A DNA stretch of 64,000 nucleotides from Clostridia bacterium (GTDB taxonomy: Bacteria > Bacillota > Clostridia > Christensenellales > CAG-917), in contig JAFZMH010000009.1 in the NCBI GenBank assembly GCA_017553325.1, positions 1-64,000 on the forward strand, read 5' to 3'. The position numbers were made by a program, and so were the translations under genes. Position 1 is the stretch's first letter, and each line of letters begins with the position of its first letter. The notes under the pieces were generated by a model. It saw only the letters and a program-made list of their open reading frames with translations. It had not been told where the DNA came from and did not search any database. This document shows, in pieces, positions 1 to 64,000 of this stretch.

Positions 1-114
1 AAAGATGCGCGACCTGCTTCGGCAGGTTTGCGTGCGCTCATCGTCATGTACGGTTTTGTACATTAGGCGATTCGCGTGCGCACCTTTCTTGCATCTCATC
101 GCACACAGGTTTTT
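1..114 (+). repeat. Palindromic intergenic element, copy A (left end cut by window)
   Basis: First of nine related elements. Visible parts are the small hairpin CCTGC/GCAGG (13-26), a long inner hairpin capped by ATGTAC/GTACAT, the unpaired tail ending in CATC (97-100), and a right arm running into TTTTT (110-114). The matching left arm lies outside the window. The element lies beyond the 3' end of pyrG and is oriented against it. Confidence 0.75.
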
Positions 115-144
115 AGCAAACATCACAACATTTTTTATAATAAC

Positions 145-172
145 AAAACGCGAGGTTGGAACCTCGCGTTTT
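145..172 (-). terminator. Intrinsic terminator of pyrG
   Basis: A 13-bp near-perfect stem, AAAACGCGAGGTT against AACCTCGCGTTTT, lies 25 bases past the pyrG stop. Both sides carry A/T runs, so it could terminate transcription from either direction. Confidence 0.85.
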
Positions 173-196
173 ATATTTCATGGTTTATATTATAAA

Positions 197-1792
197 TTAT
201 TTTTTCAAAACATACTCGTTTGCAGCCTCCAAGAAACTTACAAAAAGCGCGCCGGGGCGGTTTGGACGGGAGGTGAATTCGGGGTGGAATTGTACGCCCA
301 CGAAATAGCCGTCGCCCTTCGTTTCTACCGCCTCTACGATGACGCCGTCGGGGGAGATGCCCGAAAGCACGAGCCCCGCCTTTTCAAGCGTTTCGCGGTA
401 TTCGTTGTTGAATTCGTAGCGATGACGGTGGCGTTCGCTGATTTTTTCTTCGCCGTAGGCGGCGAAGAGTCTCGTGCCTTTCTTGACCATGCAGGGGTAC
501 GCGCCCAGCCTCATCGTTCCGCCGAGGTTGAGCCCCAGCTTGTCCGGCATAATGTCGATAACTTTCGAACCCTCTTTAAACTCTCCGCTGCACGCGTCTT
601 TGAGTCCCGCCGCGTCTCTTGCGTACTCGATGACCGCAATCTGCATCCCAAGGCAGATGCCAAAGTATGGGACGCCGTTCTCTCTCGCATAGCGAGCGGT
701 TTCAATCATGCCGTCGATACCTCTCGAGCCGAACCCGCCGGGGACGAGTATGCCGTCCATGCCTTTAAGTTTTGCGGGAGCGTTGTCCGCCGTAATCTTT
801 TCGCTGTCTATCCAGTGCACGTTCAAGTGCCTGCCCACCTTGTAGGACGCGTGTTGCAACGCCTCGATTATCGAGATGTACGAGTCGTGCAAGGTCACGT
901 ATTTGCCGACGATTGCGATATTCAAATCTCCCGTTCTCGCCTTGACCTTGTCAAGCATAGTCGTCCATTCCGCAAGGTCGCAGTCCTCTTTGAGCCCGAG
1001 CAGTCTGCAAACCGCCTTGTCGAGTCCGTTTTTGTGGAGCATAATCGGCGCTTCGTACAGGCACTCCACGTCCGTGTTTGAGATGACGCAGTCGCGCGCG
1101 ACGTTGCAGAACATTGCAATCTTGTCGCGGATTTCCTGTCCGCAGTCCGTTGCGGAACGCGTGACGACGATGTCCGGCGATATGCCCATAGACTGCAATT
1201 CCTTGACGCTGTGTTGCACCGGTTTGGACTTGTATTCGTCCGAACCGCTGATATACGGCGTGAGGCAGACGTGAATGACCACGCAGTTGGCTCTGCCAAC
1301 CTCTATTATGAATTGACGTATGGCCTCGATAAACGGTTGGCTCTCGATATCGCCCACCGTGCCGCCGATTTCAGTTATCATAACGTCGGCTTTGGTCTCG
1401 TCCACGTTGCGCTTGATGAAATCTTTGATTTCATTCGTCACATGGGGGATGATTTGCACCGTCTTGCCGAGGTATTTGCCTTCGCGCTCGTTGTTGAGCA
1501 CTCGCCACAGCACTTTGCCGCTCGTCAGGTTGCAGTATTTTGTCAAATTCTCGTCGATAAATCTCTCGTAGTGTCCGAGGTCGAGGTCTGTCTCCGCGCC
1601 GTCCGCCGTCACGAACACCTCGCCGTGTTGCGTCGGGTTCATGGTGCCGGGGTCTATGTTGAGATAAGGGTCGAACTTTTGCGCTTGCACCTTGTAGCCC
1701 CTGAGTTTTAAAAGTCTGCCGAGCGACGCCGCGACTATTCCTTTGCCGAGCCCCGATACGACGCCACCGAAAACGAATACGTATTTTGCCAT
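197..1792 (-). CDS. pyrG: CTP synthase
   Basis: 531 aa, the usual length. It makes CTP from UTP, ATP and glutamine in the cytoplasm. The N-terminal synthetase domain (about 1-265) opens with the nucleotide loop SGLGKG. The C-terminal class I glutamine amidotransferase domain (about 295-525) carries the nucleophile Cys380 in GICLGMQ and His503/Glu505 in FHPEF. The chosen ATG has an AGGAGA ribosome site; an in-frame extension to 1888 lacks family similarity and is taken as leader. It is a single gene between its own promoter (1947-1975) and terminator. The roughly 150-nt leader could hold attenuation control, as in other Bacillota pyrG genes, but the hairpins seen do not form a clear terminator. 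Confidence 0.97.
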   Translation of the reverse strand: MAKYVFVFGGVVSGLGKGIVAASLGRLLKLRGYKVQAQKFDPYLNIDPGTMNPTQHGEVFVTADGAETDLDLGHYERFIDENLTKYCNLTSGKVLWRVLNNEREGKYLGKTVQIIPHVTNEIKDFIKRNVDETKADVMITEIGGTVGDIESQPFIEAIRQFIIEVGRANCVVIHVCLTPYISGSDEYKSKPVQHSVKELQSMGISPDIVVTRSATDCGQEIRDKIAMFCNVARDCVISNTDVECLYEAPIMLHKNGLDKAVCRLLGLKEDCDLAEWTTMLDKVKARTGDLNIAIVGKYVTLHDSYISIIEALQHASYKVGRHLNVHWIDSEKITADNAPAKLKGMDGILVPGGFGSRGIDGMIETARYARENGVPYFGICLGMQIAVIEYARDAAGLKDACSGEFKEGSKVIDIMPDKLGLNLGGTMRLGAYPCMVKKGTRLFAAYGEEKISERHRHRYEFNNEYRETLEKAGLVLSGISPDGVIVEAVETKGDGYFVGVQFHPEFTSRPNRPGALFVSFLEAANEYVLKK

Positions 1793-1975
1793 AAAAACTC
1801 TCCTTTTTCGCCCGCAAAAAATAAAAAAAAGGCGTTTTTTTTTAGCAAATATTCTGCTAAGAAAAAACGTCCTTACCTTGTGCGCCATGATTTCGCAAAT
1901 ATCGCGCTACCACGGTGACATCGGTTTCATATTTTTTAACGTGGTTATTCTAATACCGTTATTTCGGTTTGTCAA
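1793..1975 (-). promoter_or_regulatory. pyrG promoter and long leader
   Basis: On the minus strand TTGACA (1970-1975) and TAGAAT (1947-1952) are 17 bp apart, a good sigma-A promoter. Transcription should start near 1940, giving a leader of about 150 nt. The leader begins with a possible ACCACG/CGTGGT hairpin and later has a long A/T stem around TTAGCA/TGCTAA (about 1837-1870) followed by U-rich sequence. Attenuation is possible but not shown. Confidence 0.65.
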
Positions 1976-1997
1976 TATCTTTTTTGAAAAAATTTTA

Positions 1998-2121
1998 AAA
2001 AACAGCACGATTTTGCGCCTGACTTTGTCAGATTTGCGTGCGCTCGCAGTCGCGTACGACAAGTACGCTCGTCGCTTGCGTGCGCATCTTTCGCGTCATC
2101 CATCAAAATTGAGCGGTTTTT
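1998..2121 (+). repeat. Palindromic intergenic element, copy B
   Basis: Left arm starts AAAAACAGCACG (1998) and pairs with the right arm ending GAGCGGTTTTT (2121). Next to the left arm is the hairpin CTGAC-TTT-GTCAG. The inner hairpin is capped by GCGTAC-GACAA-GTACGC, and the unpaired tail ends in CATC before the right arm. It lies between two minus-strand genes, glnN and pyrG, yet has the same orientation as all other copies. Confidence 0.85.
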
Positions 2122-2170
2122 GATTTTTATTTATAAATATTTTAAGTTTCCAAACAGGTTTATTGTGTAT

Positions 2171-2200
2171 AATAAAAGCGCACGCTTTAATGCGTGCGCT
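2171..2200 (-). terminator. Intrinsic terminator of glnN
   Basis: Perfect 9-bp stem AGCGCACGC/GCGTGCGCT with a 6-nt loop, followed on the minus strand by a T-rich run, 21 bases past the glnN stop. Confidence 0.85.
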
Positions 2201-2221
2201 CAAATACTATTATTACATTTA

Positions 2222-4303
2222 TCAGTGTACGGAGAACAACACGTCCGCATAACTCGGCATCGGCCAGTAAGATTTTGCCGTGCTCGTTTCAAGCTCGTCG
2301 CAGACCTCTCTCAAATCGTCCATTGCGGGGATAACTTTCGAAGCGTAATATTTGCCGCCCTCGAAGCCGTTGCCGAATTCGTGCGCCTTTTCAAGTTCGG
2401 TTTTCAAGTTGTCCACCATTTGACACGCGGACTTGACGAGTGCTTCGAGTCTGTTTGCCATTGCGATTTCCACGTGGGTGGAGATGCCCGCCTCGATTGC
2501 CTTTGCCGCGCTCATCGTCAAATCTTTTTTGTAGTTCAACACCGCGGGAATTATGCTCTTCGTTGCAATATCAAGCATAGTGGTCGCTTCAAGGCTTATT
2601 TCTTTGCAGTATTTTTCCACGCTGATTTCTTGACGCGAACGAAGTTCGACCTCCGTCATAACGCCCATAGAAGTCAACAGCTTGACGTTCTTTTCGTCGC
2701 ACAAACGCTCGAGAGCGTCGATTGTCGTCTTCAAATTGAGCAGACCGCGACGTTCAGCCTCGTGCTCCCAGTCCTTGGAATAGTTGTTGCCGTTGAAGAT
2801 GATGCGTCCGTGCTCCTGCATAACGCGCTTTATTATCTTTGCTACGCCTTCGTTCAAATCGTCCGCTTTTTCAAGTTCGTCAGCAAAGAGTTTGAATTCC
2901 TCCGCCATTATGGTATTGAGCACCATATTCACGTCCGCGATAGATTGAGAGGAACCCGGCATACGGAACTCGAATTTGTTTCCGGTAAACGCAAACGGGG
3001 AAGTTCTGTTTCTGTCCGCGGAATCCATGGCGAAAGTCGGGAGCACGTGCACGCCGATTTTCACGTCGCACTTTGCGCGGGTGGAATACGTCCTTCCGTC
3101 CGCAATCGCTTGCAATATGCCGGTGATTTCATCACCGAGATACATACTGATTATCGCGGGCGGCGCTTCGTTTGCTCCGAGACGATGGTCGTTCGACGCG
3201 TGCGCAACCGAGATACGAAGCAAATCTTGATATTTGTCCACGCCTTCGATGACCGCCGCAAGCATAAGCAAGAACTGCGCGTTGTCCTGCGGGCTCTTGC
3301 CCGGGTTGAACAGGTTGTGCCCGAAGTTTGTGGAGAGCGACCAGTTGTTGTGTTTGCCGCTTCCGTTCAAATACTCAAAGGGTTTTTCGTGCAACAGACA
3401 GGTCATGCCGTGCTTTGCCGCAACCTTTTTCATCGTCTCCATAGTGAGCTGATTTTGGTCTACCGCGACGTTGACCGTCGTGTATATCGGCGCGAGCTCG
3501 TGTTGCGCCGGCGCGACCTCGTTGTGCTTGGTCTTGGCAAGAATACCCAGTTTCCAAAGTTCCTCGTCAAGTTCCTTCATATACGCCACGACTCTCGGCT
3601 TGATTGCTCCAAAGTAGTGGTCGTTGAGTTCCTGTCCCTTCGGAGGACGCGCACCGAACAAGGTTCTGCCCGTAAAGAACAGGTCTTCGCGCTTTTCAAA
3701 CACGCCCGTGTCCACGAGGAAATATTCCTGTTCGGGACCTACGACTGCGCTCAAACGTTCGGTCTTTCTGCCGAACAGACGCAAAACCCTGAGCCCCTGT
3801 CTGTTCAAAACTTCCATTGACCTGAGCAGCGGAGTTTTCTTGTCCAGTGACTCGCCGTTGTATGAGCAGAACGCCGTCGGTATACAAAGTATACCGTCCT
3901 TGATGAACGCATAGGACGTCGGGTCCCATGCTGTGTAGCCTCTCGCTTCAAACGTGGCGCGAAGTCCTCCGCTCGGGAAGGAGCTTGCGTCCGGCTCGCC
4001 CTTGATGAGCTCCTTTCCGTTGAACTCCATAAGTACGCCGCCGCCCTTTGCGGGGGAGATAAAAGAGTCGTGCTTTTCGGCGGTTATGCCGGTCAAAGGT
4101 TGGAACCAATGGGTAAAGTGGGTGACTCCCTTGTCGACAGCCCATTCCTTCATAGCGTTTGCGATGACGTTTGCGGTGTCGAGGTCGAGGGGAAGGTCGT
4201 TTGCTATGCAACGCTTCATCTCGCGATAAATTTCCTTTGGCAACCATTCCTGCATCGTCTTGTCGTCAAAGACCATACTGCCGTAGAGTTTTGAGATAAT
4301 CAT
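2222..4303 (-). CDS. glnN: Glutamine synthetase type III
   Basis: 693 aa, matching the long GSIII (GlnN) class rather than the roughly 450-aa GSI. It condenses glutamate and ammonia with ATP hydrolysis and forms large cytoplasmic oligomers. The substrate-binding core is clear in the segments around MEFNGKELIKGEPDASSFP (about residues 89-107) and the NGSGKHNNWSLSTN region (about 310-325), both typical of the family. The start is the ATG with GGAGG five bases upstream; a TTG four codons earlier overlaps that ribosome site. Transcription starts from a strong promoter at 4397-4424, and a 14-bp perfect palindrome in the leader (4361-4374) may be an operator or hairpin. It is a single gene ended by the terminator at 2171-2200. 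Confidence 0.96.
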   Translation of the reverse strand: MIISKLYGSMVFDDKTMQEWLPKEIYREMKRCIANDLPLDLDTANVIANAMKEWAVDKGVTHFTHWFQPLTGITAEKHDSFISPAKGGGVLMEFNGKELIKGEPDASSFPSGGLRATFEARGYTAWDPTSYAFIKDGILCIPTAFCSYNGESLDKKTPLLRSMEVLNRQGLRVLRLFGRKTERLSAVVGPEQEYFLVDTGVFEKREDLFFTGRTLFGARPPKGQELNDHYFGAIKPRVVAYMKELDEELWKLGILAKTKHNEVAPAQHELAPIYTTVNVAVDQNQLTMETMKKVAAKHGMTCLLHEKPFEYLNGSGKHNNWSLSTNFGHNLFNPGKSPQDNAQFLLMLAAVIEGVDKYQDLLRISVAHASNDHRLGANEAPPAIISMYLGDEITGILQAIADGRTYSTRAKCDVKIGVHVLPTFAMDSADRNRTSPFAFTGNKFEFRMPGSSQSIADVNMVLNTIMAEEFKLFADELEKADDLNEGVAKIIKRVMQEHGRIIFNGNNYSKDWEHEAERRGLLNLKTTIDALERLCDEKNVKLLTSMGVMTEVELRSRQEISVEKYCKEISLEATTMLDIATKSIIPAVLNYKKDLTMSAAKAIEAGISTHVEIAMANRLEALVKSACQMVDNLKTELEKAHEFGNGFEGGKYYASKVIPAMDDLREVCDELETSTAKSYWPMPSYADVLFSVH

Positions 4304-4360
4304 AACCGCCTCCAACGCGAACTCGCATACAATCTATGCCCGCGCCCGATTTTTGTAAAC

Positions 4361-4374
4361 CGAACGAGCGTTCG
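4361..4374. promoter_or_regulatory. Perfect palindrome in glnN leader
   Basis: CGAACG-AG-CGTTCG is a 14-bp dyad about 20 bases downstream of the predicted glnN transcription start. The adjoining AAACCGAAC resembles half of a PurBox, which is suggestive because the purine operon starts on the other side of this gap, but the distance to purB (over 350 bp) is large. It could equally be a 5' hairpin. Confidence 0.35.
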
Positions 4375-4396
4375 CGATTCAAATTTAATAATGCAA

Positions 4397-4424
4397 ATTA
4401 TAGTACGCTTCGGCAAATTGTCAA
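4397..4424 (-). promoter_or_regulatory. glnN promoter
   Basis: Minus strand TTGACA (4419-4424), 16-bp spacer, TATAAT (4397-4402). Confidence 0.8.
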
Positions 4425-4647
4425 TAGTTTGAAAATAAAAAATTTCAACAAATTTTTCAAAATTCAAAAACGGAATAAATATTCAACTAAATTTCATATT
4501 TTATGCATAATATTGCATAAATATTTATCAAAAACCGTATTGAGAAACCAAATATTTAAATTTATACTTTTCGTATTTTTTCAAAATCAGCGCGGTTTTC
4601 GCAGGTCGTCGTCAAAAAAATATCTCGCGTGTGCGTGCGGGTTTTTA

Positions 4648-4675
4648 TTGACATTAGCAAGTTATATGTTATAAT
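4648..4675 (+). promoter_or_regulatory. purB-purA-guaA operon promoter
   Basis: TTGACA (4648-4653), 16-bp spacer, TATAAT (4670-4675): two consensus hexamers about 60 bases before the purB start. Confidence 0.85.
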
Positions 4676-4738
4676 AATTACGTTATAAAGCGTATTCAAA
4701 ATCGATTTTACGTTTTACCTTTAAAAAGGGGGGCCGCT

Positions 4739-6172
4739 ATGCAAGACAAATATATCTCTCCGTTCTCCGAAAGATATTCAAGCGAAAGGATGCAACGCAT
4801 CTTCTCGCCCGATTTCAAATTCGGCGCTTGGCGCAGGCTGTGGGTGGCGCTCGCCGAGGCGGAAAAGGAACTCGGCATCGACATAAAGGACGAGCAAATC
4901 GCGGAGATGAAACAAAATCTGGACAACATCGACTATGTTTTTGCGCGTGAAAAGGAAAGCGAAGTGCGTCACGACGTTATGGCGCACGTGCTTGCATACG
5001 GCAAAGTCTGCCCGAAGGCGAAACCGATTATTCACCTCGGTGCGACGAGTTGCTACGTTGGGGACAACACCGACGTTATCGTGATGCGAGAGGCGCTTTT
5101 GCTCGTGAGGAGCGAACTCGTCACTTTGATTTCGAAGGTGCGCGACTTTGCGCTTGCGAATAAGGGGCTTGCGACGCTCGGCTATACGCATTTTCAGGCG
5201 GCTCAACCGACGACTGTCGGCAAGCGCGCCACGCTCTGGCTTCAGGACCTTGTCATAGACCTCGAAACCCTTGATTTCGAACTCTCGAGGTTGAGACTCT
5301 TGGGTTGCAAGGGGACGACGGGCACAGCCGCAAGCTTTTTGAAACTCTTTGACGGAGACGGCGAAAAGGTCAAGGCGCTCGACAAACTCATCGCGAACAA
5401 GATGGGGTTTGACAAGACGATGGACGTTTCGGGGCAGACGTACACGAGAAAGGTGGACGCAAACGTCATGCGCGTGCTGGCGTCAATCGCGGAGAGCGCG
5501 ACCAAATTCTCAAACGATATCAGGCTCCTCTCTCATCTCAAAGAAGTTGAAGAGCCGTTTGAGGCGGGGCAGATAGGCTCGTCCGCAATGGCGTACAAGC
5601 GCAACCCGATGAGGAGCGAGCGCATCGCAAGTCTTGCAAGATACGTCATCGTCGACAGCCTCAACCCGAGCATCACCGCGTCCGCTCAATGGTTTGAAAG
5701 GACGCTTGACGACAGCGCGAACAAGCGTATCTCGATGAGCGAGGCGTTCCTTGCCGTAGACGCAATATTGGCACTTTATACGAACGTAATCGGGGGTTTA
5801 ACCGTCTATCCTGAGATTATCAAGAAAAATCTCGAGAGGGAACTTCCGTTTATGGCAACCGAAAACATCTTGATGTATTGCGTCAAAACGAAGGGTGCGG
5901 ACAGACAGGTTTTGCACGAGGAGATACGTCGCCACTCCGTCGAAGCGGCAAAGGTTGTAAAGGAGCAGGGCGGCGAAAACGACTTGCTTCAAAGAATACT
6001 TGCCGACGAGCAGTTTGGGCTTTCAAAAGCCGAGCTTGACAAGATATTGGACGTCAAAGCGTTTACGGGCAGAGCGGAGGAGCAGGTCGAAGAATATCTC
6101 AAAGACGTCGTCGACCCGCTCATCGCAAAGAACAAAGGATCTTTGATTCAAGCCGAAAATATCAAATACTGA
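4739..6172 (+). CDS. purB: Adenylosuccinate lyase
   Basis: 477 aa. It cleaves adenylosuccinate to AMP and fumarate, and SAICAR to AICAR, in purine synthesis. The superfamily signature GSSAMAYKRNP lies at about residues 280-290 on the flexible catalytic loop. The early part carries the conserved LGATSCYVGDN segment. The start ATG follows a purine-rich AAAGGGGGG ribosome site. It is first gene of an operon with purA (31-bp gap) and guaA, so both branches from IMP (AMP and GMP) are made together. Confidence 0.97.
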   Translation: MQDKYISPFSERYSSERMQRIFSPDFKFGAWRRLWVALAEAEKELGIDIKDEQIAEMKQNLDNIDYVFAREKESEVRHDVMAHVLAYGKVCPKAKPIIHLGATSCYVGDNTDVIVMREALLLVRSELVTLISKVRDFALANKGLATLGYTHFQAAQPTTVGKRATLWLQDLVIDLETLDFELSRLRLLGCKGTTGTAASFLKLFDGDGEKVKALDKLIANKMGFDKTMDVSGQTYTRKVDANVMRVLASIAESATKFSNDIRLLSHLKEVEEPFEAGQIGSSAMAYKRNPMRSERIASLARYVIVDSLNPSITASAQWFERTLDDSANKRISMSEAFLAVDAILALYTNVIGGLTVYPEIIKKNLERELPFMATENILMYCVKTKGADRQVLHEEIRRHSVEAAKVVKEQGGENDLLQRILADEQFGLSKAELDKILDVKAFTGRAEEQVEEYLKDVVDPLIAKNKGSLIQAENIKY

Positions 6173-6203
6173 AAAACAGAAATTTATTTTTGAGGTATAA
6201 ACT

Positions 6204-7475
6204 ATGTTAACATCAATAGTTGGGATCAACTGGGGAGACGAAGGTAAGGGCAGAATGGTCGACTTGCTCGCCGAGACGCAGGACGTTATCGTCCGTTATC
6301 AAGGCGGAAACAACGCGGGCCACACCGTCATCAACGAGAAGGGCAAATTCGTGCTCAACATTTTGCCGTCCGGCATTTTGCGCGAGGACAAAGTCAACGT
6401 CATCGGCAACGGCATGGTCGTCAACATCGAGCACCTTTGCAAGGAAATCGCGAAACTGAGAGAGGGTGGCATATCCATCTCGCCCGCAAATCTCAAAATA
6501 AGCGACAAGGCTGTCGTGTGTTGCCCCTTCGACGTAATGCAGGACTGCCTCGAAGAGGACAGACTTGCGGACAGGAAGTTCGGTTCAACCCGCCGCGGTA
6601 TCGCGCCTATTTATGCGGACAAATATATGAAGAAGGCGATTCGCATGGGCGATATTCTGCATCCCGAGTATCTTCGCTCGCGTCTTGAAACTATCGTCGA
6701 ATGGAAAAACCTTACAATCGTCGGTTCGTACGGCGCAGAGCCTTATACCGTTGAAGGAATGCTCGAATGGTTCAAGGAATACGGCGAACCGCTCAAGGAT
6801 TATATCATCGACACGGGCTACTATCTCAACAAGGCGCTCGACGAGGGCAAGAGAGTTATGCTCGAAGCGCAACTCGGCGCACTCCGCGACATTGACTTCG
6901 GCATCTATCCCTACACGACGTCCTCCAACACGATAACCGCCTACGGACCCGTGGGCGCGGGCATCCCCAACCGCAAGGTTGAAAACGCAATCGGCGTAAT
7001 GAAGGCATATTCCACCTGCGTCGGAGAGGGACCGTTTACGGCGGAGATGTTCGGCGTAGAGGCGGAAACTCTTCGCAAAGCGGGCGGCGAATACGGCGCG
7101 GCGACGGGCAGACCGAGGCGCGTCGGCGGGTTTGACGTAGTGGCGTCCAGATACGGCTGTATGGTGCAGGCGGCGGACGAAATCGCGCTCACCAAACTTG
7201 ACATCCTTGACTTTATGGAGGAGATTCCCGTATGCGTAGCATACGACGTGAACGGCGAGATAGTCGCCGAGTTCCCGAGCGGAGAAGCGCTCAACATTGC
7301 AAAGCCGGTCATCGAGTACGTCCCGGGCTGGAACTGCTCCACCGCAGATTGCAGAAAATACGAAGACCTCCCCGAGCGCGCGAGAGAATACATTGAATAC
7401 ATCGAAAAAGCGGTCGGTTGCAACATCAAATATATTTCCGTCGGCGCAGAACGCGACGCAATCATTATCAAATAG
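6204..7475 (+). CDS. purA: Adenylosuccinate synthetase
   Basis: 423 aa. It joins IMP and aspartate using GTP, the first committed step to AMP. The N-terminus has the P-loop-like GDEGKGR (family norm GDEGKGK) and the NNAGHT motif. Later motifs are [26 protein letters not shown] and [11 protein letters not shown]. The usual KAYTTRVG form is here KAYSTCVG, so an arginine is replaced by cysteine; I believe related clostridial enzymes share this, but have not checked. A GAGG ribosome site precedes the ATG. It is the middle gene of the purine operon; only eight bases separate its stop from guaA. Confidence 0.95.
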
Positions 7476-7483
7476 GGTTGAAT

Positions 7484-9013
7484 ATGGCAAACAAGAATCA
7501 AACCGTCGTAGTCCTCGACTTCGGCGGGCAGTACAAGGAACTTATTGCAAGAAGAGTGAGAGAGTGCAAGGTGCATTCTCAGATACTTGCGGGCAATACG
7601 CCGATGGAAAAACTCAGAGAGATTGCTCCAATCGGCATTATTTTGACGGGCGGACCTCACAGCGTCTACGCGGAGAGTTCTCCGCACACGACGAAGGAGC
7701 TTTTTGAACTCGGCATTCCGATTCTCGGCATATGCTACGGCATGCAACTTATGGCATACACCTTGGGCGGAGAGGTCAAATCTTGCAAGGTGAGCGAATA
7801 CGGCACGATTGCGACGACACTTGATGCGGACAGTCCTCTCTTTGAGGGACTGGACAAATCCACCGTGTCTCTTATGAGCCATACGGATTACGTCGCAAAG
7901 TTGCCGAAAGGCTTCAAACCTCTCGCGCACACGGGCGATTGTCCCGTCGCCGCCATGGAGAACGCCGAACGCAAACTCTACGCCGTGCAATTCCACCCCG
8001 AAGTCGAAAGAACACAAAACGGCACCAAACTGTTGAGCAATTTCCTCTACAACGTGTGCGGTGCAACAGGAGATTATAATATGGATGATTTCATCAAAAA
8101 CGAGATTGAACGCATACGCGAGCAAGTGGGCGACAAGCAAGTCGTGCTCGGGTTGAGCGGCGGCGTGGACAGTTCCGTCTGCGCGGCGATACTCGAAAAG
8201 GCAATTCCCAACCAGCTCACCTGCATTTTCGTCGACACCGGTCTCATGAGAAAGAACGAGGGCGACGAAGTCGAAGCCGCTTTCGCAGGCAAAAACCTGA
8301 ATTTCGTTCGCGTAAACGCCGAAGCGCGTTTCCTTGCAAAACTTGCGGGAGTCACGGACCCCGAGCGCAAGCGCAAGATCATCGGCGAAGAGTTTGTTCG
8401 CGTGTTCGAAGAGGAGAGCAGCAAATTTGCGGGTTCCTTCCTTGCGCAAGGCACGATATATCCCGACGTCGTTGAGAGCGGTCTCACCACGGGCGCGGTC
8501 ATCAAGTCTCACCACAACGTCGGCGGACTCCCCAAAGAGACCAAGTTTATCGGTCTCGTTGAGCCTCTGCGTTCACTCTTTAAGGACGAAGTTCGTGAAC
8601 TCGGCAGAAAACTCAATCTCGATCCAAAACTTGTCAATCGCCAACCGTTCCCGGGTCCGGGACTTGCCGTTCGTTGCATAGGCGAACTCACCAAGGAGCG
8701 CCTTGACATCCTCCGCGACGCGGACGCAATCTATCGCGAGGAACTTGAAAAAGCAGGCGTTGCGTGCAGTCAATATTTTGCAATTCTCACCAATATGCGC
8801 ACAGTCGGCGTCATGGGCGACGGCAGAACCTACAATTACGTGCTTGCGCTTCGAGCAATAAAGACCAGCGACTTTATGACCGCCGAATACGTCCACATCC
8901 CTTACGACGTTCTCGACAGAGTCTCTTCAAGAATCGTCAACGAGGTGAAGGGCGTATCTCGAGTGGTGTATGATATTACGGGCAAGCCCCCCGCGACCAT
9001 CGAATGGGAGTAA
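7484..9013 (+). CDS. guaA: GMP synthase (glutamine-hydrolysing)
   Basis: 509 aa. It aminates XMP to GMP. The glutamine amidotransferase domain (about 1-195) carries Cys84 in GICYGMQ and the FHPEVE His/Glu. The ATP pyrophosphatase domain follows, with the P-loop SGGVDSS, and the C-terminal dimerisation domain ends in IEWE as in the family. The start chosen is the ATG just after the purA stop; a weak AGGG precedes it and an upstream in-frame extension into purA has no family similarity. The stop codon TAA overlaps the left arm of element C. guaB is not in the window. Confidence 0.97.
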
Positions 9014-9137
9014 AAACCGCGTGATTTAGCGACTAACTTTGGCAACACCCTTTCTGTTCAATTCATGTACTTTCGTGTACATTAGGATTGTCCAGAAAGG
9101 GTGTTTTCGCGTTATTCATCTGAATCGCGTGGTTTTT
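9012..9137 (+). repeat. Palindromic intergenic element, copy C
   Basis: The 18-bp terminal arms (9012-9029 and 9120-9137) pair throughout, with the non-Watson-Crick pairs all G-T wobbles as read on the plus strand. The inner stem ACACCCTTTCTG/CAGAAAGGGTGT is 12 bp and perfect, and is capped by ATGTAC/GTACAT. The tail ends in CATC. The left arm overlaps the guaA stop, so the element could end the purine operon transcript (right arm ends in TTTTT). Confidence 0.88.
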
Positions 9138-9290
9138 GAGTTCACGAGATGGTCGCAATATCGCGCATCTCATCTCGCTCACGAGGTTTATTCTCCACTC
9201 AATGGGAACAAGATATTTTATATTTTTTTTGTGTATATACACAAAGTTTTCCACAATATATCTTTTAATATAGAAAATAATTAAATTCAC

Positions 9291-9319
9291 TTTACAAAAC
9301 TACTTTATTATTATAATAT
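9291..9319 (+). promoter_or_regulatory. rpsF-ssb-rpsR promoter
   Basis: TTTACA (9291-9296), 17-bp spacer, TAATAT (9314-9319); an overlapping TATAAT at 9312 would give a 15-bp spacer. The region from element C to here (9138-9290) is AT-rich with nothing else recognised. Confidence 0.6.
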
Positions 9320-9390
9320 ATAGGTCGCGTGGAAAAGTCCGCGCAATTCCTTTCCCGAAAGGGACACATAGACCAAAAGGAGGTAGTTTT
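9320..9390 (+). promoter_or_regulatory. rpsF leader, candidate S6:S18 autoregulatory site
   Basis: The leader holds a CCTTT-CCCG-AAAGG hairpin (9349-9362) just before the AAAGGAGG ribosome site. In many bacteria an rpsF leader with a CCG-bearing structure binds the S6:S18 complex. Here a CCG lies in the hairpin loop; the full consensus was not verified. Confidence 0.35.
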
Positions 9391-9672
9391 ATGGATAAGT
9401 ACGAGATTCTCTACATCATCCGCAGCGACGTCGAAGACGACCGCAAAAACGCCATTGTCGAAAAGTTTGAAAACTTGGTCGGCACTCTCGGCGGAACGGT
9501 CGAAACGCTTGACAAATGGGGGCTCAAAAAGTTCGCATACGAAATTGGCAAGCAACAAGAAGGCTATTACGTTCTCATGAACGTCACGTGCTCCAAAGAA
9601 GCACAAGCCGAAATCGACAGACAAATGCGCAATGATGAAGCGGTATTGAGACAAATGATTCTCAAAAAATAA
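9391..9672 (+). CDS. rpsF: 30S ribosomal protein S6
   Basis: 93 aa. It is a structural protein of the 30S platform that pairs with S18. It opens with the family start MDKYEILYIIRSDV and contains LDKWGLKKFAYEI in the middle, where the S6 consensus is WG.r.LAY.I. It has an AAGGAGG ribosome site. It is first gene of the conserved rpsF-ssb-rpsR operon, with gaps of 13 and 19 bp. Confidence 0.97.
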   Translation: MDKYEILYIIRSDVEDDRKNAIVEKFENLVGTLGGTVETLDKWGLKKFAYEIGKQQEGYYVLMNVTCSKEAQAEIDRQMRNDEAVLRQMILKK

Positions 9673-9685
9673 TAGGAGAAAATTT

Positions 9686-10066
9686 ATGAACAAAGTATTT
9701 TTGATTGGCAATCTCACAAAAGACCCTGAACTCGCATCAACCAGCAACGGCATCAAGTTTTGCAGATTTACGCTTGCTGTGTCCAGAAGTTATTCAAAAG
9801 ACGGCAAGAGAGAAACAGATTTTCTCCCGGTAGTCGTTTGGAGAGCACAAGCGGACAACTGTGCGCGTTATCTCAAAAAGGGCAGCAAAGCAGCAATCTC
9901 CGGCAGCGTCCAAACAAGATCTTATGACGCTCAAGACGGCACGCGCCGCTACGTGACGGAAATCGCAGCAGACGAAGTCCAATTCCTCTCTACGAAGGGT
10001 GAGGACGGCGAAGGCGACGTCGATTTCGATGACCTCAAACCCATCGACGAAGACCTTCCATTCTAA
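9686..10066 (+). CDS. ssb: Single-stranded DNA-binding protein
   Basis: 126 aa. It coats single-stranded DNA in replication and repair. The OB fold occupies about residues 1-105, starting MNKVFLIGNLTKDPEL. The C-terminal tail is very short and ends in the canonical acidic tip DEDLPF that recruits partner proteins. Most Bacillota SSBs are 140-175 aa; here nearly the whole glycine/glutamine-rich linker is missing. It lies between rpsF and rpsR as expected. Confidence 0.97.
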   Translation: MNKVFLIGNLTKDPELASTSNGIKFCRFTLAVSRSYSKDGKRETDFLPVVVWRAQADNCARYLKKGSKAAISGSVQTRSYDAQDGTRRYVTEIAADEVQFLSTKGEDGEGDVDFDDLKPIDEDLPF

Positions 10067-10085
10067 TTAAGGAGAATTTTTATAT

Positions 10086-10334
10086 ATGGCAGAAGAACTC
10101 AAAGCACCACGCGCACCCAAAAGAGTGCCCAAAAAGAAAGTGTGCCAATTTTGCGTCAACCACGCAGAAGACATTGATTACAAAGACGTCCAAACTTTGA
10201 GACGTTATATCACAGAGAAAGGCAAGATCCTTCCTCGCAGGATGAGCGGTGTATGCGCAAAGCATCAACGTCCGCTTGCTGTTGCTATTAAACGCGCCCG
10301 CGTTATGGCGCTACTCCCCTATAAGGCGGACTGA
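10086..10334 (+). CDS. rpsR: 30S ribosomal protein S18, zinc type
   Basis: 82 aa. It binds 16S rRNA with S6. It keeps the metal-binding set CQFC plus VCAKH (C+ form), which some bacteria replace with a zinc-free paralogue. The core [14 protein letters not shown] and the C-terminal [13 protein letters not shown] are typical. The GGAG ribosome site lies just after the ssb stop. It is last gene of the operon; element D starts three bases past the stop and may end the transcript. Confidence 0.97.
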
Positions 10335-10337
10335 GCA

Positions 10338-10459
10338 AAAACCTCGTGATTTAGCGACCTGCATTGTCAGGTCGCTTTTTTTGTCGGTCACATACGCTTA
10401 GTATGCTCCCATCCAAACAAAGCGCCCTTCCGCGCATCTCATCTAAATCACGAGGTTTT
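10338..10459 (+). repeat. Palindromic intergenic element, copy D
   Basis: Perfect 17-bp terminal arms, AAAACCTCGTGATTTAG against CTAAATCACGAGGTTTT. The first hairpin is unusually strong (GCGACCTG/CAGGTCGC). The cap is CATAC-GCTTA-GTATG, where other copies have CGTAC/GTACG, a compensatory G-C to A-T change. The tail ends in CATC. Confidence 0.9.
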
Positions 10460-10471
10460 GAATAGTCTGCG

Positions 10472-10526
10472 TTTTTCTATCATCCAAATAATAGCGGTTT
10501 TAGCGACAATATCTAACGTTGGCAAC
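10472..10526 (+). repeat. Degenerate fragments of the palindromic element (D')
   Basis: 10481-10500 (CATCCAAATAATAGCGGTTT) resembles the right end of copy I, and 10500-10526 resembles the left end of copy C (TTTAGCGAC then TAAC-TTGGCAAC). They sit in inverted order right after copy D, as expected for remnants of a second insertion. Confidence 0.4.
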
Positions 10527-10558
10527 AAAAAATCTCGGTTTCCCGAGATTTTGTTGCC
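10521..10558 (-). terminator. Terminator of the HTH/zinc-ribbon gene
   Basis: Long stem from GGCAACAAAA to TTTTGTTGCC with the inner TCTCGG/CCGAGA, loop TTTC and a two-base bulge, 18 bases past the stop of the minus-strand gene at 10576. Confidence 0.7.
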
Positions 10559-10575
10559 TTTGATATTCTCAAATA

Positions 10576-11181
10576 TCAATCTATGACTTTTTTGTGCCAG
10601 CCGTGTTTGCCACAGTGCGGGCATTTCATATATCTCGTGCGGTTTACGTGCATTGCAAAGAGCACCGATGAGTAGTTGGGGACGTATTTGTGTCCGCAGT
10701 CGGGGCATTGATAGTAGCCTGCTTTTTGTTCAATACGAATTGCAAATGCGATGCCGACAAAGAACAATATCCATGCGCCTACACCCACAAGTATGCGTGC
10801 CCAGAGCGGCATTGCGACGAGCCCTGCAATCAATATGCCTGTAAATAGCAGAACGGTGGAGAACACGCCAAGCACGATTTCTATGCCAAGCAGTCGTTTG
10901 TCCGCTTGTTGCTTGAGTTTGGTCATGGCAACGAGGGACGCTTCAAGTTCGGTGTTGACAAAGTCCTTTGGCATGACCTCGCCCATAAACAGGTCGTTGA
11001 TGGTGATGCCGAGGATGTCGCAGAGTTCCACCATGTGATCCGCATCCGGCAGGCAGTTGCCGTTCTCCCATTTGGAGATTGCGCGGTCGCTGACGTACAG
11101 TTTTTCTGCCAACTCGCTTTGAGTGAGCCCGCATTCTTTTCTTCTTTCTTGCAAAAATTTTCCGATTTTGATTTGGTCCAT
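10576..11181 (-). CDS. XRE-family HTH membrane protein with C-terminal zinc ribbon
   Basis: 201 aa, function unknown. Residues 1-60 form a Cro/CI-type helix-turn-helix (GLTQSELAEKLYVSDRAISK). Two hydrophobic segments follow (about 98-118 and 125-145). The C-terminus has a zinc ribbon, YQCPDCGHKYVPN with CPHCGKHGW about 35 residues later. This is a predicted membrane-tethered DNA-binding protein; small clostridial proteins of this layout are common but poorly studied. The ATG with AAGGAGG upstream was chosen over an in-frame start at 11259. It is transcribed after sigH, with the sigH terminator (11258-11287) between, so it probably has its own promoter. Confidence 0.85.
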   Translation of the reverse strand: MDQIKIGKFLQERRKECGLTQSELAEKLYVSDRAISKWENGNCLPDADHMVELCDILGITINDLFMGEVMPKDFVNTELEASLVAMTKLKQQADKRLLGIEIVLGVFSTVLLFTGILIAGLVAMPLWARILVGVGAWILFFVGIAFAIRIEQKAGYYQCPDCGHKYVPNYSSVLFAMHVNRTRYMKCPHCGKHGWHKKVID

Positions 11182-11257
11182 ATCTGCCTCCTTGAACAAA
11201 ATATAGCATTCGCACCGTATCTTGTCCACGAACCGCTGGTTGAGTTTTGGCAAATTC

Positions 11258-11287
11258 AAAAAAATCTCGATGGTTTTTCGAGATTTT
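11258..11287 (-). terminator. Terminator of mrnC-rlmB-sigH
   Basis: AAAATCTCGA/TCGAGATTTT, 10-bp perfect stem with 7-nt loop, and a T run on the minus strand, starting four bases past the sigH stop. Confidence 0.85.
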
Positions 11288-11291
11288 GCAG

Positions 11292-11849
11292 CTATTTCAC
11301 GACGTTTTTGATTTTTTTCTTTATGCCGTACAGGGTGTTGTCCACCTTCTTCTTTTCCATGTCGAGTTTGCTTGAAATTTCCTGATAGGACATCCCGTCG
11401 AGATAGAACCTGAGCACCTCAAACTCCGCGTCCGTGAGTGTGGAGCGTATCGCGTCAAAGAGGAGCGTCGCCGTCTCCTTGTCGATATAGTCCTTTTCGG
11501 GGTCGGCGGGAGAGGGGATGTTTTCGACGAGCGCGACGTCGTCGCCCATAGACACGGTGACGAGGGGAGATTTTTTGCGGAGTTCGTCGATTATCGCGTT
11601 TTTGATGCAGTGCGACGCATAGGTCTTGAACGTCGCGCCAGACCCCGCGCTGTATGAACCGATTGCGCGAAGCAACCCGATATTTCCCACTTGAAACAGA
11701 TCGTCATAGTCAAGCTCCGCGCCCGCAATCTCGATTGAGCGCGCGATAGTGCGGACGAGTTTGCCGTATTCAAGCAAAATCTCGTCCCGAGCCTGTTCGT
11801 CGCCTGCCTTTGCAAGTGAGATTAAATCGAGTTCTTGTTCTTGTGTCAT
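11292..11849 (-). CDS. sigH: RNA polymerase sigma factor, SigH (Spo0H)-like
   Basis: 185 aa. Region 2 is seen in YDDLFQVGNIGLLRAI followed by FKTYASHCIKNAIIDELRK, and a C-terminal region 4 helix-turn-helix in MSYQEISSKLDMEKKKVDNT. It is close in size to Bacillus SigH (218 aa) but shorter. The assignment rests on gene order: mrnC-rlmB-yacP-sigH is the classical Bacillota arrangement, here without yacP. Its ATG overlaps the rlmB stop by four bases (ATGA), so translation is probably coupled. In Bacillota SigH controls entry into sporulation or competence; no sporulation gene is in this window, so the role is open. Confidence 0.85.
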   Translation of the reverse strand: MTQEQELDLISLAKAGDEQARDEILLEYGKLVRTIARSIEIAGAELDYDDLFQVGNIGLLRAIGSYSAGSGATFKTYASHCIKNAIIDELRKKSPLVTVSMGDDVALVENIPSPADPEKDYIDKETATLLFDAIRSTLTDAEFEVLRFYLDGMSYQEISSKLDMEKKKVDNTLYGIKKKIKNVVK

Positions 11850-12571
11850 TGTTTTCTTTGTCTAACTGCTTCGTAGAGGATAATACCTGCAGCAACAGAT
11901 GCGTTCAAACTATTTACCTTGCCGTATTGCGGGATGGTGAGGATGCCGTCCGAAAGTTCCTTGGTGAGGCGGTGGATGCCTTCGCCTTCAGAGCCTATCA
12001 CGATTGCAATATCCCCATTTAGATTCACGGTTTTTGGCGCATCTCCATCAAAATCGGTGGCATAAACCCACACGCCTTTATCCTTCAAATCGCGTATCGT
12101 ATCGTTGACGTTTGTCACCTTGGCAACAAGTATATGTTCGGTTGCTCCGCAGGCGACTTTGACGACGGTGTCGTTGACGGTGACGCTGCGATGTTTGGGG
12201 ATCACGATGCCGTGCGCCCCAAAGCACTCCGCGCTCCTTATGATTGCGCCGAGGTTGTGGGGGTCGGTGATGCCGTCAAGGATGACGATGAGGGCAGGCT
12301 CGTTTTTTTGCTTTGCAAGCGCCAAAATATCGTCCACGTCGCAGTATTCGAAATTTGTGACGGACGCCACGACGCCTTGATGATTGCCCCCGTTTGTCAT
12401 TTTGTCGAGGGTGTTTTTGTCCACGAGGCTTATGACCGTGCGCTGCTCTTTTGCGAGTTTGCGAATCGCTCCGAGCGCAGGGTCAAACTCACCCTTCACG
12501 ATGAAGAGTTTGTCGATGGTTTTGCCTGCGCGATATGCTTCTTTGACTGGGTTTCTGCCGTAGATGTACAT
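11846..12571 (-). CDS. rlmB: 23S rRNA (guanosine-2'-O)-methyltransferase, TrmH/SpoU family
   Basis: 241 aa. The N-terminal substrate-binding domain starts MYIYGRNPVKEAYRAG. The SPOUT methyltransferase domain (about 88-241) has the three family motifs: LDGITDPHNLGAIIRSAECF, IVIGSEGEGI and IPQYGKVNSLNASVAAGI. It is probably the RlmB/YacO orthologue, given its place between mrnC and sigH. The ribosome site is a weak GGTG that touches the end of element E, so the element forms the whole upstream region of this gene. Confidence 0.93.
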   Translation of the reverse strand: MYIYGRNPVKEAYRAGKTIDKLFIVKGEFDPALGAIRKLAKEQRTVISLVDKNTLDKMTNGGNHQGVVASVTNFEYCDVDDILALAKQKNEPALIVILDGITDPHNLGAIIRSAECFGAHGIVIPKHRSVTVNDTVVKVACGATEHILVAKVTNVNDTIRDLKDKGVWVYATDFDGDAPKTVNLNGDIAIVIGSEGEGIHRLTKELSDGILTIPQYGKVNSLNASVAAGIILYEAVRQRKQ

Positions 12572-12580
12572 TTTTCACCG

Positions 12581-12702
12581 AAAAATCGTGCTATTTTGCG
12601 ATTTGCTGCGTCAGGCTTTCGTGACTTCGCACACCGCGTACGCCAAGTACGCTTTGGTGCTCGCGCGTCTTCCTTGCAACTCATCGAAATATCGCGGTTT
12701 TT
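12581..12702 (+). repeat. Palindromic intergenic element, copy E
   Basis: Left arm AAAAATCGTGCTATTTTG (12581) pairs with the right arm ending GCGGTTTTT (12702); three of the pairs are wobbles, all G-T on the plus strand. The cap is GCGTAC-GCCAA-GTACGC and the tail ends in CATC. It lies between two minus-strand genes (mrnC and rlmB), two bases from the rlmB ribosome site. Confidence 0.87.
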
Positions 12703-12749
12703 AATTTTGTTATACTAACGTTTTTTTATAGATATCTAGTGCGTCGAGG

Positions 12750-13169
12750 TCAATCGTCTCTTTCAAAGCATTTTGAAAGGAACAGATTGAGTCTTTCCTC
12801 ATTTCCAATGAGGAAGAGATAGCCAAGAACCGCCTCAAGACCGCTGGCGCGACGATATTCGCTTCTGTCGGCGTGCTTGGCGGAGGTTTGAATTTTGCAG
12901 TTTCTCGCTCTGCGGAAGATGTCTTGCTCCGTTTCGTCAAAGAAGGGGAGAAGCCTTTCGACTTCGGCGGACTGGGAGATTGCGCTGACGACCTTGATGA
13001 CCTCTTGATGCAGCGTCCCCGTCTTTGAGGTGCGTCCCACCGTCACGCGCGTCCTTGCATACAGGCTCTGCACGGCGTCGCCAATGAAAGCAAGCGCCAT
13101 CGGATGCAAGGACAGCGCCTCCTCTTTGGAGATTGGTTTTTCAAGATTGAATGAAAAATCGTTTGCCAT
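12750..13169 (-). CDS. mrnC: Mini-ribonuclease III
   Basis: 139 aa. It is a compact RNase III catalytic domain without a double-stranded RNA-binding domain; in Bacillus it trims 23S rRNA ends. The signature LAFIGDAVQSLYARTR (about 27-42) carries the catalytic aspartate, and YRRASGLEAVLGYLFL (about 106-121) carries the second acidic cluster. No ribosome site precedes the ATG, and a promoter ends six bases before it, so the mRNA may be leaderless. cysS, which often sits upstream, is absent. Confidence 0.93.
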   Translation of the reverse strand: MANDFSFNLEKPISKEEALSLHPMALAFIGDAVQSLYARTRVTVGRTSKTGTLHQEVIKVVSAISQSAEVERLLPFFDETEQDIFRRARNCKIQTSAKHADRSEYRRASGLEAVLGYLFLIGNEERLNLFLSKCFERDD

Positions 13170-13175
13170 GAAAGT

Positions 13176-13204
13176 AGTGTATCACAAAAGCCTTGATTTG
13201 TCAT
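13176..13204 (-). promoter_or_regulatory. mrnC promoter (predicted leaderless)
   Basis: Minus strand ATGACA (13199-13204), 17-bp spacer, TACACT (13176-13181), then six bases to the ATG. Confidence 0.55.
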
Positions 13205-13220
13205 CTTTGTTTTTCTAATA

Positions 13221-13249
13221 TTGACAATATTTATTTTATGAAATAAAAT
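13221..13249 (+). promoter_or_regulatory. Promoter of the transglutaminase lipoprotein
   Basis: TTGACA (13221-13226), 17-bp spacer, TAAAAT (13244-13249), followed by a leader with a CGTGCG/CGCACG hairpin and a GGAAGGGAA ribosome site. Confidence 0.65.
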
Positions 13250-13308
13250 GTTATTATAAAAATTTCCTGCGTGCGCTTATTCTCGCACGAGGAATGGGAA
13301 GGGAACTT

Positions 13309-16023
13309 ATGAGTTCAAAGGCAAAAATTGCAAGAATATCGCTTATCATTGCTCTGGTTTTGGCGCTTGCGCTCACGCTCTCCGCGTGCAACTTCTTTGA
13401 CGGCGCGACCAAAATCAAGGACGTTGACCTTGTGGTTGACAGCGGCCTTGTCGACTCCAACGGCGACGGCGTATACGAAATCGCTTCGGGCGAGAGTTTT
13501 ACAGTTTCAATCAAGTGGAACAATATGCTCATCACCAACCCGACGATAAGGTGGTACTGGGCAAAGAACGGCGAGGAAAGAAGCCAACTTGAAAACGAGA
13601 ACGGCAAAACTCTCACAAGGACGATAGGCGTTGCTCCCGTCGGCACCAGATATGAGATTTCCGGCTCAGCCAACAGCGTTGCAGGCAAAAACACGATAAA
13701 AATCGTTGTCGTAGAAAGACAGCAACAAGGCGGCTCGGGCGGAGACACCCCGGGCAGTGGAGACGAACCGTCCACGACGATTTCGTTTACGGTGGGTGTT
13801 GACGGCATCAGCGACACAAACGGCAACGGTTATCCCGATGCAAAATACGGCAAGACGTTTACCGTCAGCGCGGACTTCGGCGCGCTTGTTGTCGAAGACC
13901 CGATCTTTGATTGGTACGTCTCAAAGGACGACAACGAGACAAAACTCGCGGCAACGGGTATCAGTTTTTCATACACGATAGACAGCCGTGAGGTTTCCCG
14001 CTACGTTTTCAGAGCAGTGCTCAAGGTAGACGAGGGCATTAACGGTTCAAACACCGCGCGCGTCGATTTTGAAGACTCCGTGATCGAAGGGCTCCAAATC
14101 ACTTCTTCTTCGCACGCTATCGCACAAAACACGGTTTTGCAAAACATCTCCGCGGGACTTGAAAACGTCGTGCTCGGACTCAGCTGGAACGACGACGAAC
14201 TCCCCGCCGAACTTTTGACGTTCAGTTGGTATTTGAAGGGACCGGGGCAGGCAAACTATTCGCAAGTGTCCACGGCAAGCACCTACACGTTTGACGTGTC
14301 AAGCATATCGGTTGCAAGCGAATACGACGTGAGAGCGACGGTTAGATACGGCTCGCAATCGCCTATAACCGTCAACGTAAAACTCTCGTTTGTGGTTGAA
14401 TATTTGCCGATTGACAATATAAACCTCGTGGTCACTCAAGACGCAAACGTCAAGCAAGTGATTGCAAATACGACCTACAAGCGCATAGTCGCCTCAAAAG
14501 ATGATACGGCGGCTGTGACCTTCACGGCAAACATATTGCCGGCGCAGGCAAACATCACGGCTCCCGTCACCTGGACTGTCAGAGACAGCAAGGAAACGAA
14601 GACCTTTGACGAGACGAGCAACGTATTGACGGGGACGTTGCGCTATGGCAAAAACGTCATCACCGCAACGGCGGAGAATGTCCCAAGCCGTTCCGTCATA
14701 GTCTACGTCTTGACCAGCGATGAGTTTACCGATAGAAGATCGGTCATACAGGACACGTTTATTTGGGGCGGCAACCCGCAAGACCACTATATCAACAACC
14801 AAGAAGAACTAAATATGTTCATCGGCTATCTTGTCGGCACGCACAAGACCGCTCCGGACGCAAGTTCAAGCAGTCCAAACGTGCATACATATTATTTGGC
14901 TCCTCCTGAGTGGCGCGATGGTGTCAACACGACAGCGGCTTTTGCAACGGCACGTTCGCTTGCATTGAGTTTGGGCGTTGACGAGTCCGGCGGCGCGGCA
15001 ATTTCAATATACGGCAACGAGAAGATCTGTTTGGCAGACGATTCCACTCTCGGCGAACCTGATGGCGCAATTGCAACAGACTATGTCGTATCGCAAGAAA
15101 ACGTCTATGTGAGATACAAAGAGGTCAGCTATGAAGAAAGCAGAAGCAAGCTTCCAGTTGATGATTTTGCTGAAACAATGGACGTTGAAAACAGCAATCA
15201 ACTCATGCGTGCAGTCATGTGGGGCTACAAGCCGAATATCGTTGGTGAAAACGCGATTGCCCTTGGTCAACTTTACAGCAAAGCAAGGTCAATGCTTTTG
15301 AAGTATGTTGGCAAAAATATGTCTGAGCTTGAAAAGGTTGCAGTCATTTATGACTGGCTTGTCAATGAAGTTGATTATGACTACAAAGCCGCCTATGAAA
15401 GCAGTGATATCAATGTTTATGCATATTATCTTGAAGGTGTGTTCAATTTTGTCAGTATTGACAGCAAGAGCGGTTGGGATGCACGTGCCGTCTGCGACGG
15501 CAAGTCCAAAGCATTTGCACTTCTCTGCGGCATGGAAGGCATAAGAGCTGAACGCATCATAGGCACGGCGGGTGACGAAGGAGATGAAGCGCATTGGACA
15601 GGGCACGCATGGAACAAAGTGCTCATTGACGTTGACGATGACGGCATAAGAGAGTGGTTTGCAATTGACTGCACTTGGGGCGACGTGGCAATAGATACAG
15701 ATGGCACAGGCAAGCATAAGAAAGAATATTTGTCCTATCAATACTATCTTGTGTCGGACGACTTTATAAACGATACGCACGCAAGCGATAGGACGCAACC
15801 GGCGGCGACAACTGAAATTGACATCTATGATCTCATAGAGATCAACGGCACAACGCTTGATATTACCACACAAGATCAACTCCTTAAGTTGTATCTGTAC
15901 AGCGGAGGACATGACAGCATAAAGATCAGATGCAGAATTGCAGACTCCGTTATGGTCAACGCAGGAACAAGAAGCAGCTTGACAAATGACGAGGAAGATG
16001 TATATTACTACTCTGCTGCATAA
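13309..16023 (+). CDS. Lipoprotein with Ig-like repeats and a transglutaminase-like domain
   Basis: 904 aa. A signal peptide ends in the lipobox LTLSAC, so the protein is predicted to be anchored to the outer face of the membrane. The N-terminal half has repeated Ig/PKD-like modules of about 100-130 residues, two of which open with a DxNGxG segment (SNGDGVYE, TNGNGYPD). Near the C-terminus is a transglutaminase/protease-like core with the full triad: Cys729 in AVCDGKSKAF, His766 in GHAWNKV and Asp787 in IDCTWGD. Such domains can cross-link or cut peptides; the substrate is unknown. The second ATG was chosen because it follows the purine-rich ribosome site. The CDF transporter starts 10 bases after its stop, so the two may be co-transcribed. 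Confidence 0.88.
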   Translation: MSSKAKIARISLIIALVLALALTLSACNFFDGATKIKDVDLVVDSGLVDSNGDGVYEIASGESFTVSIKWNNMLITNPTIRWYWAKNGEERSQLENENGKTLTRTIGVAPVGTRYEISGSANSVAGKNTIKIVVVERQQQGGSGGDTPGSGDEPSTTISFTVGVDGISDTNGNGYPDAKYGKTFTVSADFGALVVEDPIFDWYVSKDDNETKLAATGISFSYTIDSREVSRYVFRAVLKVDEGINGSNTARVDFEDSVIEGLQITSSSHAIAQNTVLQNISAGLENVVLGLSWNDDELPAELLTFSWYLKGPGQANYSQVSTASTYTFDVSSISVASEYDVRATVRYGSQSPITVNVKLSFVVEYLPIDNINLVVTQDANVKQVIANTTYKRIVASKDDTAAVTFTANILPAQANITAPVTWTVRDSKETKTFDETSNVLTGTLRYGKNVITATAENVPSRSVIVYVLTSDEFTDRRSVIQDTFIWGGNPQDHYINNQEELNMFIGYLVGTHKTAPDASSSSPNVHTYYLAPPEWRDGVNTTAAFATARSLALSLGVDESGGAAISIYGNEKICLADDSTLGEPDGAIATDYVVSQENVYVRYKEVSYEESRSKLPVDDFAETMDVENSNQLMRAVMWGYKPNIVGENAIALGQLYSKARSMLLKYVGKNMSELEKVAVIYDWLVNEVDYDYKAAYESSDINVYAYYLEGVFNFVSIDSKSGWDARAVCDGKSKAFALLCGMEGIRAERIIGTAGDEGDEAHWTGHAWNKVLIDVDDDGIREWFAIDCTWGDVAIDTDGTGKHKKEYLSYQYYLVSDDFINDTHASDRTQPAATTEIDIYDLIEINGTTLDITTQDQLLKLYLYSGGHDSIKIRCRIADSVMVNAGTRSSLTNDEEDVYYYSAA

Positions 16024-16033
16024 AGGATGAGTT

Positions 16034-17161
16034 ATGGAAGAACAGGATAAACTCGTACAGCGTGAAAAAAGCATAATAAAGACCAGTTTTGTGGGAATCG
16101 GTGGCAACGTCTTGCTCGTGGCGGGCAAGATTGTCGTCGGTGTGCTTGCGCGCTCTGTTTCAATCATAACGGACGCGGTCAACAACTTGACGGACGCGCT
16201 GAGCAGTATTGTGACAATCATCGGCACAAAGGTTGCCAACAAGCGCCCTGACAAAAAACACCCCTACGGTCACGGTAGGGTGGAGTTTATCACCTCGGCA
16301 ATCATCGCGATGATCATTTTCATCGCGGGCGCACTGGCGATATATGAGTCAATCACGAGCCTTGTAAACCATGATGAGCCGGAATATTCACTCTATTCTT
16401 TCATTGTCATAGCAATCGCAATTGCTGTCAAAATCTTCCTTGGCGTATTTTTTAGAATACGGGGCAAAAAACTAAACAGCGATGTTTTGAAGGCGAGCGG
16501 ACTTGACGCGCTTCTTGATGTGTTGCTAACCGTTGGCACACTTGTCGGCGCAATCGTGTCATACACAACGGGCGTTCACCTTGAAGGATATATCGGTATC
16601 GCAATCGGCTTGTTCATTTTGAAAACGGCAATAGATGTGTTCCGCGAGGCGGCGTCAAAAATCGTTGGCGAGCGCACGGACAAAGAGTTTGTCGAAAATA
16701 TGACCAAAGACCTGCTTGAAACGCCAGGCGTATACGGAGTATACGACCTCATCATCAACAACTATGGCATAGACCGCAATATAGCCAGCGTGCACGTCGA
16801 GGTGGACGACAATATGACCGCCAAGGAGATACAGCGCCTCGAGCGCGAAATCGCCTATATGTGCTTTGAAAAGTATCACACCATAATGACCGTCGGCGTC
16901 TATGCCAAGCACGAGGAGACAGAGGAGTCAAGGCACATAAAGTCCGTCATCGACGAGGTGGTGGGAGGCTTTCCCGAGGTCATCCAAACGCACGGGTTCT
17001 TTGTTGACGAGGACACCAAAACCGTCAATTTTGATATGATTGTCACAATCGACTGCACAGACGAGCGCAAGATATACAAACAGGTGCACGACAAACTGCA
17101 CGAGGTGTTGCCCGACTATCATATTCATATAGTTTTGGATCGCGATTTCACCCTGTCATAA
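16034..17161 (+). CDS. Cation diffusion facilitator family metal exporter
   Basis: 375 aa. It exports divalent metals (Zn, Fe, Mn or similar) by proton exchange. The six-helix membrane domain (about 15-215) carries DAVNNLTD in helix 2, the cytoplasmic HPYGHGRVEF motif, and GLDALLD in helix 5, together the usual metal site. Two cytoplasmic regulatory domains appear to follow (about 215-290 and 300-375), one more than the minimal family member. Metal choice cannot be read from the sequence. The stop codon overlaps the left arm of element F. Confidence 0.93.
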   Translation: MEEQDKLVQREKSIIKTSFVGIGGNVLLVAGKIVVGVLARSVSIITDAVNNLTDALSSIVTIIGTKVANKRPDKKHPYGHGRVEFITSAIIAMIIFIAGALAIYESITSLVNHDEPEYSLYSFIVIAIAIAVKIFLGVFFRIRGKKLNSDVLKASGLDALLDVLLTVGTLVGAIVSYTTGVHLEGYIGIAIGLFILKTAIDVFREAASKIVGERTDKEFVENMTKDLLETPGVYGVYDLIINNYGIDRNIASVHVEVDDNMTAKEIQRLEREIAYMCFEKYHTIMTVGVYAKHEETEESRHIKSVIDEVVGGFPEVIQTHGFFVDEDTKTVNFDMIVTIDCTDERKIYKQVHDKLHEVLPDYHIHIVLDRDFTLS

Positions 17162-17287
17162 AAACCGCACAGTTTAGCGAACAACTGCGTCAGCGCACTC
17201 TCGCTGTCAACTCATGTACGCTTTTGTACATTAGGGTTGCCATCAAGAGTGCGCTTTCTTGTTCTTCATCTAAACTGAGCGGTTTTT
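17160..17287 (+). repeat. Palindromic intergenic element, copy F
   Basis: 18-bp arms with one A-A mismatch, AAAAACCGCACAGTTTAG against CTAAACTGAGCGGTTTTT. The inner stem GCGCACTCT/AGAGTGCGC is perfect, the cap is ATGTAC/GTACAT, and the tail ends in CATC. The left arm overlaps the stop of the CDF gene. Confidence 0.88.
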
Positions 17288-17738
17288 GAACGCTTAGAAT
17301 GGTCGGGCGTGAGCACGATGTACACTTTTTCGAAGACGGAATGTGAGGCGCCATTGCGTAGCTTTGGCGACTGCCTCGCAGGGCGAGGCCATATAAGCCA
17401 AAAGCGGCTTTGCGTACAGTGCGAGATTTTTGGGAACTAGTTGCGAAGCCCCAAAAATCGAAGTGGAATAATGAGGGCACGATACTTTTGAGCAACGCGT
17501 TGTCTCCCCGAAGCGGGGAACAAACCCAAGTAGAGAATAGCAAGGTTTCAATGCGACCAGTTCTATTTGTTCCTTGGAGCATTGAAACTTGTGTTCGCTC
17601 TTTCCGCAGTCGGGGAGAAAAGCCCGGAGGGAAAGAGGGGTGTTTTATTAAAGTTTAATCACGTACCCTTTTTAGAAACGCATCAAACAAAAATTATTTT
17701 TTGTCAAAAAACCCCGTTAGTTCGCGGTTTTTTTGACA
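17288..17738 (+). ncRNA. Structured non-coding region, unassigned (candidate ncRNA)
   Basis: About 450 bp between element F and glgB with no convincing coding sequence and many strong hairpins: GCTTTGGC/GCCAAAAGC enclosing CCTCGC/GCGAGG (about 17361-17409), GATTTTTGGG/CCCAAAAATC (about 17424-17460), CCCCG/CGGGG (about 17506-17518), GTTTCAATGC/GCATTGAAAC (17544-17588) and CTCTTTCC/GGAAAGAG (about 17598-17637). It ends in a terminator-like stem TGTCAAAAAACC/GGTTTTTTTGACA (17702-17738). It does not match RNase P RNA, tmRNA, SRP RNA or 6S RNA as I know them. A plus-strand RNA is inferred from the final T-run. It may also be a composite of short repeats. Confidence 0.35.
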
Positions 17739-17797
17739 TTTTTGACAAAATAAAAAACAATTAAACCCTGTTTTTGCAAAAAAATCAAATTTGGGTA

Positions 17798-17826
17798 TTG
17801 TTATTGTCATAGTTTTTTGATATAAT
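17798..17826 (+). promoter_or_regulatory. glgB-glgC-glgD promoter
   Basis: TTGTTA (17798-17803), 17-bp spacer, TATAAT (17821-17826), about 75 bases before the glgB start. Confidence 0.75.
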
Positions 17827-17900
17827 TGATTTACATAATATTTTTGTGCGTAAGCGCGCGAGGGGGAACGCGAGCGTGCGTATCGCAAAAGCGGTGTTTT

Positions 17901-19793
17901 ATGACAAGACTTAAAGACAGTTATGCTTCATATCTTTTCCATGAAGGCACAAACTATCAGGCGTACAAACTGTTGTCACCTGCTCCCGGCACGGAAAACG
18001 GTGTCGAGGGCTGGTATTTCAGCGTATGGGCTCCCAACGCAAAGGCGGTTTCCGTCGTGGGCGATTTCAACGGCTGGCAACAGGGTGTAGACAATATGGC
18101 GTCCAGCGACGACGGCATTTGGACGACGTTCATTCCGTACGTCAAGCAGTACGACGCCTACAAGTACGCTGTGACAGGACCGGACGGCAAGACGGTTTTG
18201 AAGTGCGACCCATACGGTTTGCATTTTGAGACGGCTCCCGCAAACGCGTCCAAACTCTACGACATATCCGGCTATCGCTGGAAGGACAGAAAATGGATGA
18301 GAGACAGGGAGAATTTCAACCCATACGGCTCTCCTATCAACATCTACGAGATGCATTTCGGCTCTTGGCGCAGATACGCGGACGGCAATTTTATCAACTA
18401 TAAGGCGATGGCGGACGAACTCATCCCGTATCTCAAAAAGATGGGCTACACCCACGTGGAGATCATGCCTCTCACCGAATATCCGTTCGAGGGTAGCTGG
18501 GGCTATCAGGTGACGGGTATGTTTGCTCCGACCTCTCGCTACGGCACGCCGAAGGACCTTATGGAGTTTATAGACCGTTGTCACAGAGCGGGCATTGGCG
18601 TCATCCTCGACTGGGTGCTCGCGCATTTCCCGCGCGACGAACACGGCCTTAGCAACTTCGACGGCACTCCGCTCTACGAATATGCGGACCCGCGCAAGGG
18701 CGAGCACAAAGAGTGGGGCACCAAAGTCTATGACTTTGGCAAGAACGAAGTCCGCTCCTTCCTCATCTCCGCCGCAATGTTTTGGTTTGATATGTACCAC
18801 ATCGATGGCATAAGGTGCGACGCGGTTGCGAGTATGCTCTATCTCGACTACGGCAGAAAGGACGGCGAATGGGCGCCCAACCAGTACGGCGGAAACTACA
18901 ACCTCGAAGCCAAAGACTTCTTGAAGCAGATGAACACCGCGATACTCAGCAAATATCACGGTGCGATGACGATTGCGGAGGAGTCCACGGCATACCCGAT
19001 GATAACGAAACCGGCATACGACGGCGGTCTCGGGTTCAACTTCAAGTGGAATATGGGCTGGATGAACGACAGCCTCAGTTATATTTCGCTCGACCCGTTT
19101 TTCAGGAAGGACAATCACAACAAACTCACGTTTGCAATCACCTACGCATACAGCGAAAACTACATACTGCCAATCTCTCACGACGAAGTCGTGCACGGCA
19201 AATGCAGTATGATAAACAAAATTCCCGGCGACTACGATCAAAAGTTTGAGGGGCTCAAAGCCTTCTACGGCTTTATGATGGGGCACCCCGGCAAGAAACT
19301 CAACTTTATGGGCAACGAGTTTGCGCAATTTATAGAGTGGAACTATTCGCAAGAACTCGATTGGTTCCTGCTCGACTATCCGCGCCACAGGACCTTCCAA
19401 AAGTTTATGAAGGACCTCAACGAGTTCTATCTCGAAAACAAGGCGCTTTGGCAACTTGACTGCACCTACGACGGGTTCAAGTGGATAGTCGTCGACGACA
19501 ATACGCAAAACATTTTGGCGTTTGAAAGAAAGGCGGCGGACGGCGAATACGTCATCTGCGTCGTCAATTTCTCGCCTGTTGAGCGCAACAAATACGTTAT
19601 GGGCGTCCCCGAGGGCGTGACATATAGGGCGGATCTCTATTCCGCACTCAAAAAATACGGTGGCGAGGAGGAGAGGCGCCCGAGTTTCAAGGCGACCGCA
19701 AAACCGTCCCACGGCTTGCCGTATTCGATCAAAGTAAACATACCCAAAAACTCAGTTATGTTTTTGAAGCCTGAAAAGAAGGAGGGAAAATAA
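17901..19793 (+). CDS. glgB: 1,4-alpha-glucan branching enzyme
   Basis: 630 aa, GH13. It adds alpha-1,6 branches to glycogen. An N-terminal CBM48 module ([20 protein letters not shown]) is followed by the catalytic barrel with nucleophile Asp307 (DGIRCDAV), acid Glu360 (AEEST) and the downstream SHDEVVHGK motif; the 53-residue gap between the two equals that in E. coli GlgB. The ATG at 17901 starts the family sequence; a longer in-frame start at 17826 falls on the -10 box. Only a weak GGTG ribosome site is seen. Its TAA stop overlaps the glgC ATG by one base, so translation is coupled. Confidence 0.96.
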
Positions 19794-20989
19794 TGGGCAA
19801 AAATTCAAAGAAAGAGTGCATCGCAATGCTACTTGCGGGTGGACAGGGCACGCGTCTTGGGGTTCTCACCTCAAACGTTGCAAAGCCTGCCGTGCCGTTT
19901 GGCGCAAAATACCGTATCATCGACTTTCCGCTTTCAAACAGCATCAACAGCGGTATAGATACGATTGGCGTTCTCACGCAATACCGTCCGTTTGAGTTGC
20001 ATCAATACATAGGCAACGGTCAACCGTGGGATCTCGACAGACTCTCCGGAGGCATCTACGTTTTGCCGCCGTATATGGGCGCGCACTCGGGCGAGTGGTA
20101 CAAGGGTACCGCAAACGCAATCTATCAAAACATCGACTTTATCGACAACTACGATCCCGAATACGTTGTCATTTTGAGCGGCGACCATATCTACAAGATG
20201 GACTATCACGCGATGCTCAAAGACCACAAGAAGAACAACGCCGATTGCACTATCGCGGTGCGTGAGGTTCCGATTCAAGAGGCGAGCCGTTTCGGTATCT
20301 TGAACCTCAAAAAGAACTCCAAACAAATCGAAGAATTTGAAGAAAAACCCAAACAGCCCAAATCTACGAAGGCTTCTATGGGCATCTATATCTTCACTTG
20401 GTCTAAACTCCGTCAATACCTCATCGACGACGAGAACGACAAGACCAGCGAAAACGACTTTGGCAAGAACATCATCCCGAAGATGATTGCGGACAACCAA
20501 AGACTCTTCGCGTATCAATTCGACGATTACTGGAAAGACGTCGGAACCATCTCCTCTCTGTGGGAAGCAAACATGGACGTTCTCTACGGCAAGGAACTCA
20601 ACCTCGACGACGACAAGTGGAAAATCTATGCGAGAAACAACGCGGAACCGCCGCAGTTTATCGCGCCAACCGGCAAAGTTTCAAACTGTCTCATCTCCGA
20701 AGGTACCGTCGTTAAGGGCACGGTGAAGAACAGCGTCATCTCCAACTCCGTCACGATAGGCGAGGGGGCGTACGTTGAGGAATCTATCATCATGCCTGGC
20801 GCGGTCATCGAGGACGGCGCGGACGTCAGATACGCAATTATCGGTTGGGACGCAAAAATCGGCAAGAACGCAATGGTCGGCGAAACGCTCGAGCCTTGCA
20901 AACCGGGCGAGTGGAAGATTGCCGTCGTTGCTCCAAACTACGAGCTTCCGGCAGAGGCAGTCGTCGGGCCCAACGAAATGATTGGTTAA
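19793..20989 (+). CDS. glgC: Glucose-1-phosphate adenylyltransferase, catalytic subunit
   Basis: 398 aa. It makes ADP-glucose from glucose-1-phosphate and ATP, the controlled step of glycogen synthesis. The nucleotide-binding motif [14 protein letters not shown] and the substrate segment [19 protein letters not shown] are intact, and a left-handed beta-helix of hexapeptide repeats fills the C-terminus (from about residue 290). It has a GGAGGG ribosome site inside the end of glgB. glgD follows after 13 bp; in Bacillota GlgC and GlgD form a heterotetramer. Confidence 0.97.
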
Positions 20990-21002
20990 GGGAGGAAATA
21001 AT

Positions 21003-22115
21003 ATGAGAAATAACATTATGGGCGTTTTGTTCGCATCCGATGCGGAAAGCCATCTCAACGATCTTACGATTCATCGCACCGCCGCGTCGCTTCCTTTCGG
21101 CGGCAGATACAGACTTATCGACTTTGCGCTGTCCAACTTCGTACACGCAAATATCACGAATATCGGCATAGTCACGAGAAGCAACTACAACTCCCTTATG
21201 GACCATATCCGTATGGGTCGTGACTGGGACCTCAACAGAAAGAACAGCGGTATCACGGTGTTCCCGCCGTTCGTATTCAACTCCGCGCACGACGTCTACA
21301 AGGGAAAGATTGAAGCGCTCTACACCTTGCGCGGGTTTATGATTTCCGCTCCCGAAGAGTACGTCGTTATCGCAAACTCCAACATCGCGTTCAACCTCGA
21401 CTTCGAAGAAGTCGCAAACTTCCACGAAGAGAAGGGCGCGGATATCACCGTCCTCACTTATAAGGACGAGGTCAATCCAAGAAAGATTTTGGTTGCGAGC
21501 GACAAGAACCGTCGCATCACGGATATGCGCTATCCCGTCGGCAGCGACACGGGCAAGCAACTTTGCAACCTCAACATCTATTTCGTCAAGAAAGATTTGC
21601 TCATCTCCCTCATCGACAACGCGTACGCGCACGGCGCATACGACTTTGAAAAGGACATCTTGCAAGCCAATTTGCAAGACCTCTACGTGATGAACTACGA
21701 GGTGCAGGACTACGTCGCGGTCATCGACCGTATTCCGACCTATTTCAAGCGCAGTATGGACCTCCTCGACCCGACGGTCAGAGAATCGTTGTTCTACGGA
21801 CATTCCACGATTCTCACCAAGGTCAAGGACTCTGTCCCCGCCAAGTATAAAGAGAGTGCAAACGTCAAAAATTCTATCATAGCGGACGGTTGCGTCATCG
21901 AAGGTACGGTTGAAAATTCCATTCTCTTCCGTAGCGTAAAAGTCGGCAAGGGCGCGGTCATCAAAAACTCCATCGTCATGGAAGACTCCATAATTATGGA
22001 GAACGCGACTCTCGACTACACCATCACGGACAAGGACGTCATCATTCAACCGAACAGGTCGCTCAGTGGGTACGAGACTTATCCTATGGTTGTTGTCAAG
22101 GGCAAAGTCATTTAA
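21003..22115 (+). CDS. glgD: ADP-glucose pyrophosphorylase regulatory subunit
   Basis: 370 aa, homologous to GlgC but with a degraded active site: where GlgC has the GGxGTRL loop, this has MGVLFASDAESHLNDLT. RTAASLPFGGRYRLIDFALSN keeps the fold, and the C-terminal beta-helix is present. In Bacillus and relatives GlgD has little activity of its own but raises GlgC activity. The ATG at 21003 follows GGGAGG; an earlier in-frame ATG overlaps the glgC end. The stop abuts element G. Confidence 0.95.
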   Translation: MRNNIMGVLFASDAESHLNDLTIHRTAASLPFGGRYRLIDFALSNFVHANITNIGIVTRSNYNSLMDHIRMGRDWDLNRKNSGITVFPPFVFNSAHDVYKGKIEALYTLRGFMISAPEEYVVIANSNIAFNLDFEEVANFHEEKGADITVLTYKDEVNPRKILVASDKNRRITDMRYPVGSDTGKQLCNLNIYFVKKDLLISLIDNAYAHGAYDFEKDILQANLQDLYVMNYEVQDYVAVIDRIPTYFKRSMDLLDPTVRESLFYGHSTILTKVKDSVPAKYKESANVKNSIIADGCVIEGTVENSILFRSVKVGKGAVIKNSIVMEDSIIMENATLDYTITDKDVIIQPNRSLSGYETYPMVVVKGKVI

Positions 22116-22242
22116 AAAACCGCACAGGATTGCGCCTGACTTTGTCAGCACACTTTGCCCGCCCAACCGTGTACGGCTTAGTACACTGGATTGTGCGTCC
22201 AAAGCACGCTTCCTCGCCATCCATCAATTCTGAGCAGTTTTT
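22115..22242 (+). repeat. Palindromic intergenic element, copy G
   Basis: Arms from AAAAACCGCACAGGATTG to the right arm ending GAGCAGTTTTT, with two mismatches. The first hairpin CTGAC-TTT-GTCAG is identical to copy B. The cap is GTGTAC-GGCTTA-GTACAC, and the tail ends in CATC. It starts at the last base of the glgD stop. Confidence 0.87.
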
Positions 22243-22300
22243 GGGACATAACACTTGGGGAGAACAAGCAATCAATTCTCTGCTCTCATCCAAATGTCCC
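22243..22300 (+). repeat. Short palindrome adjoining copy G, possible deletion derivative (G')
   Basis: GGGACAT (22243) pairs with ATGTCCC (22294-22300). The segment just before the right arm, CTCTGCTCTCATCCAA, resembles the tail and right-arm start of copy I. The central part of the element is missing. Confidence 0.45.
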
Positions 22301-22354
22301 AGTTTTAACGGAATTGAGTATTAACTTATTCAATTCAACAGTAAAGGAGAAATT

Positions 22355-23779
22355 ATGAAAATCTTATTTGTGACTTCTGAAGCGGCGCCGTTTGTGCGTT
22401 CCGGCGGGCTTGGAGACGTGGCGGGTGCATTGCCCAAAGCGCTCAATAAGCAGGACAACGATTGCAGAGTTATTCTTCCTTTCTACAAGGAGGAAATCAA
22501 GGACGCATTCAAACAGAATTTCCGTTTTGTCGCTTCCACGTTTGTCGACCTTAGCTGGAGAAGACAATACTGCGGTGTGTACGAAGCGGTCTACGAGGGC
22601 GTGAAATACTATTTTATCGACAACGAATACTATTTCAATCGTAAAGGCCTTTACGGGCACTTTGACGACGGAGAACGCTTTGCGTTCTTCTCCAAAGCCG
22701 TGCTCGAGGTTTTGCCTCTCATAGACTTCTATCCCGACATATTGCACGCCAACGATTGGCACACTGCGCTTTGCCCCGTCTTCCTCGACGTGTTTTATCG
22801 CTACAGCGAGGAATATCAAAAGATAAAGACGGTGTTTACGATTCACAACATCGAATTCCAAGGCAAGTACGGCGACAATCTCATCGGCGACATTTTGGGG
22901 CTTCCCGAGTGGGCGCGCTCTATCGTGATGAACGGCGACTGCGTCAACTATATGAAGGGCGGTATCGAGTCGTCCAACGCGGTGACGACTGTGTCCGAAA
23001 CGTACGCAAATGAAATTCTCGACCCGTTCTATTCCTACGGGCTCGAGAGCATTTTGAGCGAGAGAAGATTCAAACTCCACGGCGTCGTAAACGGCATTGA
23101 CGAGACGGTGTACAACCCCAAGACGGACGACAAACTCTTTGCCAAGTACACGGCAAAGAACTACGCCGCCAAGAAAGCTGAAAACAAAAAGGCTCTCCTT
23201 GAGATGATTGATATGCCGTACTCCGCGGAGCGTCCTCTCGTCGCAATGATTACGCGTCTCACCGAGCAAAAGGGCATAGACCTCGTCGCGGCGGTTATAG
23301 ACGACATCATGCGCGCGGACATTCAAGTCGTGATACTCGGCACGGGCGATTGGAAGTATGAGAATATGCTTCGCGCTGTCGAATCGAGATACCCGAGCAA
23401 ATTCAAGGGCATTCTCGCGTTCTCCGCAGACCTTGCGAGCAAGATTTATTCCGCGAGCGATATGTTCCTCATGCCGTCCAAATTCGAGCCGTGCGGGCTC
23501 TCGCAACTTATCGCGATGAAATACGGTTCCGTGCCTATCGTGAGAGAGACGGGCGGTCTCAAAGACACCGTTCCCGCCTACAATCCCGAAACCGGCGAGG
23601 GCAAAGGTTTCACCTTCAAGACGTACAACGCATACGATATGCTTGACGCAGTATGGCGCGCCTATGCCTGCTATTTCGACAAAGAGAACTGGAACAAGGT
23701 CGTCACGAACGGCATGAACAGCAATCTCGGATGGGACATCAGCGCGAAGAAATATCTTGACATTTACAAAACCTTGTAA
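22355..23779 (+). CDS. glgA: Glycogen synthase (ADP-glucose), GT5
   Basis: 474 aa. It extends alpha-1,4-glucan from ADP-glucose. The N-terminal donor-site motif RSGGLGDV (15-22; family KxGGL) and the C-terminal FEPCGLSQLIAMKYG, with the retaining-GT-B glutamate, are intact. LHANDWHTAL is also typical. An AAAGGAG ribosome site precedes the ATG. It lies downstream of glgD but separated by elements G and G', so it is either read through or separately promoted. Confidence 0.97.
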   Translation: MKILFVTSEAAPFVRSGGLGDVAGALPKALNKQDNDCRVILPFYKEEIKDAFKQNFRFVASTFVDLSWRRQYCGVYEAVYEGVKYYFIDNEYYFNRKGLYGHFDDGERFAFFSKAVLEVLPLIDFYPDILHANDWHTALCPVFLDVFYRYSEEYQKIKTVFTIHNIEFQGKYGDNLIGDILGLPEWARSIVMNGDCVNYMKGGIESSNAVTTVSETYANEILDPFYSYGLESILSERRFKLHGVVNGIDETVYNPKTDDKLFAKYTAKNYAAKKAENKKALLEMIDMPYSAERPLVAMITRLTEQKGIDLVAAVIDDIMRADIQVVILGTGDWKYENMLRAVESRYPSKFKGILAFSADLASKIYSASDMFLMPSKFEPCGLSQLIAMKYGSVPIVRETGGLKDTVPAYNPETGEGKGFTFKTYNAYDMLDAVWRAYACYFDKENWNKVVTNGMNSNLGWDISAKKYLDIYKTL

Positions 23780-24030
23780 TGTCAAGCATGAATGGACGGC
23801 TTTGCCTTCATGAATGTTCCTATAGTCAATGAATGTTCGTTCACTTCGTTTTCTCAATGAATGTACTTGCTTTGCAAGTCATTAAAGTATGAATGTATTA
23901 TCCTCAATTAAGAATGCTTGCCCTCGAGCATTCATTGAACAAAAAGCGAAGCGGTTTGTGAAGATTCATTGAGCGACTTGTTACGAACATTCATTGAGTG
24001 ATGCAACGCATTGCGAAGATTCATTTTATT
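23780..24030. repeat. Array of short GAATG/CATTC repeats with hairpin spacers
   Basis: In the 316-bp gap between glgA and glgP, about six units containing GAATG (from 23789 to 23915) are followed by four inverted units ATTCATT(GA) (from 23930 to 24024). Several spacers are themselves hairpins, for example CTTGC-TTT-GCAAG and GCTTG/CGAGC. No gene is seen. This is not a CRISPR array: unit lengths and spacers are irregular. Confidence 0.6.
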
Positions 24031-24095
24031 TATGAAATAAATAAAAAAATATATATCTTTCGGTCCGGGGGAAAACGGAAGAAAGGAAAGGGTAT

Positions 24096-26522
24096 ATGAA
24101 ATATAACGTCACAACCAAAGAGTTTACAGCGCAAGTCACGTCTACGCTCGCGAGATATTTCGGTGTAAAGCCGGAAGACGCGACCAAAAATCAAATTTAC
24201 AGAGCGACTTGCATGTGCGTGAGAGACATTCTCACTCAAACTCGTGTCAGCTTCAAAAAGCGTTGCCACGAGCAGAACGTAAAACAAATCTACTATATGT
24301 CGATGGAGTTTCTCCTCGGCAGGTCTCTCAAAAACCACTTGCACAACATGGGCATAACAAAAGAGGTCACCAAAGCCGTCGAAAGTTTTGGCGTCTCTAT
24401 GGAAGAGATCTATGCCTTTGAACCCGACGCAGGTCTCGGCAACGGCGGTCTCGGCAGACTGGCAGCCGCCTATATGGACGCCTTGACCTCTCGCGGATAT
24501 GCGGCAAGCGGTTTTTCCATTTTGTACGACTACGGCATCTTCAAGCAGGTAATCGTCGACGGTTGGCAACTCGAACAGCCCGATTATTGGCTCAAGGGCG
24601 GCGACGTATGGCTCGCCCCGCGTCTCGAAGAGGTCTATCAAGTCAAATTCGGCGGAGTGGTCGACCAAACGTGGCAGGACGGCAAACTCACCGTCAACCA
24701 AAGAGATTGCACGATTGTCAACGCCGTGCCGTACGATATGAACATTTCGGGCTACGACACGCAGGCGGTCAACCGCATTCGCCTCTGGCACTCGGAAGCC
24801 CCGCAGGACTTCGATATGAGTATGTTCAGCCGTGGCGAATACGTCAAGGCTTCGGCGGCGAAGGCGATGGCGGAGTCCATCAACAAGGTCTTGTATCCCG
24901 CGGACGACCATATCGAGGGCAAGTCTCTCCGTCTCAAACAGCAATATTTCTTCGTGTCCGCGTCGATTCAAAGCATTTTGAGAAGACACTTGAAGACCAA
25001 CCCGTCGCTCGACAACCTTGCGGACTGCGTTGCGATTCACATCAACGACACGCACCCGACGCTCTGCATTCCGGAACTTATGCGTTTGCTCCTCGACGAG
25101 TACGGCTACGGTTGGGAGCAGGCGTGGGACATCACGACGCACGTCATCTCCTACACCAACCATACGGTCATGGCGGAAGCGCTTGAAAAGTGGCCGCAAG
25201 ACCTGTTTGCAAGACTTTTGCCGCGTATCTTCCAAATCGTGCACGAGATAAATCAACGCTTCTGCGATGAACTTTGGGGCTTCTATCCCAACAACTGGGA
25301 CACGGTCACCTACAATGCGATACTCTCGAACGGACAAGTCAAGATGGCAAACCTCTGCCTTGCGACTTCGCACACGATAAACGGCGTCTCCGCGCTTCAC
25401 AGCGACATATTGAAATACGACGTCTTCAAAGATTACTATCGTATGCACCCCGAAAAATTCACCAACGTGACCAACGGCATTACGCACCGTCGTTGGGTGG
25501 AGCAGGCAAACCCGCGCCTTGCCAAGTTTATAAACGAACTCATCGGCGACAGATGGCTCAAGGACGCGGACTATTTGCAGGAACTCCAAAAGTTTATGGG
25601 GGACAAGCAGGCCCTTTCGCGCCTTGAAAAGATAAAACGCGCCAACAAGGAAGACCTTGCAAAATTCATCCTTGAACAGAACAAGGTTCAAGTCGATCCG
25701 GACAGCATCTTCGACGTACAGGTCAAGAGGCTCCACGAATACAAACGTCAACTTCTCAACGCGCTCAACATTTTGGACCTCTATTTCCGCTTGAAGGAAA
25801 ACCCGAACCTCGACATCCAACCGCGCACGTTCATATTTGCGGCAAAAGCGGCGAGCGCCTATTATATGGCAAAGCAAATCATCCGCTTTATCTGCACTCT
25901 CGGCGACGTCATCAACAACGACCCCGACATCAACGGCAAGATAAAAGTAGTATTCCTTGAAAACTACCGCGTCACTCTCGCAGAAATGATTATGCCGGCT
26001 TCTGAGGTCAGCGAGCAAATTTCTCTCGCGGGCAAAGAGGCGAGCGGTACCGGCAACATGAAGTTTATGATAAACGGCGCGCTCACAATCGGCACTCTCG
26101 ACGGCGCAAACGTGGAAATCCACCAAAACGTCGGCGATGAAAATATGTTCTTGTTCGGCTTGCTCGCAGAACAGGTTGAGGAGATGTGGAGAAACGGCTA
26201 CAATCCGTCCCACTACTATCAAACCAACCCGCGCATAAAGAGGCTAATCGATTCTTTGCGTCAAGGACTCGGCGGAGTGTCTTTCAGCGAGATCGCAGAC
26301 TCCTTGACAATCGGTCGCGGCGGACAACCCGACGGCTATATGGTACTTGCCGATTTCGACAGTTATTCCGCCACGCAAGACAAGGTCGACGCCACCTACA
26401 AGAACCGCGAACAATGGAACCGTATGTCCCTCGTCAACATCTCGAAGGCAGGTTTCTTTGCGGCGGATCGCGCGGTGGAGGAGTATGCTCAACGCATTTG
26501 GGCGCTAAAACCCGTGCTGTAA
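24096..26522 (+). CDS. glgP: Glycogen/alpha-glucan phosphorylase, GT35
   Basis: 808 aa. It releases glucose-1-phosphate from the non-reducing ends of glycogen. The pyridoxal phosphate site EASGTGNMKFMINGALTIGT is intact, with Lys656 binding the cofactor. The N-terminal half has GNGGLGRLAAAYMDAL, a family hallmark. A GGAAAGGG ribosome site precedes the ATG. The final codons (KPVL-stop) form the left arm of element H, so coding sequence and repeat arm overlap here. Confidence 0.97.
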   Translation: MKYNVTTKEFTAQVTSTLARYFGVKPEDATKNQIYRATCMCVRDILTQTRVSFKKRCHEQNVKQIYYMSMEFLLGRSLKNHLHNMGITKEVTKAVESFGVSMEEIYAFEPDAGLGNGGLGRLAAAYMDALTSRGYAASGFSILYDYGIFKQVIVDGWQLEQPDYWLKGGDVWLAPRLEEVYQVKFGGVVDQTWQDGKLTVNQRDCTIVNAVPYDMNISGYDTQAVNRIRLWHSEAPQDFDMSMFSRGEYVKASAAKAMAESINKVLYPADDHIEGKSLRLKQQYFFVSASIQSILRRHLKTNPSLDNLADCVAIHINDTHPTLCIPELMRLLLDEYGYGWEQAWDITTHVISYTNHTVMAEALEKWPQDLFARLLPRIFQIVHEINQRFCDELWGFYPNNWDTVTYNAILSNGQVKMANLCLATSHTINGVSALHSDILKYDVFKDYYRMHPEKFTNVTNGITHRRWVEQANPRLAKFINELIGDRWLKDADYLQELQKFMGDKQALSRLEKIKRANKEDLAKFILEQNKVQVDPDSIFDVQVKRLHEYKRQLLNALNILDLYFRLKENPNLDIQPRTFIFAAKAASAYYMAKQIIRFICTLGDVINNDPDINGKIKVVFLENYRVTLAEMIMPASEVSEQISLAGKEASGTGNMKFMINGALTIGTLDGANVEIHQNVGDENMFLFGLLAEQVEEMWRNGYNPSHYYQTNPRIKRLIDSLRQGLGGVSFSEIADSLTIGRGGQPDGYMVLADFDSYSATQDKVDATYKNREQWNRMSLVNISKAGFFAADRAVEEYAQRIWALKPVL

Positions 26523-26653
26523 AGGCGCCATTGAGCGCCTGACTGCGTCAGCTTTGCGGGCGCTCGCCATCACGTACGGGTTAGTACGCTCAGACTCGCG
26601 TACGCACCTTCCTTGTCGTCCATCTCAATATCGCGCTTTACAGCACGGGTTTT
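26507..26653 (+). repeat. Palindromic intergenic element, copy H (arm inside glgP)
   Basis: Perfect 18-bp arms: 26507-26524 (AAAACCCGTGCTGTAAAG) and 26636-26653. The left arm includes the last four codons and stop of glgP. Inside are the hairpin CTGAC-TGC-GTCAG, the cap CGTAC-GGGTTA-GTACG and the tail ending in CATC. The right arm ends in TTTT and could terminate glgP transcription. Confidence 0.9.
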
Positions 26654-26677
26654 GAGATTTATATCAAAACATAATTT

Positions 26678-28591
26678 ATGTACAACCCGCTTATTCACAA
26701 ACGACCTTACGGCGCGACTGCCGTAAACAAAGAGACCACAATCACTTTCCCTCTCGATACCTCACTGGGGATCAAGAGGGTTTTTGTGGTGCTTCGAAAG
26801 GTCTTTGGCGTGGGATGTGAAAACTGTGATTGTCTACGTGAAGACAACTATTCCGTAGGCGAGGTCGGCGGGGCGTTTTCTTCGGGGGAGAGCCCGAGGG
26901 AGATAGTCCATGCAAACGGCAGTTTCCGCTTTGAACTCCCACTGCTTAGGAGCGAGGACGGGCAAGATATATTCTTTGGCGCGTTCTCCTTGCAAGAGTA
27001 CGGAGTGTACAACTATCGCTTTGAAGGAGAGTTTGCGGACGGTTCGCTTGCGTTTTTCGGCAGGGACTATGACGGAACCGCGATGAGGGGCGATTGGTTG
27101 CCGGAATGGCAGTTGACCGTGTCAAAATACGACTATAAAACCCCAAATTGGGCAAAACGCGGCGTGATTTATCAGATATTCGCCGACCGTTTTGCAAGAG
27201 AAGGAGAGGTCGAGTTTTCAAAGAAGGGCAGACTTCACGCCGACTGGTACGAGCGTCCAGACATTGCGGAAGACGGTAGACATTACCGTGCGGACGACTT
27301 TTTTGGGGGCAACGCAAAGGGCATAATCTCCAAACTCGATTATCTCAAAGACCTCGGCGTCACCCTCATATATTTGTCGCCGATTTTCAAGTCCGGTTCA
27401 AATCATCGCTACGACACGGGCGACTATATGAAAATCGACGAACTCTTCGGCACGGAAGAGGAACTCAAATCTCTCATCGCCGAGGCGGGCAAGCGCGGGA
27501 TGAAGATTATGCTTGACGGCGTGTTCAACCACACGGGCGCGGACAGCATATATTTCAACCGCGAAGGCAATTACGATTCGCTGGGGGCGTATCAATCGAA
27601 AGACTCGCCGTATTTTGATTGGTACGATTTTGAGGAATACCCGAACAAATATAGCTGCTGGTGGGGGAGCACCGTCGTTCCAACCGTCAACAAGTCCGCA
27701 AAGGGCTATCAAGATCTCGTGCTCGGCGAGGGCGGAGTCATTGACAAGTGGACAAAACTCGGAGTTGCGGGTTGGCGTCTCGACGTTGTGGACGAACTGC
27801 CCATAGATTTCACCACTGCGCTCTGCAAAAAGGTCAAGAGCGAGGGCGAAGACGTGCTCATCGTGGGCGAAGTGTGGGAAGATGCCACCACCAAGATTTC
27901 CTATGAAAAGTGGCGCCCGTACTTTATGGGCGGTCAACTTGATTCCGTGATGAACTATCCCTTCAAAGAGGCGATAATAAACTACGTGACGACGGGCGAC
28001 CGCCGTGCGTTTGTAAGTAGCGTCACGCGCATACTCGAAAACTACCCCAAAGAGAGCCTTGATTGCCTCATGAACCTTGTGGACAGTCACGATACCGTGC
28101 GCGCGATCACAAAGCTCAGCGGAGTGGAAGCACCTGCGGAAAAGATAGACAGGGCAAACTTCCGCCTGTCGGACGACAAATATGCGCTTGCAAAGAAGCG
28201 CCTTATGTTTGCATCCAAACTGCAATACCTTTTGCCGGGTGTGCCCTGCGTCTACTATGGAGACGAGGCAGGCGTTCAAGGCTTTGAAGATCCTTTGAAC
28301 CGCGGGACCTATCCGTGGGGCAGAGAAGATGAAGAACTTGTTGCGCATTACAAAAAACTCGCAAAAACTCGCAAAAAATACGAGGAGTTTATGACGGGCG
28401 AGACGGTTTTTGTGCCCGACGACCAACTCGTCGTGTTTGAACGTCGCGCAAGAGGGCAACGCATCACCGTCTACGCCAACGCCAACCCCTATCCCGTCAA
28501 ACGCAAAGTCGTGGGGTATAGCATGAGCAAGGGGCGCATCGTAAACGACGTTGAGGTTGCGCCGTATTCCGTTAAAGTTGTAAAGGAATAA
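26678..28591 (+). CDS. GH13 alpha-glucan hydrolase, neopullulanase/cyclomaltodextrinase-like
   Basis: 637 aa without a signal peptide, so cytoplasmic. The four GH13 regions are present: DGVFNHTG, GWRLDVVDE (nucleophile Asp369), VGEVWED (acid Glu398) and LVDSHDT (Asp472). An N-terminal beta-domain of about 150 residues and the DSVMNYPF segment resemble the neopullulanase/maltogenic amylase group. It probably trims maltodextrins or limit dextrins left by GlgP; a debranching role is possible because no glgX or pulA is in the window. No ribosome site is visible before the ATG, which is 25 bases after element H. Confidence 0.9.
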   Translation: MYNPLIHKRPYGATAVNKETTITFPLDTSLGIKRVFVVLRKVFGVGCENCDCLREDNYSVGEVGGAFSSGESPREIVHANGSFRFELPLLRSEDGQDIFFGAFSLQEYGVYNYRFEGEFADGSLAFFGRDYDGTAMRGDWLPEWQLTVSKYDYKTPNWAKRGVIYQIFADRFAREGEVEFSKKGRLHADWYERPDIAEDGRHYRADDFFGGNAKGIISKLDYLKDLGVTLIYLSPIFKSGSNHRYDTGDYMKIDELFGTEEELKSLIAEAGKRGMKIMLDGVFNHTGADSIYFNREGNYDSLGAYQSKDSPYFDWYDFEEYPNKYSCWWGSTVVPTVNKSAKGYQDLVLGEGGVIDKWTKLGVAGWRLDVVDELPIDFTTALCKKVKSEGEDVLIVGEVWEDATTKISYEKWRPYFMGGQLDSVMNYPFKEAIINYVTTGDRRAFVSSVTRILENYPKESLDCLMNLVDSHDTVRAITKLSGVEAPAEKIDRANFRLSDDKYALAKKRLMFASKLQYLLPGVPCVYYGDEAGVQGFEDPLNRGTYPWGREDEELVAHYKKLAKTRKKYEEFMTGETVFVPDDQLVVFERRARGQRITVYANANPYPVKRKVVGYSMSKGRIVNDVEVAPYSVKVVKE

Positions 28592-28596
28592 AAAAT

Positions 28597-28619
28597 GCCA
28601 CTCTATTGAGTGGCTTTTT
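28597..28619 (+). terminator. Terminator of the glycogen cluster
   Basis: GCCACTC-TATT-GAGTGGC followed by TTTTT, five bases after the GH13 gene. The preceding A run would also serve the convergent gene. Confidence 0.88.
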
Positions 28620-28626
28620 AATTGTT

Positions 28627-29349
28627 TTAATTGGTTAAACTTTTTTTATATATTTTCCCGTTCAATGTGGAAAGCATATTGTCGTTTATTGCAGTTAACG
28701 TCATTTTTTTATTGCCTACCGACGTCATTAAATACAATTTATCGTTTTCACAACGCACGGTTCCTTCGTTAATTAGATTGTCTTTCGCGTAAATTTTGAA
28801 GGAGTTCCCTTTTATAACTATGGTTGAGTCCTCATTTTTAAACGCACCTGCAAAACGGTGTGATTGTGCCTCGGGAAAAGGTGCGTCTCTATTCGTTCCG
28901 CAGCCCTTACAATAGTTTAAGTCTTTTGGATTTCGAGTGTTGCACACCAAACATATCCAGTCGTCGTTGCTTTTGCGTTCTTTCTCGCTGTTTTCAGGAG
29001 TCACGAATGTCTTTTTTTTAGAAGATAGCTTAGTGTTTGATTGAGATTCATTGTCATTTAAAGTTTTATCTTCACAGCTTTGGCCATCGTTGGAGAGGCA
29101 ATTCTTTTGGAAAGGAAAAATCAATAAAATTATTATATATCCCAAAATTCCAAACAAAGAACCGAGCCAAAAACCGATTTTTTCATTTATACCTCGTTGT
29201 TGTGCTATTAAGCGACCAAGCCTACCTAAAAAGTATGCTAAGACTATAATGAGGGCAAGCCCAATTATGCTGCCTAACACACAGGCGGCAATTATTCCTG
29301 CAACAACTTTTTCGGCTTCTGAAGTTGCGTTGAGTATAGAAACAAACAT
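28627..29349 (-). CDS. Membrane protein with RanBP2-type zinc finger, unknown function
   Basis: 240 aa. Two hydrophobic segments lie at about 15-45 and 58-80. A low-complexity polar stretch follows, then a zinc finger of RanBP2 type (WICLVC-x3-N-x6-C-x2-C, about 131-152), and a C-terminal beta-rich part (about 170-240) that reads like a small PH-like domain. Base composition is more AT-rich than the neighbours and codons are less biased, which may mark a later arrival. It has a strong ribosome site (GGAGGAG) and a near-consensus promoter whose spacer holds an operator, so it is probably repressed by the divergent XRE regulator. Confidence 0.8.
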   Translation of the reverse strand: MFVSILNATSEAEKVVAGIIAACVLGSIIGLALIIVLAYFLGRLGRLIAQQRGINEKIGFWLGSLFGILGYIIILLIFPFQKNCLSNDGQSCEDKTLNDNESQSNTKLSSKKKTFVTPENSEKERKSNDDWICLVCNTRNPKDLNYCKGCGTNRDAPFPEAQSHRFAGAFKNEDSTIVIKGNSFKIYAKDNLINEGTVRCENDKLYLMTSVGNKKMTLTAINDNMLSTLNGKIYKKSLTN

Positions 29350-29374
29350 TTTTCTCCTCCGTTTTTATGATCCA

Positions 29375-29403
29375 ATTATAATTCTCAATTTTTGAGATGT
29401 CAA
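29375..29403 (-). promoter_or_regulatory. Promoter of the zinc-finger membrane gene with embedded operator
   Basis: Minus strand TTGACA (29398-29403), 17-bp spacer, TATAAT (29375-29380). The perfect palindrome TCTCAA-TTT-TTGAGA (29383-29397) fills the spacer, where a bound repressor would block polymerase. Confidence 0.8.
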
Positions 29404-29411
29404 CATAATAT

Positions 29412-29430
29412 TCTCAATATTTGATACACT
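29412..29430 (+). promoter_or_regulatory. Second operator and leaderless XRE promoter
   Basis: TCTCAA-TAT-TTGATA (29412-29426) is a one-mismatch copy of the first operator, 29 bp away. It overlaps a -10 box TACACT (29425-29430) that lies six bases before the XRE start. No good -35 is seen. This suggests autoregulation. Confidence 0.6.
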
Positions 29431-29436
29431 AATAAT

Positions 29437-29637
29437 ATGGAAAACAATTTCAAAGAGAATTTGAAACAGTTGAGAAAAGAGGGCGGTTTGTCTCAGACGC
29501 AGTTGGCAAACGCACTCAATTTGACTGTAAAGACGATTTCTCATTGGGAGACCGGCTATACCGAACCGAGTATAAAACAAATACTCGAACTCGCGGAGTT
29601 TTTCCACGTTTCGCTTGAAGATTTGCTTTGCAAATAA
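29437..29637 (+). CDS. Small XRE-family transcriptional regulator
   Basis: 66 aa, essentially one Cro/CI helix-turn-helix (LSQTQLANALNLTVKTISHW) plus the final helix. It is the likely repressor of itself and of the divergent membrane protein, through the two TCTCAA palindromes between them. No ribosome site is present and the -10 box is six bases from the ATG, so the mRNA may be leaderless. Confidence 0.88.
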   Translation: MENNFKENLKQLRKEGGLSQTQLANALNLTVKTISHWETGYTEPSIKQILELAEFFHVSLEDLLCK

Positions 29638-29640
29638 AAA

Positions 29641-29662
29641 ACGGCACTCAGCAGAGTGCCGT
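29641..29662. terminator. Bidirectional terminator between XRE gene and mrp
   Basis: ACGGCACTC-AGCA-GAGTGCCGT with an A run on the left and T-rich sequence on the right, between two convergent genes. Confidence 0.85.
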
Positions 29663-29679
29663 TTAAATTTATTAAATTT

Positions 29680-30492
29680 TTATTTTTCAATTTCTCGCAA
29701 TGCTTCTTGCAAATACTCTTGAGCATTGAGTGTTTCAACTTCGCCGGCGTCGACCGCCTTTGCGATATTTGCGTCCATAGGCATACGCCCGAGGACTTTG
29801 AGGTTGAAGTCTTTTGCCACGTCATTGAGTTTGCTTGCGCCAAAGAGGTTTATCTCTTTGCCGCAGTCCGGGCATTTGATATAGCTCATATTTTCCACGA
29901 CGCCCAAGATCTTGATGTTCATCTTGTTTGCCATCTTGACCGCCTTTTCGACAATCATAGAGACGAGTTCCTGCGGAGAGGTGACGATGATTATGCCGTC
30001 CAACTTGATGGACTGGAAGACGGTGAGAGGCACGTCGCCCGTTCCCGGAGGCATGTCCACAAACATATAGTCCACGTGGTCCCAAACGACGTCCGTCCAG
30101 AACTGTTTGACCATGCCGGCAATGACAGGTCCACGCCAAATGACGGGATCCGTCTCGTCTTCGAGAAGAAGATTGGAGGACACGATTTTGACGCCCATAC
30201 GTGAGATTGCCGGATATAGTCCGTTTTGATCTCCTTCAAGTCCGCCGTTTACGCCGAACGCCTTTGGAATGGACGGACCGGTCACGTCTGCGTCCAAAAT
30301 TGCAACGTCGTTGCCCTTTCTTGCCATACCGACGGCAAGGAGCGAGGTGACCAAAGATTTGCCGACGCCGCCCTTTCCGCTGACGACGCCAATTACCTTT
30401 TTGACAAAGGAAAACTCGTTTTGTTTTTCAAAAGTGATACGGCTCGGGCAATCTTGTCCGCAGGAGCCGCAATCGTGTGTGCAATCGCTCAT
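29680..30492 (-). CDS. mrp: Mrp/NBP35-family iron-sulfur carrier ATPase
   Basis: 270 aa. It is a deviant Walker ATPase (GKGGVGKS, about 39-46) that assembles or carries iron-sulfur clusters. The N-terminus has a Cys set (CTHDCGSCGQDC) as in NBP35-type proteins, and the C-terminal CPDC (in IKCPDCGKE) bridges the dimer-bound cluster. VDMPPGTGD is the conserved switch. It is monocistronic; the rubrerythrin gene diverges from it. Confidence 0.93.
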   Translation of the reverse strand: MSDCTHDCGSCGQDCPSRITFEKQNEFSFVKKVIGVVSGKGGVGKSLVTSLLAVGMARKGNDVAILDADVTGPSIPKAFGVNGGLEGDQNGLYPAISRMGVKIVSSNLLLEDETDPVIWRGPVIAGMVKQFWTDVVWDHVDYMFVDMPPGTGDVPLTVFQSIKLDGIIIVTSPQELVSMIVEKAVKMANKMNIKILGVVENMSYIKCPDCGKEINLFGASKLNDVAKDFNLKVLGRMPMDANIAKAVDAGEVETLNAQEYLQEALREIEK

Positions 30493-30612
30493 AATTGCTC
30501 CTTGTTGTTTTGCTGAGTATATGATAGCACAAAAAACGATTTTTCAAAAGGTTTTCAAGTATATTTTTTCATCCGTTTTGCAATAATCATAAAAACGAAA
30601 AGGAGAACGAAT

Positions 30613-31200
30613 ATGAAACTTTTGGAAAGCAAAACACTTCAAAACCTTGCCCGTTCATTCGCCGGCGAAACGCAGGCGTCCACGCGCTACAAGTTTATCG
30701 AGTACGGCGCGAGAAACGAGGGCTACAACGCACTCGCGGAGGTTATCGACAAGATAGCCTTCAACGAGTTCAATCACGGGCGTATGTTTTACACCTACAT
30801 TCAGCAGGCGAGCCCGAAGATGATAGAAAACATCGACATCTCGGCGGGCTATCCCTTCAAAGAAAAGTGGAATCTCGTCGAAAACTTGAAACTCGCCGCC
30901 GACGACGAGGAGCACGACCGCAATCTCTACAAAGAGTTCGAGAAGGTCGCTCGCGAAGAAGGGTTTGAAGAGATTGCGAATCTCTTTGCAATGACCGCAA
31001 GCGTCGAGGAGTGCCACAAGAAACTCTTCCTCGATTTGTATCAACAATTCTCATCCGGCACCGCCTACAAAAAGGACAAGACCGTCAAGTGGAAGTGCTC
31101 CGGTTGCGGCTATGAAGCAGAGTCCAAAGAGGCTTGGGACAAGTGCCCATTATGCCAAGCGGAACAGGGGTTCGTAATGCTACAAGTCGCAAGCAAGTAA
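30613..31200 (+). CDS. rbr: Rubrerythrin
   Basis: 195 aa. It reduces hydrogen peroxide in anaerobes. The N-terminal ferritin-like di-iron domain (about 1-145) carries its ligands in GETQAS, NEFNH, DDEEHD and SVEECHK. The C-terminal rubredoxin-like domain has CSGCGYE and CPLCQAE for one iron. AAAAGGAG precedes the ATG. It diverges from mrp and is followed directly by element I, whose left arm overlaps the stop. Confidence 0.96.
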   Translation: MKLLESKTLQNLARSFAGETQASTRYKFIEYGARNEGYNALAEVIDKIAFNEFNHGRMFYTYIQQASPKMIENIDISAGYPFKEKWNLVENLKLAADDEEHDRNLYKEFEKVAREEGFEEIANLFAMTASVEECHKKLFLDLYQQFSSGTAYKKDKTVKWKCSGCGYEAESKEAWDKCPLCQAEQGFVMLQVASK

Positions 31201-31324
31201 AACCGCACTATTTGGCGAATAGCTGCGTCAATGCACTTTGTTCTCTCAACCGTGTACGGTTTTGTACACTGGGTTGGTCGCTCAAAGCACATTTCCTTGC
31301 TCTTCATCCAAATATTGCGGTTTT
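31199..31324 (+). repeat. Palindromic intergenic element, copy I
   Basis: Arms AAAACCGCACTATTTGG and CCAAATATTGCGGTTTT with one mismatch. The inner stem GCACTTTG/CAAAGCAC region and CAACC/GGTTG lead to the cap GTGTAC-GGTTTT-GTACAC. The tail ends in CATC. The right arm ends in TTTT. Confidence 0.88.
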
Positions 31325-31382
31325 GAACAAAATCGGATTATAATTGCAAAAACAATACTTTATCATGCAAAAATGCATAAAT

Positions 31383-31405
31383 AAAAGGCGCGTTCTGCGC
31401 CTTTT
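31383..31405. terminator. Bidirectional terminator
   Basis: AAAAGGCGC-GTTCT-GCGCCTTTT between element I and the convergent activase gene. Confidence 0.85.
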
Positions 31406-31424
31406 TGTATAAATCGCAATTTTT

Positions 31425-32123
31425 TTAGAAGTTATAGCCTCTTATTCCGACTTGCCCGACTTTATCGTTGAAGAGCGGAACGAAAGCTTCGGTTTCGGCT
31501 TTGGTGAAATCGGTGAAGCCGTGGGAGATGCAACCCTCTGTGTCGTTGTAATGCTGCATGAAATAGCGTTTCGCACCCTTTATCCACTCGGCGATTTCCT
31601 TCATATCGTCTTCCGTGTGGAACTCCTTTATGAGAGTTGTGCGGAACTCGTAGTCGACGCCCGAGGTTTTCAAGATATTTATGCTCTCGTCGATTTTGTC
31701 AAGGTCGACGTCTTTTACGCCGGTTGTTAAGGCGTATTTCGATTTGCTGTTTTTGACGTCCATCGCCACGTAGTCGAGAAGGCCTCTTTCAAGCAGGTCT
31801 TTGAGCACGTCGGGGCGGAGCCCGTTCGTGTCGAGTTTGGTGGCATAGCCGAGTGCGCGCACCTTCTCATAGAACTCGGCGAGCCCCTGTTGCAAGGTCG
31901 CTTCGCCACCCGTCACGCACACCGCGTCCACCAAGCCTTTGCGCTTGACGAGATAGTCGAACACCTCGTCCACCGAAATCTCTTGGCTCTTTACGTCGCC
32001 CACGACAAGTGCGCCATTGTGGCAAAACGGACAGCGGAAATTGCACCCGCCCGTGAATACCGTGCAGGCGATTTTGCCGTCGTAGTCGACCATTGAAAAC
32101 TTTTCAAAACCGCATATAATCAT
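31425..32123 (-). CDS. Anaerobic ribonucleotide reductase activating protein, radical SAM
   Basis: 232 aa. The radical-SAM cluster motif CNFRCPFC is at about residues 27-34, and VTGGEATLQ is the SAM-binding GGE segment. The layout fits the NrdG2 family (glycyl radical activase for NrdD) rather than classical NrdG; a pyruvate formate-lyase activase role cannot be excluded because neither partner gene is here. No ribosome site precedes the ATG, and a promoter ends nine bases before it. Confidence 0.88.
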   Translation of the reverse strand: MIICGFEKFSMVDYDGKIACTVFTGGCNFRCPFCHNGALVVGDVKSQEISVDEVFDYLVKRKGLVDAVCVTGGEATLQQGLAEFYEKVRALGYATKLDTNGLRPDVLKDLLERGLLDYVAMDVKNSKSKYALTTGVKDVDLDKIDESINILKTSGVDYEFRTTLIKEFHTEDDMKEIAEWIKGAKRYFMQHYNDTEGCISHGFTDFTKAETEAFVPLFNDKVGQVGIRGYNF

Positions 32124-32132
32124 AGTGAATAT

Positions 32133-32161
32133 ATTTTAACACATTACGCCCACTCGTGCAA
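32133..32161 (-). promoter_or_regulatory. Activase promoter (near-leaderless)
   Basis: Minus strand TTGCAC (32156-32161), 17-bp spacer, TAAAAT (32133-32138), nine bases before the ATG. Confidence 0.65.
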
Positions 32162-32168
32162 ACGTTTC

Positions 32169-32197
32169 TTTACATTAGTTTTTGTTTGTGATATAAT
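32169..32197 (+). promoter_or_regulatory. Chromate-type transporter promoter (near-leaderless)
   Basis: TTTACA (32169-32174), 17-bp spacer, TATAAT (32192-32197), ten bases before the ATG. It is back to back with the activase promoter, with only seven bases between the two -35 boxes. Confidence 0.75.
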
Positions 32198-32207
32198 ACG
32201 TTTTGCC

Positions 32208-32939
32208 ATGGAAAAGAGAACTGCAAAGCAATATTTTAAAGAACTTTTTCAGATGTTCCTCGTCTTTTTGAAGATAGGGTTCTTTTCCTTTGGCGGCGGC
32301 TATGCCATGCTCGCGCTCATAGAGGGCGAGGTCGTAGACAAAAAGCATTGGCTCACGCACTCGGAAATGAGCGAGATTTTTGCAATCGCGGAGAGTACGC
32401 CGGGGCCGATTGCCATAAACACCGCAACTTTTATCGGGGCAAAGCGCCTCGGAGTGTTTGGCGGAATATTCGCGACGCTGGGCGTCGTCATCCCGTCCTT
32501 TGCAATCATTGTCGCGCTGTCCTATATTTTGGAACTCGTCAAGGACAACAAGTGGGTTGGTTTCCTCTTCCGCGGTATCCGTGTCGGAGTGCTCGTGCTA
32601 ATTGCGAGGGCGGTGCTTTCATTTTTCAAGAATATGCGCAAGACGGTCTTTTCGTTTGCGCTTTGCGCGATTGCGTTCTTACTCGTATTTTTGGTCAAGG
32701 TTGACGTCATTTACGTCATACTCGGCACGATAGTCCTTTGCTCGATAATCGTGGCGTGGGAGAGTTATTACAGAAATCATCGCTTGCACATGCTTGGCAC
32801 GGCGGAGTATTACAGTGAAAGGCTCGGCAAACCGCTTGAGGTTGATGAATACGTCGGCGAAAAGTCCGTTCAAAAGGGCATTGTAAAGATACGGAAAGGC
32901 AAGGATGCCGAAACGGCGTCCGAGGAGGGCGGCGTATGA
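32208..32939 (+). CDS. Chromate transporter family protein, first half
   Basis: 243 aa. It is a short-chain CHR protein, one half of a two-gene transporter. The family signatures FFSFGGGYAMLALIE (about 25-39) and AESTPGPIAINTATFIG (about 61-77) are present, with about five to six membrane segments and a charged C-terminal tail of about 55 residues. Natural substrates of clostridial members are uncertain despite the name. The stop overlaps the next start by four bases (ATGA). The start has no ribosome site. Confidence 0.9.
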   Translation: MEKRTAKQYFKELFQMFLVFLKIGFFSFGGGYAMLALIEGEVVDKKHWLTHSEMSEIFAIAESTPGPIAINTATFIGAKRLGVFGGIFATLGVVIPSFAIIVALSYILELVKDNKWVGFLFRGIRVGVLVLIARAVLSFFKNMRKTVFSFALCAIAFLLVFLVKVDVIYVILGTIVLCSIIVAWESYYRNHRLHMLGTAEYYSERLGKPLEVDEYVGEKSVQKGIVKIRKGKDAETASEEGGV

Positions 32940-33556
32940 TTTATCTCGACCTCTTCTGGACGTTCTTCCAAATCGGCTTGTTCACGATAGGCGGCGGGCA
33001 GGCTATGATTCCGATGATTATGACCAACGTCGTAAACAAGGGTTGGATGGAATACGAGGCGCTCGTGGACTTTATCGCAATCAGCGAGAGCACCCCGGGT
33101 CCGTTTGCCGTGAATATTGCAACCTATTCCGGTCTCGTGGCGGCGCAGGGCGCGGGCGGTATCGGCGTTTTGGGCGCCATGTGTTCTACGCTCGGTGTGG
33201 TGTTACCATCTGTAATAATAATTTTGCTTATAGCAAAAATCTTTACGACGTTCATGAAAAATCGCGCGGTAAAAGAGGTGTTCTTGGGCGTCGGCGCAAC
33301 CGTCACGGGATTGCTTGCATCGGTATGGTTCAGCCTTTTTCTCACTCTCATATTCGGTTTGAGCATAGCAAATTATAGTCTTGTCGGCACTTTCAATCCG
33401 GACTGGATAAGCCTTGGACTGTTTGCCGTCGTAATGCCCGTCTCCTTCATCAAAATCAAGGGCAAAAAATTCCCGCCGATTTTGCTTGTCGTTATTTGCG
33501 CGCTCCTTGGACTATTGGTTTTCGGACTGTTTGATTATTTCGGGGTCGCCGTGTGA
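32936..33556 (+). CDS. Chromate transporter family protein, second half
   Basis: 206 aa. It is the partner of the preceding gene, with the parallel signatures GLFTIGGGQAMIPMI (about 14-28) and SESTPGPFAVNIATYSG (about 46-62) and about five membrane segments. Short-chain CHR proteins normally need both members. Translation is probably coupled through the ATGA overlap. A strong bidirectional terminator follows. Confidence 0.9.
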   Translation: MIYLDLFWTFFQIGLFTIGGGQAMIPMIMTNVVNKGWMEYEALVDFIAISESTPGPFAVNIATYSGLVAAQGAGGIGVLGAMCSTLGVVLPSVIIILLIAKIFTTFMKNRAVKEVFLGVGATVTGLLASVWFSLFLTLIFGLSIANYSLVGTFNPDWISLGLFAVVMPVSFIKIKGKKFPPILLVVICALLGLLVFGLFDYFGVAV

Positions 33557-33597
33557 GAGAACTATAAGAGTTTTGATATATGACAAAAAGGCAATAA

Positions 33598-33622
33598 AAA
33601 ACCGCACCAAAGGTGCGGTTTT
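33598..33622. terminator. Bidirectional terminator
   Basis: AAAACCGCACC-AAA-GGTGCGGTTTT between convergent transporter genes. Confidence 0.9.
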
Positions 33623-33642
33623 ATTTTTTGTTATTGCACGGT

Positions 33643-35754
33643 TTAGTCCGCGGAATCCATGGAGTCGAGACGAATTTGTCTCTTTTCTTCCTTGGTCAAC
33701 TTTCTGCCTTTTGCAAGTATCACGCTGTCGCCGTGTTTGACGAACGCCATGAGTACGATTGCTATGACGATGCAGATTGCGCTGTACAGGAAGAGGTATT
33801 TTTGTTGAATGTAGTCCATGACGAGACCCGCGATGAACGGGGTGATTGCCTGTGCGGACATCGTCGCCACGTAGTAGTAGCCTGTGTACGCGCCAACCGT
33901 TTCCGCCGTGGAAAGCTCGGTGACCATCGGGAACGTGTTGACGTTTGCGATGATAAGACCGAAGCCGGAGATGACGTAGAAGAGTGCGAACAGCACGGAC
34001 TTCAAACTGTTTTCTTGACCTTGTACGATTGCGAAGCAGATGAGCACGAAGGACACGACTGCGAGGGCGTAGCCAATCATAATTGATTTCTTTCTGCCAA
34101 TCTTTGCAGCAAGATAGCCGACGGGGATGAACGCTATTGCGCTGACGCCCATTGATACGCCGGAGATGATAGACGCGATACCTGCGGACAGGTTGAGGCC
34201 TTTGGTCGTGTAGACGGAGAGGTTGGACGATACTGCGTTATAGCCCATAAACCACATAAAGATTGACGCGAGGATGAGCCAGAAGGAAACGAGCTTGCCA
34301 CGTTCTTCCTTCGTCTTTGCTTCCCACCATTCCTTTGGCGTCGGGCGACGCTTATTGACGTTGGCCACTACTCCCTTTGCAAACTTTACGTGCTCGGGGA
34401 GTTCATCCACCATAGGGGCGGCTTCGCCGTTCGGATATCCGGTTTCGTCAAAGTCTGCATGCTCTATATCGGCTTGCCCGGCGCCGTCAGAAGAAACATC
34501 GGGCATAATGCCTCCTTCCTCGATGAGTTCTTCCGCAAATTTTTCGGCGTGTTCGCTTTCGCCTTCGGCGAAGTCGTCAATGCCGTATTCCTTGCATATC
34601 TCTTGACATTTTGCAACCATCTTGCGTTCTCTGACGAGTGCGAGGAAGCCTGCGAGGAGCAAGAGCATGCCGCCGCCGACGGAAGCGAAGATGATGATAT
34701 AGTTGGACAGTCTTTCACCAAACAGGACGATGGTGTAAATCAAGAACGCGATTGCGCCGCCGATACCACCGCAGAGGTTGATGATTGCGTTGCCCTGCGA
34801 GCGGAGCGGTTTCGGCGTTACGTCGGGCATAAGCGCGACTGCTGGGCTTCTGAACGTCGTCATCGCGATAAGCACGAGGAGCAAGATGACCATATAGATA
34901 ACTATGCTCGTGATACCAGTCTTGGTGTTCGTGCATTCGTTGTATTTCCAGTTGGATTTGTAGTTGGCGACGCCGTTTGCCGCAAACGATTTGTAGTTGG
35001 CGTTTGTGTCGATCATCTCTTGATAGGTGACGTTTGTGTCCGGACAAATCGCATCCAAGTCTTCAACGACCTCGTCGCCGTAATAGTAGGTCGTTGCGCC
35101 GAGCAGATTGAGCACGGCTTTTTTGGACTTCATCTTTTGATACTCCGGCGTGAGCGCTCTTGAAAGACCGGTGAAGAAGGCTTTTTCCGCAGGAGTGCCA
35201 ATATTTGCCGCTCCGCCGTATTTGTCGGCGTTTTGTCTCAGATAGTCAATATCGCAGAAGTTCGCAGCAGATTCACCGTTATACTTTTCTTTATTGACTG
35301 CCGCTTCGTACCATTTGCCAAACTCTTCTTCATAGTTGACTGCCGCTTCGTGCGTCGTCCAAGCCTCGTCCGCCATTTTTTGTTGCTTGAAAGTCGCGAC
35401 CGGGACGAAGACCATAAGGAGCACGGACGCTATCGTACCGACCACAATGAACGGGGTGCGTCTGCCGAACTTCTTGGCAATCTTGCCGTGGGACTTGTCA
35501 GAGAGTTTGCCGAAAATCGGCAACATAAACAGCGAGAGCAGGTTGTCAAGACCCATGATGAGACCTCTCGCCCAGCTCGGCAAGCCGTATGCGTTTTCCA
35601 AAAGGAGCGGGACGACAAAGTCGTACGCCGTCCAAAACAGCATAATGATTGCAAATGCAAAACCGACCTTGAACGTCTGACCGTAGTCGAGTTTTAGCGG
35701 CGGTCTGCCGTTTTCGTCAAGGACAACTTCTTTTTCTTTTGATTTTTTTGCCAT
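33643..35754 (-). CDS. MFS transporter, GPH/SLC45-like, with extracellular insert
   Basis: 703 aa, far above the 450-500 aa of relatives. Twelve membrane segments can be traced. The motif between helices 2 and 3 (GKLSDKSHGKIAKKFGRRTP) marks the cytoplasmic side. About 150 extra residues (about 122-270) lie between helices 3 and 4, which places them outside the cell, and a roughly 110-residue acidic loop separates the two halves inside. The GPH/SLC45 group imports disaccharides or other glycosides, which would suit the nearby glycogen and phosphoglucomutase genes, but the substrate is inferred. GGGAGA precedes the ATG. Confidence 0.85.
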   Translation of the reverse strand: MAKKSKEKEVVLDENGRPPLKLDYGQTFKVGFAFAIIMLFWTAYDFVVPLLLENAYGLPSWARGLIMGLDNLLSLFMLPIFGKLSDKSHGKIAKKFGRRTPFIVVGTIASVLLMVFVPVATFKQQKMADEAWTTHEAAVNYEEEFGKWYEAAVNKEKYNGESAANFCDIDYLRQNADKYGGAANIGTPAEKAFFTGLSRALTPEYQKMKSKKAVLNLLGATTYYYGDEVVEDLDAICPDTNVTYQEMIDTNANYKSFAANGVANYKSNWKYNECTNTKTGITSIVIYMVILLLVLIAMTTFRSPAVALMPDVTPKPLRSQGNAIINLCGGIGGAIAFLIYTIVLFGERLSNYIIIFASVGGGMLLLLAGFLALVRERKMVAKCQEICKEYGIDDFAEGESEHAEKFAEELIEEGGIMPDVSSDGAGQADIEHADFDETGYPNGEAAPMVDELPEHVKFAKGVVANVNKRRPTPKEWWEAKTKEERGKLVSFWLILASIFMWFMGYNAVSSNLSVYTTKGLNLSAGIASIISGVSMGVSAIAFIPVGYLAAKIGRKKSIMIGYALAVVSFVLICFAIVQGQENSLKSVLFALFYVISGFGLIIANVNTFPMVTELSTAETVGAYTGYYYVATMSAQAITPFIAGLVMDYIQQKYLFLYSAICIVIAIVLMAFVKHGDSVILAKGRKLTKEEKRQIRLDSMDSAD

Positions 35755-35873
35755 AACGTTCTCCCTTTGCCCGAATAGGGCATCAAGTTTAGGAAACCCC
35801 TAACATACGAATATTATAAAATATCAAAATGATAAAGTAAATACCCAAATTAAAAAAACGGGCAAATAATAAA

Positions 35874-35901
35874 AAAAAGACGCTCATTTGAGCGTCTTTT
35901 T
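35874..35901 (-). terminator. Terminator of the WHP-repeat membrane gene
   Basis: AAAAAGACGCTC-ATTT-GAGCGTCTTTTT, 13 bases past the stop. Confidence 0.88.
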
Positions 35902-35914
35902 GAGTTTGAAGATT

Positions 35915-36544
35915 TTATCTTTGATCGTCGGGGGTATCGTCCTCCACGTGAGACGGAGCGGGCTCTTCTTGCTCGGGGTAGTCGTTTTTGTGGATGCCCT
36001 TGTATTTCATCATCGTGCCCCTCCAAGTGTAGTAGAGAGGAATTGCAAAGAAGACGACCCAGCCCGGGTGCCATGCGTGCAGTGGCGTGAGCCCCAAGAC
36101 GAGGTATACCGCAACCGTGATGATAGGGACCAAGATGTCGAAAATCTTCGTCCAGTTCGCGCCTTTGATGACCGCCACCATCATATAGTAGAGCGGAATT
36201 GCCGCAAATATCGCCCAGTAGGGGTGCCACATACCGCCTATACAGCCAAGGCACAGATACACGGCAACTACGATAGGCGCAATCGGCACGAGTTCAAGCG
36301 ACTTGTGGATTATCGCCTGCGCCATCATATAGTAGATAGGCAGAATGAAAAATACGAGCCATGCGGGGTGCCACCAGCCGCCGAGACTGCCGAGCAATAT
36401 GTACGCTACGACCGTGAGAAGAGGAAGCCCGTCGTTGAGCATCATAAGCGGAAGCGGAGCCGCGTGCGCCGCCTGCTTTTGTTCGTTTCCGAATTGTTGA
36501 ACTTTTTCTTTGCCCTTTTTCAATTTGTCGAAGAAATCACTCAT
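35915..36544 (-). CDS. Membrane protein with three tandem WHP repeats, unknown function
   Basis: 209 aa. A short amphipathic, lysine-rich N-terminus is followed by three repeats of about 45 residues. Each is a helix ending LG, then WHP, an aromatic stretch FF/FAxIPLYY and a second helix: LGSLGGWWHPAW, LGCIGGMWHPYW and LGLTPLHAWHPGW. The C-terminus is acidic and proline-rich. I do not recognise a named family. The ATG with GGAGG upstream was chosen over a TTG five codons earlier. The MFS gene lies downstream with a terminator between. Confidence 0.85.
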   Translation of the reverse strand: MSDFFDKLKKGKEKVQQFGNEQKQAAHAAPLPLMMLNDGLPLLTVVAYILLGSLGGWWHPAWLVFFILPIYYMMAQAIIHKSLELVPIAPIVVAVYLCLGCIGGMWHPYWAIFAAIPLYYMMVAVIKGANWTKIFDILVPIITVAVYLVLGLTPLHAWHPGWVVFFAIPLYYTWRGTMMKYKGIHKNDYPEQEEPAPSHVEDDTPDDQR

Positions 36545-36585
36545 ATCGTTTTCCTCCAAAATTTTTTATTCGATAGTATCACGTC

Positions 36586-38334
36586 TTACAGAGACAAAAC
36601 CAATTTCTCCATGTGTTCAAGGTATTTGTTGGCGAGAGCGGTGGCTTCTTCCTGCGTTGTCTTGCTGGTGGCGACATAGAATTTGAGTTTTGGCTCCGTG
36701 CCGCTCGGGCGGACGCAGATCCAGTCGCCGTTCTCCATGTGGAGTTTGAGTGCGTTGGTTTTGGGCAGAGTCACGGGTTCGACACGTCCGTCCGCAAACG
36801 TCTGCTTGCGGTCTACGAGGTCGCTGACGGAGAGAACCTTCGTTCCTTCGATTTCCGTGTATTTTGCCTTGCGCATCGCAAGCATGATATTCTTCATTTT
36901 GTCCATGCCGTCCAGACCGCCGAAGGTGATCGCCTTTGACTTCTCGACGAAATAGCCGAACTCTTTGAAGAGGTCTTGTAACACGTTGTAAATGCGTTTT
37001 CCTTTGGACTCGAAATAGCACACCATCTCGGCGAACATCATAGAGGCGACGACAGCGTCCTTGTCTCTTGCGTGTGTGCCGACGAGGGATCCGTAGCTTT
37101 CTTCAAAGCCGAAGAGATAGACGTATTCGCCCGTCTTTTCCCAGTCCGCAATCTTTTCGCCGATAAACTTGAAACCTGTGAGAACGTCAAAGATCGTCAC
37201 GCCGTAGGAGTCCGCAAGTTTTCTTGCCATCTCGGTTGTGACGATTGTCTTGACGATTGCGCCGTTTTTCGGGAGCACGCCGTCTTCCTTTTTGCGGAGG
37301 AGTATGTAGTTGGCAAGCAGTACGCCGATTTGGTTGCCGTTGAGCAGTACGAATTTGCCCTCGTTGTTGCGCACCGCAATTCCCATACGGTCGCTGTCGG
37401 GGTCCGTGCCGATGACGATGTCGCTGCCGATTCTGTCCGCAAGTTCGACGCCCATTTTGAGGGTGTCCGCCTCTTCGGGGTTGGGGACGCGCACGGTTGA
37501 GAACTCCGTGTCGGGCTTTGCCTGTTCCTCGACGACGTTGACCGTTATGCCCATTCTACCGAGTATAGTCGTGACGGGCATATAGCCGCTGCCGTGTATC
37601 GGGGTGTAGACGATCTTTATGTCTTTCCCGTATTTTTTGACCGCTTCGGGGGAGAGGGACAACTTTTCGATAGCCTCGAAATAGGCGTTGTCAACCGTCT
37701 TGCCGATGACCGTGATATGGTCGTCGAGTTTTTTGTTGTCAAGCCCTTTTATGCACTTGGCGCAGAGTTGAACTTCTGCCTCTTTAACGCCGAAATACGG
37801 GGTTTTTGCAATAAATTCGACCACTTTATCCGTCGATTCGGGCGACATCTGCGCTCCGTCGTCTCCGTAAACTTTGTAGCCGTTGTAGATCTTTGGGTTG
37901 TGTGAAGCGGTGATCATGACCGCCGCGATTGCGTTCAAATGGCGAATCGCAAAAGAGCACATAGGCACAGGGCGAACGTCCTCGAACAGGAACGTGTTTA
38001 TTCCGTTTGCGGAAAGGACTTTCGCTACGCGAATTGCAAATTCGCTGGAAAAACGGCGAGTGTCGTACGATATGACGACGCCGCGACGCATTGACTCTTC
38101 GCCGAGGGTGCGGATATAATCCGCAAGTCCTTTCGTCGCGCGCTTGACAGTCCATACGTTCATACGGTTGGTGCCGAGGTCGAGTACGCCGCGCATACCT
38201 GCCGTACCAAACTCAAGAGTTCCAAAGAACATCTCTTTCTTTTCGCCTTCGTCAAGTTGTTGAAGTCTTGTTTTGTCTTCGGCTGTCAATTCGTTTGAAT
38301 TGAGCCACTCATTGAAACTTTCTTGATAGGTCAT
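36586..38334 (-). CDS. pgm: Phosphoglucomutase/phosphomannomutase
   Basis: 582 aa, alpha-D-phosphohexomutase family, size of the PgcA type. It interconverts glucose-6-P and glucose-1-P, linking central metabolism to the GlgC and GlgP reactions. The active serine loop TASHNPKIYNGYKVY, the magnesium site DPDSDRMGIAV, and the phosphate-binding RPSGTEPKLKFY near the C-terminus are intact. A GGGGGA ribosome site precedes the ATG, and a promoter TTGACT-N17-TATAAT lies at 38370-38398. Confidence 0.95.
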   Translation of the reverse strand: MTYQESFNEWLNSNELTAEDKTRLQQLDEGEKKEMFFGTLEFGTAGMRGVLDLGTNRMNVWTVKRATKGLADYIRTLGEESMRRGVVISYDTRRFSSEFAIRVAKVLSANGINTFLFEDVRPVPMCSFAIRHLNAIAAVMITASHNPKIYNGYKVYGDDGAQMSPESTDKVVEFIAKTPYFGVKEAEVQLCAKCIKGLDNKKLDDHITVIGKTVDNAYFEAIEKLSLSPEAVKKYGKDIKIVYTPIHGSGYMPVTTILGRMGITVNVVEEQAKPDTEFSTVRVPNPEEADTLKMGVELADRIGSDIVIGTDPDSDRMGIAVRNNEGKFVLLNGNQIGVLLANYILLRKKEDGVLPKNGAIVKTIVTTEMARKLADSYGVTIFDVLTGFKFIGEKIADWEKTGEYVYLFGFEESYGSLVGTHARDKDAVVASMMFAEMVCYFESKGKRIYNVLQDLFKEFGYFVEKSKAITFGGLDGMDKMKNIMLAMRKAKYTEIEGTKVLSVSDLVDRKQTFADGRVEPVTLPKTNALKLHMENGDWICVRPSGTEPKLKFYVATSKTTQEEATALANKYLEHMEKLVLSL

Positions 38335-38369
38335 AGTATCCCCCGAAAAGCATTATTGTTTGTGAGAAT

Positions 38370-38398
38370 ATTATAAACTTATTGTTTCGGCAAGTCAA
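38370..38398 (-). promoter_or_regulatory. pgm promoter
   Basis: Minus strand TTGACT (38393-38398), 17-bp spacer, TATAAT (38370-38375). Confidence 0.75.
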
Positions 38399-38500
38399 TA
38401 TTGAAAAATTATTGACATAAAACTTTTCAAATTGTCGCTTTCAAGTGTTATTTTCACTTTGCACAAAAAAGTTGAAAAACAAAACGAGGTGATTTATAAT

Positions 38501-39075
38501 ATGAGCATATTTGATAGACTGTATCCAAAGATTATTGGATTGTTGGCGAACAGTATAGTGCCACCCGATAGGTTTTTGCAGTATCATCATAGAGGCAGTT
38601 GCAAAACGCCTTGCGCAGATTGTCCGCCGAGAGACAAACGCGTGTATGAAAACGACAATCATGTCAAGATTCCCGCACATCCAAATTGTGATTGCTACTA
38701 TACGGGGGGGGGTTGAGACGCTTCCGCTTGGCTCGATCTCAAATACACAGCCCGCACCTGATGTTTGGCTCAAAAACTACGGCGTCTTGCCCGATTATTA
38801 TATAACAAAGCAGGAAGCAACGGAAATATATGGCTGGCGTCGAGGCAGAAACACAATTGCAGGCAAAGCGCCCGGCAAAATGGCTGGGGGGAGACCTTTA
38901 TCTTAACAAAAAGCACTATTTACCGGAAGCAGAAGGAAGAGTATGGTATGAGTGCGATGTTGACTATGAGAGTGGCACGAGGAGTAGCGCAAGATTGTTC
39001 TATTCAAACGACGGCTTGATGTTTTACTCGCCCGATCATCTGTATGGAGAGGTGACGGTTTATTTTATTGAATAA
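38501..39075 (+). pseudogene. Barnase-family ribonuclease toxin, two frameshifts in G-tracts
   Basis: Restoring two single-base G insertions gives one protein of about 190 aa. The N-terminal 70 residues have a phage head-protein-like Cys/His motif (CADCPPRDKRVY then HPNCDCYY). The rest aligns with barnase: LPDYYITKQEA, APGKMAGGDLY, YECDVDYESGTRSSAR and SPDHLYGE. These keep the equivalents of barnase Lys27, Glu73, Arg83, Arg87 and His102. The first break is in a run of eight G (38704-38711) and the second in a run of six G (about 38889-38894); losing one G in each restores the frame. The start ATG has a GAGGTGA ribosome site. The immunity gene follows 11 bases later. It could be phase-variable, recently dead, or a sequencing artefact. 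Confidence 0.85.
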
Positions 39076-39086
39076 AGGAGAAAATT

Positions 39087-39410
39087 ATGAAAGAGGTTAT
39101 ATTTGACAGAAACAACTATACATCATACAAAGATTTTTATGCACAGATATACAAGGACTTGGATGGAAAGCATACCATAGATTGGGAACAATATGACAAT
39201 CTTTGTTATAGCGCAGATGGATTGAATGAGTTTTTGTGGTATAAAGCGGAAGAAAATATACATTATATTTTCAAAAATTTTGACAAAGAAAGAATAGCAA
39301 AGCAAAGTGCCTATGATGATTATGAGTATAATCTTATTGTTGAGGTGTTTGAATACTTTGCAAAGCAGTTCCCAAACAACAAAGTTGAGTTTATGCCGGT
39401 GGAAAAATGA
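39087..39410 (+). CDS. Barstar-family ribonuclease inhibitor (immunity protein)
   Basis: 107 aa. It is placed directly after the barnase gene with a strong AAAGGAG ribosome site. It is acidic, as expected for a barnase inhibitor. The segment YSADGLNEFLWYK resembles the barstar NLDALWD helix, and the C-terminal helix IVEVFEYFAKQF also fits. Similarity to Bacillus barstar is weak, so the call rests on neighbourhood and size. Unlike the toxin it is intact. A terminator follows at 39421. Confidence 0.8.
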   Translation: MKEVIFDRNNYTSYKDFYAQIYKDLDGKHTIDWEQYDNLCYSADGLNEFLWYKAEENIHYIFKNFDKERIAKQSAYDDYEYNLIVEVFEYFAKQFPNNKVEFMPVEK

Positions 39411-39420
39411 AGATGTTTTA

Positions 39421-39447
39421 AAAAGCCACTCATCGCGAGTGGCTTTT
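39421..39447. terminator. Bidirectional terminator between barstar and vanW-like genes
   Basis: AAAAGCCACTC-ATCGC-GAGTGGCTTTT between convergent genes. Confidence 0.88.
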
Positions 39448-40252
39448 ATGTTTTGTTTTTTGCGATCAAAACAACTCTCTTTTGAGGGGCGTAAAAATCC
39501 GTGCGTATTAAAACGCTTTTGACAAGTTTGTCGTTTTCATAATAATCGAGGAAACCTCTTGACTTGATGCCCTCTTTGCCTTCGGAGTCCACCATTTCGG
39601 AGTTTTCGCCCACATTTGGGCTTTCGCGGTATTCCGTTTCAAACGGTATTGTTTCAAGGGTCTCCGAACGGCGTTTTATTTCCACTTTGTCCACCCCGTA
39701 TATCTCGGCGACTATATCGTTGCCGTCCGCTTTCATCACGATTTTTATCGGTGCGGAGAGTGTGTTGACAAATCGAAAGTCGCTTCCGCTCGACACCATA
39801 GCGTCAAATGAAGGCGAGACGTAGGATACGGGCAGAGAATGAGGGTTTACGCAGGTTATCGAAAGTCCCGCGAGCAGGGCGCAGTTGTATAGGGTGCTCG
39901 ACACTTGGCACACGCCCCCGCCCACGCCCTCGACAAAGTCGCCGTCCTGAATGATATAGGCGGTTTTGAAGCCGTTTTGCGCCGTGCGCGCGCCTACTTG
40001 CGCGTTGAAAGAGAACTCGTCCTCGGGGTAGAGCGTCAAACCGTTTATCTTGCGAGAGGCAAGTTCTACGTTCGACTTTCTGTTGGGGGCGCTGTCTCCG
40101 TAGTAGGTGCAGAACCGCGCGAGCAGTTTGACGCTCGGCGTCTCGGCGAAAGCGATTTCGTTTTTGCGGGGCATATTCATCTCCCATACGGCGCATACGC
40201 ACGCAATGAGGACGATCACCGCAAGCACGCCGTTTGATATAAATCTTCTCAC
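39446..40252 (-). CDS. VanW family protein
   Basis: 268 aa. An N-terminal hydrophobic anchor (about 4-24) is followed by the VanW domain, with KINGLTLYPEDEFSFNAQVG and EGVGGGVCQVSSTLYNCAL as hallmarks. VanW proteins occur beside vancomycin resistance genes but are widespread in clostridia with unknown, probably cell-wall related roles; no van genes are here. The start is uncertain: GTG at 40252 or TTG at 40270, neither with a ribosome site. Confidence 0.88.
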   Translation of the reverse strand: MRRFISNGVLAVIVLIACVCAVWEMNMPRKNEIAFAETPSVKLLARFCTYYGDSAPNRKSNVELASRKINGLTLYPEDEFSFNAQVGARTAQNGFKTAYIIQDGDFVEGVGGGVCQVSSTLYNCALLAGLSITCVNPHSLPVSYVSPSFDAMVSSGSDFRFVNTLSAPIKIVMKADGNDIVAEIYGVDKVEIKRRSETLETIPFETEYRESPNVGENSEMVDSEGKEGIKSRGFLDYYENDKLVKSVLIRTDFYAPQKRVVLIAKNKT

Positions 40253-40320
40253 GAATATAGTATGTTGCAAAAAATAAAAACGAAACGCGCGTCATACAAT
40301 TTGACGTGAGAGGCGAAATC

Positions 40321-41136
40321 GTGATTTTGTTGACGTCCGTCGTCGCCGGAGTGCTCGGGACGGGCATAGGCGGAGTTCTTGGGGCGGCAGCCAAGGACAA
40401 GAGTCGAAAAAGCGTGGGCGGAATGCTCGCTTTTGCAGGCGGAGTTATGCTTGGCGTGACGGCGTTCGAGATGCTTCCCGACGCGGTTAAAGAGTGTCTT
40501 GCGCTCGGGACGGAGTTCTTGTCCGCGCTTGCAGTCGCAGGTGCGGTGTTTTTGGGAGTTTTCATCGCGTTCGCGTTCAAATTTGCGATAGAAAAAATCG
40601 AAGAAAAACGAAAAAATATGCCGTTAGATAATCGAAAACCGCAGAGGACAGGATTTTCGAATGCGGACGTCGAGGTGTTTGCCAAAAAGACGAATTCGGG
40701 GCTCAAAAGGGCGGGCATAATCACGTTTTTTGCGATTGCTTTTCACAATATTCCGGAGGGTATGGCGATAGGCGCGAGCGGTGCGAGCAGTCTTGCCACG
40801 GGCGTGATGGTGGCGATTGTCATCGCGCTTCACAATTTGCCGGAGGGTATGGCGATTTCCGCCCCTCTCGTCAGCGGAGGAGTCAAGCCGTATAGAGCGA
40901 TTTTGCTCTCGATTTGCGCGGGGTGCGCGACGCTTTTGGGCGCGGTTGTCGGAGTGTTTGTCGGAGGATTGGACGAGATTGCGTCGGGGGTGTGCGTGGC
41001 GATTGCGTCGGGCGCTATGATATACGTCTCCTGCTTTGATTTGCTCCCCGTTGCCACGAAACTCGACGAGGAATTTCCCTCCGTTCCCTTCTTTTTCGGG
41101 GGAGCGGTCGCAATGATTTTTTCGCTTTTGTTTTGA
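40321..41136 (+). CDS. ZIP family metal transporter
   Basis: 271 aa. It imports zinc or other divalent metals. Eight or so membrane segments are visible. The binuclear metal site is formed by HNIPEGMAIG and HNLPEGMAIS on helices 4 and 5, with a cytoplasmic charged loop before them. The GTG at 40321 is preferred because AGAGG lies seven bases upstream; a GTG at 40306 is the alternative. It diverges from the VanW gene. Confidence 0.92.
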   Translation: MILLTSVVAGVLGTGIGGVLGAAAKDKSRKSVGGMLAFAGGVMLGVTAFEMLPDAVKECLALGTEFLSALAVAGAVFLGVFIAFAFKFAIEKIEEKRKNMPLDNRKPQRTGFSNADVEVFAKKTNSGLKRAGIITFFAIAFHNIPEGMAIGASGASSLATGVMVAIVIALHNLPEGMAISAPLVSGGVKPYRAILLSICAGCATLLGAVVGVFVGGLDEIASGVCVAIASGAMIYVSCFDLLPVATKLDEEFPSVPFFFGGAVAMIFSLLF

Positions 41137-41141
41137 TTTTA

Positions 41142-41170
41142 TTGTAAAATCAAATTTCGTCTGCTATAAT
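41142..41170 (+). promoter_or_regulatory. birA promoter (predicted leaderless)
   Basis: TTGTAA (41142-41147), 17-bp spacer, TATAAT (41165-41170), then six bases to the ATG. Confidence 0.75.
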
Positions 41171-41176
41171 CAAAGC

Positions 41177-41929
41177 ATGATTTCACCAAAGACCGCAAAA
41201 CTATTGTCCGTCGGCGGGTTTTTCAAGGTCAAACTCCTAAAAACCGTCGATTCCACGAACGACTTTTTGAAAGCTCTTCCGCAAAACGAAGCGAGAGAGG
41301 GTTTGGTCGTAGTCGCGGACGAGCAAACGAGAGGGAAAGGCAGGCTGTCGAGGAAGTTTTATTCTCCAAAGGGCGGACTGTATTTCAGCGTGCTTTTGCG
41401 CCCGAATTCGCAAGAGGTCTTGTCAAAACTCACCGTGCTTGCTGGGGTTTGCGTCTGCGACGCCGTCCGAAAGGTCTGTGGGGACGACGCGAGCATAAAG
41501 TGGGTAAACGACGTGCTTATAGGGGACAAAAAGTGTTCGGGAATACTTGTTGAAACGACTGAAAACCTAAAAGGCTTTGCAATCGTCGGCATCGGCGTAA
41601 ACATAGGCGACGACAATATTGACGACAGCCTGAAAGATATTGCCTGCGGAGTGACGGACAGGGGAAAGAATACTCGGTTTGAATTGCTTGCCGAAATACT
41701 TGAAAATTTGAAAGCAAGATACGCAGATTTTAATGCGACGAGCGTCGTGGAAGAGTACAAATCAAGGTGTTCCACCTTGGGACGACGGGTGAAAGTGCTT
41801 CGAAACGACGGTCAAGAGTATTTTGCAATCGCCAAGGACGTAGGCGCGGATTGCAGGCTGAAAATCGAAAAATCCGACGGTAGCACGGAGTTTTTGGACA
41901 GTGGAGAAATCAAAATTTTGATTTCTTAG
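41177..41929 (+). CDS. birA: Biotin-[acetyl-CoA-carboxylase] ligase
   Basis: 250 aa. It attaches biotin to carrier proteins via biotinyl-AMP. The ligase core has DSTNDFLK, the adenylate loop TRGKGRLSR (family GRGRxGR) and IKWVNDVLI with GILVE. The N-terminal helix-turn-helix of repressor-type BirA is missing, so it is a group I enzyme without a regulatory role. There is no ribosome site; the promoter geometry predicts a leaderless mRNA. Confidence 0.93.
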   Translation: MISPKTAKLLSVGGFFKVKLLKTVDSTNDFLKALPQNEAREGLVVVADEQTRGKGRLSRKFYSPKGGLYFSVLLRPNSQEVLSKLTVLAGVCVCDAVRKVCGDDASIKWVNDVLIGDKKCSGILVETTENLKGFAIVGIGVNIGDDNIDDSLKDIACGVTDRGKNTRFELLAEILENLKARYADFNATSVVEEYKSRCSTLGRRVKVLRNDGQEYFAIAKDVGADCRLKIEKSDGSTEFLDSGEIKILIS

Positions 41930-41984
41930 GCGGAGTTTTTGTCGTTTCTTTAAAAAAAATAAGAGACATTTGTCCGTTTTGCTC

Positions 41985-42013
41985 TTGAAAATATAAAATA
42001 ACTGTGTTATATT
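41985..42013 (+). promoter_or_regulatory. Promoter of the 42041 gene
   Basis: TTGAAA (41985-41990), 17-bp spacer, TATATT (42008-42013). Confidence 0.65.
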
Positions 42014-42040
42014 TTATTTACTAGCTCAAGGGAGTGTATT

Positions 42041-42763
42041 ATGGCATACGATAAAGAAGGCGTGCACGCTCTGGTTTGCGCGCTGGAAGACGTTAAAAAC
42101 TCGAATTTGATTTTTGTTGACAAAAATCTGAGAAACGTACTCAAATGCCTCGCTTTTTACGAGGAGTTCCGCACGGTGCTCGCCTATTGCAACAAGAATT
42201 TCGATTACGAGACGGAAAAACGCAAGGCTTTGACGAGAGTCGGCGACAGCAATATTCTGCGTCTGCCCAAAAACCCGAAGACGCTCGTCGCGCTCGTGTC
42301 CAATATGCTCGTCGAATTTGACGCGGGGGCTATGGACATACTCGGGTTTTCCGCTTCCTTCTGTCCCGCGGACACGAAGCAAGAGAGTTTTGACGTGCTG
42401 TACAACAAGCTCCTCGAACCTTTCAAACTCGCGCTCGTGAACTTCGTGGTGGAGGGCATAAGAGAAGACGCTCCCGAAATATCGCATCAGGTGGAATTTG
42501 CGCATTCCGGATTGACCGAACAGGTGGAATATTTGCTCGTCGGCATGGCGAAAGCCGTGCAAGAAGCGCAACTTTCCGACGAATTGAGGGCGGAGTTCGG
42601 AGTTATGCTCGAGGGCTTTTCCGTCGCGCTCGACTCCCGCGATTCGCTCATGATAAAGGCTATATGGACGGGGCTTCGTCGCGCTCTTGCCGACGAAAAA
42701 CTTGCGCTTCAGGAGATTGAAAAGGTCGACGAAGCATTGAGATTGTATCTCATCAGCAAATAG
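42041..42763 (+). CDS. Hypothetical protein
   Basis: 240 aa, no recognised family, no signal peptide or membrane segment. It reads as an all-alpha soluble protein, rich in charged and hydrophobic heptads, for example around VEYLLVGMAKAVQEAQ and near the C-terminus. AAGGGAG precedes the ATG and codon use matches neighbours, so it is a real gene. It lies 29 bp upstream of the lipase-like lipoprotein and may be co-transcribed with it. Confidence 0.85.
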   Translation: MAYDKEGVHALVCALEDVKNSNLIFVDKNLRNVLKCLAFYEEFRTVLAYCNKNFDYETEKRKALTRVGDSNILRLPKNPKTLVALVSNMLVEFDAGAMDILGFSASFCPADTKQESFDVLYNKLLEPFKLALVNFVVEGIREDAPEISHQVEFAHSGLTEQVEYLLVGMAKAVQEAQLSDELRAEFGVMLEGFSVALDSRDSLMIKAIWTGLRRALADEKLALQEIEKVDEALRLYLISK

Positions 42764-42792
42764 GAAAAACGCATTTTATATAAGAGGGAAAA

Positions 42793-44685
42793 ATGAAAAA
42801 GTCAACAGGAAAAACCATATTGGTACTTGCGCTTGCGGTCGTACTTGTGGCGTCTATCGGACTTGTGTCTTGCAACAAAAACGGCAAGACGAACAATAGT
42901 TCGAGTTTTCAGCAAAAGCCGTATGAGTACGTCCATCCCGACCCGGGCGACGGTACTCCGCAACACGACAAAGCCATCATATACGTGACGGCGCTTTTCG
43001 GTGGCGGTCTGTACAACGACGAGACTTTGGAGACGGTTTGGGATCCTTTCTACACAGAGTTCGACCTCTACGACCATTGGGACAGCTATACGATTGAAAG
43101 ACTTGAAAAGTTCAAGGCGGGCAAGCCGTACACGAAAGACGCGAGCGAGTCGACGATATACGATTTCGGGGGCGTTTTGAAGGAATTCGAAAAGGTGGAC
43201 AAAGACTGGAACAAGATAGGTTCCGCATTGAGCTATGCCCCGGGGACGCTTCTTTACGATATGTCTCTCGACCAAGACGGCAACGGCATAGACCCGCATA
43301 TCGTCCCCGCCAACAATAAACCCGTTGACGCGGACGGCGAGCGTCTCAACTGCTATTACGGCGCGGTTGGCATCTACAAACAGTTTATTTTGAACACGAG
43401 AAGGGCGTTCGGCGAAGAGTACGATTGCATAATGTTCAACCAAGACTGGCGCAAGAGCCCCGCAGATTCCGGCAAGGTCCTCGAGGATTTCATCAATGAA
43501 AAGGGCTACAAAAAGGTAATCTTTATGTCCCACAGTATGGGCGGCCCCGTCGTCAACAGCTATCTCGGCAGAAGCGAAGCCAACAGAAACAAGGTTCAAA
43601 TGTATCTTGCGTACGCACCTGCAACCCTCGGCTCTTTTGACGCGTACGGCGCGATGGAATGTCCGCAGGAATATCTCGGAAGCGTTCTCACGACGTTTGG
43701 GTTTGATTTCCAAGACTTGCTCAACTACAAGACGCCCGTCGACAGTGCAATGAAACAGATTTTGAGCAAAGTCGTCGGCGGTACAGTGGCAGATATTTTG
43801 GCGATTGTCGCCGACTTCTTCAACAACAACTGCGGTATGATGGCGCTCTGCCCGAGTTATGAGTTCTTGAATTCCGACCAACTCTACGGCGAGCAGTCCG
43901 CAGGCGGTTTGATAGTCAACGGCAAGAAGATCGGCGAAGCGACGGACAGAAACGACCCGGTGGCAGTCGAGGCGGCAAAGAGAGAACTTTACGATTTCTA
44001 CAACACTCTCCATTGGGCGCTCTACTACGACGAGTCCGGCAACGTCATTCACTATGAAGAAGGACAAGTTTTGTCGGACGGCAGTATCGTGCATATCTAC
44101 AACGGTATGGACATAAAGAACGGCGTCGTCTCCGTTGCGAATTTGGCGGCGGCAAAAGACGCGCTCGTAGATTGCGACGCGCTCTGCCTTGAAAAGAACG
44201 GACAGACGAAAGTGCAACTCGACGTAAACGGCAACCCCGTCTCCCTCAACAAGAGAGGGGACAGAGTCAAATTTGGCGCGGCGAGACTCAAAACTTACTA
44301 CGAGAGATTGTTCGTCGACGGCGCAATCGCGATGAGTCCGGAAAACGGCATCAATTCCTACATCTTCCTCGGCACGGGCATCAAGTCTTCGATAACAGGC
44401 ATAAAGATGACGGCGGAAGGTCTTGACGGCAACGGCTATCCGACTTACACCTACGAAATCGTCCACGACGACCACGCAAAGGTCGGCGAGGAAGGTTGGA
44501 TAGGCGGCGACGGTATGGTTTGCAGATCCGCTTCGCTCGCGGGGCTCGACGAGAACGTGCTCAGACAACAGGGACGTCTCTATGAGTATCCGGGCTTCTG
44601 GCACGCGGACGTCGGCGGTGCGTGGCCTCTTCTCGGCGACGACGTTATGGCGCTCCTCGAAGAGTATATCAGCAAAGTGAAATAA
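42793..44685 (+). CDS. Lipoprotein with lipase/LCAT-like alpha/beta hydrolase domain
   Basis: 630 aa. The signal peptide ends in the lipobox IGLVSC, predicting a membrane-anchored surface protein. A hydrolase domain follows, with the nucleophile elbow SHSMGG (Ser248) and a segment FNQDWRKSP before it as in lecithin:cholesterol acyltransferase relatives (D/YDWR). Near the C-terminus FWHADVGGAWPLLGDD probably supplies the catalytic histidine region. It may act on lipids or esters outside the cell. A large insert (about 370-500) is not explained. GAGGGA precedes the ATG. Confidence 0.85.
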   Translation: MKKSTGKTILVLALAVVLVASIGLVSCNKNGKTNNSSSFQQKPYEYVHPDPGDGTPQHDKAIIYVTALFGGGLYNDETLETVWDPFYTEFDLYDHWDSYTIERLEKFKAGKPYTKDASESTIYDFGGVLKEFEKVDKDWNKIGSALSYAPGTLLYDMSLDQDGNGIDPHIVPANNKPVDADGERLNCYYGAVGIYKQFILNTRRAFGEEYDCIMFNQDWRKSPADSGKVLEDFINEKGYKKVIFMSHSMGGPVVNSYLGRSEANRNKVQMYLAYAPATLGSFDAYGAMECPQEYLGSVLTTFGFDFQDLLNYKTPVDSAMKQILSKVVGGTVADILAIVADFFNNNCGMMALCPSYEFLNSDQLYGEQSAGGLIVNGKKIGEATDRNDPVAVEAAKRELYDFYNTLHWALYYDESGNVIHYEEGQVLSDGSIVHIYNGMDIKNGVVSVANLAAAKDALVDCDALCLEKNGQTKVQLDVNGNPVSLNKRGDRVKFGAARLKTYYERLFVDGAIAMSPENGINSYIFLGTGIKSSITGIKMTAEGLDGNGYPTYTYEIVHDDHAKVGEEGWIGGDGMVCRSASLAGLDENVLRQQGRLYEYPGFWHADVGGAWPLLGDDVMALLEEYISKVK

Positions 44686-44702
44686 CAGTCGATTAAGACG
44701 AT

Positions 44703-44737
44703 AAATATGCGAGAAATTATTCTCGCATATTTTTTTG
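44703..44737 (+). terminator. Terminator of the lipase-like gene
   Basis: AAATATGCGAGAA-ATTA-TTCTCGCATATTT followed by more T, 18 bases past the stop. Confidence 0.88.
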
Positions 44738-44766
44738 CGCAAAAAGGGGACAACGCCCCGCGATTA

Positions 44767-44775
44767 TGCTATAAT
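44767..44775 (+). promoter_or_regulatory. Extended -10 promoter of tldD-tldE
   Basis: TGC-TATAAT, an extended -10 element, with no recognisable -35, about 30 bases before the tldD start. Confidence 0.55.
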
Positions 44776-44805
44776 CAAGTCAAATAAACAACTTTTGGAG
44801 GTATT

Positions 44806-46206
44806 ATGGCACTATCCGAATTTTTGGAAGGTATGCGCGGTGAGATGAGGGAACTCGTTTCTGCGCTCAAACCGTATTACAAATACGTCAGCGTGCTTGC
44901 CACCGATTGCAAATCGAGCGCGTATCGCGCGGACAAAGCCACGAGCTCGGTTTTGGACGGCGCGGGCTTTGAGGGCGAATGCGGTTTTGTCGTGAGAGTA
45001 CACGACGGCAAGGCTTTCGGCGAGTATTCCGCTTCTTCAATCGCAGGCGACAAGCAGGCGCTCGCAAAGAAAATCGTGCGTGAAATCTCACTAAACGAGG
45101 CAAAAAACGCTATCGAATGCCCCGTTCCGCAAGACCCCGTTCGCAAGGCGTCTTACGTGCGCGAGAGCGATTTCGACAGTTTCTCGGACGACGAAGTTCT
45201 GTCCTTCCTCAAAAATCTCAAAGACGAGATTTTGAAAAAGGACGAGAAGATTTTGAACGCAATCGTCATTTTGCGCCCAATCGTCATCAACAAATTGTTC
45301 GTGAGCGTGAACAGAGAACTCGACCAACACTACGGTTGGGTGAACGGCATTATGGTCGCCGTGTATCGCGACGGCAGAATCGCGGAAGGTTGGGAGTCCG
45401 CCTACGGCAATCAAATGAAGGACGTCCTCGCAACTATGCCGACTCTCGTGGACAAACTCGTTGACAAGGTTAGACACGTCGCCAACGCAACGCCAATCGA
45501 GCCGGGCGTTTACGACATTATCACGGACAACTCTATCACGGGGCTCATTGCGCACGAAGCGTTTGGTCACGGCGTCGAGATGGACCAATTCGTAAAAAAC
45601 CGCGCTCTTGCAAAGGAATACGTGGGGAAATACGTCGCGTCTCCAATCGTCAATATGCATGACGGCGCGGCGGCGGCTTTCTCAACCGCGTCCTACTTCT
45701 TTGACGACGACGGCATCGAGGCTCACGACACGCAGATAATAAAGGACGGCATCCTCGTCGCAGGCATTTCCGACGTGGCGAGCGCGTCTCAACTCGGCAC
45801 CGCTCCGACGGGCAACGGAAGAAGAGAAAACTATACGCGCAAGGCTTATACGCGTATGACCAACACCTTCTTCGAGCCGGGCAAGGACAAACTCGAAGAT
45901 ATGATAAAGTCCGTCAAGCACGGCTATATGTTGTTTGAAACGAACAACGGTATGGAAGACCCCAAGAACTGGCAGATTCAATGCACGGCGGAGTACGGTA
46001 TCGAAATCGTGGACGGCAAACTCACCGACCACTACGTCTCGCCAGTCGTTATGAGCGGTTTCGTGCCTGAACTTTTGAAATCCATCACTATGGTTTCGGA
46101 CAATTTCGAGGTCATCGGCGCAGGTTCTTGCGGCAAGGGCTACAAAGAGTGGGTGCGGGTATCGGACGGCGGTCCGTGCTTGAAAGCGCGTTGCAAACTT
46201 TCCTAA
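44806..46206 (+). CDS. tldD: TldD metalloprotease subunit
   Basis: 466 aa. TldD and TldE form a zinc protease that trims unfolded or modified peptides. The zinc motif HEAFGHGVE (HExxxH type) lies at about residues 249-257. GGAGG precedes the ATG. tldE starts 10 bases after the stop, and the pair sits alone between terminators. No lasso, microcin or other modified-peptide locus is visible nearby, so its substrate here is unknown. Confidence 0.94.
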   Translation: MALSEFLEGMRGEMRELVSALKPYYKYVSVLATDCKSSAYRADKATSSVLDGAGFEGECGFVVRVHDGKAFGEYSASSIAGDKQALAKKIVREISLNEAKNAIECPVPQDPVRKASYVRESDFDSFSDDEVLSFLKNLKDEILKKDEKILNAIVILRPIVINKLFVSVNRELDQHYGWVNGIMVAVYRDGRIAEGWESAYGNQMKDVLATMPTLVDKLVDKVRHVANATPIEPGVYDIITDNSITGLIAHEAFGHGVEMDQFVKNRALAKEYVGKYVASPIVNMHDGAAAAFSTASYFFDDDGIEAHDTQIIKDGILVAGISDVASASQLGTAPTGNGRRENYTRKAYTRMTNTFFEPGKDKLEDMIKSVKHGYMLFETNNGMEDPKNWQIQCTAEYGIEIVDGKLTDHYVSPVVMSGFVPELLKSITMVSDNFEVIGAGSCGKGYKEWVRVSDGGPCLKARCKLS

Positions 46207-46216
46207 GGAGGCAGTT

Positions 46217-47494
46217 ATGTTTGACGTTGAAAAAATTGTAAAAGCAAATGCAAAAGACGGCTACAAGATCGTCGACAAGGCGTCCGTCTCTCACGAACTC
46301 TTCTTCGTGGGCGGAAAAACGGAAACCGTCCGCGCGACGGAGACGGAAGAGACAAAGGTGACCGTCTACGTCAACAACGAGGACGGCACGCTCGGCGACA
46401 GCACTTTCCCCGTCTACGCCTCTATGGACGAAAATGCGCTCAAGGTCGCGCTTAACAAGGCGCTTTCACGAGCAAAGCTCGTGCACAACAAACCGTATGC
46501 GCTCGTCGAGGGCGGAAAAGAAGTCGTTGAACTTCCGTCCAACCTCAAAGGGCTCGACGGCAAGGACGTGGCGAAACAGGTGGCAAAAGCGGTGTTCGAC
46601 GCGGAAATGGTGAAGGGCGGAAGCATAAACGCGTTGGAAATTTTCGTCACGGAGAGCAAATTGAGAGTGCGCTTGTCCACGGGGCTCGACAAGACTCAAA
46701 TCAAGCGCAAGATTTCAATCGAAGCGATTCCGACGCATACGGACGAAAAGGAGTCCGTCGAACTCTACGAGTGGTATGAAGTGACCAGTCTCAATCTCGA
46801 AGACATCACGCGCGAAATCAGCGAGAAGATGAGAGCGGTCAAGGACAGACACGAAGCGGTCAAAGGCACTCCGCAGACGATTGACGTCGCGCTCCGTCCC
46901 GAAGAGATTATGTCGCTTGTTGAAACGCTTACGGACGAACTCTCGTACGGCGCAAAGTATATGGAGTCAAACGCCTACGAAGTCGGCGACAATTTACAGG
47001 AAGGCAGAACAGGCGACCCGCTCACTATCGCCGAAAAGGCGCAAGTTGAGGGAGGCAGCGATTCCGCAGCGTTCGACGCAGACGGCACTGCGCTCAAGGA
47101 CAGAGTCGTCGTCAAGGACGGCAAAGCCGTCGCGCTCTGGGGCACGTCGAGATACGGTCAATATATCGGCGTAAAACCCGAGGACGTCACGGGCGACCTT
47201 GGTTGCTTGTCCGTCGAGAGCGGAAGCCTTGAAAAACTCGATGGAAGATACTTGGAATGCGCTTCGATGTCCGGCATACAGGTTGACGTCTACAACGACT
47301 ATATCGGCGGTGAAATTCGTCTCGCCTATCTCCACGAGGGCGATAAAGTGACGCCAGTGACGGGCATCTCTATGAGCGCGAAACTCAGCGAAGTGTTGCC
47401 GACGTTGCGTCTCACAAACGACAAGGTCGTGCGCGGCGCGTTCAACTATGAAGGTCCGTCGCGTATGCTCCTCAAAAACGTGCAAATCGTTTAA
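46217..47494 (+). CDS. tldE: TldE/PmbA family subunit
   Basis: 425 aa. It is the partner of TldD, of the same fold but without the zinc motif, as usual for TldE/PmbA. The N-terminal domain (about 1-200) and the C-terminal domain with GTSRYGQYIGVKPEDVTGD and LSVESGSLEK are typical. AAGGAGG precedes the ATG. A strong terminator follows. Confidence 0.93.
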   Translation: MFDVEKIVKANAKDGYKIVDKASVSHELFFVGGKTETVRATETEETKVTVYVNNEDGTLGDSTFPVYASMDENALKVALNKALSRAKLVHNKPYALVEGGKEVVELPSNLKGLDGKDVAKQVAKAVFDAEMVKGGSINALEIFVTESKLRVRLSTGLDKTQIKRKISIEAIPTHTDEKESVELYEWYEVTSLNLEDITREISEKMRAVKDRHEAVKGTPQTIDVALRPEEIMSLVETLTDELSYGAKYMESNAYEVGDNLQEGRTGDPLTIAEKAQVEGGSDSAAFDADGTALKDRVVVKDGKAVALWGTSRYGQYIGVKPEDVTGDLGCLSVESGSLEKLDGRYLECASMSGIQVDVYNDYIGGEIRLAYLHEGDKVTPVTGISMSAKLSEVLPTLRLTNDKVVRGAFNYEGPSRMLLKNVQIV

Positions 47495-47517
47495 AGCAAG
47501 ACTTATTTATCGCAATA

Positions 47518-47546
47518 AAAAATCTCGGGTTTTGCCCGAGATTTTT
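47518..47546. terminator. Terminator of tldD-tldE, also serving the convergent gene
   Basis: AAAAATCTCGGG-TTTTG-CCCGAGATTTTT between convergent genes. Confidence 0.9.
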
Positions 47547-47570
47547 GTTTTTATTGCTTTGCAATAACGA

Positions 47571-48248
47571 TTAGATTATGCCGAACGGAATTAAGAACGC
47601 AAGGAGCAATATGTTGATGCCGACGAGCGTCAAAAGGAAAATCGTCTTTGCCTTCTTTGGCATTTTCGGAACGTAGTTTGCCGCAAGGAAGAAGGGGATA
47701 TACGTCGTGATGAATACGAGGATAACGCCCCACCACGGATACACCCAAATGAACGAGCCGTTTTCAACACCTGCGAGGAAGGACTCTATGAGTGCGAACA
47801 AAAGCGCCATTCCGATTGCGCCGACGAGTCGCATTGACACCTTGAACTTGCCCTTGTTTATTACGAGTTTGTCAGGGTTGTCGCCGAGCATTTTGTAGGA
47901 GATAATGCCTGCGATGGAGAACATCATCGAGAGTTCCCAGCTGACGCCTGTGAGCAGGATAAACGTCGTGCTTCCCGGCGATACGCACCAAAGCGGAGCG
48001 CCCGTCGCATAGCCGATGACGGCGTTCATAATTTCGTAGAGCCAATGCACGGAGTAGAGCGCCACGCCGGCGATTATTGCGTCCCAGTTTTTGTTTTTGA
48101 TTTCCGTCCAATAGACGTAAAACACGACCGCAAGAATGAATATAAACGTCCAGTTGAAGTTCGCTGTGCTTCTAACCCAGTTTTGCATGACGTCTTTGAC
48201 TCTTTCTGCCGCGTCGCTACTGCTTGGACCAAAGAAAATAAAATGCAT
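47571..48248 (-). CDS. Polytopic membrane protein, unknown function
   Basis: 225 aa with about six to seven hydrophobic segments (for example FIFILAVVFYVYW, LVGAIGMALLFALI, WWGVILVFITTYIPFFL). Conserved-looking polar residues inside the membrane include HWLYEIMNAVIGY and TGVSWELSMMF. I do not recognise the family. GGGGGTGA precedes the ATG. It is monocistronic, with the tRNA cluster upstream on the other strand. Confidence 0.85.
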   Translation of the reverse strand: MHFIFFGPSSSDAAERVKDVMQNWVRSTANFNWTFIFILAVVFYVYWTEIKNKNWDAIIAGVALYSVHWLYEIMNAVIGYATGAPLWCVSPGSTTFILLTGVSWELSMMFSIAGIISYKMLGDNPDKLVINKGKFKVSMRLVGAIGMALLFALIESFLAGVENGSFIWVYPWWGVILVFITTYIPFFLAANYVPKMPKKAKTIFLLTLVGINILLLAFLIPFGII

Positions 48249-48369
48249 AAACTCACCCCCATCATTTTATACTTTTATTATAACACCCGCAATAAGGCAG
48301 GTCAATACTGACTTTTGTCGGGCGAGGCAACCCATATAAGGATAATAAAAAATATTTTTCAAATATTAC

Positions 48370-48398
48370 TTGACAATTATTCTTTTTTATCATATTAT
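48370..48398 (+). promoter_or_regulatory. tRNA cluster promoter
   Basis: TTGACA (48370-48375), 17-bp spacer, TATTAT (48393-48398), 18 bases before the first tRNA. Confidence 0.85.
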
Positions 48399-48415
48399 AT
48401 GCAAGCATTCACTAT

Positions 48416-48491
<76 letters not shown>

Positions 48492-48495
48492 TAAT

Positions 48496-48572
48496 GGCGG
48501 CGTAGCTTAGTTGGTTATAGCGGCCGGTTCATACCCGGCAGGTCATTGGTTCGAATCCGATCGCCGCTACCA
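48496..48572 (+). tRNA. tRNA-Met(CAT), elongator
   Basis: 77 nt with encoded CCA, anticodon stem GCCGG/CCGGC and loop TTCATAC. It resembles the Bacillus elongator Met tRNA, including the G-T first pair, rather than the lysidine-modified Ile tRNA. Confidence 0.9.
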
Positions 48573-48585
48573 AACGAATACGCCA

Positions 48586-48690
48586 CCAAAAGACATAGCC
48601 CGTAGGGCTTGCGGATTTGACGGCAGACTGGCAAACTTGTTTGTCCAGGCTGACGGCAAAGATGCAAAACAACGAAGTTGTGTCTTTTGG
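48586..48690. repeat. 105-bp structured inverted repeat inside the tRNA cluster
   Basis: Perfect 10-bp ends CCAAAAGACA (48586-48595) and TGTCTTTTGG (48681-48690) enclose small hairpins AGCCC-GTA-GGGCT and CAACGAAGTTG. It lies directly after tRNA-Met. No gene is seen from 48573 to 48927. Confidence 0.55.
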
Positions 48691-48706
48691 GGATGTATGA
48701 GTGCCA

Positions 48707-48902
48707 AAGGTGAGCGAACGCAGTGAGCATCGCCGCGGTCATACAAACCGAACAACAAAAGATAAATCGTAAGATTGACTCTTTTGGGGATGTATGAGTG
48801 CCGAAGGTGAGCGAACGCAGTGAGCATCGCCGCACTCATCTCTCGAACCGAATAGAGTTGGGAGATGCGTCGAAGGTGAGCGAACGCAGTGAGCATCGCC
48901 GC
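48707..48902 (+). repeat. Three copies of a 30-bp direct repeat between tRNA genes
   Basis: The 30-bp core (AAGGTGAGCGAACGCAGTGA then GCATCGCCGC) occurs at 48707-48736, 48804-48833 and 48873-48902, all on the plus strand. The first two are preceded by the shared 23-base stretch TCTTTTGGGG-ATGTATGAGTGCC, so the longer unit is about 55 bp. All copies lie between tRNA-Met and tRNA-Glu. Confidence 0.85.
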
Positions 48903-48927
48903 GGTCATAAAAACCAAAGCAAAATCT

Positions 48928-49002
48928 GGCCCCTTGGTCAAGCGGTTAAGACATCGCCCTTTCACGGCGGTAACATGGGTCCGAATCCCGTAGGGGTCAC
49001 CA
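48928..49002 (+). tRNA. tRNA-Glu(TTC)
   Basis: 75 nt with encoded CCA, anticodon loop CTTTCAC. The T loop reads TCCGAAT, so the nearly universal T55 is C. Confidence 0.95.
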
Positions 49003-49004
49003 AG

Positions 49005-49032
49005 AACAGAGCAGCCGCGAGGCTGTTCTGTT
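49005..49032 (+). other. Hairpin between tRNA-Glu and tRNA-Val
   Basis: AACAGAGCAGCC-GCGA-GGCTGTTCTGTT, a 12-bp stem with one wobble and no T run; likely a processing signal or weak pause site. Confidence 0.5.
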
Positions 49033-49037
49033 AATAT

Positions 49038-49114
49038 GGAGGCTTAGCTCAGTTGGTTAGAGCACTTGCCTTACAAGCAAGGGGTCACAGGTCCGAGTCC
49101 TGTAGTCTCCACCA
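49038..49114 (+). tRNA. tRNA-Val(TAC)
   Basis: 77 nt with encoded CCA, anticodon loop CTTACAA. The T loop reads TCCGAGT, again with C at position 55. Confidence 0.95.
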
Positions 49115-49118
49115 AAAG

Positions 49119-49156
49119 CAATCTTGCGCAATCCGCAGGGTTGTTTTTTTGTTTTT
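49119..49156 (+). terminator. tRNA cluster terminator
   Basis: A 10-bp stem CAATCTTGCG/CGCAGGGTTG (with wobbles), loop CAATC, then TTTTTTT-G-TTTTT, five bases after tRNA-Val. Confidence 0.85.
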
Positions 49157-49265
49157 GCAACAGCCAGACCTGTGTCAAAGCGCGCCAATCGGCGTGCTTT
49201 TATTATTTAGTTGCCAAATGCCGAGAGTTTTGTTAAGATATTACTATAAAATTTCGGAGCAAGCT

Positions 49266-49742
49266 ATGAAAACGATTTATCTTGCGGGCGGATGCTTTTG
49301 GGGATTGCAGAGATTTTTGGACAGTGCAAAAGGCGTTTTGGAGACGGAAGTCGGCTATGCAAACGGCAAAACGGAGCACCCGACCTACGAGCAAGTCAAG
49401 CACGAAAACACGGGGCACGCGGAGACGGTCAAGGTCGTCTTTGATGAGAGTGTTTTGACCGAAAAGGCACTTCTTCATCGCTTTTTACAAGTCATAAACC
49501 CGTTTTCTGTCAACAAACAGGGCGAGGACGAAGGCGAACAATATCGCACGGGCATCTACTTTGAGGACGATGCGGACAGGCTTGTGGCGCAGGAAGAAAT
49601 CGCCTTGCTTGAAAGAGAGAGCGGAAAGAGGTGCGCCGTCGAGGTGCTCCCGCTTTTGAACTTTTGGCGAGCAGAGGAATATCATCAAAAATACCTTGTT
49701 AAAAACCCCGGTGGTTATTGCCATATATTTACTACATTTTGA
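49266..49742 (+). CDS. msrA: Peptide-methionine (S)-S-oxide reductase
   Basis: 158 aa. It repairs methionine-S-sulfoxide in proteins. The catalytic Cys10 lies in GGCFWG, and YRTGIYF and EEYHQKYL are family motifs. An upstream in-frame extension runs into the tRNA-Val gene and is not coding; the ATG at 49266 with GGAG upstream is used. The next gene, another sulfoxide reductase, starts two bases after the stop, so the pair forms an oxidative-stress operon. Confidence 0.95.
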   Translation: MKTIYLAGGCFWGLQRFLDSAKGVLETEVGYANGKTEHPTYEQVKHENTGHAETVKVVFDESVLTEKALLHRFLQVINPFSVNKQGEDEGEQYRTGIYFEDDADRLVAQEEIALLERESGKRCAVEVLPLLNFWRAEEYHQKYLVKNPGGYCHIFTTF

Positions 49743-49744
49743 TT

Positions 49745-50218
49745 ATGAGCGAAACGTACTTGAAAGACATTAAAAAATTGCCAACCCTGACCGCGAGTTT
49801 GATTGAAGGGGAGACGGACCTTGTCGCGTGTCTCGCCAATGTTTCCGCGCTCATTTTCGACGTTGTGGACGATTTGAACTGGGCGGGGTTTTATCTCTTG
49901 AAAGACGGCGAATTGGTGCTAGGGCCGTTTCAGGGGAAACCCGCGTGCGTACGGCTCAAAGTGGGCAAGGGCGTATGCGGAACGGCGGTTGCGGAGGACA
50001 AGCCTATAGTCGTGCCGAACGTGCACGAGTTTGACGGACATATCGCCTGCGACAGCGCGTCGATGAGCGAGATCGTGGTGCCGTTGCACGACGCGCAAGG
50101 AAAAGTAATCGGGGTGCTCGACGTCGACAGTCCCAAGGCGAACAGGTTTTTTGAGATTGCGTCCGTGATAGTTGAAACCGCGCTCGCCGTTGAAAAGGAA
50201 TTGCAAAAGAATATTTAA
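49745..50218 (+). CDS. Free methionine-(R)-sulfoxide reductase, GAF fold
   Basis: 157 aa, fRMsr (MsrC/YtsP) family. It reduces free Met-R-sulfoxide, complementing MsrA. A single GAF domain carries three cysteines, Cys68 (KPACVR), Cys78 (KGVCGT) and Cys102 (HIACDSASMSEI), with the same 10 and 24 residue spacing as E. coli Cys84/94/118. It is coupled tightly to msrA; no separate ribosome site is obvious. Confidence 0.93.
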   Translation: MSETYLKDIKKLPTLTASLIEGETDLVACLANVSALIFDVVDDLNWAGFYLLKDGELVLGPFQGKPACVRLKVGKGVCGTAVAEDKPIVVPNVHEFDGHIACDSASMSEIVVPLHDAQGKVIGVLDVDSPKANRFFEIASVIVETALAVEKELQKNI

Positions 50219-50232
50219 TATTTTTTAGAACG

Positions 50233-50276
50233 ATAGCGCTTGAATTTTTCCGTTTCAAGTGCTATTATTTTTTTAT
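50233..50276 (+). terminator. Terminator of msrA-fRMsr
   Basis: ATAGCGCTTGAA/TTCAAGTGCTAT, 12-bp stem with one wobble, then a T-rich tail. Confidence 0.85.
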
Positions 50277-50299
50277 CCTAAAAAAATCAGGGCAAACGA

Positions 50300-51679
50300 A
50301 TGACGCTGGAAAACAAAGCCGGATTCTTCAAAAACGTGAGAAAAACCAAGTGGGCGAACGTCGTCTACTGGATGTTTCTTTATACTTTCGTTTTTATGGT
50401 GGCGACCAAGTATTTCATCTATGAAGACGGGCTTTTGAGTTTTGATTTTTCGATGATGGCGATGTATCAGCACATCGCGCTGCTCGGGAGCATAATCGTC
50501 GGGTTTGTGGTTTTGAACCGTCATCGTCTTGAACTGCCCAAGCGCATACTTTGCATACTGTCCGCGGTTATGATATTGTTTGGGGCGATATTTGACGGCG
50601 CGAGATCGAACCTCGTGTATTGCATATTGCTTTCCGTCCTGCTCGGACAACTTGCGGACTGTTCGCTTCTCACCTACATCTACGAGATGAACAACAGCGA
50701 GCGACTTTTCGGCATAGTGCTTGCGCACCTGCTCGTGGCGGGCGTGAGCGTGTACGGAATAAGGTTTAATCGCACGACGGCGGAGTTTTGGTGGCTGATA
50801 TTTGCCATGAGCATCGTGGCGTCGGTGATGAGTTTTTTGGAACGAAAGGACACGGAGTGGGAGATTGCGGTGGCGGAGACCTTCCAAAAGAAACTGTATT
50901 TTCCGCTCATACTTGCCTGCATAGGCGGAATAATCGCCGTGTGCAGCAGTATGCTCGTTATGGAGGAACTCGTGCCGACTTTGCCAAACGCGAGATATTT
51001 CTTCTTTGGCGGAGCGGCAATCGGAGCGGTCGTATATCTTGCGGAGTACAGGTTTTTGCCAAAACCTGCGACGGGGACGCTCGTCTCGGGGTTCGCGCTT
51101 GCGGTGGCGGGTATATTCTGCTACGTTGCCGGAGTTGCAACTTGGGTGAAATATATGGCGGCGGCGTTTGCGGGCGCGACCTTCAATATGTGTATGATGA
51201 ACCTCTACTATATACTTTGCAACATCATTCGCAAGTACAAAGATTCGCACATGCTCAAAATCGCGCCTATCGTGTCCAACTTTATGGGTATACTCATTGC
51301 GGTTGCCGCGACGTTCGCCTTCTTCAACATTGACGAAAAGGGCGTCAGGATTTGGTTGTCCGTCTGCCTTGCCGGGGACGTCATAGTGATTGCCACGTCG
51401 GTATTTTGGGACAAAGCCGTATCCGTCACCGCGCAACAGGAAGAGTACGTGCAGTTTGACACCACCATCACCAAGGCGCAGGCGTACGAGGCGGTTGGGC
51501 TCACCGAAAAGGAAGTCGAGTTTGCCGACTTGCTCGTCGAAGGACTTTCGCTTCGCGAAATCGCAAACAAACTCTATATCAGCGAAAATACGGCAAAGAC
51601 TCACAGGAAAGCAATCTACAAAAAAATGCAGGTTGGCTCTCGAGAGGAACTTGTCGAAAAACTCAGGCATACTGTATGA
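50300..51679 (+). CDS. Polytopic membrane protein with C-terminal LuxR-type HTH
   Basis: 459 aa. About twelve hydrophobic segments (20-385), arranged like an MFS-type membrane domain, are followed by a LuxR/GerE DNA-binding domain at about 400-457 (LTEKEVEFADLLVEGLSLRE, then NKLYISENTAKTHRKAIYKK). Such one-component membrane regulators are common in gut anaerobes and thought to sense small molecules at the membrane and bind DNA directly. The targets are unknown; the large lipoprotein gene just downstream is one candidate. A weak CAGGGC precedes the ATG. Confidence 0.88.
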   Translation: MTLENKAGFFKNVRKTKWANVVYWMFLYTFVFMVATKYFIYEDGLLSFDFSMMAMYQHIALLGSIIVGFVVLNRHRLELPKRILCILSAVMILFGAIFDGARSNLVYCILLSVLLGQLADCSLLTYIYEMNNSERLFGIVLAHLLVAGVSVYGIRFNRTTAEFWWLIFAMSIVASVMSFLERKDTEWEIAVAETFQKKLYFPLILACIGGIIAVCSSMLVMEELVPTLPNARYFFFGGAAIGAVVYLAEYRFLPKPATGTLVSGFALAVAGIFCYVAGVATWVKYMAAAFAGATFNMCMMNLYYILCNIIRKYKDSHMLKIAPIVSNFMGILIAVAATFAFFNIDEKGVRIWLSVCLAGDVIVIATSVFWDKAVSVTAQQEEYVQFDTTITKAQAYEAVGLTEKEVEFADLLVEGLSLREIANKLYISENTAKTHRKAIYKKMQVGSREELVEKLRHTV

Positions 51680-51855
51680 AGACGGTGATTTTGCGCAAAA
51701 ATGCGCAAAATAACCCCCAAATCACCCCCTGTGTGCGCTCGTGCAATATTGAAAAATATAGATTGAATCTATATAATGGGACTTGAGGAAGAATTTTTCA
51801 AGTTCTTTTTTATACGAAATTTTATAATTTGCCGAGATATCGGCAAGGAGGAATT

Positions 51856-54800
51856 ATGAACAAGAGATTTATCTTGACGTTGGTGCTTGTGTTGGTGCTT
51901 GTGCTCGCGATAGGACTTGTCGCCTGCAACAAGAACAACAGCGGGAACCAAACTCCATCCGAAAATCCGAGCGGTGGCGAAGTAACCCCGGGTGGCGAAG
52001 TAACACCGGGCGGTGAAGTAACACCGGGCGGAGAAGATAACCCGAGCGGTGGTGAAGTAACACCGGGCGGAAACGACAACCCAAGCGGTGGTGAAGTAAC
52101 CCCAGGTGGAGATGTGACTCCGGGCGGTGATACCCCTGGTGGAGACGTGACTCCGGGTGGCAACGATAACCCGAGTGGCGGAGAAGTCACCCCAGGTGGA
52201 GAAATAACCCCTGGAGGGAATGACAATCCGAGTGGCGGCGACGTGACCCCGGGTGGAGACGTGACTCCGGGCGGGAACGATAACCCCAGCGGTGGCGACG
52301 TGACCCCTGGTGGAGACGTGACTCCGGGCGGAGACGAGTTGGAAATGCCCGACTACATTCAACCTGAGCTCGGCGCTGTCTACGGACAGACGCTCGGCGA
52401 ACTTGTATTGCCTGACGGGTTCACTTGGGACGAGCCGCTGGACACGCCGGTTGGCACCTTTGGTGAAAGTTATTTCCACGTCACGTACACTCCGGAAAAC
52501 ACGGAGAAGTATCAAATCGTGAGAAACATCCCCGTGACGGTCACCGTTTCGAAGGCTACCCCGAGACCGGCGTCCGTTGGCAGACTCGATGCGACTTACG
52601 GACAGATGCTCGGCGATATCGAATTGCCGGAGGTCCCCGGCGGAACGCTTGCTTGGGAAGACTCATGGACGACGGACGTGGGCGCATTGGGCGACCACGT
52701 GTACAACGTAGTTTATACGCCGAACGATCTTGCCAACTATAACGAAGTGGTCGTCCCCGTGACCGTAGTGGTCGGAAAGGCGACTTACGATATGAGCAAC
52801 GTTTTGTTTGACGATCTCGAAGTTGAGTACACGGAGAGCGAGCATTCGATTTCCGCAGTCAATTTGCCGGAAGGCGTGAGCATAAAGGGCTACAAGATTG
52901 ATGGCGAAGAAGGCAACAGCGCGACGAACGCCGGCGTCTATGAGATCGTGGCAAGTTTTGTCGGTGACGCAAATCACAACGACATTCCCGACAAGAAAGC
53001 GACGCTCACGATAACGAAGGGCGTGCCGTTCATCATTTACAACGGCACCACGACGTTCGTCTACGACGGCACGGCGCATTCAATCGAAGGCGCAACGGCG
53101 TCCGGTGAAGTGAGCTATGAAAACAACTCTTTCACAAATGCAGGCACATACGAAGTCAAGGTTTTGACGACGGAATCGGCAAATCGTCGTGCAGGCGAAA
53201 CGACTATCGTTGTCATCGTTGAAAAGGCTATGCCGCAACTTGACAGCACGAATGCGGTCACCGAGTACGACTACGACGGCAATGCGCACGGTTTGGCAGG
53301 TTACGTTGCAAACAGTGGCGGAGCGATCACCTACGACAACAACAGCTACGTCAATGCAGGCAATTATTTTGTCACCATTCACGTTGCCGAGACCGAAAAC
53401 TATTTGGCAGGCGAATTTGAGGACATGGGCTTGACGATAAGCAAAGCGACTTACGACATGAGCGGAGTAGTGCTTGAGTCCAATCAAAACGTCGACTACA
53501 ACGGTTCGGCGCAAGTGATTGAAGATCCGACAAATCTGCCCGACGGCGTGACGATCGCAGGTTACAATTATGAACTTGACGGCGTGCCCGTAAACGAAGC
53601 GGTCAATGCAGGCGTGTATTACGTTTTGGTGACGTTTGATGTTGAAGATAAAGACAACTATGAAGTGCCTTATGGCATGAACGTCACATTTATGATCAAC
53701 AAGATCTTCCCGACGCTCACAATCACGAGCGACCTCACCAAGTTGCATGATGGCAACCCTGTCGGCGAGGTCACATACGAGACGAACAGCGACGGCACGG
53801 CCGTGACGATCGATTATAGATGCTGGGACGACTATGACGTGCACTTTAATGAAGCCCCGTCCGAGGCAGATGCCTATTACGTCCGCGTCACGATTATGGA
53901 CGGCACGAACTACTACTACGTGTCCGAAGAGAGATTGTTTTTCATCCTGCCTTATGAAAAACTCATCATGAGTGCCGATACGCATCTTTCCGACTGGGAT
54001 CTCCCTGAGGGATACGCTTGGGACTATGAGGATATGAACGTCTGGTACGTCGGCGAGCATTATTATCCCGTCACCTACACGCATGCGGGCACGATGCAAG
54101 AGGTCAAGACGTTGTATCCGGCGTTTGTCAAAGACGACAATTATTCACATGAGAACGGGCGTATTTATGACGCAGACCTCACGCTCGTGTTTTATGGCGA
54201 AGACGGCTATCCGGCATCAATGTGCTACGTTCTAAATGGCAACGTCGACGGAGCATTTGACAGTAGCGTCATAAAGGAAATTTGCATCACGGACTTTGGT
54301 GCGATAGACCCAACTCATCGCTATTATATTGTAAAGCGCGCCATTTATAGTTGGAATGAAGAAATCAGCGAAGAAGAGCAAGTCGGTGCCTTAGAATCAA
54401 TTTATTGCGTACTCGCAAATGAAGACGGCAACGATTTGTCTTTCCCGGTAATGGGCGAAATCGAATACGTCTACAACGGAAAAGCATGGGACGAATGGGA
54501 TATGAAAGTCAACGACGTCACGGTCGTGTTCTATGACGACAATAGACTCGCAACGTTCTACGGCTTTGTCTATGACAAGACAGAAGTCCCCAAATATGCG
54601 TTGCCACTTCTTGGTTGCGACTGGGGGCTTGAACAAGGCTATATCGTTGAAAATGCGTTTGATGAATTATTTGAAGTGCAACAGGACGGCAGTTTGAGAC
54701 TCCTCGTAGGAAGCGTTGAATATCTCTATCATGCAAAGCATTTCAATTATAATACCGGTGAATTGGAAGACGAAACGCTTCTCTTTGGCGTCATCAACGG

Positions 54801-56967
54801 TCAACATTATCACCGCGTCTATCCGGGCAATCTCACACTTGAACAGGCGTTGGCAACGGAGCCTCATCTCGGCGCGGTACTCAACACCCCGCCGGTTCCG
54901 CCTGCGACGACGATTGAGACAGACAACGGTATGACGTTTGAAATCGTGGATGAAGGCGAGATTGAAAGAAGCTACGCGGGAAGCGAATTCCTTTATCATT
55001 ACAACATATTCGTCAGCGAGTATAGTGGATATATGGATTGCACCGCCTATTTCTACATCGACGGCGAGCATAAAGTTGCTCTCTTCAGAGACGATTGGAT
55101 CTCGAATTTTGATGGCATTGACGTCGCTTATGCAGACGATATTCTTGATGGCGAGTGGAGCTTTGATCCTGCAACAAACACGGTCACTTATGCTGATGTT
55201 GTGTTCAAGGTTGTCGACGCCTACGGCACGTTGCAAAGACAAATCGGCGAGATTCGATATATAACCGACTATGACACTCAAACTTTCGTGTTCTACGAAC
55301 TTGAAAACGGCGATCTTGAAGCAGTGAGATATGCGTTTGAAGTTTCTGAGGAAGAAATTTTGGCACGCATATTTGAACCTGACTTTGAATACATCGCAAG
55401 TTGGACGTATAACGAACTCGCTCACACCGTTACGTGCTCCGGCATGACGTTCTTTGAGCAAGAGGACGGCAGTCTGTTGCTTGATATGAGCAATGAGTCC
55501 TTCATCTACGTCTATGCTATTCCGAACGGTGTCAATTTTGACATCTTCACCTTGTTGTTCGACAGTTCCGATAGTATTCACGTGCACAGGTTTGACGAAC
55601 CTATCCAAAACGTGGAGAAAGCACTTGCAAAAAAAGCCCTTTCGGAGGGTGTGTCCGTGAATTGTCATTGGAATTATGACCCCGACTTGAGAGCGGTGAA
55701 CAACTTGGAAGACGTCGTTTTGGCAGTGTTGTCATTGAAAAACAACAATCGTACTCTCATGATGAACATTGAAGACGTCGAGTACTCCACGGTCATCACG
55801 TACGGTGGCTACAATTACACGGTGCTCTTCGGCAAGAACGATGACGCCTTAGAATCGAACGTTGCATATTTGTATCCGGTTGTGGGAAGCGCAGAGCAAA
55901 TTCTTGAATCCGGAATGCCTGCAACAATATTTGATATACACGACGTCGGTATGGGCAATAAGCGCGCGCGTTCATTGGTGTTTAGTTGGGACTATATGCC
56001 GATTGACGAGAACACGGGTGTATTGGTTATGCGCAACTACGATCACAGCATTGGCATGACGTTCTACGTCGACAGCAACGGCGAACTCACCCATATGCTC
56101 GGCGACCTCGTCTATTATGAGGAAACCAACCCGGGCGAATACGACGCGTTGTTCTTTGACCTCTACGGTTTCAAATATGCGTTCTACTGGGGCGATGCAC
56201 TTGACATCAACGATCCTGACGCTTTGTTGGCGGCATTTGCTGAGCCTTACTATTATGGCGAATGGACAACATACACCATCTCAGGCAACCCATATGCGGT
56301 CACGTTGGTATATTCCTCCGCATACGTCTTTTGCGACGTCTATGAGATTGCAGGTAGCACGGTAAGCGCGGCTGATCCTGACGTCGTGATGGCAGACGAC
56401 CTTGCAAACGCCAGGTTTATTCAAAACGGCACTTTCGGCTACCTCTTGATAACAAGAGGAGACGTGATCAGCGTGTACAGTTGTGGCACTAACGATAAGT
56501 ACGAGGCTCTGGACGATTATGAGAACAACCCTGGCAATATTGAGGCTCTCGGCAGACTCTATGTCGATGGCGACTATGCCTACGTGCTCTATGGTCATAA
56601 CATCTGCTACGTTGTCTTTGATACAACGCAAGGTGATTACGAGATTGCTCCTTATGAACTTGAATATATTGCAATCGTCGACAATGACGTCGATTATGCA
56701 TACATTTACAAATTCGTCACGTGGGGCGACAAGCAAATCGTACTGGATTATAGTATTTATTATTCATACGAAGCCAACTTTGACAACATTGACGACGTCA
56801 CTTATGAAAATGTCAACGCTATGGGCAGAAGTTGCTACGACTGGGCAGAAGGATCTTGGGAAATCGTTGACGACATCGTCATTCAACACTACAACTCAAG
56901 CAGGTATAGGTTCATCATCATTGATGAGCATACGCTTGAGCCTTTGGAAATGCCGTTAATTATCTAA
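51856..56967 (+). CDS. Giant lipoprotein with Gly-Pro repeat stalk and MBG/Ig-like repeats
   Basis: 1703 aa. The signal peptide ends in the lipobox IGLVAC. Residues about 40-161 are a low-complexity stalk built from GGEVTPGG/GGNDNPS units, which would lift the rest off the membrane through the wall. Next come about six MBG/Ig-like modules (about 165-700) with the recurring YGQxLG, YTPxNxxxY and FVYDGTAHSIEG patterns. The C-terminal 1000 residues contain at least eight looser repeats with a pattern like G(E/D)LVYY / GxxxYLY and many aromatic-acidic pairs, not matched to a family. AAGGAGG precedes the ATG at 51856. It is a surface protein, probably adhesive or sugar-binding, but this is inference. 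Confidence 0.87.
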   Translation: MNKRFILTLVLVLVLVLAIGLVACNKNNSGNQTPSENPSGGEVTPGGEVTPGGEVTPGGEDNPSGGEVTPGGNDNPSGGEVTPGGDVTPGGDTPGGDVTPGGNDNPSGGEVTPGGEITPGGNDNPSGGDVTPGGDVTPGGNDNPSGGDVTPGGDVTPGGDELEMPDYIQPELGAVYGQTLGELVLPDGFTWDEPLDTPVGTFGESYFHVTYTPENTEKYQIVRNIPVTVTVSKATPRPASVGRLDATYGQMLGDIELPEVPGGTLAWEDSWTTDVGALGDHVYNVVYTPNDLANYNEVVVPVTVVVGKATYDMSNVLFDDLEVEYTESEHSISAVNLPEGVSIKGYKIDGEEGNSATNAGVYEIVASFVGDANHNDIPDKKATLTITKGVPFIIYNGTTTFVYDGTAHSIEGATASGEVSYENNSFTNAGTYEVKVLTTESANRRAGETTIVVIVEKAMPQLDSTNAVTEYDYDGNAHGLAGYVANSGGAITYDNNSYVNAGNYFVTIHVAETENYLAGEFEDMGLTISKATYDMSGVVLESNQNVDYNGSAQVIEDPTNLPDGVTIAGYNYELDGVPVNEAVNAGVYYVLVTFDVEDKDNYEVPYGMNVTFMINKIFPTLTITSDLTKLHDGNPVGEVTYETNSDGTAVTIDYRCWDDYDVHFNEAPSEADAYYVRVTIMDGTNYYYVSEERLFFILPYEKLIMSADTHLSDWDLPEGYAWDYEDMNVWYVGEHYYPVTYTHAGTMQEVKTLYPAFVKDDNYSHENGRIYDADLTLVFYGEDGYPASMCYVLNGNVDGAFDSSVIKEICITDFGAIDPTHRYYIVKRAIYSWNEEISEEEQVGALESIYCVLANEDGNDLSFPVMGEIEYVYNGKAWDEWDMKVNDVTVVFYDDNRLATFYGFVYDKTEVPKYALPLLGCDWGLEQGYIVENAFDELFEVQQDGSLRLLVGSVEYLYHAKHFNYNTGELEDETLLFGVINGQHYHRVYPGNLTLEQALATEPHLGAVLNTPPVPPATTIETDNGMTFEIVDEGEIERSYAGSEFLYHYNIFVSEYSGYMDCTAYFYIDGEHKVALFRDDWISNFDGIDVAYADDILDGEWSFDPATNTVTYADVVFKVVDAYGTLQRQIGEIRYITDYDTQTFVFYELENGDLEAVRYAFEVSEEEILARIFEPDFEYIASWTYNELAHTVTCSGMTFFEQEDGSLLLDMSNESFIYVYAIPNGVNFDIFTLLFDSSDSIHVHRFDEPIQNVEKALAKKALSEGVSVNCHWNYDPDLRAVNNLEDVVLAVLSLKNNNRTLMMNIEDVEYSTVITYGGYNYTVLFGKNDDALESNVAYLYPVVGSAEQILESGMPATIFDIHDVGMGNKRARSLVFSWDYMPIDENTGVLVMRNYDHSIGMTFYVDSNGELTHMLGDLVYYEETNPGEYDALFFDLYGFKYAFYWGDALDINDPDALLAAFAEPYYYGEWTTYTISGNPYAVTLVYSSAYVFCDVYEIAGSTVSAADPDVVMADDLANARFIQNGTFGYLLITRGDVISVYSCGTNDKYEALDDYENNPGNIEALGRLYVDGDYAYVLYGHNICYVVFDTTQGDYEIAPYELEYIAIVDNDVDYAYIYKFVTWGDKQIVLDYSIYYSYEANFDNIDDVTYENVNAMGRSCYDWAEGSWEIVDDIVIQHYNSSRYRFIIIDEHTLEPLEMPLII
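51973..52338 (+). repeat. Coding minisatellite in the lipoprotein stalk
   Basis: About 366 bp of tandem 15-45 bp units encoding GG(E/D)VTPGG and GGNDNPS blocks, all in frame. Units differ at third positions, so the repeats are not all recent, but length variation between strains is likely. Confidence 0.85.
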
Positions 56968-57021
56968 AGGCGTTCGGTCTTTGACCGAGCGGGATGAGAG
57001 AAGAACCAAAAACAACATTAT

Positions 57022-57056
57022 CTTTCACCTGCGCGCATTATGCGCGCAGGCGAAAG
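57022..57056 (+). promoter_or_regulatory. Strong hairpin in leader of the 57099 gene
   Basis: CTTTC-A-CCTGCGCGCA-TTA-TGCGCGCAGG-C-GAAAG: 15 pairs with one A-C mismatch and no T run. It is about 40 bases before the start codon. Confidence 0.5.
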
Positions 57057-57098
57057 CACAAAACGGAAAACGAAAAAATATTTTTTGAGGATATAACT

Positions 57099-57905
57099 AT
57101 GGACAAAATTATTATCGCACTCAAAAAGCCGGCAAGACTCTTGCTGCTCATCTTCGTGGGCGCGTACGCGCTCTTCGAACTTATCTATGCGATAGGCAGA
57201 ATGGACGCAGGCGGCGGTGACGCCATCGCGGGCGGACTCTTCTTCCTCATCGCTTTCTGCGGGCTAGCCTTCGCGCTTATCTTTGCGCTCATCAAAAAGA
57301 ACGAAACCGCGGCGAGATTTATCGGTCTTGCATGCTTCGGCTTTTTGGCGGTAAGTTTGATATACGGCTTGCTCGGCGGCGCAGGGGGAGATTCTGCCCT
57401 CGACAGCGCGGTGTTCGCCTTTGACTTTATGGCGGCGCTCGCAGGCATCGCAATCTTTGCGATGATGATACTCGGCTTGTTCTTGCCCAAACTCAAAGAA
57501 AACAAGATTATAGCCCTTGTGTCAATCTGCTTGCTCCTCGCGTTCCTGTTCTTCACCTTGCTCGCGAGACTCTTGGAGTTTGGCGTCTACGGGGAGTTCA
57601 ACCGCAGATACCGCGAATACGGGCTCACTTATCCGTGGTATAGAATAGTCGGCAATCTCGGCGAAATCTTCCTGCTCGGCGCAATTCTGTTCGGCTATCT
57701 CATGCTGTTCGTCAAGACGCCTGAGGTTTCGGAGCCCGCAGAAGCACCCGCCCCTCAAGAAGAGCCCGTGTTTGAAGCGGAAGCAGTCGAAGACGCTCCG
57801 GCAGAAGTCGAAGCGGAAGTTGAACCTGCAGCAGAAGCACCCACACCTCAAGAGGAACCCGTTTTAGAGGCAGAGGTCGAGGCCGAAGTGGTTGAAGAAC
57901 AGTAA
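57099..57905 (+). CDS. Membrane protein with acidic Pro/Ala/Glu tail, unknown function
   Basis: 268 aa. Six or so membrane segments (about 10-205) are followed by a cytoplasmic or surface tail of about 60 residues built from E, P, A and V, in which the unit AP(A/T)PQEEPV occurs twice. I do not recognise the family. The ATG at 57099 after TGAGGAT was preferred to an upstream in-frame ATG at 56994 that would include the leader hairpin. It lies between the two large lipoproteins and may serve them, but nothing in the sequence proves this. Confidence 0.82.
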   Translation: MDKIIIALKKPARLLLLIFVGAYALFELIYAIGRMDAGGGDAIAGGLFFLIAFCGLAFALIFALIKKNETAARFIGLACFGFLAVSLIYGLLGGAGGDSALDSAVFAFDFMAALAGIAIFAMMILGLFLPKLKENKIIALVSICLLLAFLFFTLLARLLEFGVYGEFNRRYREYGLTYPWYRIVGNLGEIFLLGAILFGYLMLFVKTPEVSEPAEAPAPQEEPVFEAEAVEDAPAEVEAEVEPAAEAPTPQEEPVLEAEVEAEVVEEQ

Positions 57906-57929
57906 GTTCTTCAAATAGAAACATTTGAA

Positions 57930-58013
57930 AATGAATTCTCGTGCAACGAGTTCACTTCATGAATTCTCGCAAACTTGCAGTTTGTGAGAACTTGTCGAGT
58001 ATAGCGACAAAAC
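57930..58013. repeat. Hairpin repeats, GAATTCTCG units
   Basis: Two units begin ATGAATTCTCG (57931 and 57959) and fold as CTCG-TGCAA-CGAG and TTCTCGCAAAC/GTTTGTGAGAA. A third smaller hairpin TTGTCG-AGTATA-GCGACAA follows. The style matches the array at 23780-24030. Confidence 0.55.
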
Positions 58014-58061
58014 AATTTTGAAAACAACAAAACAATAAAAAACTCTAAAAGGAGAAACATT

Positions 58062-61000
58062 ATGAAAAAGCATTCAAAACTTTTGCTGATTGTGGCAATT
58101 GTGGTCGTGATGGCGATGCTCGTCGCGGTGCTTACGTCGTGCGGTTTGAAGAACACGGTCGAAAACCTCATGGGCGGCGGAAACAACGGTGACGAAATCA
58201 ACATCTCGGATGACTACGATTCCACCCAAGTTGAGGCGCACCTCAACGCACTCAAGGCGGACGGCGTCTTTGTCAAATTGCAGTTGGACTATTCCGACAG
58301 CGATGACGGAGCCGGCGAAACCGAGTACATGGCGTACGGCGCAAAGGGTGACATCTATTTCTATCAATACGGCGATGCAAACGATCAAGTCTACGTTGAC
58401 ATGAGATCGGATGACTATATCGTCGTTTACGAAATGGACGCGGAAGAAGGTCAAGCACCCGTTTGGACAAAGGAAATCACCTATTACGATCAGTACTACA
58501 CAAAAGAGACCATCCAACGATTGGCGCTCGTTGAAGCGGGAAGCGTTTGGATGTATCTCGCAAATTATGCTCAAGTCGGCGCAGGCGCAGGCACAAAGTC
58601 AACCGCAACGGTTGCAGGACGTTCTTGCGACAAGTACGTCTACAGCGAAGGTTATGCGGGAATCGGCGGCGCGTTCAGTTATTCGCAAGAATACTGCATC
58701 GACAAGGGCACGGGCGTTTGCTTGAAGTATGCGGCATCCGTCAGCGCAACGTCCCTCGAAGGCTCAGGCAGTGCGGCTGTCAACTTTGAAGCAACTCAAT
58801 TCCTCACCACATGGAACCCGACGCTCCCAACCGTTGACGAAGCGCATACAACCTACACCAACGAGCCACAAAACGGTAGCAGCGGTGGCAACGGCAATCA
58901 ACAACAGGGCGACAATCAACCTGCCGCAAGCAACGCGTTTGCAAACAAGATGTTGCTTGTCACCATGACTGCTCCGGCGTTAGACGTACAAACCGACAGA
59001 ATGCTCTCAGAAGCCTACGTCTCTCTCTTTGCAGACGGCACGTTTGAAATGGCAAGCGGTTTCGGATTTATAACCGGTTCATACACGGTGTCCGGCGACG
59101 TGGCAACACTTTCTGCAAGAGCGCTCTACAATGCGCAAGGCGAAGCAAGCCAAAGTATTCCGGCGAGTTATCTGAGTATGCAAATCACCCATTCACTCGG
59201 CTCATATACCTTCCCGATGACGATCACGCAAGAAAACGGGACGACAGTTTCTGTCACTTTGACAATGAGAGCGTCCACGGTTGCTCCAACCCATTCCGGT
59301 GGCAACGAGAGCGGTGAGCAAGGCGAACAAGGTGGCAACAGCGAAGTCGATCCCGGCGGAAACAGTGAAGGCGGTGAAGGCGAAGGTGGCGGAGAAGTCA
59401 TTCACATTGGCGATGAAACCCCGATGTATGACAACTATCCGGTTGCAACATTCCGCGACAATTTGAGCAGATTCTTTGCAAGTGGTCTTTATGTTGAATA
59501 CAACTATAAAGTAGAAGACAAAACCAACGGCAACGGTCAATTTGCCAACGCACACGTGTACGCGGGCATAAAGAACAACATCGGTTTTGTAAAGAACGAA
59601 TACACGGGCTACAGCGCATACTTTGAGTTTGGTGATACGAGCGTAATCGTTCATCCTTACGATATGACAGCCGGCGATTACGACCGCACGGGAACGGAAT
59701 GGGGATACGACGTGCTTGACCTTGACAAAAACGGCGCAATACTCTATGAAGTCTTTGGTTATAACTTCGGTTGGTACGGGTATGGGTATGATTTGTCTCA
59801 AGATTGGGCAAACGCACATGATTTCTTCCAAAGTCTTATGTTCAGATACACGAGAAGAGGCGTCAACAACGGCGCTTATAGAGTGGGTCAAGTATCTATG
59901 CTCGGTCGTGAACAAGAAAAGTTTACGGATGCCGAAAATAACAGCATCGTAATTGACAAGGAAACCGGCATCTGCACGATGTGGGCAAGAAGAGACGCCA
60001 ACGAGAATTTCAGCGCAGTTCAACTCAAGACGGGCAACCAAGTCGAGATAACGCTCTTTGAGCATATCGGCTCCAACCCCGGCGATGAAAACGATGAAAC
60101 GACGATTATCGCTTCTTATCCGCATATCGCCGATTCGACAAATATCGACGCGCTTATTGCAAACGGTTTCTCCGCATCATTCAATATTACTTATAGAGAC
60201 AAAACCGACGTCGAAAGAGTCAGCGATGCAATTACAATCGAAGCCAAGGGTGGAATCTATCACCTCACAAACGGTCAAAATCAAGATGAAGAATTTATCG
60301 TTGATTTCTCCGAGAGTGAAGACTATTATGTCTATTATTTGAAAGAGGACGGCGTATGGACTGCCGAAAGAAAGTACTACGAGCAAGAGAGTACGACGAG
60401 AGCAAGAATGGAGAGCGGTCTCCGTAGCAATATCGACGCTTGCTTCAAGATCGATTCTTCATACGCGCATTGGTCAGGCATGACAAAGACGACGGATACT
60501 TTCTTGGGCAGAAGCGTTGACAAGTTTGTCAATACGATTTCAAATATCACGCTCACGGTTTACGTCGACAAGGCAACGGGCGTCAGCCTCTACAACACGG
60601 TTATTTACGGTCAACCCGGCGCTCAATATACCTATGCAAAGGCGTACAGAGCAACCGCATTCAGCACTCAAGTCAGGTCAATCGAATTGCCTGAAGTCGA
60701 AGTTCAAGTGCCGGCACTCACATATACAATCGAAGAAACTTTCGGCTCAAGCACGACTCTTCAAAACAAGATTTGGGAGCTCTCAGAAGGCGATGGCATT
60801 TATTGTGTTATGACCGCTGATTATGGCGAATATGGCACCCAAACATACACGTATTGGGCAAAGGAAAATAAATATAGTGTTGCAGGCGTTGACTACGAAG
60901 CTGTTTTCGTGATGAACGGTGATACGGGAGTTGTGTATTACAATTCTGAGGGCGATTGGGAAGGCCCGTACGATGTCGACATAGCGACGCTTTCCGGTGC

Positions 61001-61250
61001 TATCAATATGGACGCTATCTTCTCTTATCGTGGATATGAATCTGCCGATGGCACAAGGGAAGAAGGCAAATTTCTTGATGGTCGCGACGTCTACGTTTAT
61101 ACGTTCGATGATGGTGCCATAGCAAAGGTCGATGTCGAAACCGGCATTTGCCTCAGCTTGGAATTTGAAGACTCGGATATTGCTTATACGGTGACGGCGC
61201 TCTATCTCGGCAACGACGTTGATGAGATTGAGGTGCCGACTGTAGCATAA
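58062..61250 (+). CDS. Large lipoprotein with four diverged repeats, unknown function
   Basis: 1062 aa. The signal peptide ends in the lipobox VLTSC. Four beta-rich repeats of about 130-200 residues recur, each ending in a GRxxxKY strand and a (I/V)DKxTGxC motif: AGRSCDKYV / DKGTGVCLKY, LGREQEKF / DKETGICTMW, LGRSVDKFV / DKATGVSLYN and DGRDVYVY / DVETGICLSL. Between the first two repeats is another domain (about 300-410) and a linker rich in Gly, Glu and Ser (about 410-450). No named family is recognised; the repeats recall LolA/LppX-like lipid-binding lipoproteins in outline only. AAAAGGAG precedes the ATG. Confidence 0.87.
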   Translation: MKKHSKLLLIVAIVVVMAMLVAVLTSCGLKNTVENLMGGGNNGDEINISDDYDSTQVEAHLNALKADGVFVKLQLDYSDSDDGAGETEYMAYGAKGDIYFYQYGDANDQVYVDMRSDDYIVVYEMDAEEGQAPVWTKEITYYDQYYTKETIQRLALVEAGSVWMYLANYAQVGAGAGTKSTATVAGRSCDKYVYSEGYAGIGGAFSYSQEYCIDKGTGVCLKYAASVSATSLEGSGSAAVNFEATQFLTTWNPTLPTVDEAHTTYTNEPQNGSSGGNGNQQQGDNQPAASNAFANKMLLVTMTAPALDVQTDRMLSEAYVSLFADGTFEMASGFGFITGSYTVSGDVATLSARALYNAQGEASQSIPASYLSMQITHSLGSYTFPMTITQENGTTVSVTLTMRASTVAPTHSGGNESGEQGEQGGNSEVDPGGNSEGGEGEGGGEVIHIGDETPMYDNYPVATFRDNLSRFFASGLYVEYNYKVEDKTNGNGQFANAHVYAGIKNNIGFVKNEYTGYSAYFEFGDTSVIVHPYDMTAGDYDRTGTEWGYDVLDLDKNGAILYEVFGYNFGWYGYGYDLSQDWANAHDFFQSLMFRYTRRGVNNGAYRVGQVSMLGREQEKFTDAENNSIVIDKETGICTMWARRDANENFSAVQLKTGNQVEITLFEHIGSNPGDENDETTIIASYPHIADSTNIDALIANGFSASFNITYRDKTDVERVSDAITIEAKGGIYHLTNGQNQDEEFIVDFSESEDYYVYYLKEDGVWTAERKYYEQESTTRARMESGLRSNIDACFKIDSSYAHWSGMTKTTDTFLGRSVDKFVNTISNITLTVYVDKATGVSLYNTVIYGQPGAQYTYAKAYRATAFSTQVRSIELPEVEVQVPALTYTIEETFGSSTTLQNKIWELSEGDGIYCVMTADYGEYGTQTYTYWAKENKYSVAGVDYEAVFVMNGDTGVVYYNSEGDWEGPYDVDIATLSGAINMDAIFSYRGYESADGTREEGKFLDGRDVYVYTFDDGAIAKVDVETGICLSLEFEDSDIAYTVTALYLGNDVDEIEVPTVA

Positions 61251-61282
61251 TCACTTACACTTTGTGTAAACAAACAAAAAAG

Positions 61283-61304
61283 CCTCGCATAGCGAGGTTT
61301 TTTT
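61283..61304. terminator. Bidirectional terminator
   Basis: CCTCGC-ATA-GCGAGG with A run before and TTTTTTT after, between convergent genes. Confidence 0.88.
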
Positions 61305-61464
61305 ATTGCTCTTTTTTGTCATCGCAAGAGTAGGGGCAACTTTTGCAATCCCCGCAACACGAGGATATTGGCTTGCCCTTCTTTTTGGCGATAATTATTG
61401 CCGTGATTGCGCCTACAACGGCGACAGCCACGCAGACGATGATGATTATTGTTGGCGTATTCAT
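61303..61464 (-). CDS. FeoB-associated Cys-rich membrane protein
   Basis: 53 aa. One N-terminal membrane helix is followed by a basic KKKGK and the Cys cluster SSCCGDCKSCPYSC. Such small proteins sit next to feoB in many Bacillota and are thought to help iron uptake. AAGGGA precedes the ATG, 47 bases after the feoAB stop. Confidence 0.92.
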   Translation of the reverse strand: MNTPTIIIIVCVAVAVVGAITAIIIAKKKGKPISSCCGDCKSCPYSCDDKKEQ

Positions 61465-61511
61465 AGTTTCCCTTGAAATCGCACTGTTTTGCGATTTGCC
61501 GTGTGCGGTTT

Positions 61512-63878
61512 TTACAATACTCCGGCGGCGAAGCCGATAAGACTCACAACTCCTGCGCAAAGCCACGCTATCACGCATTGCCCCACAACGACGCTGATTG
61601 CCCACTTTATGCCGAGTTCCTTGCGTATGGAGGCGATTGCCGCCACGCAGGGGGTGTACAGGGCGCAGAATACAAGGAGGGAGAAGGCGGCGCAAGGGGA
61701 GATGAGCCCGACGATTGTGTCCACGCCACCCAGCACTTCAAGCGTAGAGACGACGCTCTCCTTTGCCATAAAGCCGGTGATGAGGGCGGTTGTGATTTGC
61801 CAGTTGCCAAACCCAAGGGGTTTGAAGATATAGGAGATGCCACCCGCTATCGTTGCGAGTATGCTGTCGCTCCCGCCTTCTTCGACGAGTTGGAACTTGA
61901 AGTTGAAGGATTGCAAGAACCATATAATAATCGTTGCGATGAGGATGACGGTGAAGGCGCGTTTCAAAAAGTCCTTCGTCTTGTCCCAAAGCAGCATTAG
62001 CACGTTCTTGACGCCCGGGAGGCGGTAGTTGGGCAGTTCCATGACAAACGGCACCGCTTCGCCCTTGAACGCCGTAGCCTTTGAGATGAGGGCAAAGATT
62101 ATGCCGACGATGATGCCGATAAAGTACATCGCAATCATCACGAGCCAAGCGTATTTGCCAAAGAATGCCACGGACAGGAAACTGTATATCGGCAGTTTTG
62201 CCGAGCAACTCATAAACGGGGTGAGCAATATCGTCATTTTGCGGTCTCTCGCGCTCGGGAGGGTTCTCGTCGCCATAACCCCCGGGACGGTGCACCCAAA
62301 GCCTATCAGCATCGGCACTATGCTCTTGCCGGACAAGCCTATCTTGCGCAGTATTTTGTCCATAACGAACGCCACGCGCGCCATATAACCGCTGTCTTCA
62401 AGGAGCGAGAGGAACAAGAACAGCACGACGATTATCGGGATAAACGACAGCACACTGCCTACGCCTTCGAATATACCTTTTATAACGAGCGACTGCACGA
62501 CGGGGTTGACGTTTGCGTTTGTCATCGCGTCGTCAAGCAGGTTCGTGAGGGCGGTGATGCCCATTTCAAGCCCCATTTGCAGGTAGTAGCCTATCACCCT
62601 GAAGGTCAAGAAGAACACAGTCGCCATTATGAGGATGAATATCGGTATCGCGGTGTATTTGCCCGTCAACACCTTGTCTATCTTGCGACTGCGCGCATGT
62701 TCCTTGCTCTCTTTTGGCTTTTTGACCGTCTGCGCCACGAGGTTTTGTATGAAAGAAAAGCGCATATCCGCAATGGCGGCGGAGCGGTCCAGTCCGCGTT
62801 CCTCCTCCATTTGGACGATGATGTGCTCAATCATTTCCTTTTCGTTGTCGTCGAGGTTCAGAGCGTCTATGATGAGGTTGTCGCCCTCCACAAGTTTGCA
62901 CGCCGCAAAACGAATGGGAATATTCGCCGCCTTCGCGTGGTCCTCGATTAAGTGCATTATGCCGTGCAGACATCTGTGCACCGCGCCGCCGTGTTCCGTC
63001 TTGTCACAGAAGTCCGTGCGCGCAGGCTGTTCTTGATAGGTCGCAACGTGTATCGCGTGGTTTACAAGCTCGTCCACGCCTTGATTTTTCGCCGCGGAGA
63101 TGGGGACTACCGGAATGCCCAGCAATTCCTCCATAGCGTTGACGTCAATCTCTCCGCCGTTGCCCTTGACCTCGTCCATCATATTGAGCGCGAGCACCAT
63201 AGGCGTTTCCAATTCCATAAGTTGCATGGTGAGGTAGAGATTGCGCTCTATGTTGGTCGCATCGACTATGTCGATGATACCCTTGGGTTTTTGCTCGATT
63301 ATGTATTTGCGGGACACTATCTCCTCGTCGCTGTACGGGGAGAGGGAGTATATTCCGGGTAGGTCCATAACCTTCGTGTCGGGGTGCCCCTTTATCTTGC
63401 CGCTCTTTTGGTCGACGGTCACGCCGGGGAAGTTGCCCACGTGTTGATTCGAGCCCGTTATTTGATTGAAAAGCGTCGTCTTGCCGCAGTTTTGGTTGCC
63501 TGCAAGCGCAAACGTCAAGAGCGTCCCCTCGGGGAGCGGGTTCTCCGTCGCCTTTTCGTGGTAGCGTCCGCCTTCGCCGAGACCGGGATGTTCGCGCTTT
63601 TGATAGTCCTTGTTTTCGTCCGCTTGGGGGATTGCGTCCTCTTTTTGCTTGACGTACGGCTCGCTCACCTCGATTTTGTCCGCGTCTTGAAGGCGCAAAG
63701 TGAGCTCGTAGCCGTGTACGAGCAGTTCAATCGGGTCGCCCATAGGGGCGTATTTGACAAGCGTAATCTCCACTCCCGGTATCATACCCATATCAAGGAA
63801 GTGTTGACGGAGCGCACCTTCGCCTCCCACCGCTTGTATTGTGGCGCTTTCGCCGATTTTCAAGTCCTTTATAGTCAT
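61512..63878 (-). CDS. feoB: Ferrous iron transport protein, FeoA-FeoB fusion
   Basis: 788 aa. Residues 1-75 are a FeoA SH3-like domain (starting MTIKDLKIGESATI). After a charged linker comes the FeoB G domain, with G1 GNQNCGKTT, G3 DLPG and the G4-like LNMMDE, then the membrane domain with two gate repeats, including PMLIGFGCTVPGVMATR. It imports Fe(II) under anaerobic conditions. AAGGAA precedes the ATG, and a consensus promoter lies at 63900-63927. It forms an operon with the Cys-rich gene. Confidence 0.96.
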   Translation of the reverse strand: MTIKDLKIGESATIQAVGGEGALRQHFLDMGMIPGVEITLVKYAPMGDPIELLVHGYELTLRLQDADKIEVSEPYVKQKEDAIPQADENKDYQKREHPGLGEGGRYHEKATENPLPEGTLLTFALAGNQNCGKTTLFNQITGSNQHVGNFPGVTVDQKSGKIKGHPDTKVMDLPGIYSLSPYSDEEIVSRKYIIEQKPKGIIDIVDATNIERNLYLTMQLMELETPMVLALNMMDEVKGNGGEIDVNAMEELLGIPVVPISAAKNQGVDELVNHAIHVATYQEQPARTDFCDKTEHGGAVHRCLHGIMHLIEDHAKAANIPIRFAACKLVEGDNLIIDALNLDDNEKEMIEHIIVQMEEERGLDRSAAIADMRFSFIQNLVAQTVKKPKESKEHARSRKIDKVLTGKYTAIPIFILIMATVFFLTFRVIGYYLQMGLEMGITALTNLLDDAMTNANVNPVVQSLVIKGIFEGVGSVLSFIPIIVVLFLFLSLLEDSGYMARVAFVMDKILRKIGLSGKSIVPMLIGFGCTVPGVMATRTLPSARDRKMTILLTPFMSCSAKLPIYSFLSVAFFGKYAWLVMIAMYFIGIIVGIIFALISKATAFKGEAVPFVMELPNYRLPGVKNVLMLLWDKTKDFLKRAFTVILIATIIIWFLQSFNFKFQLVEEGGSDSILATIAGGISYIFKPLGFGNWQITTALITGFMAKESVVSTLEVLGGVDTIVGLISPCAAFSLLVFCALYTPCVAAIASIRKELGIKWAISVVVGQCVIAWLCAGVVSLIGFAAGVL

Positions 63879-63899
63879 ATTTTTTCCTTTTCCACAATA

Positions 63900-63927
63900 A
63901 TAATAGCATAAATTTTGCGGTTGTCAA
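63900..63927 (-). promoter_or_regulatory. feoAB promoter
   Basis: Minus strand TTGACA (63922-63927), 16-bp spacer, TATTAT (63900-63905). AT-rich sequence upstream (63935-63960) may hold a regulator site, but no clear Fur or DtxR box is seen. Confidence 0.7.
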
Positions 63928-64000
63928 CGAAATGTGAAATTTTTTTCATGTTTATTTCGACATCGTTCGCATTTTGCATTGTTATCTCGCCAAACTATTT

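What the first reader, a model, noticed from the sequence alone, without database searches (positions are those of the whole stretch)
29375..29430. Twin operators set inside two divergent promoters
The perfect dyad TCTCAA-TTT-TTGAGA fills the 17-bp spacer of a consensus promoter for the zinc-finger membrane gene, and a near copy 29 bp away overlaps the -10 of the 66-aa XRE gene. The geometry predicts a simple two-gene switch with a minimal regulator. The target is a membrane protein with a RanBP2-type zinc finger, an uncommon domain in bacteria.
Basis: partly seen in the sequence, partly recalled or inferred. Interest (0 to 1): 0.55.

Follow-up and report, generated by a model that had tools for sequence, protein, structure and literature searches.

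The report
Mini-repressor with twin promoter operators
A tiny DNA-binding protein and a neighbouring membrane-protein gene appear to be controlled by two copies of one palindrome built into their back-to-back promoters, and related bacteria carry the same layout with a different palindrome for each version of the protein, which gives a natural set of independent genetic switches to test.

Summary
O1 (29383-29397, perfect dyad) fills the 17-bp spacer of a 12/12 consensus promoter for the 240-aa membrane gene. O2 (29412-29426, one mismatch) overlaps a likely extended -10 (TGA-TACACT) that ends 6 nt before the ATG of the 66-aa XRE gene; no Shine-Dalgarno, so probably leaderless. A protein-only search returned 20 loci; 13 carry the same pair, including O2's constant mismatch TTGATA, which the -10 explains. 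The layout is general: 53 of 104 small-XRE loci have significant twin dyads (controls 2 of 103 and 2 of 49). O1 sits in a near-consensus divergent promoter in 39 of 57, and half-site sequence follows the recognition helix (partial r 0.54, 0 of 2000 permutations). Most likely the XRE binds both dyads, represses the membrane gene tightly and itself more weakly, and serves this locus only. In same-genus relative G005 the site is empty. The RanBP2 zinc-finger label is below the Pfam cut-off. The cargo's function and any inducing signal are unknown. A known kind of circuit, in a mosaic family that my paper searches did not show as described.

The parts
28627..29349 (-). target gene: 240-aa protein, two predicted TM helices, one C4 zinc-ribbon-like motif, then a beta-rich C-terminal part (low-confidence model)
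   Evidence: no relative in the 99 other genomes searched nor in viral contigs
29375..29380 (-). -10 of the target promoter (TATAAT on the minus strand)
29383..29397 (.). operator O1, perfect dyad TCTCAA-N3-TTGAGA in the 17-bp spacer
   Evidence: invariant in 15 aligned loci
29398..29403 (-). -35 of the target promoter (TTGACA on the minus strand)
29412..29426 (.). operator O2, TCTCAA-N3-TTGATA
   Evidence: invariant, mismatch included, in 15 aligned loci
29422..29430 (+). likely extended -10 of the XRE gene, TG-A-TACACT, sharing 29422-29426 with O2
29437..29637 (+). 66-aa XRE (HTH_3) regulator; ATG 6 nt after the -10, no Shine-Dalgarno: predicted leaderless
29639..29664 (+). terminator-like hairpin after the XRE gene
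28594..29631 (.). about 1.04-kb two-gene segment absent from the same site in relative G005
   Evidence: (GC 0.37 against 0.51-0.52 in the two neighbour genes)

Best explanation
The 66-aa XRE protein is a sensor-less, Cro-sized dimeric repressor dedicated to this locus. A dimer on O1, inside the spacer of the strong divergent promoter, blocks RNA polymerase and keeps the membrane gene off. A dimer on O2, whose right half doubles as the extended -10 of the regulator's own promoter, limits its own synthesis. Because -10 identity forces TTGAGA to TTGATA, O2 is probably the weaker site, so the regulator shuts the target before itself. Shown: the sequences, their conservation, and the helix/half-site covariation. 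Inferred: dimer, binding, affinities, repression, leaderless start. Unknown: what relieves repression (loss of the protein by dilution or proteolysis, an anti-repressor, or the membrane product itself).
For: Same pair in 13 of the 20 loci found by XRE protein sequence alone; the XREs of those 13 are 47-75% identical to the window's. Dyad positions invariant in 15 aligned loci while mean column identity is 53%. Of 104 small-XRE loci 53 have twin dyads at <=2 of 200 shuffles; without the window and L076 and L078, which were chosen by the operator, 50 of 101. Controls: 2 of 103 downstream regions and 2 of 49 upstream regions of other ORFs. O1 in a divergent promoter of >=10/12: 39 of 57 against 59 of 1140 with shuffled flanks; without the TCTCAA group 24 of 41 against 29 of 820. 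O1 more symmetric than O2 in 48, less in 3, equal in 6 of 57; without the TCTCAA group 32, 3 and 6 of 41. Helix against operator: partial r 0.54 given core identity, 0 of 2000 permutations, 47 dereplicated cassettes. Model pLDDT 95, fold of CylR2, ImmR and C.AhdI.
Against: No binding or expression data. Three loci with the same helix residues lack the pair (L057, L064 and the fragment L074). The permutation test does not remove all phylogenetic signal. 51 of 104 small-XRE loci show no twin at that threshold. Some divergent cargos are not membrane proteins, and 10 of 57 had no divergent ORF by my rule. The -10 of the XRE gene is clear in the TCTCAA group (TGNTANNNT in 15 of 16) but not elsewhere: 7 of 39 against 2.2 expected. 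By a looser rule 43 of 55 cassettes have a -10-like hexamer near O2, with the ATG 5-8 nt on in 17, 4 nt or less in 5 (implausible), 9-14 in 4 and over 14 in 17.
Confidence: 0.8

Rival explanations
1. The XRE represses the target from O1 but at low level activates its own promoter from O1 or O2, giving a true two-state switch as in lambda cI or pLS20 Rco.
For: By eye the XRE promoter has no good -35 (alignment), which leaves room for activation; O1 and O2 are 29 bp apart in 15 of the 16 TCTCAA loci, 30 in the other; the pLS20 regulator both activates and represses its own promoter (abstract of PMC4207663).
Against: An extended -10 needs no -35 (recalled); O2 covers the -10, the place for repression; a Cro-sized protein has little room for activation or tetramers.
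Confidence: 0.12
2. The pair is a toxin/antitoxin-like or immunity module: the membrane protein is harmful when expressed and the XRE is purely its transcriptional safety.
For: Operator set in a strong promoter; sporadic, cassette-like distribution; small hydrophobic cargos at some loci (L063, L071).
Against: Cargos are diverse, including zinc ribbons, TM2-domain proteins and lipoprotein-like proteins; no PADLOC match for the membrane protein.
Confidence: 0.15
3. A different regulator binds the dyads and the XRE is only a neighbour.
For: No direct binding data; ten places in this genome match the XRE at E<=0.001, its own gene included.
Against: The pair follows this XRE across loci with unrelated cargo, and the half-site changes with the helix of the adjacent XRE.
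Confidence: 0.04

Closest known systems
CylR2 of Enterococcus faecalis (PDB 1utx)
   Same: 66-residue XRE chain of the same fold (Foldseek TM 0.83); regulator genes divergent from the controlled operon, with a membrane protein in the system (review passages, PMC5454873)
   Different: The membrane protein CylR1 is a co-regulator encoded beside CylR2 and the target is a toxin operon; here the membrane gene is the divergent target. Operator layout was not compared (structure paper not held).
Controller (C) proteins of restriction-modification systems (C.AhdI, C.Esp1396I)
   Same: Small dimers with paired dyads of unequal affinity at their own promoter (passages of PMC4041747); fold match 1y7y
   Different: C.Esp1396I OL and OR lie adjacent within 35 bp of one promoter and OL also activates; here one dyad sits in each of two divergent promoters 29 bp apart and no R-M genes were seen beside the pair
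ImmR of ICEBs1 and the RstR family
   Same: RstR is the best-scoring NCBIfam model; the ImmR domain is among the sequence and fold matches
   Different: Below the RstR curated cut-off (55.6 against 80 bits); I saw no integrated-element genes in the ORF list of 24000-36000
Rco of plasmid pLS20
   Same: Regulator controlling its own and a strong divergent promoter (abstract of PMC4207663)
   Different: Tetramer, two operators joined by DNA looping, overlapping promoters, own-promoter activation (same abstract)
LacI-family recognition code from local regulation
   Same: Same logic of reading specificity from operators of local regulators (abstract of PMC2978694)
   Different: Other protein family; the standard twin divergent layout is not part of that abstract

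Membership tests
XRE / HTH_3 (PF01381) | score above Pfam cut-off over the whole domain | tested here: met
   65.6 bits against 23, residues 9-63 of 66, profile 1-55 of 55
XRE / HTH_3 (PF01381) | five-helix Cro/CI fold | tested here: met
   (pLDDT 95.1, five helices)
RstR family repressor (NF041951) | curated NCBIfam cut-off | tested here: not met
   55.6 against 80 bits
Restriction-modification controller protein | R-M genes alongside | tested here: not met
   immediate neighbours are an amylase, an Mrp/NUBPL-type ATPase and the membrane gene
RanBP2-type zinc finger (PF00641) | Pfam gathering score | tested here: not met
   18.1 against 27 bits, E 0.0016
Bacterial zinc ribbon Zn_Ribbon_1 (PF13240) | Pfam gathering score for the window protein | tested here: not met
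   not among the window protein's matches up to E 1; met by the cargos of L065, L067, L069, L137
Small-XRE divergent twin-operator cassette (group defined here) | small XRE, twin dyads 28-31 bp apart, O1 in the divergent promoter spacer | tested here: met
Small-XRE divergent twin-operator cassette (group defined here) | XRE binds both dyads and represses | not testable with these tools
   needs gel shift and reporters

The most novel reading that the evidence does not exclude
This order of bacteria carries a large mosaic family of two-gene cassettes. Each has a sensor-less Cro-sized repressor with its own private operator pair in a standard divergent double promoter, and the same envelope-protein cargos are re-paired with different repressors. 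Together they form a natural library of mutually insulated switches and a broad recognition code for the minimal XRE fold, in which the membrane cargo itself may feed back on the repressor.
Probability: 0.35. Interest if true: 0.7.

Novelty: new variant of a known kind. Interest (0 to 1): 0.5.

Why it matters
About eleven helix/half-site pairings (my grouping) in one promoter architecture make the recognition code of the smallest XRE proteins directly testable, without needing to know the inducing signal. The parts are short (66 aa, about 70 bp) and their sites differ, so they are candidate orthogonal repressors. For biology, they suggest that these bacteria, some with small genomes, spend many small regulators each on one neighbouring, mostly envelope-protein gene, for a purpose not yet known.

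Tried and rejected
Regulon search: no other exact site; at <=2 mismatches 74 sites against 81 reversed control, so no sign of a wider regulon. Phage or plasmid origin: the TCTCAA twin pattern gave 0 hits in viral contigs; all plasmid and phage XRE matches are under 60% identical; not pursued. Membrane protein relatives: none in viral contigs or in the 99 other genomes searched. Its model is poor (pLDDT 53.7) and was not searched. Beyond the order: the pattern matched 1 of 293 genomes drawn at class level, the window's own; 15 others of the 293 are of the same order, so 0 of 277 outside it. The first twin scan read minus-strand loci in the wrong orientation; replace it. Defence-system reading: the XRE has only HTH-type matches and the membrane protein none in PADLOC. 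CACTC-N-GAGTG hairpins flank the pair, but the genome has 38 of them against 4 for the control, so I do not claim site-specific insertion.

Rows dropped: L075 (20th locus) was not scanned for generic twins. The scan of 119 loci holds 104 with 55-75 aa, 14 longer and the fragment L074. The 59 extra loci were my choice from the matches listed (open frame up to 92 aa; that list is itself cut and I did not take every one that qualified); the 60th, L140, repeats L019 and was not used. Not dereplicated in the 104: L078 and L071 have identical XREs, and others are close. The set of 57 uses score >=20 and <=4 of 200 shuffles; searches use the 55 of these with spacing 27-33. For the empty site I compared 4 of the 20 loci.

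Full report
What is there. O1 fills the spacer of a perfect consensus promoter pointing at the 240-aa membrane gene. O2, 29 bp away, has one departure from symmetry (TTGATA for TTGAGA). I read the XRE promoter as an extended -10, TG-A-TACACT, whose hexamer begins with the last two bases of O2. The ATG follows 6 nt later with no Shine-Dalgarno by my rule, which predicts a leaderless mRNA. Among the 16 loci with this operator, the 11 whose -10 ends 18 or more nt before the ATG have a Shine-Dalgarno-like match (11 of 11), and the 5 at 6-10 nt lack one (W, L056, L059, L060, L062). This split supports the placing of the -10, though the match rule is loose and long leaders have more room for a chance match.

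Is it more than chance. The exact dyad occurs at one place in the genome, and the two 1-mismatch sites outside this locus lie in ORFs. A search of one genome per species with the XRE protein alone returned 20 loci. Of these, 13 have a perfect TCTCAA-N3-TTGAGA followed 29 bp (30 in L058) on by TCTCAA-N3-TTGATA. A search with the pair as a pattern matched 5 of 396 genomes of the order: the window's own, three that repeat loci already held (L077 as L056, L080 as L059, L078 as L071), and one new locus, L076. In 15 aligned intergenic regions (W, the 13 and L076) both dyads, O2's constant mismatch included, are invariant, while mean column identity is 53%. The other seven of the 20: L057, L064 and the fragment L074 share the helix residues but lack the pair; L070 and L072 have other helices and variant dyads; L073 shows none; L075 is a weak match.

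A general layout. I scanned upstream of 119 XRE loci for any pair of similar dyads 24-36 bp apart. Of 104 loci with a 55-75-aa XRE, 53 beat all but at most 2 of 200 shuffles; without the window and the two loci found by the operator pattern (L076, L078) this is 50 of 101. The same scan gave 2 of 103 downstream of the XRE genes and 2 of 49 upstream of long ORFs in the window. In the 57 strongest, spacing is 28-31 bp in 52. The upstream dyad lies in the spacer of a divergent promoter of at least 10/12 in 39 of 57 (shuffled flanks 59 of 1140; plus strand 0 of 57; second dyad, minus strand, 6 of 57), and it is the more symmetric one in 48 (3 the reverse, 6 equal).

Who binds. The half-site differs by the recognition helix of the adjacent XRE: KT[IV]SH with TCTCAA, SKG[IV]ISL with TCTTAC, SNASISY with TTCTAAT, GKS.[IV]SQ with TTCCCGTT, SQQCVS with TACAAG, [DN]QRT[IV]SA with ACCAAA, and others. 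Over 47 dereplicated cassettes helix identity (seven residues) predicts operator similarity after allowing for identity of the rest of the protein (partial r 0.54, 0 of 2000 permutations). In the four bins of core identity from 0.3 to 0.9, operator similarity averages 0.84-0.87 for pairs with alike helices (7 to 33 pairs a bin) and 0.51-0.55 for unlike; the bin below 0.3 had a single alike pair at 0.40 against 0.48 for unlike. Common descent is not fully removed, but the simplest reading is that each XRE reads the dyads beside it.

What it controls. 47 of 57 cassettes have a divergent ORF of 40 aa or more with a Shine-Dalgarno-like match by my rule; 34 of the 47 have at least one hydrophobic segment by a crude hydropathy count. 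Cargo families recur with different helices (BLAST, E <= 1e-4, low-complexity filter off): zinc ribbon plus TM (L060, L065, L067, L068, L069; L128; L137), a three-TM family (L020 group and L010), a TM2-domain family (L016, L024, L133, of which only L133 was tested against Pfam), and a Cys-rich family (L066, L097, L127). So regulator/operator units and cargos look re-paired over time. 20 of 47 cargos, the window's own membrane protein among them, matched no other. A second cassette in the window's genome (L048) uses another dyad (TGGTAGA/TCTTCCA; 3 of 200 shuffles reach its score) and a soluble-looking divergent ORF, in keeping with private operators.

History. In the same-genus relative G005 the amylase and Mrp-type genes that flank the pair are adjacent: window 28593 and 29632 map 5 bases apart in L142, so about 1.04 kb is extra here. 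Its GC is 0.37 against 0.51-0.52 in the flanking genes. Of the four relatives' loci compared, L159 also has an Mrp-type gene by the amylase and no cassette, while L143 and L147 show neither the Mrp-type gene nor the cassette. The nearest XRE (75%, L056) carries the same 44-base operator stretch as G105, of another family of the order. Recent gain is likely; loss in G005 is not excluded.

Mechanism and limits. See Best explanation. Structure adds that the XRE is modelled as a five-helix Cro/CI-type domain. I have no binding, expression or induction data. Paper searches, in an open-licence library only, showed me no description of this cassette family. Of papers I saw search listings with the starts of abstracts, two full abstracts and passages. 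Statements on extended -10 promoters, lambda Cro and CI are recalled.

Noticed in passing
28597-28614 and 29639-29664: The cassette is flanked by two similar terminator-like hairpins (CACTC-N4-GAGTG). This pattern (N3-6) occurs 38 times in the genome against 4 for the reversed control, and G005 has one copy at the empty site.
   Followed up: partly
L048 1486-2073: Second small-XRE twin-operator cassette in the same genome with a different dyad and a soluble-looking divergent ORF that may be leaderless.
   Followed up: partly
L074 2341-2626: XRE fragment soon after what looks by eye like a tRNA or tmRNA 3' end, perhaps a remnant at an integration site.
   Followed up: no
L072 about 2410-2500: TCTTAC-type cassette that by eye has a third dyad as well as the twin pair.
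   Followed up: no
genomes of family f1: Up to 26 matches to this XRE in one 1.4-Mb genome (G006), a high number of XRE domains for so small a genome.
   Followed up: partly
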